Assembly: GCA_028705215.1 (NCBI GenBank)
Contig: JAQWDY010000001.1
Location: forward strand, 1-32,784
Origin: Patescibacteria group bacterium
Lineage (GTDB): Bacteria; Patescibacteriota; Patescibacteriia; Patescibacteriales; UBA12465
Direction of reading: 5' to 3'
Length of the DNA stretch: 32,784 nucleotides
Part shown: positions 1 through 32,784 of the stretch, piece after piece
Layout: each line of letters opens with the position of its first letter
Numbering within the stretch: position 1 is the stretch's first letter
Notes under the pieces: model-generated
The model's database searches: none
Told to the model about the DNA's origin: nothing
The model's input: only the letters and a program-made list of their open reading frames with translations
Translations under genes and position numbers: made by a program

Positions 1-1
1 A

Positions 2-205
2 TATTTTGGCTTAAAAGATCATCGCCTGGAAATAAAAATGCCACGCAATTATGATATCGCCTTAATATTTGCTCTTAGTTACTTTATAATTGGTCAAATC
101 CAAGAAGTTAAACCGGCTTATTATCAAGAAAATATCGCTCGCTACTGCCAAGAGGGGCCATTAGCGTATGGTCAAAAAAAGCCTTTTTCAATTATAGTAG
201 AATAA
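2..205 (+). CDS. C-terminal fragment of an unidentified protein (5' end outside window)
   Basis: An open frame runs from the window edge to TAA at 203-205, giving 67 residues that start YFGLKDHRLEIK and end KKPFSIIVE. The fragment is mostly soluble, with one hydrophobic stretch (DIALIFALSYFIIGQ). The codon choice looks like the neighbouring genes and a strong terminator follows the stop, so it is probably a real gene end. I do not recognise the family. The hydrophobic stretch after a Pro-Arg-Asn-Tyr-Asp motif is vaguely like the end of a TsaD-type protein, but that is too weak to call. Confidence 0.6.
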   Translation, partial: YFGLKDHRLEIKMPRNYDIALIFALSYFIIGQIQEVKPAYYQENIARYCQEGPLAYGQKKPFSIIVE

Positions 206-217
206 AATAAAAGAAAA

Positions 218-241
218 ACAAGATTATTAATTTAATCTTGT
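218..241. terminator. Bidirectional terminator between convergent genes
   Basis: Stem ACAAGATTA (218-226) pairs with TAATCTTGT (233-241) across a 6-nt loop. There is an A-rich run upstream and a T run downstream, so it can terminate both the rightward partial gene and the leftward phosphoglycerate mutase. Its right arm overlaps the stop codon of that gene. Confidence 0.8.
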
Positions 242-981
242 TTTTTATTATTTGTTATTTTAATTTTATTTCTTTCGACACGCTCCTTTAATTCTTTTCT
301 GCTAGCTAAATAATAGTGTCGACGAGGCTTTAAATCATTATCCAGCTCATATATTAAAGGAACACCGGTCGGAATATTTAATTTTGTAATTTCCTGTGCG
401 GAAACTCCATCTAAGTATTTTATCAGCGCCCGCAAACTATTGCCACTGGCTACTATGAGAATTTTTTTATTTTCTTTAAGTTGGGGCACTATTTTCTCTT
501 GCCAAAAATTTTTTACTCGAATAACCACATCTTTTAAGCTCTCACTACTTGGCACGGGAATTTGCGCATACATTTTATCATTTGCTTGGTTATATTTATT
601 TTTTTTACTAATCTCAGGTGGGCGCACTCCATAGCTACGGCGCCAAATATGTACTTGCTTTTCGCCAAATTTTTCCGCCATCTCACTTTTATTAAGCCCC
701 TGCAAATCTCCATAATGACGCTCGTTAAGACGCCAATCAAACAGTTTAACTAAATTTTTTTGATTTATTTCCCGCAGCGCGAGTCGCATTGTTCTTTTTG
801 CCCTTTTTAAATAAGAGGCATAGGCGATGTCAAAATTAAAGCCCGCTTGCAATAATTTTTTTCCCGCATCTTTTGCCTCAAGAACGCCGCGCTGAGTTAG
901 ATCAACATCGGTCCAACCGGTAAAAAGATTCTTTCTGTTCCAAACACTTTCACCATGACGAAGTAAAACAATTTTTATCAT
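232..981 (-). CDS. gpmA: 2,3-bisphosphoglycerate-dependent phosphoglycerate mutase
   Basis: This cytosolic glycolytic enzyme interconverts 3- and 2-phosphoglycerate through a phosphohistidine intermediate. The 249-residue length is normal for the family. It carries LLRHGES with the phospho-acceptor His9, the GWTDVDLT segment, NERHYG with the acid-base Glu87, and NIPTGVPLIYE near the C-terminus. The ATG start puts the RHG motif at the usual position. One residue is odd: the family motif AHGNSLRAL reads ASGNSLRAL here, so Ser179 replaces the second active-site histidine. The codon is a clear AGT. It is transcribed divergently from the peptidase gene, from a likely promoter at 1011-1040. The family is certain; full activity is not. 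Confidence 0.95.
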   Translation of the reverse strand: MIKIVLLRHGESVWNRKNLFTGWTDVDLTQRGVLEAKDAGKKLLQAGFNFDIAYASYLKRAKRTMRLALREINQKNLVKLFDWRLNERHYGDLQGLNKSEMAEKFGEKQVHIWRRSYGVRPPEISKKNKYNQANDKMYAQIPVPSSESLKDVVIRVKNFWQEKIVPQLKENKKILIVASGNSLRALIKYLDGVSAQEITKLNIPTGVPLIYELDNDLKPRRHYYLASRKELKERVERNKIKITNNKKQD

Positions 982-1010
982 AGAGTTAGAAAAATTATTT
1001 TCATCTTTTT

Positions 1011-1040
1011 AGTATAACATAAATTGACTAAAAAAGTTAA
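1011..1040 (-). promoter_or_regulatory. Predicted promoter of gpmA
   Basis: On the minus strand a TATACT -10 (1016-1011) lies 18 nt from a TTAACT -35 (1040-1035). It overlaps the rightward promoter of the peptidase gene, so the two may compete for RNA polymerase. Confidence 0.45.
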
Positions 1041-1051
1041 AAAGTGATAAT
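1024..1051 (+). promoter_or_regulatory. Predicted sigma70-type promoter of the LysM/M23 peptidase gene
   Basis: TTGACT (1024-1029), a 16-nt spacer and GATAAT (1046-1051) predict a start near 1058. This leaves about 150 nt before the first conventional start codon of the peptidase (TTG 1206). Confidence 0.6.
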
Positions 1052-1180
1052 ATGAGCATAGTTTAAAGTATTTTATATAAAAAACACTAAAACTAGCCAA
1101 TTTAATAAACTAGCCGTTAACAGTGGCCTTCTTGCTATTAAGACCCTAAAACTATTTGGAAGTTTCATAACGGGAACGCT

Positions 1181-1202
1181 CCGGCTCATTGCCGGCTTTT
1201 TT
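1181..1202 (+). terminator. Terminator-like hairpin in the peptidase leader or N-terminal coding region
   Basis: CCGGC (1181-1185) pairs with GCCGG (1191-1195) across TCATT, followed by six T residues. It lies between the predicted promoter and TTG 1206. It could attenuate the gene or end a short RNA of about 145 nt. Alternatively it lies inside coding sequence, because the peptidase frame is open through it. Confidence 0.4.
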
Positions 1203-1205
1203 CGC

Positions 1206-2471
1206 TTGCTCTTTAATTTATTTTTTAAAAGAATATTAGTTAAAATATATTTTGAAATCTTCCGATTAAAAAAAGGCGAAACTAAAGAAAAAACAACTTT
1301 AAGTCTTCTTAAAAAGAATTTAGCTTATTTTTCCATAATCTTCCTTACGGTCCTTTTTATCCTTTCTAACATTCAAGCAAAAAACCAAGTTCACGCTGCT
1401 TCGGAAAATAAGATTTCGCAAACCATAATGTCACACTTAATTGAAAATCAATTTAGCGCCATGACAACAGAAAGCGAAGAGCTAATTGCTGATTCCTATA
1501 TCCCCAATCGTGCTGAAGAGGCAAATCAAGAAAAGTATTATCAAGAAGCATTAGTTGAAAAAAACTATGGAGCAAATACTGAAACAAACGGAACAAGCAG
1601 TCCAGAAGCAATTATTGTTAACGAAGAAGCAATGGCGGTAAAACCAAAAGGATTAAATATCCCTAATCTATCTGATAGCGCTATAGACGGCGCCCAAAGA
1701 ACTGAGACTATAAATTATACAGTATCAAGTGGTGATACCATTAGTTCCATTTCTCAAAATTTTGGCATCACTATTAACACTATACTTTGGGCAAACAATC
1801 TAAGCGCCAACAGCATTATTAGACCAGGCGACACACTTATTATCCTCCCCTATAGTGGCGTTACTCACACTGTTAAAAGTGGTGACACACTTTCAAAAAT
1901 AGCCCAAAGCTACGATGTGTCAGAAGATAAAATTATTGCCAGCAACAATTTAGGTTCAGTTCTTAAAATCGGCGAAAAATTAATGATTCCTGGCGGCAGT
2001 AAAAAGAGTACAGTTGTAGCCGCAAGACCAAGCACACCTAGCCCTAATACTGGAATATCAATAATTAAAGACTTGGTCACTTCACCAAGCACTAATGAGC
2101 CAGTAACAAGCGAGGGCAAAATGCTTTGGCCAACTGAGGGCAAAAGAATTACTCAATATTATTCTTGGAGTCATACCGGCCTTGATATTGCTAATAAAAC
2201 AGGAACTCCTCTCTATGCTGCTGAGGCAGGCACGGTTGAATATTCTGGTTGGAGTAATGGTTATGGTTATAACGTCTTGATCAATCACGGCGGAGGAAAG
2301 AAAACAAGATACGCGCACGCTAGCAAGCTATTCGTTGAAGTCGGTGATCAAGTCGAAAGAGGTGAAAATATTGCTGCTATGGGATCAACTGGTTGGTCTA
2401 CGGGCCCCCACATTCACTTTGAAGTTATAATTAATGGAAAAAAATATAATCCTTTAAACTATATAAAATAA
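1206..2471 (+). CDS. Membrane-anchored LysM / M23 (LytM-type) murein endopeptidase
   Basis: A predicted zinc metallopeptidase that cleaves peptidoglycan cross-bridges outside the cytoplasmic membrane. With TTG 1206 as start there are 421 residues. A basic N-terminal segment is followed by one membrane span (LAYFSIIFLTVLFILSNI). Two LysM modules (YTVSSGDTISSISQNFG and HTVKSGDTLSKIAQSYD, each ending in a GD/GE-L-IP-like motif) bind glycan. The C-terminal M23 domain has the zinc ligands HTGLD and HIHFE and the catalytic-site segment TRYAH. The start is unsettled. The same frame is open back to 1062 and reads as plausible basic-hydrophobic protein (for example GTLRLIAGFFRLLFNLFF), but it has no ATG, GTG or TTG before 1206. 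The next gene follows after one base. Confidence 0.9.
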   Translation: MLFNLFFKRILVKIYFEIFRLKKGETKEKTTLSLLKKNLAYFSIIFLTVLFILSNIQAKNQVHAASENKISQTIMSHLIENQFSAMTTESEELIADSYIPNRAEEANQEKYYQEALVEKNYGANTETNGTSSPEAIIVNEEAMAVKPKGLNIPNLSDSAIDGAQRTETINYTVSSGDTISSISQNFGITINTILWANNLSANSIIRPGDTLIILPYSGVTHTVKSGDTLSKIAQSYDVSEDKIIASNNLGSVLKIGEKLMIPGGSKKSTVVAARPSTPSPNTGISIIKDLVTSPSTNEPVTSEGKMLWPTEGKRITQYYSWSHTGLDIANKTGTPLYAAEAGTVEYSGWSNGYGYNVLINHGGGKKTRYAHASKLFVEVGDQVERGENIAAMGSTGWSTGPHIHFEVIINGKKYNPLNYIK

Positions 2472-2472
2472 T

Positions 2473-2721
2473 ATGAGTCAAATTATTATCGGTATCGCTA
2501 TTTTAGCAGTCGGCGCTTATGTAGTTATTAAAACTGAATGGTTTTTAAATAATTTCGGTCGTATCTCTTGGTTTGAGGCAAAGCTCGGCAGCGAAGGTGG
2601 TTCTCGCTTAGGGTATAAACTAATTGGCGTTATTTTAATTACTTTAGGCATCATTCTAACAACTGGCAGTGGTGATAATTTTATGCGCTGGCTTTTGGCG
2701 CCACTTTTAAAATACAACTAA
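2473..2721 (+). CDS. Small two-span membrane protein, function unknown
   Basis: The product has 82 residues. Two hydrophobic segments, about residues 3-20 (IIIGIAILAVGAYVVI) and 46-65 (LGYKLIGVILITLGIIL), are separated by a short loop containing Phe-Gly-Arg and Gly-Ser-Glu-Gly-Gly. It starts one base after the peptidase stop, so it is almost certainly cotranscribed with it. I do not recognise a characterised family. A helper role for the cell-wall enzyme is inferred from position only. Confidence 0.75.
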   Translation: MSQIIIGIAILAVGAYVVIKTEWFLNNFGRISWFEAKLGSEGGSRLGYKLIGVILITLGIILTTGSGDNFMRWLLAPLLKYN

Positions 2722-2779
2722 GCGCTTAGCTCTTGACCAAAAAATATTTGCTTGTTAATCTAGAAAAAGAAACATTGTT

Positions 2780-2853
2780 GGGCCCTTAGCTCAGCTGGCT
2801 AGAGCACCTGCTTTGCAAGCAGGGGGTCAAGGGTTCGAATCCCTTAGGGTCCA
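2780..2853 (+). tRNA. tRNA-Ala (TGC)
   Basis: Full cloverleaf. The acceptor GGGCCCT pairs with AGGGTCC and includes the G3-U70 wobble pair that marks alanine tRNAs. Anticodon loop TTTGCAA gives anticodon TGC; the T arm is AAGGG/CCCTT with TTCGAAT. The discriminator is A2853, and no CCA is encoded. Confidence 0.97.
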
Positions 2854-2858
2854 CTTTC

Positions 2859-2889
2859 AAAAAACCTCTCCTTTATGAGAGGTTTTTTT
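2859..2889 (+). terminator. Rho-independent terminator after tRNA-Ala
   Basis: ACCTCTC (2864-2870) pairs with GAGAGGT (2877-2883), flanked by an A run and a T run that extend the stem. Confidence 0.85.
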
Positions 2890-2911
2890 GTTTTGTAAAA
2901 TAACTTATTTT

Positions 2912-2940
2912 TTGCTAAATAGCATAAGACTTGATAAAAT
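2912..2940 (+). promoter_or_regulatory. Predicted promoter of the polA operon (leaderless geometry)
   Basis: TTGCTA (2912-2917), a 17-nt spacer and TAAAAT (2935-2940). A start seven bases after the -10 falls on A2947 of the polA ATG, so the mRNA may be leaderless. No Shine-Dalgarno sequence is seen. Confidence 0.5.
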
Positions 2941-2946
2941 TAAACC

Positions 2947-5649
2947 ATGAAAAATAATAAAGAAAAACTAATAATAATAGATGGCAATGCTGTTATCCAT
3001 CGTAGCTTTCATGCCCTGCCACCAACATTGAGAACCAGGGACGGAGTTTTAGTTAATGCTGTTTATGGTTTTACCTCTTTTTTAATTAAAGCGATAGATG
3101 AATTTAAGCCTCAGTATGTAATCTTAACCCTTGATAAGGCGGGGCCAACTTTTCGCCATGAAGCTTATTCTGATTACAAGGCAACTCGCGTTAAAGCCGC
3201 TGATGAACTATACGAACAGATCCCTCTAATTAAAGAAGTGGCAACTGCTTTTGCTATACCCATTTTTGAAAAAAGTGGTTATGAAGCCGATGATTTAATT
3301 GGCTCTTTAGTTAAAAAACTTGAATCAGAAAAAAACATAGAAACTATTATTGTAACTGGCGATTTAGACACGCTACAACTAATTAACCCCGGCGCTATGG
3401 TTTATACTATGAGTCGTGGTCTCACTGATAGCGTTTTATATGATGAAAATAAAGTCCGAGAAAGGTATAGCCTCCTTCCAAAACAAATTATTGATTACAA
3501 GGCTTTAGCGGGCGATGCTAGTGACAATATTCCTGGCGCCAAGGGCATAGGAGAAAAAACGGCCATCGAACTTCTGCTTAAATTTAAAAGCATAGAACAA
3601 TTATTTGACAATATTGATAAAAATGTAAGCAACTTAAAAGAGCGTACCTTAAAATTATTAAAGGAATCGCGTGATAATGTTTTTTTAAGCAAGAAGCTTG
3701 CCACCATAGATCAAGATGTAGAAATAAACTTTTCTTTAGAAAATGCAAAATTTGGCCCATTGGACAAAGACATTTTAACATCCCTGTTCTCACGCTTAGA
3801 GTTTAAGTCATTAATGACAAAGCTTGAATCACTCGCTTTTGATGCGTCCACCAAAAAAGAAGTAAAAAAAATTAAAGAAAAATTAAAAATTACATATTTG
3901 AAAACACCAGAAGCTAATAGCACGTTTTTAAAACAAGTAAAAAAAGAAAAATTTTTATCAATTTTCTTAGCTCAGTCAGATGTACCAGAAAAATTTTTTG
4001 GCCTCGCTTTAAGTTTCAAAAATGGCGCCAATTATTTCCTTCCTTTTAACGAAAAGAACATCGTCTCCCTTAAAACAATTTGGGAAGATGAGAAAATATT
4101 AAAAATTGGTCATGACTTAAAAAAAGTTTGGAAAATATTTAAAACACTTAATATTGAATTGAAAGGTCTTTATTTTGACACTTTGCTTGCCAGCTATTTG
4201 TTAAATCCTGGAGAAAGAAAATACAAATTAGAAAATTTAATTTTCTCTGAATTAGGTTTCGATGTAAATGAAACAGGCAAAGAAGAGTCGGCCAGAAAAA
4301 ATACTCAATTAAGTCTCGAATTTGATATTGATTGGGATAAAATTAGCGCCACTGCCAACTGGCAATCAAAGCTACTTTTACCATTATATGAAAAATTAAA
4401 AGAAAGGTTAGAGTCTGAAAATTTAATGTCAGTTTTTACTAATCTAGAAATGCCTCTACTTTCAGTTTTGGGAAAAATGGAACATCAGGGAATAAAGGTT
4501 GAAGCAAAAATTTTAGATGATTTAGATAAAAAGACGCTGACGAAAATAAAAATTTTAGAAAAAAAAATTCAAGAATTAGTGGGACGTAAATTTAACATTA
4601 GTTCACCTAAGCAATTGAAAGAAATTTTATTTGATGTCTTGAAAATTTCAACTTCTGGTTTAAAAAAAACAAAAACAGGCTATTCGACAGCTGAAGATGA
4701 ATTAAATAAAATTTATTCACTCCATCCAGTTGTCCCTTTAATATTAGATTATCGGGAGCTGACAAAATTGGAAACAACCTATTTAAATACCTTGCCAAAA
4801 ATTATTAATCCAAAAACAGGAAGAATTCATACTACCTTCTCCCAAGTTACTACTGCCACTGGTCGACTTTCTTCTCACGACCCCAACCTTCAGAATATTC
4901 CCACCAAAACCAAGGAAGGCAGAGAAATACGTAGCGCTTTTGTCGCTGAAAAAGGTTATATTTTAGTTGGCTTTGATTACTCTCAAATTGAATTAAGAGT
5001 TGCTGCTCACTTTTCTCAAGATAAAGCGATGCTAACCGCTTTTAAAAACTTCTCCGACATTCATGCGGAAACAGCCGCCAAGATAAATGAAGTTGCTCTA
5101 GATAAAGTTACTACAAAGATGAGAAATGAGGCTAAAGCTATTAATTTTGGCATACTCTACGGACAAGGGCCACATGGATTAAGCCAAAATGCTGGCATTA
5201 GCTATGCTCGAGCAAAAGAATTCATTGATAAATATTTCCTCACCTATCCACAAATTAAAGAAATGGTTGACTCTTTTATAAAACAGGCCCAAAAAAATGG
5301 TTATGTTACCACCCTACTTGGTCGCAAAAGATATCTACCTGACATTAATTCGTCCTTAGCGGTTGTGAAAAAGAGTGCCGAGAGAATGGCGATAAATACC
5401 CCCATCCAAGGAACAGCCGCTGACATTATTAAACAAGTAATGATAAAAATAGAAGAGCAGATAAAAAATGATAGCGATGTTATCCGCCCTCTTTTGCAAA
5501 TTCATGACGAGTTAATTTTTGAAATAAAAGAAGAGTTTGTCGAAAAATATAGTGAAGATATCGCTAATATCATGCAAACTAATTTTAACCTACTTGTTCC
5601 TTTAGTTGTGCAAGTTGCTAAAGGAAAAAGTTGGAAAGAATTAAAGTAA
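2947..5649 (+). CDS. polA: DNA polymerase I
   Basis: Family A polymerase for Okazaki-fragment maturation and repair; 900 residues. An N-terminal 5'-3' flap nuclease domain (about residues 1-290) has the acidic motifs IIDGNAVIHR, GYEADDLIG, TGDLDTLQL and AGDASDNIPG, then the helix-hairpin-helix GIGEKTA. The central 3'-5' exonuclease-like domain (about 310-480) lacks a recognisable Asp-x-Glu metal-binding motif and is probably inactive, as in Taq. The polymerase domain has TATGRLSSHDPNLQNIP, motif A FDYSQIELR (Asp about 677), motif B RNEAKAINFGILYG and motif C QIHDELIFE (Asp about 854). It heads a rightward run with murD, murI and holA, and murD starts 4 nt after its stop. Confidence 0.98.
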   Translation: MKNNKEKLIIIDGNAVIHRSFHALPPTLRTRDGVLVNAVYGFTSFLIKAIDEFKPQYVILTLDKAGPTFRHEAYSDYKATRVKAADELYEQIPLIKEVATAFAIPIFEKSGYEADDLIGSLVKKLESEKNIETIIVTGDLDTLQLINPGAMVYTMSRGLTDSVLYDENKVRERYSLLPKQIIDYKALAGDASDNIPGAKGIGEKTAIELLLKFKSIEQLFDNIDKNVSNLKERTLKLLKESRDNVFLSKKLATIDQDVEINFSLENAKFGPLDKDILTSLFSRLEFKSLMTKLESLAFDASTKKEVKKIKEKLKITYLKTPEANSTFLKQVKKEKFLSIFLAQSDVPEKFFGLALSFKNGANYFLPFNEKNIVSLKTIWEDEKILKIGHDLKKVWKIFKTLNIELKGLYFDTLLASYLLNPGERKYKLENLIFSELGFDVNETGKEESARKNTQLSLEFDIDWDKISATANWQSKLLLPLYEKLKERLESENLMSVFTNLEMPLLSVLGKMEHQGIKVEAKILDDLDKKTLTKIKILEKKIQELVGRKFNISSPKQLKEILFDVLKISTSGLKKTKTGYSTAEDELNKIYSLHPVVPLILDYRELTKLETTYLNTLPKIINPKTGRIHTTFSQVTTATGRLSSHDPNLQNIPTKTKEGREIRSAFVAEKGYILVGFDYSQIELRVAAHFSQDKAMLTAFKNFSDIHAETAAKINEVALDKVTTKMRNEAKAINFGILYGQGPHGLSQNAGISYARAKEFIDKYFLTYPQIKEMVDSFIKQAQKNGYVTTLLGRKRYLPDINSSLAVVKKSAERMAINTPIQGTAADIIKQVMIKIEEQIKNDSDVIRPLLQIHDELIFEIKEEFVEKYSEDIANIMQTNFNLLVPLVVQVAKGKSWKELK

Positions 5650-5653
5650 AAAA

Positions 5654-6979
5654 ATGAAAAAACAAAAAAACAAAAATTTTGATAAAATCGCCCTGCTCGG
5701 ACTAGGAAAAGATAATTTGGAATTATTAAAAATCTTTGATAAAAATAAGGCGCCACTAGATATTACCATTTGTGATTTTCGTGATATCAACATACTGCCA
5801 AAACATAAGCTTAGAAATTTAAAAATAAATTACCAATTAAAAGAAAGATTTAATCAAGATCTGCAACATTTTAACATTCTATTTCGTTCTCCCGGTTGGC
5901 CACTTTCCTGCCCTGGAATAAGGTCTGCCCAGAAAAAAAATCCGGAAATTAAAATTAGCAGCGCTCTTAATTTTTTCATGGAAACCTGCCCCAGCAAAAA
6001 TATCATTGGTGTTACGGGAACAAAAGGAAAAGGAACTACCGCCACCTTAATTTACAATATTTTAAAAAATAGTAGCAATAGAAAATATCAAACTTTTTTA
6101 GGTGGCAACATTGGCATTTCACCCCTTTCTTTTCTTAGTAAAATCAAGTCGCAAGATTGGATAATATTAGAACTATCAAGTTTTCAACTAGAAGACTTGA
6201 ATCTTTCCCCTAAAATCGCAGTTATCACAAACCTTTTTAAAGAACACCTGCAACCAGCTGATCCTAATAATCCCAACTACCACCCATCTTTTGAAAAATA
6301 TTGGCAAGCCAAACTAAATATTGTTGGAAAAAATAATCAACATCTAATCGCTAACGAAAAATTAAAAAGGAAAATAGAAAAATATATAAAAAATAAAAAA
6401 GTCATATATTTCTCAACCACCACCCTGCCTTCAAAGCTAGTTGGTAATTATAACAAAGAAAATATTGCAGCAGCGACAGCTGTTGCCCGCTTGCTGAAAA
6501 TAAAACCTGAGATTTATCAAAAAACTATTAGTCAATTTAAAAATCTTAATCATCGTTTAGAATTAGTAGCGAAAAAAAATGGTGTTTGCTATTTTGATAA
6601 TAGCTTTTCTACAACACCAGAAAGCACTGCTTTAGATTTGGAATCTTTTTCTGGCCGCATTATTCAAATTGCTGGCGGGGCTGATAAAGGAGCCTCTTTT
6701 GAAAAGCTGGCAAAAAAAATAAAAAGCAAAACCCATCTTCTAATACTACTACCAGGCCCTGGTTCTGAAAAAATAAAATTGGCTCTAAATAAAATAAAAT
6801 TTCCTAAAAATAAAATTAGACATGCCTCCTCTATGGCTGAAGCGGTTAAGGTTGCCACCCAAGAAGCTCAAGCAAAAGACACCGTTCTTTTATCAACTGG
6901 TTGTGCTAGTTTTGGGATATTTAAAAACTATAAAGAAAGAGGTGATTTATTTCAGCATTATGTTAAAAATGAAAAATAA
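5654..6979 (+). CDS. murD: UDP-N-acetylmuramoyl-L-alanine--D-glutamate ligase
   Basis: Cytoplasmic ATP-dependent Mur ligase that adds D-glutamate to UDP-MurNAc-L-Ala. At 441 residues it has the normal length. A Rossmann-like N-terminal domain precedes the P-loop GVTGTKGKGTTATL, then GGNIG, the LELSSFQLE segment and the SPKIAVITNLFKEHL block. The C-terminal domain carries the DNSFSTTPEST motif, equivalent to the N-D-S-K-x-T-N region of characterised MurD. The final bases overlap murI, which makes the D-Glu substrate, so product and substrate supply are coupled in one operon. The rest of the usual division/cell-wall cluster is absent here. Confidence 0.95.
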   Translation: MKKQKNKNFDKIALLGLGKDNLELLKIFDKNKAPLDITICDFRDINILPKHKLRNLKINYQLKERFNQDLQHFNILFRSPGWPLSCPGIRSAQKKNPEIKISSALNFFMETCPSKNIIGVTGTKGKGTTATLIYNILKNSSNRKYQTFLGGNIGISPLSFLSKIKSQDWIILELSSFQLEDLNLSPKIAVITNLFKEHLQPADPNNPNYHPSFEKYWQAKLNIVGKNNQHLIANEKLKRKIEKYIKNKKVIYFSTTTLPSKLVGNYNKENIAAATAVARLLKIKPEIYQKTISQFKNLNHRLELVAKKNGVCYFDNSFSTTPESTALDLESFSGRIIQIAGGADKGASFEKLAKKIKSKTHLLILLPGPGSEKIKLALNKIKFPKNKIRHASSMAEAVKVATQEAQAKDTVLLSTGCASFGIFKNYKERGDLFQHYVKNEK

Positions 6980-7790
6980 TAAAATCGGCATTTTTGATTC
7001 TGGCCTAGGCGGACTCAGTGTTTTAAAATATCTTAAAATAGATGTACCTGGCTACCATTATTTATATTTAGGTGATAATGCTCGTTTGCCTTATGGCGAA
7101 AAATCATCAGAAGACATATATAGATACTCTTGCCAGGCAATGGATTTTTTATTTGCCAAAGGCTGCGCTTTAGTTATTGTTGCTTGTAATACAGTTTCCG
7201 CTCAAGCCTTAAGAAGGTTACAACAAAAATACCTGCCACTTAATCATCCTCATAAAAAAATTCTTGGAGTAATTTTTCCTTTGGCTGAAAAATTTGCTAA
7301 ACAAAATAGAATAAATCGCATTGGTGTTATTGGAACCAAGGCAACCATCGCTTCCGGCACCTATGAAAATGAAATTAAAAAAATAAATCCTAATGTTAAA
7401 ATCGAAACAAAAAGCACCCCCTTACTTGTTCCTTTGATAGAAAATGGCTGGTTAAAAAAACCAGAAACGAAAATGATTTTAAAAAAATATTTAAAACCTT
7501 TGAAAAATAAACAAATTCAAGCCCTAATTCTTGGTTGCACTCATTATCCGTTTTTAATTAAAGACATCCAGCGTATTATGGGTAAAAAGATTTCCGTTCC
7601 TGATCCCGGTAAAATAGTAGCCCAAAGTCTAGCTGACTATCTTAATCGACATCCAGAGCTAAATTTAAAAACAAAAAACAAAACCGACATTTCCTTCTAT
7701 ACCACAGCTGACATAAATTTATTTAAAAAAGAAGGGGAAAAATTTTTAAATTCCAAAATTGAAAATATAAAAAAAATAAAAATAGATTAA
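6960..7790 (+). CDS. murI: Glutamate racemase
   Basis: Converts L- to D-glutamate for peptidoglycan synthesis, supplying MurD next door. The N-terminal IGIFDSGLGGLSVL and YLGDNARLPYG motifs are diagnostic. The two catalytic cysteines lie in IVACNTVS (Cys76) and LGCTHYP (Cys193). I chose ATG 6960 (MLKMKNNKIG) because an AGAGGTGAT ribosome-binding-like sequence lies at 6938-6946. ATG 6969 (MKNNKIG) is an equally plausible start with normal family length. Either overlaps the end of murD in another frame, implying translational coupling. The frame is open further upstream, but that part is antisense-like filler inside murD. Confidence 0.95.
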   Translation: MLKMKNNKIGIFDSGLGGLSVLKYLKIDVPGYHYLYLGDNARLPYGEKSSEDIYRYSCQAMDFLFAKGCALVIVACNTVSAQALRRLQQKYLPLNHPHKKILGVIFPLAEKFAKQNRINRIGVIGTKATIASGTYENEIKKINPNVKIETKSTPLLVPLIENGWLKKPETKMILKKYLKPLKNKQIQALILGCTHYPFLIKDIQRIMGKKISVPDPGKIVAQSLADYLNRHPELNLKTKNKTDISFYTTADINLFKKEGEKFLNSKIENIKKIKID

Positions 7791-7796
7791 CCGTTT

Positions 7797-8759
7797 ATGC
7801 TTATATTTCTATATGGAGAAAACACTTTTCGTCTTCATCGTTTTCTCCAAGAAACAAAAAATAGATTCACTAAAGAAGTTGCTAGCGCTTCCAGTAGTCT
7901 TGATATTTTAGATGGGCAAACAATTGTCACTTCTGCTATTATTGAAAAAATAAATACCGGGTCCTTATTTGCGCGCAAACGCCTACTTATTATCGATAAT
8001 CTTTTTCGCAATAAGAAAACCACTATTTTTAAAGAGATATTGGACTACTTACCAAAAATAGAAAATCGAGATGATTTAGTTGTTATTTTTAAAGAAGGCC
8101 GAATTGTAGAGAAAAGTTTAAATGCAGATGGAAAAAAATTATTTAATTTTTTAAAAAAACAAAAATTTTCACAAGAGTTTAAAAATTTAAGCCCCGCCAG
8201 TTTAAATAATTTTATAAAAAAAGAGGCCGAACTTTATAATAAAAAAATTAACCAAGCAGCCTGTGACGCCTTAATTAGACAAAGCGATGATGATTTATGG
8301 CTAATTTCGCAAAGCATTAAAAAAGCAGCTTTAGCTACTGACAAAGAGTTAATAGATCTTGAAACAATCTCCTTTTATATAGTTGATCATTTTAAAGAAG
8401 ACATTTTTGCCCTTACCGACGCTATTAGCAATAAAAATCACGCTCTCGCCCTAAAAATACTAGAGGAACAATTTGCCGCCGAAATTAGTGATGAATTTTT
8501 GATTGTAATGCTTGCTCGTCAATTTAAAATATTAATTCGCATTAAAAGTGCACTAGCTAAGGGTCTGGCAGCAGAGGAAATTGCACAAACCCTAAAAATT
8601 CACCCCTTTGTTGTAAAAAAAGGCATTCCCCAAGCAAATAATTTTTCCATAAATCAATTAAAATATTGTTTTAATAAAATCATTGAATTTGATAAAAAAA
8701 ATAAAACCGGAGAAGGAGAATTAAAAAGTGAACTTCTTCTTCTTATATCTAATATTTAA
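7797..8759 (+). CDS. holA: DNA polymerase III subunit delta
   Basis: Clamp-loader delta subunit that opens the sliding clamp at the replication fork. The product is 320 residues, close to the usual 330-340. The family N-terminal signature is present (MLIFLYGENTFRLHRFL, then an acidic-basic stretch and a LLIIDNL strand), followed by the domain II/III pattern around LIRQSDDDLWLISQSIKKAAL and IFALTDAISNKNHALALKIL. It starts 6 nt after murI, so it is last in the polA-murD-murI-holA run. Delta proteins diverge strongly, so the call rests on overall architecture more than catalytic residues. Confidence 0.9.
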   Translation: MLIFLYGENTFRLHRFLQETKNRFTKEVASASSSLDILDGQTIVTSAIIEKINTGSLFARKRLLIIDNLFRNKKTTIFKEILDYLPKIENRDDLVVIFKEGRIVEKSLNADGKKLFNFLKKQKFSQEFKNLSPASLNNFIKKEAELYNKKINQAACDALIRQSDDDLWLISQSIKKAALATDKELIDLETISFYIVDHFKEDIFALTDAISNKNHALALKILEEQFAAEISDEFLIVMLARQFKILIRIKSALAKGLAAEEIAQTLKIHPFVVKKGIPQANNFSINQLKYCFNKIIEFDKKNKTGEGELKSELLLLISNI

Positions 8760-8788
8760 AAATCTATTATTTTGCTTAATTTTTACGC

Positions 8789-8817
8789 TTGCTTTTTTAT
8801 TTATTGTTTGTTATATT
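8789..8817 (+). promoter_or_regulatory. Predicted promoter of the tRNA cluster
   Basis: TTGCTT (8789-8794), a 17-nt spacer and TATATT (8812-8817) lie about 50 nt before tRNA-Ile in the AT-rich gap after holA. Confidence 0.45.
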
Positions 8818-8871
8818 TTTACTTAAGAATTTCTGACACCAGAATATTTAGTTTTTATATCTGAAAATTAG

Positions 8872-8945
8872 GGGCAATTAGCTCAGTTGGTTAGAGCGCA
8901 ACACTGATAATGTTGAGGTCGGAGGTTCGAATCCTCCATTGCCCA
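8872..8945 (+). tRNA. tRNA-Ile (GAT)
   Basis: Acceptor GGGCAAT/ATTGCCC, anticodon stem CAACA/TGTTG, loop CTGATAA with anticodon GAT, T arm GGAGG/CCTCC. Discriminator A8945; no CCA is encoded. First gene of a four-tRNA cluster. Confidence 0.97.
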
Positions 8946-8971
8946 CCTAACCATCAGATTGATGGTAATGA

Positions 8972-9044
8972 CGCGGGATAGAGCAGTTGGCAGCTCGCCA
9001 GGCCCATAACCTGGAGGTCGTCGGTTCGAGTCCGACTCCCGCAA
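8972..9044 (+). tRNA. Initiator tRNA-fMet (CAT)
   Basis: The acceptor CGCGGGA against TCCCGCA leaves the C1:A72 mismatch used by formyltransferase and IF2, and the D stem GAGC/GCTC has the initiator-type A11:U24 pair. Loop CCCATAA gives anticodon CAT. The anticodon stem CCAGG/CCTGG has A29:U41 above two G:C pairs, instead of the usual three consecutive G:C pairs. No CCA is encoded. Confidence 0.95.
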
Positions 9045-9069
9045 CAAGTAATGTGTTACTTTAAAAAAT

Positions 9070-9141
9070 GCCTCGGTAGCTCAGTGGTAGAGCAAAGGAC
9101 TGAAAATCCTTGTGTCGTCAGTTCGATTCTGACCCGAGGCA
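9070..9141 (+). tRNA. tRNA-Phe (GAA)
   Basis: Acceptor GCCTCGG/CCGAGGC, anticodon stem AAGGA/TCCTT with loop CTGAAAA (anticodon GAA), T arm GTCAG/CTGAC. Discriminator A9141; no CCA is encoded. Confidence 0.97.
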
Positions 9142-9158
9142 CCTGATTCTCAAGACAC

Positions 9159-9188
9159 TTGGTTCGTGACTGAAGCGAGCCATTTTTT
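9159..9188 (+). terminator. Possible terminator between tRNA-Phe and tRNA-Pro
   Basis: TGGTTCG (9160-9166) pairs with CGAGCCA (9176-9182), followed by a six-T run. If active it would separate Ile-fMet-Phe from Pro; it may instead be a processing hairpin. Confidence 0.5.
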
Positions 9189-9191
9189 ATG

Positions 9192-9267
9192 CGGGGTGTG
9201 GCCCAGTTCGGTCTAAGGCGTCTGGTTTGGGACCAGAAGATCGTGGGTTCAAATCCCACCACCCCGA
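9192..9267 (+). tRNA. tRNA-Pro (TGG)
   Basis: Acceptor CGGGGTG/CACCCCG, anticodon stem TCTGG/CCAGA with loop TTTGGGA (anticodon TGG), T arm GTGGG/CCCAC. Discriminator A9267; no CCA is encoded. Confidence 0.96.
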
Positions 9268-9270
9268 CTC

Positions 9271-9299
9271 TTGATTTTTATTTATTATTATGTTAGTAT
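9271..9299 (+). promoter_or_regulatory. Predicted promoter of rpsT
   Basis: TTGATT (9271-9276), a 17-nt spacer and TAGTAT (9294-9299). It predicts a 45-nt AT-rich leader without an evident Shine-Dalgarno sequence. Confidence 0.4.
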
Positions 9300-9350
9300 G
9301 CTCCTAGTTAGAGTTAACTTTAACTTTGATTTTATTAATTTAAATTAATT

Positions 9351-9611
9351 ATGCCGAATAAGAAATCTGCTAAAAAAGAGCTACGTAAGAACGTAAAACA
9401 AAAAGCAAGCAACAAAAAAGTCTCTACACAAATGAAAAAGGCCTTAAAATCTAATTTTAAGCAAATTCAAGCAAATGATAAAACTGTTAAAGACAATCTA
9501 TCTTTAACTATTAAGGCGATTGATAAGGCTGCTAAGAAAGGTGTTATAAAAAAGAACAACGCCAGTCGTAAAAAATCTCGTTTAATGAAAAAAGTAAATA
9601 ATTTAAAATAA
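9351..9611 (+). CDS. rpsT: 30S ribosomal protein bS20
   Basis: Small-subunit protein that binds 16S rRNA helices early in assembly. It has 86 residues and a very basic helical composition. The N-terminal MPNKKSAKKELRKN and the C-terminal KKGVIKKNNASRKKSRLMKKVN block are typical of the family. It heads the block followed 62 nt later by rpsO. Confidence 0.95.
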   Translation: MPNKKSAKKELRKNVKQKASNKKVSTQMKKALKSNFKQIQANDKTVKDNLSLTIKAIDKAAKKGVIKKNNASRKKSRLMKKVNNLK

Positions 9612-9673
9612 ACTAAATTACTTTTTCTTGGATACGGCCTTACTACCCGTTTCTCGGATGAAGCAATAAATTT

Positions 9674-10045
9674 ATGTTAGAAAAAAAAGTAAAAGAGAAA
9701 TTAATTAAGAAGTATCGAGTTCACGATACTGATACTGGTTCTACCAGCATTCAAATTGCTATTTTAACCGAAGAAATCAAAGAATTAACTGAACACTTAA
9801 AAAAACATAAACATGATTTTTCATCACGCCGCGGTTTATTGAAAAAAGTTGGCGAAAGAAGAAAATTATTAAGATATTTACAAAAAGATAACTTAGAACA
9901 GTTCAAGGATGTCGCCACTAAATTAAAGTTAAAAATTGCACAAAGATTACAACAAGAAGAGGAAGAAGAACTGAAGAAAGATAAGGGGTATATAACTCCA
10001 GAAGATGAAGAAGAGAGAGAGGATAACGAAGAGGCAAAAGCCTAA
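9674..10045 (+). CDS. rpsO: 30S ribosomal protein uS15 with acidic C-terminal extension
   Basis: Binds the central-domain three-way junction of 16S rRNA and contributes to bridge B4. Residues 1-89 match the family: HDTDTGSTSIQIAILTEEIKELTEHLKKHKHDFSSRRGLLKKVGERRKLLRYL is the canonical core, read in segments. About 35 further residues are Glu/Asp/Lys-rich (QQEEEEELKKDK, then EDEEERED), making 123 residues against the usual 88-89. The NYN-domain gene starts 3 nt after the stop, and pnp follows. Confidence 0.97.
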   Translation: MLEKKVKEKLIKKYRVHDTDTGSTSIQIAILTEEIKELTEHLKKHKHDFSSRRGLLKKVGERRKLLRYLQKDNLEQFKDVATKLKLKIAQRLQQEEEEELKKDKGYITPEDEEEREDNEEAKA

Positions 10046-10048
10046 ACT

Positions 10049-10591
10049 ATGATAAAACACAGTGAACAAAGAGTAGGAGTGTTAGTAGATGTTTCAAACA
10101 TGTACCACTCAGCTCGTAATTTATACGGAAAGAAAGTAAACTTCAAAGAGATATTACTTAAAGCAGTGGCTGGTCGGAAACTTATCCGAGCCACTGCTTA
10201 TGCTATAAGAACAGAAAATCAAGAAGAAGCTCCTTTCGCTGAAGCCTTAGAACAACAAGGCTTTGAAGTAAAGATGAAAGACCTGCAAATATTTGCTGGT
10301 GGTGCTAAAAAAGCTGACTGGGATGTGGGCCTAGCTATTGATGCAATTAAATTAGCTGATAAACTTGATGTTATTATTATAGTTTCCGGCGATGGTGACT
10401 ACATGCCCGCGGTTTCCTATATCCAAAATAACAAAGGCTGTCTAGTGGAAATTATGGCCTTTAGAAAGACTTGTTCTTCTAAATTAATTGAAGAAGTTGA
10501 TGATTTTATTGATCTGGGATCTGATCGACGTTTTTTATTACCAGGCGGATCAAGTGTGGGAAAAAGAAGAACATTAAAGAAAAATAAATAA
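10049..10591 (+). CDS. NYN-domain (PIN-like, LabA/DUF88 type) putative ribonuclease
   Basis: The 180 residues form a single NYN domain. The acidic positions are visible as VGVLVDVSNMYHSAR (Asp and Asn of motif 1), the KKADWDVGLAIDAI segment, VSGDGDYMPAVSYI, and a C-terminal VDDFIDLG. These predict a metal-dependent nuclease of the PIN-like fold; family members act on RNA or are uncharacterised. The gene sits between rpsO, with a 3-nt gap, and pnp, so a role in RNA processing or decay is a reasonable inference. A short basic tail follows (KRRTLKKNK). Confidence 0.88.
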   Translation: MIKHSEQRVGVLVDVSNMYHSARNLYGKKVNFKEILLKAVAGRKLIRATAYAIRTENQEEAPFAEALEQQGFEVKMKDLQIFAGGAKKADWDVGLAIDAIKLADKLDVIIIVSGDGDYMPAVSYIQNNKGCLVEIMAFRKTCSSKLIEEVDDFIDLGSDRRFLLPGGSSVGKRRTLKKNK

Positions 10592-10605
10592 AATTTAATT
10601 AACGT

Positions 10606-10658
10606 TTGACCGTTAAATAGATAGTGCTGTAATAATTTACAGTCCTGTAATTTAACGG
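10606..10658 (+). promoter_or_regulatory. pnp promoter candidate and nested hairpin leader
   Basis: TTGACC (10606-10611) with AATAAT (10631-10636) and an upstream TG could form an extended -10 promoter, although the 19-nt spacer is long. The same stretch forms a nested inverted repeat: CCGTTAAAT (10610-10618) with ATTTAACGG (10650-10658), and inside it CTGTAA (10627-10632) with TTACAG (10637-10642). If transcribed from upstream this is a structured 5' region directly before pnp, like the RNase III-processed pnp leader known in enterobacteria. Confidence 0.45.
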
Positions 10659-10674
10659 CCAGGCACAAAAAATT

Positions 10675-12921
10675 ATGGAAAAAATATTTTCAAGTGAATG
10701 GCTTGGCCGCCCACTTTCAATAAAAACTGGAAAAGTAGCTAAACAAGCAAACGCGGCCGTTTGGGTGCAATACGGAGAAACGGTAGTACAAGCTACCGTT
10801 GTTCAATCAAAAAATGAAAGGGATGGAGTTGATTTCTTCCCTTTAATGGTTGATTTTGAAGAAAAACTTTATGCCGCTGGCATTATTAAGGGCTCCCGCT
10901 GGATAAAGCGCGAGGGTCGCCCAACCGATCAATCTGTTTTAACCGGCAGAATGATAGATCGATCAATTAGACCATTATTTGACGAAAGCGACAGACGCGA
11001 CATTCAAGTAATTATAACCGTCCTAGCAGTTGATCAAGAAAATGATCACGATATAGTTTCTTTGATTGCGGCTTCAGCGGCTTTATCTATTTCTGGTGTA
11101 AATTGGCAAGGTCCAATCAGTGGCGTTCGAGTTGCCTTAATTGAAAACGAATTTGTTTTTAACCCTACCTATGAAGAACAGGCTAAAAGCACGCTTGATT
11201 TAATCGTCGCTGGAACTTTAGAAAGAGTAATTATGATTGAAGCGGGCGCCCAAGAAATCAAAGAGGAAAAAATGCTAGAAGCAATAATGCTTGGTCAAGA
11301 AAAACTTCAAGGAGCACTTGACTTGATAGCGAAAATGAAAGAAGAATTATCACCAAGTACTAATACTAAACCTGAAAAGGATTTAGACAAGGATCAAATA
11401 GCGGCTGAAGAAGAAAAGAAACAGCTCTTAGAAATGAGTCGTTCTTGGTTAAAAGATAACATAGAAAACATTTTATTTGATAAACAGTACTACAGTAAAG
11501 GCGAGAGAAAGGCGGCGGTTTCAGCAGTTAAAGATGGTTTGGATAAATATTTAAAAACTCAAGATATTAGTGCTGATAAAAGATCTTTTGCAATCAAGAA
11601 AACAGCTGAAGAAATGATAGAAACAGCGGTTACAAATGGAATTTTAGAAAAAAAGAAACGTGTTGATGGACGCGCTATTACTGAAATTAGAAATCTAGAA
11701 GCAGAAGTAGCAATCTTGCCCAGAGACCACGGCACAGCTCTTTTTTCTCGTGGAGAAACTCAGGTTATGTCCATAGTTACTCTTGGCGCCCCTGGTTTAG
11801 AACAATCACTTGAAGGATTAGAGGGACAAACCAAAAAAAGCTTCATGCATCACTATAATTTTCCTCCCTATTCAGTTGGCGAAGCTTCTCCTTTGCGTGG
11901 CACAGGTCGACGTGAAGTAGGGCATGGTGCCTTAGCAGAAAAAGCTCTAATGCCCATTATTCCAACAAAAGAAATCTTCCCTTATACCTTAAGGGTTGTT
12001 AGTGAAACCCTTGGTTCAAATGGCTCATCTTCAATGGCCTCAACTTGCGCAGCTACTTTAGCCTTAATGGATGCGGGTGTCCCTATTAAAAGACCGGTAG
12101 CGGGTATTGCCATGGGATTAGCCTCAAACGAGGATATGTCCAAATGGGAGGTGCTAACCGACATTCAAGACTTAGAAGATGGAAAAGGTGGCATGGATTT
12201 TAAAATCACTGGCACCACAGAAGGCCTTACCGCAATTCAATTAGACACAAAAACAATCGGCTTAGATAAAGATATAATCAAAAAAACCTTAAGCCAAGGA
12301 AGACAAGCTTTAAACGAAATCCTAGAAGTACTAACTAAAGCAATCCCAGCGCCCCGTGCTGAATTGTCAAAATATGCACCCCGTATTATTAGTTTTAAAG
12401 TTGATCCCGAAAAAATTGGTGCTATTATTGGTCCTGGTGGTAAGGTGATTAATAAAATAATCGACGAAACTGGAGTGAGTATAGACATTGAAGATGATGG
12501 TCTTGTTATGGTTTGTGGCACTGATGTTGCTATGGTAAACGAAGCAGTAAAACAAGTAAAACAAATAGTTCATGTTTATGCAGCTGGCGAAGTTGTAACC
12601 GGAAAAGTGGTAAGACTTTTAGATTTTGGTGCTTTTGTTGCTCTTAGCCCCAATCAAGATGGTATGGTTCATGTAAGCGAGCTTGCTCCTTATCGGATTG
12701 AAAAGCCAGGCGATTTCCTTAATATCGGAGATGAAGTAACTGTTAAAGTAAAGGAAGTCGATGACCAGGGACGAGTAAACTTGAGCATGAAAAACGTAGA
12801 GGAGAATGCTCACCTCTGGAAGGAGGAAAAGGGTAAATCAACTGGCAATGGTTCAACTGGTCGTTATAATAACCAAAAAGGTGACAGGCGACCTCGTAAT
12901 TTTGATCGACCTCGTTCATAA
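10675..12921 (+). CDS. pnp: Polyribonucleotide nucleotidyltransferase (PNPase)
   Basis: Phosphorolytic 3'-5' exoribonuclease of mRNA decay. The 748-residue length is normal. Two RNase PH-like domains flank a helical linker; the second carries HHYNFPPYSVGE and the GHGALAEKAL region of the active site. A KH domain (about 570-625) has IGAIIGPGGKVINKI, followed by an S1 domain (about 638-710) with GKVVRLLDFGAFVAL and DGMVHVSEL. The Gly/Arg/Asn-rich tail is disordered. It follows the NYN gene after 83 nt containing a structured leader. With RNase Y (18446) and RNase III (29542) it makes up much of the RNA-decay machinery of the window. Confidence 0.98.
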   Translation: MEKIFSSEWLGRPLSIKTGKVAKQANAAVWVQYGETVVQATVVQSKNERDGVDFFPLMVDFEEKLYAAGIIKGSRWIKREGRPTDQSVLTGRMIDRSIRPLFDESDRRDIQVIITVLAVDQENDHDIVSLIAASAALSISGVNWQGPISGVRVALIENEFVFNPTYEEQAKSTLDLIVAGTLERVIMIEAGAQEIKEEKMLEAIMLGQEKLQGALDLIAKMKEELSPSTNTKPEKDLDKDQIAAEEEKKQLLEMSRSWLKDNIENILFDKQYYSKGERKAAVSAVKDGLDKYLKTQDISADKRSFAIKKTAEEMIETAVTNGILEKKKRVDGRAITEIRNLEAEVAILPRDHGTALFSRGETQVMSIVTLGAPGLEQSLEGLEGQTKKSFMHHYNFPPYSVGEASPLRGTGRREVGHGALAEKALMPIIPTKEIFPYTLRVVSETLGSNGSSSMASTCAATLALMDAGVPIKRPVAGIAMGLASNEDMSKWEVLTDIQDLEDGKGGMDFKITGTTEGLTAIQLDTKTIGLDKDIIKKTLSQGRQALNEILEVLTKAIPAPRAELSKYAPRIISFKVDPEKIGAIIGPGGKVINKIIDETGVSIDIEDDGLVMVCGTDVAMVNEAVKQVKQIVHVYAAGEVVTGKVVRLLDFGAFVALSPNQDGMVHVSELAPYRIEKPGDFLNIGDEVTVKVKEVDDQGRVNLSMKNVEENAHLWKEEKGKSTGNGSTGRYNNQKGDRRPRNFDRPRS

Positions 12922-12923
12922 TC

Positions 12924-12952
12924 TTGACTTTTTACTAATATTAAGTTAATAT
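12924..12952 (+). promoter_or_regulatory. Predicted promoter of rpsP
   Basis: TTGACT (12924-12929), a 17-nt spacer and TAATAT (12947-12952). The -10 lies in a short AT palindrome (AATATT/AATATT) followed by six T residues that might double as a weak end for pnp transcripts. Confidence 0.45.
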
Positions 12953-12983
12953 TTTTTAACTATAAATAATACAGAAAAACACT

Positions 12984-13436
12984 ATGTTAATGATAAAATT
13001 ATCAAAAGTAGGAAAAACTAATAAAAAGGTATTCCGCTTGATTATTTCAGAAAAGTCACGCGATCCTTTTGGCCGTGTTTTAGAAAATTTAGGTTCATAC
13101 AATCCTTATTCTAAGGAATTGGTAGCCAAAGAAGATAGAATTAAACACTGGATAGAAAAAGGAGCGCAAATGACAGCAACTGTCAACAATCTTCTTGTGG
13201 GCAAGAACATAATTTCCGGCGAAAAGCTTGTTGCCTCTAAACCAGGCAAAAAAAGTGAAAAAAAATTAGCCCAAATTAAAGCTAAACAAGACAAGAAGGC
13301 AAGTAAAACTGAAGCAACGGAAGTAACAACAGAAGAAAAGGCAGGGGCAAATGAAGCTGCTGACGCCAAAGAACAGGCACCAGAAGAGGAGAAAAATGAG
13401 GAAATAAAGGAAGAAACAGAAGTTAGTGAAAAATAA
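12984..13436 (+). CDS. rpsP: 30S ribosomal protein bS16 with long acidic C-terminal tail
   Basis: Small-subunit assembly protein binding the 16S 5' domain. Residues 1-80 match the family (MIKLSKVGKTNKKVFRLII, SYNPYSKE, the IKHWIEKGAQMTATVNNLL core). About 70 further residues are Lys/Ala/Glu-rich and become strongly acidic at the end (EEEKNEEIKEETEVSEK). ATG 12984 gives two extra residues; ATG 12990 is an equally likely start. It opens the conserved rpsP-khpA-trmD order. Confidence 0.95.
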   Translation: MLMIKLSKVGKTNKKVFRLIISEKSRDPFGRVLENLGSYNPYSKELVAKEDRIKHWIEKGAQMTATVNNLLVGKNIISGEKLVASKPGKKSEKKLAQIKAKQDKKASKTEATEVTTEEKAGANEAADAKEQAPEEEKNEEIKEETEVSEK

Positions 13437-13473
13437 GAAAAAATAGCTAGATTAAGCCTTTTTTGTCCATAAA

Positions 13474-13501
13474 TTGACAAAGAAGGAGATAATGATAAAA
13501 T
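13474..13501 (+). promoter_or_regulatory. Predicted promoter of khpA
   Basis: A perfect TTGACA -35 (13474-13479), a 16-nt spacer and TAAAAT (13496-13501). It predicts an 80-nt leader before the ATG at 13588. Confidence 0.6.
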
Positions 13502-13587
13502 AATAATAAGACTGTTTATCTAGCAGTTATTTAATAAAGACGCAGACAAATAAACTAAGTGTTGTTTGTTTGCAAATAATTAAAACT

Positions 13588-13914
13588 ATGGAAGAGCAAG
13601 ACAAGAATTTTCTTGAAACTATCGTCAAGAACATTGTCGGTAATCCTAACGACGTTGTTGTCGAAAGGACTATTGATGAAAGAGGGGTACTTTTAACCCT
13701 TAAAATCAATCCTGCCGATATGGGTTATGTAATTGGCCGCAAAGGTCAGACTGCACAAGCAATTCGCACTTTATTGAAAATTGTCGGTGCTAAAAATAAT
13801 TCTCGTGTTAACTTAAAGATTTACGACCCAGAAGGTGGTAATCATCGTAACAACGAGAGACGTGAAAGCAATGACCATGTTGACACTTCTGCTATAGATG
13901 ATTTAAACATCTAG
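13588..13914 (+). CDS. khpA: KH-domain RNA-binding protein KhpA (YlqC family)
   Basis: The product has 108 residues from ATG 13588. The frame is open from TTG 13570, but the ATG gives the standard N-terminus MEEQDKNFLETIVKNIVGNP. One KH domain carries the VIGRKGQTAQAIRTLL GxxG loop, and a short disordered, charged tail follows. KhpA homologues bind many RNAs and affect ribosome assembly and division. The position between rpsP and trmD is conserved in many bacteria, although rimM is missing from this order. The stop is TAG, one of only two in the window. Confidence 0.93.
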   Translation: MEEQDKNFLETIVKNIVGNPNDVVVERTIDERGVLLTLKINPADMGYVIGRKGQTAQAIRTLLKIVGAKNNSRVNLKIYDPEGGNHRNNERRESNDHVDTSAIDDLNI

Positions 13915-13924
13915 CAAAAATAGT

Positions 13925-13968
13925 TATAAACAAAGAAGCCCTATTAAATTCGGGCTTTTTTGTTTATA
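13925..13968 (+). terminator. Strong terminator between khpA and trmD
   Basis: AAGCCC (13936-13941) pairs with GGGCTT (13952-13957), followed by T residues. The flanks TATAAACAAA and TTTGTTTATA extend the stem. It separates trmD transcription from rpsP-khpA, or attenuates read-through. Confidence 0.8.
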
Positions 13969-13970
13969 AT
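13965..13970 (+). promoter_or_regulatory. Possible -10 box of trmD
   Basis: A perfect TATAAT ends six bases before ATG 13977, so a start at the ATG would be leaderless. I find no matching -35, and the box overlaps the right flank of the khpA terminator. Confidence 0.35.
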
Positions 13971-13976
13971 AAAATT

Positions 13977-14651
13977 ATGAAGTTTAATATAATTACTATC
14001 TTTCCTAAACTGCTAGACTCTTATCTTGAAGAGGGTATTTTAAGTCGCGCTCTAGCAAAAAAAGTAATAAAAATAAAGACACACGACTTAAGAAAATGGA
14101 CTAAAGATAAGCACCGCACCGTTGACGACACTCCTTACGGCGGTGGGGCTGGTATGCTAATGAAAATTGAACCTTTATACAAAGCCCTTCAGCACATTAA
14201 GAAAAGTAGTCAAAAAATTGAAAAGAAAAAGAAAAAAATAATACTCTTATCAGCGTCAGGAAAAAAATGGAATCAGGCCCTTGCACAAAAATATAGCACC
14301 CTTGAAGATATTGTCTTTATATGTGGACGCTATGAAGGAGTTGATTGGCGTATTAAAGAATTTATTGATGAAGAAGTTTCAATTGGTGATTATGTTTTAA
14401 CCGGTGGTGAATTGGCTGCCATGGTTATAATTGATTCTATTACCAGACTTTTACCTGGATCTTTAGGAAACGAAAACAGCGTCGCTGAAGAATCACATAG
14501 TAAAAAAAATGTCGGCGAATATCCTCAATACACCCGACCTGAAGAATTTAAAGTCGGCCAGAAAAAATACAAGGTCCCTCCAATACTGCTATCGGGTGAT
14601 CATGAAAGAATAAAGGAATGGAGAAGAAAAAATCAAAAAATAATTAAATAA
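13977..14651 (+). CDS. trmD: tRNA (guanine-N1-)-methyltransferase
   Basis: SPOUT-class enzyme making m1G37 in tRNAs reading CNN and similar codons, which prevents +1 frameshifting. At 224 residues it is normal. The trefoil-knot SAM-binding elements are visible: DDTPYGGGAGMLMK, LSASGKKW, FICGRYEGVDWRI and SIGDYVLTGGELAAMV, ending with PEEFKVGQKKYKVPPILLSGDH. It lies downstream of khpA as in the classical rpsP-ylqC-rimM-trmD-rplS order, but neither rimM nor rplS is present. Its substrate type, tRNA-Pro(TGG), is encoded at 9192. Confidence 0.97.
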   Translation: MKFNIITIFPKLLDSYLEEGILSRALAKKVIKIKTHDLRKWTKDKHRTVDDTPYGGGAGMLMKIEPLYKALQHIKKSSQKIEKKKKKIILLSASGKKWNQALAQKYSTLEDIVFICGRYEGVDWRIKEFIDEEVSIGDYVLTGGELAAMVIIDSITRLLPGSLGNENSVAEESHSKKNVGEYPQYTRPEEFKVGQKKYKVPPILLSGDHERIKEWRRKNQKIIK

Positions 14652-14671
14652 TCTGATAAATTATCAGATTA
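14649..14671. terminator. Bidirectional terminator between trmD and the DHH gene
   Basis: TAATCTGAT pairs with ATCAGATTA around 14649-14671, with T runs in the rightward direction. It overlaps the stop codons of both convergent genes. Confidence 0.7.
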
Positions 14672-15667
14672 TTTTTTTACTACTCGCCAACCTGATTTAC
14701 TTTCTTTAAGGAATCCCTCTACAGTAAAACCAGCCGCTCTTTTATGACCTCCGCCGCCATATAAATTAGCGATTTTAGATACATCAATTAGATTATCATC
14801 ATTGGCGCGCAAACTGCCCTTCACAACGCCTTCGTTTTCACGTAAAAACAGAGCAACATCAACTCCGGGCAAATAACTAAGAAAGGAGACAATATCACCA
14901 AAAATATCTGCTAACTTGTCTTTATGTTTATAAAAATCTAATTCATTAAGATCTTCTCTTGTTAGGGCAGAGCAAGCAAATTTTGTTTGCTTATTATATT
15001 TTAAACGGGCAAAAACTCGTCCCCAAATTTTAAGAGCCGCTAAAGAGTTGCTCCCTCTTATATAATTCCCAATTTTATGTAAAGACGCTCCTTTAAGCAA
15101 CATTTTTGAAGATATTTCAAAAGCTTGAAAGGAGGAGTTGGGATGAATAAAGTTGCCCGTATCAGCCATTAGGCCAATAAGTATACAATTGGCCATATTT
15201 TTATTAACCTCGATCTTATTGCTTTGAAAAAATTCATAAATTATTTCCGTTGTAGAGGCTCTATCAGGCAATCTTATTTCTAGGTCTACTTGAGAGCCAT
15301 AAGGTTGATGGTGGTCAATTTCAATTATAAAAGGACGCTCCTTTTTATTAAGCAGCATCTTAATTTCTGTTGCTAAATTGGTGCGTTCTAAGGAGCCGCA
15401 ATCAAGAATTAAAATAACTGAATACTGCTCTAAGAAAGTAGGCTTTTCTTTCTGCACTAATTCTTCGTGAGGAATAAAATTATATAAATTTTCAATTTTA
15501 TTATCAGCATATGCTTGAAATTTTACATTCCCAGCTAAAAGCAATTCTAAAATAGCGCCCATAGAAGCAAGCGCATCTGGGTCAGGTGATGTATGGCCTA
15601 TTACCAATACTTGATCAGCACTGAGCAAGCGTGAGTGTGCTAATTTTAATTTATCTTCTAAATTCAT
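14669..15667 (-). CDS. nrnA: DHH-family phosphoesterase, NrnA-like (nanoRNase / pAp phosphatase)
   Basis: A predicted manganese-dependent enzyme degrading 2-5 nt RNA fragments, and possibly pAp. The 332 residues from ATG 15667 (MNLEDKLKLAHSRLL) were preferred over an upstream TTG. DHH-domain ligands are seen in GHTSPDPDALAS, LDCGSLERT, EIDHHQPYG and LMADTGNF; the C-terminal DHHA1 substrate-binding motif is GGGGHKRAAGF. It would act after PNPase and RNase Y, which leave short oligonucleotides. The substrate is inferred from the family. Two -10-like boxes (TATACT and TATAAT) lie 5-13 nt before the ATG. Confidence 0.9.
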   Translation of the reverse strand: MNLEDKLKLAHSRLLSADQVLVIGHTSPDPDALASMGAILELLLAGNVKFQAYADNKIENLYNFIPHEELVQKEKPTFLEQYSVILILDCGSLERTNLATEIKMLLNKKERPFIIEIDHHQPYGSQVDLEIRLPDRASTTEIIYEFFQSNKIEVNKNMANCILIGLMADTGNFIHPNSSFQAFEISSKMLLKGASLHKIGNYIRGSNSLAALKIWGRVFARLKYNKQTKFACSALTREDLNELDFYKHKDKLADIFGDIVSFLSYLPGVDVALFLRENEGVVKGSLRANDDNLIDVSKIANLYGGGGHKRAAGFTVEGFLKESKSGWRVVKK

Positions 15668-15692
15668 AACTGAGTATAATATTATAAAATAC

Positions 15693-15720
15693 AAAAAAAG
15701 TCCAGATTATGGACTTTTTT
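15693..15720 (-). terminator. Terminator of the infB-rbfA operon
   Basis: GTCCA (15700-15704) and TGGAC (15710-15714) form a stem flanked by seven A and six T residues. On the minus strand it lies 11 nt after the rbfA stop. Confidence 0.8.
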
Positions 15721-15730
15721 ATATATTTCT

Positions 15731-16060
15731 TTATAAATTTGCTTCTTTTATTAATTCTTCTATCTTGCTAGCTTCACGTTCACTATTATCAAATTCCCAA
15801 ATAAATTTAGGCAAGCGTCTCAGTTTGAGGCGCCCTTTAATATTGACCACTAATAGATGAGTTGATGCTTTTAATTTTTTTAAAACCGTTCCCGCTAGAC
15901 GATCAGGCAAAACTGATACTCCCACTTTAGCCTGCTTTAAATCAGGTGAACATTTAACATAGGAAACAGTCACTAGCGCTCCCTCCAATAGCGCTTGTTT
16001 ATTTAAAGCGCCTGCTAACTCTTGTTGCAAGACATTATTTATTCTTTCTAATTTGGACAT
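15731..16060 (-). CDS. rbfA: Ribosome-binding factor A
   Basis: A cold-shock-linked 30S maturation factor that binds near helix 1 and helix 45 of 16S rRNA. It has 109 residues with the family layout: N-terminal RINNVLQQELAGAL, the strand-loop ALVTVSYVKCSPDLKQAKVGVSVL, and the C-terminal LRRLPKFIWEFDNSEREASKIEELI. It starts 2 nt after infB in the conserved infB-rbfA order and is probably translationally coupled. Confidence 0.96.
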   Translation of the reverse strand: MSKLERINNVLQQELAGALNKQALLEGALVTVSYVKCSPDLKQAKVGVSVLPDRLAGTVLKKLKASTHLLVVNIKGRLKLRRLPKFIWEFDNSEREASKIEELIKEANL

Positions 16061-16062
16061 AG

Positions 16063-18036
16063 TTAATCTTGATAAGCGATTTCTTCCTCCTTATAAGCAA
16101 GCAAGATATCTCCTTCGGTTATTACGCCTCCTCCCTCATAAAGCAAACCCGCCTCTTCGTTTTTTTCTACAGTGTCAACATTTTGCTTTCCTGATTGCAA
16201 GCGAGCTAATTTACCATTAGCGATAAAATTATCATTACGCCATATTTCTAACAAACAGTCGTTTTTTAGTTCCCCATCTAAAACCTTACCGCCAACAATT
16301 TGACCATTGTTATCAGTTCTAAAAATTGCCAAAACCTTTAAGCGCCCCAAATCCGTTCTTTTAATTTCAGGTTTGACCAATAATTTCATTTCTTCTTTAA
16401 CGTATTTAATAAGATCGTAGATAATAGAAAAGCTTTCCACCGTTACTTGTCTTTCTCTGATTAGCTCCTCTACTTGTGGTGAGGTCTTTACGTTAAAACC
16501 CATAATTTTTGCCCCTGAATCTTCTGCTCTCTTTACATCCCCTTCGGTAATATAACCTAAACCTTTGTAGATGATTTTTACGCGCACTCTTTCGTTATTT
16601 AATTTTAAAAGCGACTCTTCAATTGCCTCAGCTGAACCTAAAAAATCTGCCTTAATTATTACATTAATAGTTGGCAATTTGTTCTCTTTTTTATCATCAT
16701 CCTGAGCATTAATGAAGACATCTTTAGCATTATTATTTGCCCTCATCTTCTTAATCTTTAATTTTTGCCCTTCTCCAACAGTTAAAATATCTCCCACTGT
16801 TGGCGATATCTTTAAACCAATAATTTTTGCTGGCGTTGAAGGACCAACCTCTAAAACATCTTCTCCTAAATAATTTTTTAAAGCTTTTACCTTGCCATAA
16901 AAAATATCATTAAAACAAAGGTGGTCACCCACACGCAAAGTTCCATTTTGTATTAAAATAGTGGCCAGTGGTCCCGCTCCCTTATCTACATTTGACTCAA
17001 CTACAGTGCCGGCCGCCGCCGCCTGCGGATTAGCCTTCAAATTATTCGCCTCTGTTTCTGCTAGCAACAAAACCATATCTAAAAGCTCTTCTATTCCGAT
17101 GCCGTCTTTAGCAGAAATTGGCACACAAATTGTTTTTCCTCCCCAGTCCTCTGGGGTTATGTTTAATTTTGTTGATAATTCTTGTTTTGTCTTATTAATA
17201 TCGGCCGTCTCTTTATCAATTTTATTAATTGCTACAATAAAGGGAATTTTAGCTGCTTCAATAATACGATAGGCTTCAATTGTTTGCGGCTTGACGCCAT
17301 CATCTGCCGCTACTACTAAAATCGCAATATCTGCTACCTTAGCACCGCGACTACGCATAGCTGTAAAAGCTTCATGCCCAGGAGTATCAATAAAGGTAAT
17401 TTTTTGATCTTTTCGCGCAACTTGATAAGCGCCAATATGCTGTGTTATGCCTCCTGCTTCACCAGCAATAACATTGCTTTCTCTTATAGAATCTAATAAT
17501 TTTGTTTTACCATGATCAACATGACCCATTACGACGATTACAGGGGGACGTTTTTCTAAAGATTCTACATTTTCACTAGCTATTATATCATCCAATTTTT
17601 TATCCTCTGGCTTATCTTCCTCAACAGCCTCAGTTAATCTTACATCTAAATTTAAATTTTCACCGATAATTGCCGCTGTATCAAAGTCAATTTTTTCATT
17701 AATTGAGGTAAACACACCATTTTTCATTAATTCTGCTAAAACCCTATTAATAGGAATTCCTGCTAATTCGGCATAATCCCGCACAGTAACAACTGCTGGT
17801 ATCATTATTGTTTTAACTTCCTTAGGCAAAACTTCATCTTGTTTTTTTATCTGTTCTGCTATTTTTTTCTGTTCCCATTCACGTTTTAATGATGGCCATT
17901 CTCTAATGATTTTTTTTGCGGTATTATTGTCCACCTTTATTGCTTTATGACCAATAGAAAAACCCCATTCTGGCAATAGTTCTTTTAATTCTTGGGGATT
18001 GATACGCAATATTCTTGCTAACTCTGTTATATTCAT
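16063..18036 (-). CDS. infB: Translation initiation factor IF-2
   Basis: GTPase that delivers initiator tRNA to the 30S subunit. Its 657 residues are short because the N-terminal region is reduced; there is an IF2_N motif at the start ([19 protein letters not shown]) and a second IF2_N-like unit ([21 protein letters not shown]). The G domain has G1 GHVDHGKT (171-178), G3 DTPGH and G4 NKID. Domains II-IV follow, including the C-terminal fMet-tRNA-binding domain, which ends in [22 protein letters not shown]. Its initiator tRNA partner is at 8972. A good promoter lies at 18083-18111. Confidence 0.98.
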
Positions 18037-18082
18037 GAAAATATACTTAAAAATAAATAAACAAGCGTTTACTTGCTACTTC

Positions 18083-18111
18083 ATAGTACTTTAAATATTA
18101 CTTTTAGTCAA
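18083..18111 (-). promoter_or_regulatory. Predicted promoter of the infB-rbfA operon
   Basis: On the minus strand TTGACT (18111-18106), a 17-nt spacer and TACTAT (18088-18083). It predicts a leader of about 40 nt without a clear Shine-Dalgarno sequence. Confidence 0.6.
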
Positions 18112-18445
18112 TAAAATAAGCGTTAAATAAAGTTTAATTATTTACAAAAACAATAAACCTGGTCTACACCTTCGCTATTCTTTACAAAATGGGAATGTCG
18201 TGATAAGGTAATTATAGAAATTATATTTTAACTAAATCCGAATTTTTTAGAAAAAGGCGTTTTTAATCACTTCTCAAGAAATTGTTCTTATTTTTGAAGA
18301 TAAAACTATGCTATTCCCAAATTATTGTTTAATATTAGCAGAAAAAAACAAGTCAAAACTAAACAAAAAATCTTCTAAAATAACGCTTAAAGTGAAGCGA
18401 TTATTTTGTTAGTCCGCTATTTTTCTGGAATCCGGTCAATTTTAT
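18112..18445. other. Intergenic stretch between divergent infB and rny, no gene seen
   Basis: About 330 nt between the infB promoter and the rny start. It holds no convincing ORF (the longest ATG frame has 34 codons, at 18308-18412, without a ribosome-binding site), no tRNA, and no structured RNA that I recognise. It presumably contains the rny promoter and leader, but I could not identify a confident -35/-10 pair. This is the longest gap here outside the rRNA leader. Confidence 0.5.
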
Positions 18446-19969
18446 ATGGAAATTATTAAATACGCTTTATACGTAGTTGTCGCTGTAGGCGGTTTTTTTA
18501 TTGGTTATTACGTTTATAAGAAAACAGCTGAAGCAAAAATTAGCACCGCTAAAGAAAGAGCTGACAAAATTATTAGTGACGCTAAATTAAAAGAAAAAGA
18601 GTCTCTACTGCTAACTCAAGACAAGGCTTTGAAAATAATTGATGAGGCAAAAAAAGATGAAAGTCGTCGTCGCAATGAGATTAATCAATTACAAAAACGT
18701 CTAGAGAACAGAGAAAGTACTTTTTCACAAAAATTAATTGAACTTCAAGACAAACAACAAAAATTATACGACAAGGTTAACGAAGTTCAAGAAATTAAGG
18801 AAAAAATAAAAAACATTCAAGAAGAGCAACTGAAAAAGTTAGAAGAGCTATCAGGCTTAAAACAGGAGGATGCTAAAAACCTATTGTTAAAAATGGAGGA
18901 AGATAGGGCAGCAGAGGATTTATTAGTGCGTCTGAGAAAATTAGAACAAGACAATGAAGAAAAAATAGAAGAAAAAGCAAGAGATTTGCTGGCAGTTGCC
19001 ATGCAACGCATGGTCTCTGCTTACACTGTTGAGCTAACAACCACCACAGTTGACTTGCCTAATGATGAAATGAAGGGGCGCATTATTGGTCGTGAGGGAA
19101 GAAATATAAAAGCAATTGAAAATATGACTGGAGTAGAAATAATAGTTGATGATACGCCCAATGCTATTACTGTCTCTGGCTTTTCTTTAATACGTCGCCA
19201 TATTGCTAAAAAAACTTTAGACTATTTAATCAAAGATGGCCGTATCCATCCTACAAAAATTGAAGAAGCGGTGGAAAATGCTAAAAAAGAAATTGCACTT
19301 GATATTAAAAAGGCAGGTGAGGAAGCAATGTATGAGGTTGGCGTTACTGGCTTTGACCCCAAACTTGTTCAAATTTTAGGAAGATTAAAATATCGTACAA
19401 GCTATGGGCAAAACTCCCTCCGTCATTCAATTGAAGTCGCCCATTTATCAGCTATGCTAGCCGAGGAATTAGGCGCCGATGTAACGCTCGCTAAAAAAGG
19501 CGGACTACTTCATGATATCGGAAAAGCGGTTGATCATGAAGTTCAAGGAAACCACACTGAAATTGGACGTGATATAGCTAAAAAATTCAACTTACCACCA
19601 GAAATTATCGCTCCAATTGAAACTCATCACGATGACCACCCCGCCTCCCTTATTTCTGTCATTGTTAAGGTAGCCGATGCTATTTCTTCTGCTCGACCAG
19701 GTGCCAGAAGTGATAGTTTTGAAAACTATCTCCAACGCTTAGAAGAGTTAGAAAAAATCGCTCAAACCTTTGATGGTGTAGAAAAGGTTTACGCAATTCA
19801 AGCTGGTCGCGAAGTTCGTGTCTTTGTGCAACCGGAAATGATAAACGATCTAAAAGCTCATAATTTAGCTAGAGATATTGCAAAAAGAATAGAAAATGAG
19901 TTAAAATACCCAGGGGAGATAAAAGTAAATGTTATTCGAGAAATGAGAGTAACTGAATATGCTCGATAA
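18446..19969 (+). CDS. rny: Ribonuclease Y
   Basis: Membrane-bound endoribonuclease that initiates mRNA decay. At 507 residues it has the normal length. An N-terminal span (IIKYALYVVVAVGGFFIGYYVY) anchors a long charged coiled coil (about residues 30-170). A KH domain (about 200-270) carries KGRIIGREGRNIKAIENMTG, then the HD domain with LLHDIGKAVDHE (His356-Asp357) and IETHHDD. The C-terminal AGREVRVFVQPE to VNVIREMRVTEYA block is diagnostic. It is a single transcription unit next to hup, and no RNase E is visible in the window. Confidence 0.98.
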   Translation: MEIIKYALYVVVAVGGFFIGYYVYKKTAEAKISTAKERADKIISDAKLKEKESLLLTQDKALKIIDEAKKDESRRRNEINQLQKRLENRESTFSQKLIELQDKQQKLYDKVNEVQEIKEKIKNIQEEQLKKLEELSGLKQEDAKNLLLKMEEDRAAEDLLVRLRKLEQDNEEKIEEKARDLLAVAMQRMVSAYTVELTTTTVDLPNDEMKGRIIGREGRNIKAIENMTGVEIIVDDTPNAITVSGFSLIRRHIAKKTLDYLIKDGRIHPTKIEEAVENAKKEIALDIKKAGEEAMYEVGVTGFDPKLVQILGRLKYRTSYGQNSLRHSIEVAHLSAMLAEELGADVTLAKKGGLLHDIGKAVDHEVQGNHTEIGRDIAKKFNLPPEIIAPIETHHDDHPASLISVIVKVADAISSARPGARSDSFENYLQRLEELEKIAQTFDGVEKVYAIQAGREVRVFVQPEMINDLKAHNLARDIAKRIENELKYPGEIKVNVIREMRVTEYAR

Positions 19970-19978
19970 AATTAGGGG

Positions 19979-20007
19979 TTGAAAAATATTTCTTTACAAG
20001 CTAAAAT
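19979..20007 (+). promoter_or_regulatory. Predicted promoter of hup
   Basis: TTGAAA (19979-19984), a 17-nt spacer and TAAAAT (20002-20007). The predicted start near 20014 is only about three bases before ATG 20017. Confidence 0.55.
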
Positions 20008-20016
20008 CATAACTAT

Positions 20017-20304
20017 ATGAATAAAGCACAACTTATCGAAAAACTACATCGTGAAGTTGAGGGTTTGAGCAAAAAACAGGCTGAAAAAACAATTGATGTT
20101 CTCACCAACACTATAGTTGAAGAACTGAAAAATGATCGCGAAGTCACTATCGCGGGTTTCGGTACTTTCTTGTCTAGGGTCCGTTATTCCCGGGGCGGAG
20201 TAAATCCCCAAAACCCTAGTCAGAGAATCACAATTCCAGAAGTGAAGGTAGCCAAATTTAAGACTGGCTATCATCTAAAACAAGCCCTAAAAGGTAAACG
20301 CTAA
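20017..20304 (+). CDS. hup: HU-family DNA-binding protein
   Basis: Histone-like protein that bends and compacts DNA as a dimer. It has 95 residues with the standard fold: MNKAQLIEKLHREVEGLSKKQAEK helices, EVTIAGFGTFLSRVR, the beta-arm RYSRGGVNPQNPSQRITIPE with the intercalating-proline region, and the C-terminal AKFKTGYHLKQAL. It is followed by a terminator and three tRNA genes. Confidence 0.96.
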   Translation: MNKAQLIEKLHREVEGLSKKQAEKTIDVLTNTIVEELKNDREVTIAGFGTFLSRVRYSRGGVNPQNPSQRITIPEVKVAKFKTGYHLKQALKGKR

Positions 20305-20354
20305 AACACCCTTCTCAAGCAAAGCGCTCTTCTTTTTTCTTTAAGGGTGTTTTT
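20303..20354 (+). terminator. Long-loop terminator after hup
   Basis: AAAACACCCTT (20303-20313) pairs with AAGGGTGTTTT (20343-20353) over a 29-nt loop that may contain a small AGC/GCT hairpin. The stem starts in the hup stop codon and ends in T residues. Confidence 0.6.
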
Positions 20355-20357
20355 AAA

Positions 20358-20431
20358 GCGCCCGTAGCTCAATTGGATAGAGCACTTGGCTTCGGACCAA
20401 GGGGTTGCAGGTTCGAGTCCTGCCGGGCGCA
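20358..20431 (+). tRNA. tRNA-Arg (TCG)
   Basis: Acceptor GCGCCCG/CGGGCGC, anticodon stem CTTGG/CCAAG with loop CTTCGGA (anticodon TCG), T arm GCAGG/CCTGC. Discriminator A20431; no CCA is encoded. Confidence 0.96.
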
Positions 20432-20440
20432 CGAAGTATA

Positions 20441-20514
20441 GGCTGGGTAGCTCAGTTGGTTAGAGCGTGGCACTCATAACGCCAAGGTCGCGGGTTCAAT
20501 TCCCGCCCCCGCCA
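20441..20514 (+). tRNA. tRNA-Met (CAT), elongator type, with two stem mismatches
   Basis: Acceptor GGCTGGG against CCCCGCC leaves U4 opposite C69, and anticodon stem TGGCA against CGCCA leaves A31 opposite C39. Loop CTCATAA gives CAT. The D stem GCTC/GAGC and the paired G1-C72 exclude an initiator. T arm GCGGG/CCCGC is perfect. It is probably elongator Met; a lysidine-modified Ile2 tRNA cannot be excluded. No CCA is encoded. Confidence 0.85.
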
Positions 20515-20553
20515 CATTTATTTTTAAAATTAAAATAGATAATTATGCACAAA

Positions 20554-20626
20554 GCCCCGTTAGCTCAGCTGGTAGAGCAGTTGCCTCTTAAGCAAACGGT
20601 CGCAGGTTCGAGTCCTGCACGGGGCA
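20554..20626 (+). tRNA. tRNA-Lys (CTT)
   Basis: Acceptor GCCCCGT/ACGGGGC, loop CTCTTAA with anticodon CTT. The anticodon stem GTTGC/GCAAA has four pairs and a G27-A43 mismatch; T arm GCAGG/CCTGC. Discriminator A20626; no CCA is encoded. Confidence 0.94.
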
Positions 20627-20627
20627 C

Positions 20628-20652
20628 AAAAACAGGCTTAAAGCCTGTTTTC
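20628..20652 (+). terminator. Terminator after tRNA-Lys
   Basis: AACAGGCT (20631-20638) pairs with AGCCTGTT (20642-20649), flanked by A and T runs. Confidence 0.75.
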
Positions 20653-20674
20653 GTTTGATTTCTATCTAAAATAT

Positions 20675-21244
20675 ATGTTAAATTTAATAATTTTTGGATC
20701 GCCTGGAGCTGGTAAAGGTACGCAGGCAAAAAAATTAGCACAACAATTTAATCTTAAACATGTTTCCAGTGGAGAAATATTAAGACGGGCGATTAAAAGT
20801 AACAGATTAGATAAAAAAATTAGCACCTATCTTGATGCTGGCAAATTGGTTCCTGATACACTGATAATAACATTAATGACCAAAAGATTGGAGAAGTTAT
20901 TGGGCAAAGTTAACCTTATCTTTGATGGCTATCCACGCACCTTAAAACAGGCAAAAATGTTAGATGAAATATTTCAAGAAAAAAATATTAAACCAGCTTT
21001 AGTTATCAGCCTAGATCTAGAAAATAACATCGCCTTGCAAAGAATTCTTGATCGTTCAAAAAATTCAAATCGCTCCGATGATATTTTAAAAGTAATAAAG
21101 AAAAGATTAAAAATATACGAGAAAACAACAGCGCCCATACTTAAATACTACGAGCAAAATAAGCGTTTAATCAAGATAGACGGAAGAGCTAATATAGATA
21201 AAGTAAATGAGGAGATATTAATAAAAATAAAAAAGAGGCTTTAA
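20675..21244 (+). CDS. adk: Adenylate kinase
   Basis: Interconverts AMP + ATP and 2 ADP in the cytoplasm. The product has 189 residues. P-loop FGSPGAGKGTQAKKLA, the AMP-binding VSSGEILRR and the FDGYPRTLKQAKML motif are intact. The LID is the short form: ILDRSKNSNRSDD replaces the long, often zinc-binding LID, as in other short adenylate kinases. Its stop codon lies inside a bidirectional terminator shared with recA. Confidence 0.96.
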   Translation: MLNLIIFGSPGAGKGTQAKKLAQQFNLKHVSSGEILRRAIKSNRLDKKISTYLDAGKLVPDTLIITLMTKRLEKLLGKVNLIFDGYPRTLKQAKMLDEIFQEKNIKPALVISLDLENNIALQRILDRSKNSNRSDDILKVIKKRLKIYEKTTAPILKYYEQNKRLIKIDGRANIDKVNEEILIKIKKRL

Positions 21245-21258
21245 GCCTCTTTTTTTTA
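21229..21258. terminator. Bidirectional terminator between adk and recA
   Basis: AAAAAGAGGCT (21230-21240) pairs with AGCCTCTTTTT (21244-21254) over a 3-nt loop. The A and T runs are symmetrical, so it serves both convergent genes. Confidence 0.85.
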
Positions 21259-21265
21259 CTTTTTC

Positions 21266-22327
21266 TTATTTATCTTTTTTTTCTGCTTCAACCTCCCTAC
21301 TTTTTATCTCTGCTAAAATTCCCTTTCTAACTTCCTGTATTAATTTTTTATCTGCCCTTAGCGCCTTCTTAGCTGTCTCGCGACCAAGCCCTAATTTCAC
21401 GTCACCAAAAGAATAGGAATTACCACTTTTTTTGATAACACCATGCTCTACACCTAAATCAATTAAATCGCCAGCCACTGAAATTCCCTCATTATACATA
21501 ATATCAAATTCACAAGTACGAAAAGGGGCGGCAACTTTATTTTTCACAATCTTAGCCTTAACCCTATTTCCAATAATATTATCACCCTGCTTAATTTGCG
21601 CCGCTCGCCTCACTTCAATACGAACTGATGAATAAAATTTTAAAGCATTTCCACCGGTAGTAGTTTCCGGATTACCAAAAAATACGCCAATTTTGTTTCT
21701 AATTTGATTAATAAAAATAACTACAGATTTAGTTCGCGCAATTGAGCCAGTTAATTTCCTTAAAGCTTGACTCATAAGTCTTGCTTGAAGCCCCATATGT
21801 TGGTCTCCCATTTCTCCCTCAATTTCTTTTTGTGGAACTAAGGCGGCCACACTGTCTACTACAATTACATCAACAGCATTAGAACGAACTAGAGTTTCTA
21901 CAATCTCTAAAGCTTGTTCACCGCTATCTGGCTGTGAAAGCAACATCTCTTTAACATTTACACCTATTTTAGCGGCATAGTCAGGATCAAGAGCGTGCTC
22001 AGCGTCAACAAAGGCTGCAATTCCGCCCACCTTTTGTACTTCCGCTACAATATGCTGGGCTAGAGTAGTTTTGCCTGATGACTCGGGGCCATAAATTTCC
22101 ACAATTCTGCCTCGAGGCACGCCACCGATTCCGCAAGCTAAGTCTAGTGATAAGCAACCAGTTGAAATTGCGTCAACATTAGTTTTTCTAGCTTCACCAA
22201 ACATCATTATTGAACCTTCTCCAAATTTATTTCTAATTTGCTCGATAGCGTTTAAGGCTGCTTCATGTCGACCATCTAATTCCTTAGATTTATCGCCAGA
22301 AGTCTTTTTTGTTTTTTCCTGTTTCAT
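21266..22327 (-). CDS. recA: Recombinase A
   Basis: Forms the ATP-dependent filament on single-stranded DNA for homologous recombination and damage response. At 353 residues it is normal. Walker A is GPESSGKTT (80-88), followed by [11 protein letters not shown], the [13 protein letters not shown] Walker B strand, the loop L1/L2 segments [20 protein letters not shown] and [20 protein letters not shown], and a short charged C-terminus. A -10 box lies at 22365-22370. I see no LexA-type operator upstream, so SOS control is not supported by this sequence. Confidence 0.98.
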
Positions 22328-22364
22328 AAAATTATTTGCTAATTATTTTTTTAATTTTAATTTT

Positions 22365-22370
22365 ATTATA
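22365..22370 (-). promoter_or_regulatory. Possible -10 box of recA
   Basis: TATAAT on the minus strand directly preceded by GTG, giving a leader of about 30 nt. No good -35 is seen 16-18 nt upstream. Confidence 0.4.
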
Positions 22371-22420
22371 CACCCCCACTGCTTAACTAAATATAAATTT
22401 ATTCTGAAAATAATTAAATC

Positions 22421-22774
22421 TTAATTTGCTTTTTTCTTAAAAATTGGCAATATACTTTTTTTCGTCTCACCTTGAGAATTTAAAATCATAATAATTAAAC
22501 CCTCTTCCTCTCGGCTGATTTGAAAATAATTTTTCAATCGTATCTGCCAAGAATTATCACTATTATCTATACCATCTTCCTGATTAGACTTGTCTGACCA
22601 GGATGAAAAAAAATCATCAGCCACGTCAACAACATTATTAATTCCCTTATACAGTTTATTTTCATTAGCCTCTCTTGCGGTACTATCATTATACTCAACC
22701 ACAGCAATGACAGTAAGAGCCAAAAAAACAACAACTACGACTATAACATAAATAATTGTCTTCCAGCTAAACAT
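22421..22774 (-). CDS. Small single-pass membrane protein, function unknown
   Basis: The product has 117 residues. There is one strong N-terminal span (IIYVIVVVVVFLALTVIAVV), then an acidic, Asn/Asp/Ser-rich linker and a C-terminal folded-looking part (WQIRLKNYFQISREEEGLIIMILNSQGETKKSILPIF). The topology suggests an anchored extracytoplasmic or cytoplasmic domain. I recognise no family. It lies between recA and the uridylyltransferase gene on the same strand, with gaps of about 90 and 130 nt, so an operon is uncertain. Confidence 0.7.
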   Translation of the reverse strand: MFSWKTIIYVIVVVVVFLALTVIAVVEYNDSTAREANENKLYKGINNVVDVADDFFSSWSDKSNQEDGIDNSDNSWQIRLKNYFQISREEEGLIIMILNSQGETKKSILPIFKKKAN

Positions 22775-22905
22775 AGTAATTATATATTTAAATATTTTTT
22801 ATATACTTAAAAGATAAGAACGAAAATAAACTCCCTACACCGACTTAACTATTGCCAGTCATCTATTCCTTATATTATAAACTTTTTTTATTATTTTATC
22901 TAATT

Positions 22906-23646
22906 CTATAGGCTTTTTAAATTGCTAGCTATTTCTAGCTCCTTTGGACTATTAATCCCCATTGCTTCTTGGGGATTAATTGCTAGGGTTTCAATTTGAT
23001 GATTCTGTAAAAAAGCAATTTTTATCATATCAGTTAAATAAAATTCGTGCGCCTTATTATCATCTTGTAGCTTATCAATATTTTCAAACAACCATTTTTT
23101 ATCAAAACACATAAAACCGGGATTCACCTCAGTGATTTCTCTTTCTTGAAAATTAGCATCCTTTAACTCAACTATAGCCTCAACTTTTCCCTCACTATTA
23201 CGCACTATTCTGCCCCATCCATAAAAATTGTGATGCCAACCAGAAAAATCTGGCAAAATTGTGGGCATAATTGTAACCGCTTCTGGCTCAAGTTTAGCAA
23301 ATTTAACTATTGATTCTGCCTTTAAAAAAGGATGATCTCCGTATAATACAATAATCTTTTCTGTTTCATTTTTTACAAAATTACGGGCACAAGAAACAGC
23401 GTGCCCAGTGCCCAGTTGCCTGTCTTGGATTACATATTGCGCTCTATAATCTTTAAGAGTCTGCTTAATTATCTTTTCATTTTCTTTTGACACAATTATA
23501 ATTGGCTGCTGATCAACCTTGGAGTCAACAAGCGAATCTAGAAGATATTGTATCATTGGTCGTCCCTTTAGGGGAACTAAAACTTTAGGCAAATCAGAGC
23601 CCATGCGCGTCCCTTTGCCAGCCGCCAAAATTATAACTTGAACCAT
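22906..23646 (-). CDS. GlmU-like nucleotidyltransferase (uridylyltransferase domain only)
   Basis: Sugar-phosphate nucleotidyltransferase, probably making UDP-GlcNAc from UTP and GlcNAc-1-phosphate. The 246 residues form only the Rossmann-like domain: IILAAGKGTRMGSDLPKVLVPL (nucleotide loop), QLGTGHAVSCA, VLYGDHPFL with the metal Asp, VEAIVELKDAN and the EVNPGFMCF strand. The C-terminal left-handed beta-helix acetyltransferase domain of bifunctional GlmU is absent, so the acetyl transfer would need another gene. A related sugar specificity is possible. It ends in TAG and has a promoter candidate at 23681-23709. Confidence 0.85.
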   Translation of the reverse strand: MVQVIILAAGKGTRMGSDLPKVLVPLKGRPMIQYLLDSLVDSKVDQQPIIIVSKENEKIIKQTLKDYRAQYVIQDRQLGTGHAVSCARNFVKNETEKIIVLYGDHPFLKAESIVKFAKLEPEAVTIMPTILPDFSGWHHNFYGWGRIVRNSEGKVEAIVELKDANFQEREITEVNPGFMCFDKKWLFENIDKLQDDNKAHEFYLTDMIKIAFLQNHQIETLAINPQEAMGINSPKELEIASNLKSL

Positions 23647-23680
23647 AAAATATAAAGAAAATTTAATTAATTTCCTTTAT

Positions 23681-23709
23681 ATTTTATCATTTTTCACCAG
23701 CTTTCGCAA
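23681..23709 (-). promoter_or_regulatory. Predicted promoter of the GlmU-like gene
   Basis: On the minus strand TTGCGA (23709-23704), a 17-nt spacer and TAAAAT (23686-23681). It predicts a leader of about 28 nt. Confidence 0.5.
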
Positions 23710-23802
23710 ATTAAATAATTAATATATTTTATTTAATATAAGCTAAAATTTTATTTTCATATAACAAGGATAAATAAAAACAATATATTTTTTTGCCAAC
23801 AA

Positions 23803-23943
23803 AAAAACACCATTGTTCTGGCGGCGACCTACTTTCCCAGGGCTCAGGCCCAAGTATCATCAGCGCTGTTGGGCTTAACTTCTGAGTTCGAGAAGGGATC
23901 AGGTGTGACCCCAACGCTTTACCACCAGAACAATGGTGTTTTT
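23803..23943 (-). repeat. Inverted repeat bracketing 5S rRNA (processing stem and terminator)
   Basis: AAAAACACCATTG (23803-23815) is the perfect complement of CAATGGTGTTTTT (23931-23943). It extends 5S helix I by 13 base pairs. In the precursor it would be an RNase III-type processing stem. The T run at its 3' side on the minus strand would also end transcription of the rRNA unit. Confidence 0.8.
23816..23930 (-). rRNA. rrf: 5S ribosomal RNA
   Basis: About 115 nt with the conserved 5S elements on the minus strand: the TTCTGGTGGT start, the CGAACTCAGAAGTTAAGC block and the CCTGGGAAAGTAGG block before CGCCGCCAGAA. The ends pair as helix I. Exact ends are estimated from helix I. Confidence 0.95.
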
Positions 23944-24307
23944 CTATATTTCAAGTGCTAAAAAACACTAAACCATTGTATATTTGTAAATCATCAATAA
24001 CCTTAAATATAAAAGTGTGAGAAAATCAAATGACATATTAGTACCACTCGGCTCAATCTGTTACCAGACTTACACCTATGGCCTATCAAGGTCATATTCT
24101 CTAACCTGTCTATGAAACCTAATCTTGAGGACAGCTTCGCGCTTATATGCTTTCAGCGCTTATCTAAACCGAAGGTAGCTACCCAGCAGTGCCCCTGATG
24201 GAACAGCTGGTACACTAGAGCTTCGTCCTTCCCGGTCCTCTCGTACTAAGGAAGGGCCCTCTCAAGTTTCCACGATCATAGTGGATAGGAGACCGACCTG
24301 TCTTACG

Positions 24308-24567
24308 CATGTTTTTCACTTATTACTAAGTGCATTGGACTATAATATCATCCTTAAAAATATTTATTATTTTAAGGAGGTTAACGTTTAGTCTCTACGG
24401 GCTTCAAATACAATTTGAATTCCCTCGGTATTGTCCTAAAAAAGGATTTTACCGATATAAGTTAACTTTTTATGCCAATATTGATTACTCAATATCGCCG
24501 CCGTATTTTATGTCGTTTTACCTCGTGGATTCAGAGCGTTTAAAGGCCAAATAAGTTTAGCCTCTAA
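24308..24567 (-). mobile_element. Group I intron at 23S site L2593, without ORF
   Basis: A 260-nt insertion after U2593 (E. coli numbering), between the exon GGGTTCAGACCGT and CGTAAGACAGG. It ends in the obligatory G. P7 pairing is visible as GACT (24393-24390) with AGTC (24341-24338) in the typical contexts GAGACTAAACG and TTATAGTCC, and P8 as CCTTAAAA/TTTTAAGG between them. No open reading frame of note is present, so it depends on others for mobility or is immobile. L2593 is a known group I site, for example in algal chloroplast LSU genes. Confidence 0.88.
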
Positions 24568-24571
24568 ACGG

Positions 24572-24624
<53 letters not shown>

Positions 24625-24634
24625 GCTTCTTCAC

Positions 24635-24667
<33 letters not shown>

Positions 24668-25177
24668 GAACCAGGTCGTCGATATGGACTCTTGGACCTG
24701 ACTAGCCTGTTATCCCCGGAGTAGCTTTTATCCGATGAGCTTCCACCATCCTATATTGAATGGTCGGATCACTAAGTTCCGCTTTCGCGACTGCTTGACT
24801 GGTAAGTCTCGCAGTAAAGCCGGCTTTTGCCTTTACACTATCTCCCGGGTTTCCATTCCGGGATAGCCGACCTTAGTAAACGCCTCCGTTACTTTTTGGG
24901 AGGCATCCGCCCCAGACAAACTACCCACCAGACACTGTCCCACGTTTAACGCGGTTAGAATTAAGAACATACAAGGGTGGTATCTCACTGGTGCCCGAAG
25001 GCTCCCACCTATGCTGAACATGGATATCCCTAATTCAATATCAAGTTGTAGTAAAGCTTCACGGGGTCTTCTCGTCCAACTATGATTAACGAGCATCTTT
25101 ACTCGTACTGCAATTTCACCGAGTACTTCGTTGAGACAGTGCCAAAGTGGTTAAGCCATTCGTGCAGGTCGGAACTT

Positions 25178-25967
<790 letters not shown>

Positions 25968-26088
25968 GATTATAGTTATCGCCGGCGTTCATCCGCGCTT
26001 GGATTCAAAGCTTCGCACAAAAGTGCTAACCTCTCCTCTTAACGTTCGGACACTGGCCAGGCATCACCCTCTATACATCCTCTTACGA

Positions 26089-26121
<33 letters not shown>

Positions 26122-27448
26122 CCTTTGGCTCTTTAGCTGCGGCCCTGATTGCTCAGGGCAGGCCTTATCTCTAAATTACGGCCGCTGTTTTGCCGAGTTC
26201 CTTAACGAAGTTTCTCTCGTACACCTGAGGCTTCTCGCCTCACCTACCTGTGTCGGTTTACGGTACGGTTACTATTGTCTTAGCCCTAGAGGTTTTTCTA
26301 GTCGGCTCTTTTGCTTAAATTGACTCCATCTTGCGACTTCGTCTTCCCACAATCTCTTGAAACTATTGATCCGGATTTGCCTAGATCGTTTCTTGAGACA
26401 ATGGACGTACAAATCATAGCACGCTTAAACTACAGAACCGCGTCCCCCCATCGGAAAACAACAGTAGTGCCGGAATATTAACCGGCTCTTCCATCGGCTG
26501 ACACCTACACTACATAGGTTGCGCCTTAGGATCGACTAACCCTGGGTCGATTTGCGTTGCCCAGGAAACCTTAGGTTTTCGGTGGGCGGGGTTTCAACCC
26601 GCCTTTTTGCTACTCATGCCAACATTCTCTCTTCCTTCCGCTCCACCACGCCTCACGACGTGACTTCAACGCTGAAAGAAATGCTCCTCTACCACTCTCT
26701 GATAAATCAGAAAGTTCGCATCTTCGGTACAAAGCTTAGCCCCGATAAATTTTCGGCGCGAAACAACTTAATTAGTGAGCTATTACGCTATCTTTAAAGG
26801 ATGGCTGCTTCTAAGCCAACCTCCTAACTGTCGTAGTCACAACACTACCTTTCACACTTAGCTTTGATTTAGGGACCTTAGATTGCGATCTGGGCTGTTT
26901 CCCTTTCGACTAATGGACCTTAGCGCCCATAGTCTAACTCCCGGACTCTACCCTCAAGTATTCGGAGTTTGATTGAAGACGGTATCTTGCGACCCGCCCT
27001 CATCCAGTGCTCTACCCCCTGAGGTCAACATCCGAGGCTAGCCCTAAAGCTATTTCGAGGAGAACCAGCTATTGCCGAGTTCGATTACAATTTCTGCGCT
27101 TACCACAGCTCATCCCCGCGTGTTGCACGACGCGTGGGTTCGGTCCTTCATTCGTCTTTCGACGAACTTCAACCTGGCCATGGCAAGATCACCCGGCTTC
27201 GGGTCTTGTCCATGCGACAAATGCTACGCTTCCGTCTCGCTACTAGTAACGATGACGAAAGCGAAGCACAAACGGGCAGTTAACCCTCGCTTTCACTACA
27301 CATGCTCTCCAAACGGAGATTATGTAAGCCACATAGAACAAACTCGTTGGCTCATTCTTCAATAGGCACGCCGTCACCCGCCGAAACGGGCTCCGACTCC
27401 TTGTAAGTATATGGTTTCAGGTACTATTTCACCTCCCTCAACGGGATG

Positions 27449-27485
<37 letters not shown>

Positions 27486-28083
27486 ATCATAAGAAGTATT
27501 TAGCCTTAGGTCATAGTCGACCTGGCTTCAGACGGGATTTCACGAGTCCCGCCCTACTTAAGAATTTTAACCACGAAGAGATAGTTCTTTTCGCTTACCG
27601 GGCTATCACCGTCTCTGGCTGAGCTTTCCAACTCATTCTGCTAAAAATTATCTTTTATGACTTCGCCTTGTTGTTCTGAAAAACAAGCGTTAAAATCTTG
27701 CAACACCGAAAAAACATATGGCTCCAGAACCTTCAGGATCAAACTTGGCGAACCAAGTTTAATCTGCAGTTATTTCGGTTTAGGCTCCTCCCCTTTCGCT
27801 CGCCACTACTTAGGGAATGATTATTATTCTCTTTTCCTCCGGCTACTAAGATGTTTCAGTTCACCGGGTCTTCCAGCTCGCTTAAAAAGCTTGAGCTGCC
27901 TCTATCTTCAATAGAGGGGGTTTCCCCATTCGGAAATCTGCGGGTCAAAGGTTGCTTGCCACCTTACCGCAGCTTATCGCAGGCTGCTACGTCCTTCATC
28001 GTCTTCTTATGTCAAGGCATCCACCGTATACTCTTATTGAGATTTTCTCACACTTTTAAATTTAAAGAAATTTAAAACTGTGC

Positions 28084-28131
28084 CGTGTTTTAATTTACAG
28101 CGGGAAGTTGGACCTTCCACTTTAAAACACG
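28084..28131 (-). other. Precursor hairpin just upstream of 23S
   Basis: CGTGTTTTAA (28084-28093) pairs with TTAAAACACG (28122-28131), and inside it GGAAG (28103-28107) pairs with CTTCC (28114-28118). It sits between the boxA-like site and the mature 23S 5' end, so it is probably a pre-rRNA folding or processing element. Confidence 0.6.
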
Positions 28132-28160
28132 TCTTTTATCTTTATTAATTGATGTCTTTA

Positions 28161-28184
28161 CTTTATTCAGTTATTAAAGTTCGC
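28161..28184 (-). promoter_or_regulatory. boxA-like antitermination site in the 23S leader
   Basis: The minus strand reads GCGAACTTTAATAACTGAATA. This resembles the boxA of low-GC bacteria (CTTTGAAAACT core), which recruits NusB-S10 in rRNA leaders. nusB itself is at 30278-30754. The match is partial. Confidence 0.4.
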
Positions 28185-28191
28185 AAGGCGC

Positions 28192-28252
28192 AAAAAAACC
28201 GCTTTTAAGCGGTTCTAAGTAGTCATAAAATCGACAATCAATTAGAATCGCT
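28192..28252 (-). promoter_or_regulatory. Terminator with competing antiterminator helix in the 23S leader
   Basis: On the minus strand AACCGCTT (28214-28207) and AAGCGGTT (28204-28197) form a palindromic hairpin followed by seven T residues, which is a good intrinsic terminator. Upstream, AGCGATTCTAA (28252-28242) can pair with TTAGAACCGCT (28218-28208) over 10 of 11 positions. The second helix uses the left arm of the terminator, so the two are mutually exclusive. No gene lies between this element and 23S. It may gate rRNA synthesis or end a separate short RNA of about 125 nt. Confidence 0.55.
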
Positions 28253-28322
28253 TTTTTTGTTTAAGCAGAATGTTTATCATCATACTTTTTAGCCTTTTAG
28301 GCCTTGTTTAAAACTGTTTATA

Positions 28323-28350
28323 ATTATAACCGTTTTTAAAATTATGTCAA
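28323..28350 (-). promoter_or_regulatory. Consensus promoter of the 23S-5S unit
   Basis: On the minus strand a perfect TTGACA (28350-28345) and a perfect TATAAT (28328-28323) are separated by 16 nt. The predicted start near 28316 gives a leader of about 270 nt before mature 23S. It is the strongest promoter in the window, as expected for rRNA. Confidence 0.8.
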
Positions 28351-28379
28351 GAGTTTTTTATTCATAATTTAAAATTAAA

Positions 28380-28407
28380 TAAAAAACCCTGTTTTTGGGC
28401 TTTTTTG
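28380..28407 (-). terminator. Possible second terminator downstream of pilT
   Basis: CCC (28387-28389) and GGG (28397-28399) within A6 and T6 flanks form a short stem on the minus strand. It is weaker than the hairpin at 28426-28461 and may back it up, insulating the rRNA promoter. Confidence 0.4.
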
Positions 28408-28425
28408 GCTATATTTTCATAAAAT

Positions 28426-28461
28426 AAAAAAACAAGAAAATATATAAATTCTTGTTTTTTT
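28426..28461 (-). terminator. Terminator of the rpmF-nusB-rnc-pilT run
   Basis: AACAAGAA (28431-28438) pairs with TTCTTGTT (28449-28456), extended by A and T runs on both sides. It begins 10 nt after the pilT stop on the minus strand. Confidence 0.7.
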
Positions 28462-28470
28462 AAAATATTT

Positions 28471-29538
28471 TTATTTTTTTATTTTTTTTATTTCTAAAGC
28501 TTCTTCTAAATAACTCTCAGCAATATTTTTTTCAATCAAACCCTCGCTGTACAACTTTTTAATATCACTCGCTAATGTCATCATGCCCAAACTTGACCCG
28601 GTTTCTATAACAGTATTAATTTGCGCAATTTTTCCCTCTCTAATTAAATTAGCTGAAGCGGAGTTGTTAAGTAAAATTTCTCGCGCAGCGATTCTTCCAC
28701 CGCCAATTCTTGGCAATAATCTTTGCGAAATAACAGCACGCAATACCATAGAAAGTTGTGACTTAGCTTGATTCTGTTGATGTGGCGGAAAAATATCAAT
28801 AATGCGATCTATCGTTTGCGCTGCACTATAGGTGTGAAGAGTAGCTAAAACTAAGTGTCCTGTTTCGGCAATTGTTAAGGCGGTTGAAATTGTCTCCAAA
28901 TCTCTCATCTCCCCTATCATTACAACGTTAGGGTCTTGGCGCAAGACATGTTTTAGTCCACTGGCAAAGCTAATCATATCTTGACCTAATTCCCGCTGCG
29001 AAATAACACTTTTTTTCGCCTTAAAAATATATTCGGTCGGATCTTCCAGGGTTATTATGTTTGCTTTTCTCTCATTGTTAATATGATTTATCATCGCCGC
29101 TAAAGTGGTTGATTTGCCACAACCAGTGGGGCCGGTAACAAGAATTAATCCTTGATGATAATTTAAAATATTAGACACCACGGCGGGTAAATTTAAATCG
29201 GTCAGACTTGGTTCATCATTTTTTATAACACGTGCTACTATTTTCATTTCTCCTTTTTCAAAAGAAAAATTCAAACGGTACCTTGTTCCCTCAACCTCAC
29301 AACTACTATCAAGATCTTTTTTCTCTAGAAATAATTTCTTTGCCTCTTCGGTTAATAAATCATCAACAAAAACCGATAAATCAGATGTACTCAATTTGGG
29401 GAAAGATTCAACTTTTTCAACCATATTAATGCTTAACAGTTCTCCATCAATTCTTAAGATTGGCTCCTGCCCGACTAAAACGTGTAAATCAGAAGCCCCC
29501 TTTTCTGCGGCTAGTTTTAAAATATTTTTAATTTCCAT
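28471..29538 (-). CDS. pilT: Type IV pilus retraction ATPase PilT
   Basis: Hexameric cytoplasmic ATPase that powers pilus retraction. At 355 residues it is normal. The N-terminal PAS-like domain starts with the usual LKLAAEKGASDLHV. Walker A is GPTGCGKST (136-144), followed by the Asp box ITLEDPTEYIF, Walker B VVMIGEMRDLET and the His box TGHLVLATLHT. The PilT signature AIRTxL-like region appears as AREILLNNSASANLIREGKIAQI. It starts 3 nt after rnc, so it is translated with an RNA-processing operon; no other pilus gene is in the window. Confidence 0.95.
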   Translation of the reverse strand: MEIKNILKLAAEKGASDLHVLVGQEPILRIDGELLSINMVEKVESFPKLSTSDLSVFVDDLLTEEAKKLFLEKKDLDSSCEVEGTRYRLNFSFEKGEMKIVARVIKNDEPSLTDLNLPAVVSNILNYHQGLILVTGPTGCGKSTTLAAMINHINNERKANIITLEDPTEYIFKAKKSVISQRELGQDMISFASGLKHVLRQDPNVVMIGEMRDLETISTALTIAETGHLVLATLHTYSAAQTIDRIIDIFPPHQQNQAKSQLSMVLRAVISQRLLPRIGGGRIAAREILLNNSASANLIREGKIAQINTVIETGSSLGMMTLASDIKKLYSEGLIEKNIAESYLEEALEIKKIKK

Positions 29539-29541
29539 ATT

Positions 29542-30240
29542 TTACCAATTAAGTTTTTTTAAACCTTTAGAGGCTGCATCTACCTGCGCCTCTTGTTTAG
29601 ATAACCCCTTTCCTTTAATTATCAACTCATCTTCTAGATAAAGACCAACTGTAAAAACTTTAGCGTGATCTGGACCGTATTCTTCTAATATTTTATAATG
29701 CGGTGTAATTCCTCGTTCTTCTTGAGACTTCTCTTGAAATTTTGACTTTGGGTCAAGATAAAGTTTATTTTTTAAAATTTCATCTAATTTAGAAACAATA
29801 TTTTTTAATATAAAATTCTTTGTAACTTTCATTCCTTGGTCTAAATAAATAGCGCCAATAATCGCTTCAACTGCATCCGCTAAAATAAAATGACGAGATT
29901 TTTTATTCTTATCTTTTGCCTCTCCTTTTGAAAGATAGAGACTTTTCTCAACCTCTAAATCAGAGGCTACCTCATAGAGCATCTTAGCGTTAACTAAAGA
30001 TGCGCGCCAATTAGTTAAATCCCCCTCTGGCACCTCTGGAAATGTTAAAAATAAATACTCAGTTACTACAATTTCTAAAACCGCATCACCTAAAAATTCT
30101 AATCTTTCATTGTGACCAATTTTAAAATCCGGATGCTCGTTTATATAAGAGCGATGAACTAAAGCTTGTTTTAATAAACTCTTATCTTTAAACTCAACTT
30201 TTAAATTTTTTTGCAATTTTGTTAAATTATTTGCCTCCAT
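29542..30240 (-). CDS. rnc: Ribonuclease III
   Basis: Double-strand-specific endoribonuclease that processes rRNA precursors and structured mRNAs. The 232 residues hold an RNase III domain with the signature HNERLEFLGDAVLEIV, then ADAVEAIIGAIYLDQG with the second pair of metal ligands. A C-terminal double-stranded-RNA-binding domain follows (SKFQEKSQEERGITPHYKI through GLSKQEAQVDAASKGLKKL). It lies between nusB and pilT and close to the 23S-5S unit whose processing stems are likely substrates. A hairpin lies just upstream at 30263-30290. Confidence 0.97.
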   Translation of the reverse strand: MEANNLTKLQKNLKVEFKDKSLLKQALVHRSYINEHPDFKIGHNERLEFLGDAVLEIVVTEYLFLTFPEVPEGDLTNWRASLVNAKMLYEVASDLEVEKSLYLSKGEAKDKNKKSRHFILADAVEAIIGAIYLDQGMKVTKNFILKNIVSKLDEILKNKLYLDPKSKFQEKSQEERGITPHYKILEEYGPDHAKVFTVGLYLEDELIIKGKGLSKQEAQVDAASKGLKKLNW

Positions 30241-30262
30241 ATTATTATTTCAAAAAAGCAAA

Positions 30263-30290
30263 GAAAGAGTCTAAAATTTAAGACTCTTTC
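30263..30290 (-). terminator. Hairpin at the nusB-rnc junction (attenuator or RNase III site)
   Basis: GAAAGAGTCT (30263-30272) pairs perfectly with AGACTCTTTC (30281-30290) over an 8-nt loop containing the nusB stop. A T-rich tract with one C (TTTGCTTTTTT) follows on the minus strand. It may partly terminate transcription before rnc, or be cleaved by RNase III as in the autoregulated rnc leader of E. coli. Confidence 0.55.
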
Positions 30291-30754
30291 TCTGAAGTTT
30301 TATCTTCTTTTTCTTTTTCCTCCTTATTATCTCTTATCTGGATATCTTCTTCATCGGCATAAAGCGCACCTAAAACACCATTAACAAATTTTCCCGAAGA
30401 ATCACCACCAAAACTTTTTGCAATTTCAATTGATTCATTTATTGCTACTCGTGGTGGTACGTCGGTAAACAATAATTCATAAATACCAAGACGTAAAATA
30501 TTGCGATCTACCGCGGTTATTTGATCAAGTGGCCACTCGGTCGCATACTTTATTATCTTTTCGTCTATCTCCTTAACTTTATTTGAAATTCCAGTTACTA
30601 AATCTTTTACAAAACCCTGGTCATCAAATTGAGGCGCAAAGTTTGCAAAATTGTCAGAAATTATTTCTTCTAAATTGTTGTTTTTCTGACCATTAAAATC
30701 CCAAGTAAATATGGTTTGTAAAGCAATTGTACGAGCCAAGTGCCGATTAGACAT
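30278..30754 (-). CDS. nusB: Transcription antitermination protein NusB
   Basis: Binds boxA RNA with S10 and supports rRNA antitermination. Residues 1-135 match the all-helical family: [64 protein letters not shown]. About 25 further residues form an acidic-basic tail ([18 protein letters not shown]), making 158 in all. It starts 2 nt after rpmF and its end is embedded in the hairpin before rnc. A boxA-like target lies in the 23S leader at 28161-28184. Confidence 0.95.
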
Positions 30755-30756
30755 AA

Positions 30757-30954
30757 TTATTTTTTATTAATTGTTTTGCTTTTTGTTTTGATTACTTCCA
30801 CGCCTTTATAGGTGCCACAAAATTGACAAGCAGTATGAGGCTTTATCATTTCTCCACATTTAGGACACTTAATTAAACCAACTTTTTTCAAAGCCAAATG
30901 GGATCTGCCCATACGACTTTTACTATGAGTCTTTCTTTTCTTTGGATTAGCCAT
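30757..30954 (-). CDS. rpmF: 50S ribosomal protein bL32 (zinc-binding form)
   Basis: Large-subunit protein near the peptide exit region; 65 residues. The N-terminal [19 protein letters not shown] is canonical. Two CxxC pairs (IKCPKCGE and CQFCGTYKG) form a zinc ribbon, so this is the zinc-containing paralogue type. It is first in the rpmF-nusB-rnc-pilT run, with a good promoter 24-51 nt upstream. Confidence 0.96.
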
Positions 30955-30977
30955 AAAATTAAAATTATTACAATTTT

Positions 30978-31005
30978 AGTATAACGAAACTTTAATATTA
31001 GTCAA
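30978..31005 (-). promoter_or_regulatory. Predicted promoter of the rpmF operon
   Basis: On the minus strand TTGACT (31005-31000), a 16-nt spacer and TATACT (30983-30978). It predicts a 17-nt leader before the rpmF ATG with no Shine-Dalgarno sequence. Confidence 0.65.
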
Positions 31006-31028
31006 CAATTTAACAAATAAAGTAAACT

Positions 31029-32784
31029 TTATTTTTCTTCTAAAGGTGGCTTAGGGCCAACAATTTTTTCAAATTCAGCTTTTTCTATAGTTTCTTTCTC
31101 TAACAACTCCTTTACTATCGCCTCAAGTATATCCCTTTTCTCATTTATAATCCCCTGCGCTTTATTTAAGCCAGCTTTGATAAAGTTACTTATTTCCTCA
31201 TCAATTCTTTCCGCCACCTTCTCACTATAATCTCTTTGTTCATGAATTTCTCTTCCTAAAAATATCATTTCTTCTTTCTCGCCATAAGTTCGTGGTCCTA
31301 AATTTTCACTCATTCCATAATCAGTAACTAAGCGTCTAGCAATAGCTGTCGCGCGACGCAAATCAGAAGTTGCGCCAGTTGTGACTTCTTTGAAAATTTG
31401 TTTTTCAACCAAATGGCCCGCTAACAACACTGCGATCTCAGCAACAAAATCAGATTTTGAATACATGTGTCTATCTTCAAGTGGCGCTTTTAGAGTGTAT
31501 CCACCGGCAGAGCCACGGGAAATTATTGACACTTTGTGAACAGGGTCAGCTTCTGGAATAAAATGCGATACTAAAGCGTGACCCGCTTCATGATAGGCAG
31601 TTATTTTCTTTTCCTTATCATTTATTACTCGGCTTTTTCTCTCTGGACCTATCATTACTTTTTCAATCGCTTCAAATAAATATTTATCAACTATTTCTTT
31701 CTGACTATCACGGGCCGCTAAAATTGCTGCTTCATTTAAAATATTTGCTAAATCTGCCCCAGAAAATCCTGAGGTTCTTTCCGCTACTTTCTTTAAATTA
31801 ACATTTTTCGCAATTGGCTTATCCTTAGAATGAACTTTTAATATTTCTTCTCTGTCTTTTAAATCTGGCAAATCTATCATTACACGACGATCAAATCTGC
31901 CGGGACGGAGAAGGGCGGGGTCTAAAACATCGGGTCTATTAGTAGCCGCAATAACAATGACGTTTTGCGTCGCTTCAAACCCATCCATTTCTACTAAAAT
32001 TTGATTTAGGGTTTGCTCTCTTTCATCATGACTCCCACCTAAGCCAGCGCCACGCTTACGGCCAACTGCATCAATTTCATCAATAAAAACAATACAAGGA
32101 GCACTTTTTTTTGCCTTATCAAACAAAGACCTCACCCGAGAAGCGCCCACGCCAACAAACATCTCAACAAATTCTGAGCCTGACATGTGAAAGAAAGGAA
32201 CTCCAGCTTCACCCGCAACTGAACGTGCCATTAAGGTTTTTCCTGTTCCCGGCGAACCAAGAAGTAAAACGCCACGAGGAATCTTTGCCCCCAAGCTATG
32301 AAATTTTTTCGGAAATTTCAAAAATTCAACTATTTCTTGCAGCTCTTCTTTCGCTTCCTTAGCACCAGCAACATCTTTAAAGGTTGTCCTTTTTTTTGCA
32401 TCTGGCTTAAAATCTTTAGCCGTACTTTGTCCAAAACTCATTGCCCGTGAATTAGCACCAGATACGCCACGAAACATAAAAAAGAAAAAGACACCAATCA
32501 AAAGAATGGGTAATAAAAATGGTAAAATATTAATTAAAAAATAATCCCAACCACCTTCTTCTTCTACTTTAATATTTACTTGATTTAGTTTCTCCGGTGC
32601 TATTTGATAATTACTCACCAAATCAGAAAAAGATTCGCCCATTTCTTTTCTAATAACTTCTATTTTTTCTTCATTTTTTAAACTAATTTTTATCTTATCG
32701 CCACTAATGGCTATATCAGAAACTTCTTCCTGATTAATACGACTTATAAGCGTTTCTATTCCCACTGTCTCAGTTTTCACTTCA
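31029..32784 (-). CDS. ftsH: ATP-dependent zinc metalloprotease FtsH (5' end outside window)
   Basis: Membrane-anchored AAA+ protease degrading membrane and regulatory proteins. The frame is open to the window edge. A GTG at 32780 is in frame, but the first transmembrane segment expected ahead of the extracytoplasmic domain is missing, so the gene continues beyond the window. Visible in order: the extracytoplasmic domain, the second span ([20 protein letters not shown]), Walker [11 protein letters not shown], the pore motif FVGVGA, Walker [12 protein letters not shown], the SRH region [20 protein letters not shown], the protease motif [12 protein letters not shown] and the third zinc ligand in [12 protein letters not shown]. 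Walker A has Ser where Pro is usual, which should not affect function. Confidence 0.97.

Follow-up and report, generated by a model that had tools for sequence, protein, structure and literature searches.

The window, by which we mean the whole stretch of 32,784 nucleotides that was analysed, comes from a Patescibacteria-type genome of 746 kb in 36 contigs, and its minus strand carries a 23S and a 5S rRNA gene that form an operon of their own (Table 1). The 16S gene is unlinked and sits 57 kb away, so a single rRNA operon with 16S upstream can be rejected, and in the other 23S leaders of the order for which the 23S start could be located, no 16S 3' end was found upstream (up to 1.5 kb). The 23S gene is 4.0 kb long, and the LAGLIDADG ORF inside it represents an intron-type insertion, a common feature in such bacteria. 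Upstream of the operon and on the same strand we found an ftsH-like gene, nusB, rnc, and a T2SSE-family (pilT-like) gene. Directly 5' of the 23S operon, within 28471-30754, are nusB and rnc, coding for factors of rRNA antitermination and processing, and then the T2SSE-family gene. The terminator-like hairpin 3' of this last gene would insulate 23S from the preceding genes, a role inferred from sequence alone. The strand of the pre-23S processing-type stem listed in Table 1 has its complement at 24003-24027. At gathering score, the Rfam 15 covariance models matched only tRNA, LSU, and 5S in the window and nothing on the leader, for which reason a known structured RNA family (riboswitch, T-box, r-protein leader) was rejected.

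Table 1. Features of the 23S-5S operon and its leader (positions in the window)
Feature	Position	Strand	Basis
5S rRNA gene	23816..23929	-	RF00001 match
23S rRNA gene, with insertions	24017..28049	-	RF02541 match
LAGLIDADG endonuclease ORF inside 23S gene	25218..25673		PF00961
5' strand of pre-23S processing-type stem	28041..28065	-	25-nt inverted match, 96%
boxA-like element, CTTTAATAACTGAATA	28164..28179	-	14/16 to the consensus used
Intrinsic terminator	28192..28215	-	RNAfold, -9.7 kcal/mol
Antiterminator 3' arm (B), TTAGAACCGCTT	28207..28218	-	pairing and comparison
Antiterminator 5' arm (A), AAGCGATTCTAA	28242..28253	-	pairing and comparison
Leader ORF, 13 codons, MMINILLKQKKRF and stop	28242..28283	-	comparison and sequence
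Sigma-70-type promoter of 23S-5S operon, TTGACA-N16-TATAAT	28323..28350	-	12/12 match
Terminator-like hairpin 3' of the T2SSE-family (pilT-like) gene, upstream of the promoter	28381..28405	-	sequence scan

The promoter ranks best among the 30 promoter-like sites of an 8.8-kb stretch, and the RNA start is predicted at about 28316. The intrinsic terminator lies approximately 100 nt past the promoter and reads GAACCGCT-TAAA-AGCGGTTT followed by T, with its left arm at 28215-28208, the loop at 28207-28204, the right arm (C) at 28203-28196, and the T run at 28198-28192. It was missed by a simple terminator scan and is plain by eye and by folding. No ORF of 80 amino acids or more is present between promoter and terminator. 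Ahead of the terminator, positions 28252-28242 (AGCGATTCTAA) pair with 28218-28208 (TTAGAACCGCT) at 10 of 11 positions, leaving one A-C mismatch. As arm B includes the left arm of the terminator, the A:B and B:C helices are mutually exclusive. The pairing is not due to chance, since the folded stretch from A to B has a z of -4.4 against dinucleotide shuffles and the A:B core forms before the right arm of the terminator. The original prediction had described a perfect-consensus promoter toward 23S, a terminator about 100 nt later with no gene before it, the 10-of-11 pairing, and a boxA-like site past the terminator; all four claims held, and the leader was correctly described except for the processing stem and a short ORF, both of which were missed.

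This ORF has 13 codons and a stop (ATG ATG ATA AAC ATT CTG CTT AAA CAA AAA AAG CGA TTC TAA), with a second, in-frame ATG at 28280. Arm A consists of its final three codons plus the stop, so that the ORF ends on the last base of the arm. No SD-like motif was found upstream of the leader ATG in any of the 78 order leaders described below, this genome included, and the strength of initiation is unknown. A small hairpin just 5' of the ATG is seen in this genus only. The A-C mismatch in the antiterminator core/outer helix (GCGAT vs ACCGC; 28253-28207) is shared by the whole genus, and a similar one, one base away (GCAGT), appears in one other family; these mismatches could perhaps tune the switch.

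We compared the leaders of 23S loci from the same genus, family, and order, reading each from the -35 box; the sequences come mostly from metagenome bins. Among 79 order leaders examined, 78 complete ones from 16 families have a GC terminator, and in all 78 the promoter, ORF, antiterminator, and terminator follow each other in the same order. The promoter is of the same type in nearly all order leaders. The ORF was found automatically in 75 leaders and by eye in the other three (G016, G025, and G052), in which the arm finder had misplaced the arm. An unguided detector applied to the 650 nt upstream of 23S identified the terminator in 72, the antiterminator in 72, and the ORF in 65 of 75 leaders, against 1.7, 1.1, and 0.0 of 75 in shuffled sequences and 5, 2, and 0 on the opposite strand. 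A boxA-like site is present past the terminator in 58 of 74 leaders (5.5 expected), as counted with a stricter pattern, the initial one being too loose. Here and below, chance expectations come from shuffles and family swaps and not from a full phylogenetic model. The single leader without a GC terminator (G042, at L101) has a seven-codon ORF (MLVRPTS and stop) and a weak AT-rich hairpin, which might reflect either decay or a variant of the system.

The ORF is conserved in length and in position of its stop. An ATG-initiated ORF of 12 to 14 codons that ends in the arm is found in 69 of the 78 leaders, while only 2.2 would be expected when the stretch before the arm, and nothing else, is shuffled. 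Lengths range from 9 to 14 codons, with 51 of 75 ORFs having 13, 15 having 12, and 3 having 14. The stop (TAA in 46, TAG in 12, and TGA in 17) usually lies 4, 5, or 7 nt away from where the arm core begins, that is, in three different frames (AGC GGT TAA, AAG CGG TTA TAA, and AAG CGG TGA). In the closest relative (G006) the frame is shifted, the stop still falls a few bases beyond, and the ORF has 14 codons. The peptide itself is little conserved (pooled pN/pS of 0.78) and varies even within the genus. A lysine is found at codon 9, outside the pairing arm, in 27 of 40 of the 13-codon peptides of the order, for which we have no explanation.

The GCGGT/ACCGC core of the antiterminator is nearly invariant and, by itself, little informative, while the helix inside it is strongly variable across families. 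Without the core, this inner helix reaches -5.74 kcal/mol with its own partner vs -2.58 kcal/mol with partners from other families, and the own partner is better in all 16 families (P = 0.0004). When the whole duplex is swapped, the own partner is better in 13 of 16 (P = 0.003). For these covariation tests the ORF stop helped to locate the arms, which does not apply to the ORF test or the unguided counts. The original prediction had proposed a comparison of related leaders as a check, and both helices are indeed conserved, with the antiterminator covarying across the 16 families. The segment from A to B has a mean z of -4.3 against shuffles (below -2 in 76 of 78 leaders) and is more stable than the terminator in 77 of 78. 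Over the order, the T run starts 84.4 +/- 2.6 nt from the ATG; the distance from the start site to the ATG varies by +/- 10.8 nt, and that from the terminator to 23S by hundreds of nucleotides. Two inner spacings compensate each other over genomes (rho of -0.38) and do not do so over family means, so that a compensation is possible and the data are suggestive only.

Predicted folds change with the position of a ribosome on the leader. In transcripts ending before C, the A:B core is present in 78 of 78 leaders. When a ribosome masks the stop codon, the terminator is the predicted fold in 75 of 78 and the antiterminator in none. A ribosome at codons 1 to 5 leaves the predicted outcome nearly as it is without one, and the terminator wins from codon 7 onward. 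At full-length equilibrium without a ribosome, 38 of 78 leaders fold to the antiterminator and 39 to the terminator. The claim that ribosome-free RNA always prefers the antiterminator is therefore rejected at equilibrium and kept only for the transcript before C. In this genome there is a slight equilibrium preference for the terminator (-13.3 for the terminator state, -12.0 for the antiterminator segment before C), since formation of the terminator does not exclude the inner stem. Given this split, read-through depends on the antiterminator forming first, a kinetic step that is inferred and was not simulated kinetically.

A strict motif scan of 84,980 species gave 36 matches. With the exception of two (L134 and L147), the matches in the Patescibacteria group are located 71 to 430 nt before 23S and have an in-frame ORF, mostly of 13 codons and ending in SG before the stop; all 13 class genomes matched have 23S downstream. 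Several of the matched contigs belong to bins labelled just "bacterium," and the same leader architecture appears in named "Candidatus Falkowbacteria," Portnoybacteria, and other Parcubacteria-group bacteria. The matches in named Pseudomonas, Polynucleobacter, Shewanella, Aliivibrio, and others are not located near 23S. One contig labelled Flavobacteriaceae (L164) has a 23S leader of the Patescibacteria type, 13-codon ORF included, and is probably mis-binned. In 60 leaders from other orders and classes, the unguided detector identified the terminator in 41, the antiterminator in 39, and the ORF, under the strict ORF test, in 19, vs 1.4, 1.2, and 0.1 in shuffles. In the 17 of these outside leaders with both an ORF and a findable T run, the run is mostly 78 to 97 nt from the ATG. 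Peptide composition is wholly changed outside the order, with length and stop position kept. The recurrence of the layout so far from the order gives further support to a two-state attenuator. No clear case was found among 18 more distant Patescibacteria, so the attenuator is not universal.

The separate 16S gene has a leader with its own consensus promoter (L002, 2980-3280, reverse strand; L103-L132), in which a conserved weak hairpin is followed by seven T (AACAAGATAT..ATATCTCTGTTTTTTT). The stem-plus-T test was passed by 15 of 30 of these leaders vs 4.6 expected, and we found no conserved ORF in them. As the 16S hairpin is weaker and a conserved ORF is absent, the presence of the same switch on 16S is rejected; a second, different attenuator remains a possibility.

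The leader is most probably an attenuator that couples transcription of the 23S-5S operon to translation. It has the sequence features expected of a ribosome-mediated attenuator, namely, an intrinsic terminator in the leader before the regulated gene, a mutually exclusive antiterminator conserved by covariation, and a short ORF that overlaps the switching arm in a kept frame, with its stop codon in or beside the arm. In this model, RNA polymerase would start at the strong promoter and transcribe, in turn, the 13-codon ORF, the antiterminator, and the terminator. If the ORF is untranslated, or a ribosome is held at its first codons, A would be free to pair with B as B emerges; the A:B helix would then block the terminator, and the polymerase would pass boxA and make 23S and 5S. 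A ribosome at the last codons or the stop would instead cover A, leaving B to pair with C, and transcription would end after about 125 nt. Since a ribosome that has reached the end of the ORF sits on the antiterminator, less 23S would be made with more translation: abundant functional ribosomes would reduce 23S output and scarce ones would allow it, a direct negative feedback. There is good support for the architecture. The analysis shows all the parts and how they are conserved, the covarying antiterminator, the length and stop of the ORF, the distance from ATG to terminator, and the predicted change of fold upon masking. In the absence of expression data, it is only inferred that the ORF is translated and that this affects termination, that the terminator acts in vivo, in which direction control goes, and what the physiological signal is. 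The two-state attenuator gating 23S put forward in the original prediction is supported; what it lacked is the sensor, the leader ORF.

Other explanations of the leader appear very unlikely. In an amino-acid-specific attenuator, a shortage of charged tRNA (Lys, Arg, or Leu) would stall the leader ribosome and set 23S output. The general layout is that of the trp and his leaders, and besides the lysine at codon 9 (27/40), Leu and Ile are frequent at codons 5 to 8. Against it, there is no run of a single codon, peptides differ freely between genera and within the genus (pN/pS of 0.78), their composition changes completely outside the order while length and stop position stay, and the frequent end residues (SG, KRF, and KRL) are dictated by the RNA arm. 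With no codon run, unconserved peptides, and rRNA as the target, we reject a trp/his-type attenuator as the main reading. The opposite logic, with leader ribosomes favoring read-through so that 23S is made only under active translation, would suit growth-rate control, and the ribosome-free equilibrium folds give the terminator in 39 of 78 leaders. However, the arm that a ribosome covers on reaching the end of the ORF is that of the antiterminator and not one of the terminator, and masking leads to the terminator in 75 of 78 and to the antiterminator in none, which leaves this option with little credibility.

We also consider very improbable a protein-gated or purely RNA-gated attenuator (through NusA, a ribosomal protein, or transcription speed, for example) in which the ORF is merely tolerated. 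A terminator and an antiterminator alone make a switch, and nusB and rnc are just upstream of the operon, but a fixed ORF length, an in-frame stop in three frames, and a fixed distance from ATG to terminator would be unexpected. The original prediction had left as an alternative a separate RNA of about 125 nt ending at the terminator, with 23S started from another promoter downstream. Such a terminated RNA is expected anyway as a by-product of the off state, and between terminator and 23S, promoter-like sites occur slightly more often than by chance (10 of 74 leaders vs 5.4 expected). Nevertheless, no site is consistent among them, nearly all leaders keep the consensus promoter, boxA is past the terminator, and the conserved antiterminator would be needless for a stand-alone terminated RNA, so this alternative is strongly disfavored.

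Returning to the translation-coupled attenuator, a bolder reading, which we consider more likely than not, is that in much of the Patescibacteria (CPR) rRNA synthesis is under direct molecular feedback, with the ribosome that translates the 13-codon leader terminating the 23S transcript, and with leader length and the spacing between ATG and terminator serving as a clock against RNA polymerase. An explanation of the switch by loss of ppGpp is rejected, as RelA/SpoT is present in 34 of 40 relatives, this genome included. Since the genes for ppGpp synthesis are present, the switch would add to the stringent response and not replace it. The attenuator also fits the fact that 16S and 23S are unlinked and have to be controlled separately, and would represent a means of regulation in a very large group of bacteria whose gene regulation is little known.

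An rRNA gene under leader-peptide attenuation is not described in the open literature that we searched, most subscription papers and preprints being outside that search. We would be dealing with a known mechanism on a target, 23S, for which none is described in the literature searched. The nearest mechanism in print is that of vmlR in Bacillus subtilis, a uORF attenuator in which normal translation leads to termination and failing translation to read-through; defects in ribosome assembly induce vmlR as well (PMC9226507). The lmo0919 gene of Listeria, which confers antibiotic resistance, is likewise preceded by a translation-sensing uORF attenuator. Our leaders share with both the short leader ORF, the competition of an antiterminator with an intrinsic terminator, and the absence of amino-acid-specific codons. 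Of the traits of the vmlR type, the leader uORF shows the lack of amino acid specificity, while read-through upon failing translation is only a prediction from masking. Unlike in vmlR, the target is 23S rRNA itself and not a resistance gene, the ORF overlaps the antiterminator arm directly with no conserved anti-antiterminator hairpin evident by eye, and a large part of the phylum keeps the ORF at 13 codons.

The trp, his, and phe operons are the well-known cases of leader-peptide attenuation. As in these, the position of a ribosome on a short ORF (9 to 15 codons here) would choose between exclusive helices, with termination as the output. However, trp and his have a regulatory run of codons that is missing here, and the target here is non-coding. 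There, a stalled ribosome prevents termination, whereas in our leaders termination should result from a ribosome that has reached the end of the ORF. The boxA-like element in the same leader recalls boxA/NusB-S10 antitermination, and the test for a boxA/NusB rRNA antitermination leader is met as far as the presence of boxA goes, the attenuator being a different element. Classically, boxA counters Rho and is not an on/off switch. Located downstream of the attenuator, it would modify the polymerase only after the decision.

The output of ribosome components is also set by a leader terminator/antiterminator in rplJL of B. subtilis (PMC4538822), where the ligand is a ribosomal protein complex; the layout here points to the ribosome. 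How rRNA synthesis is matched to translational capacity is an old question. In the ribosome feedback (Nomura) model of Escherichia coli, rRNA synthesis falls as translational capacity rises; the effect depends on translating ribosomes, with no direct effect seen in vitro, and the signal is indirect and debated, ppGpp and NTP having been proposed (PMC2320978). The logic is common to both systems, but the leaders described here would let the ribosome directly affect the rRNA transcript, through the simplest sensor possible, a ribosome that translates a mini-ORF on that transcript. If true, the E. coli feedback model would here have a direct, physical counterpart, and the switch would be a candidate ancient trait of the Patescibacteria.
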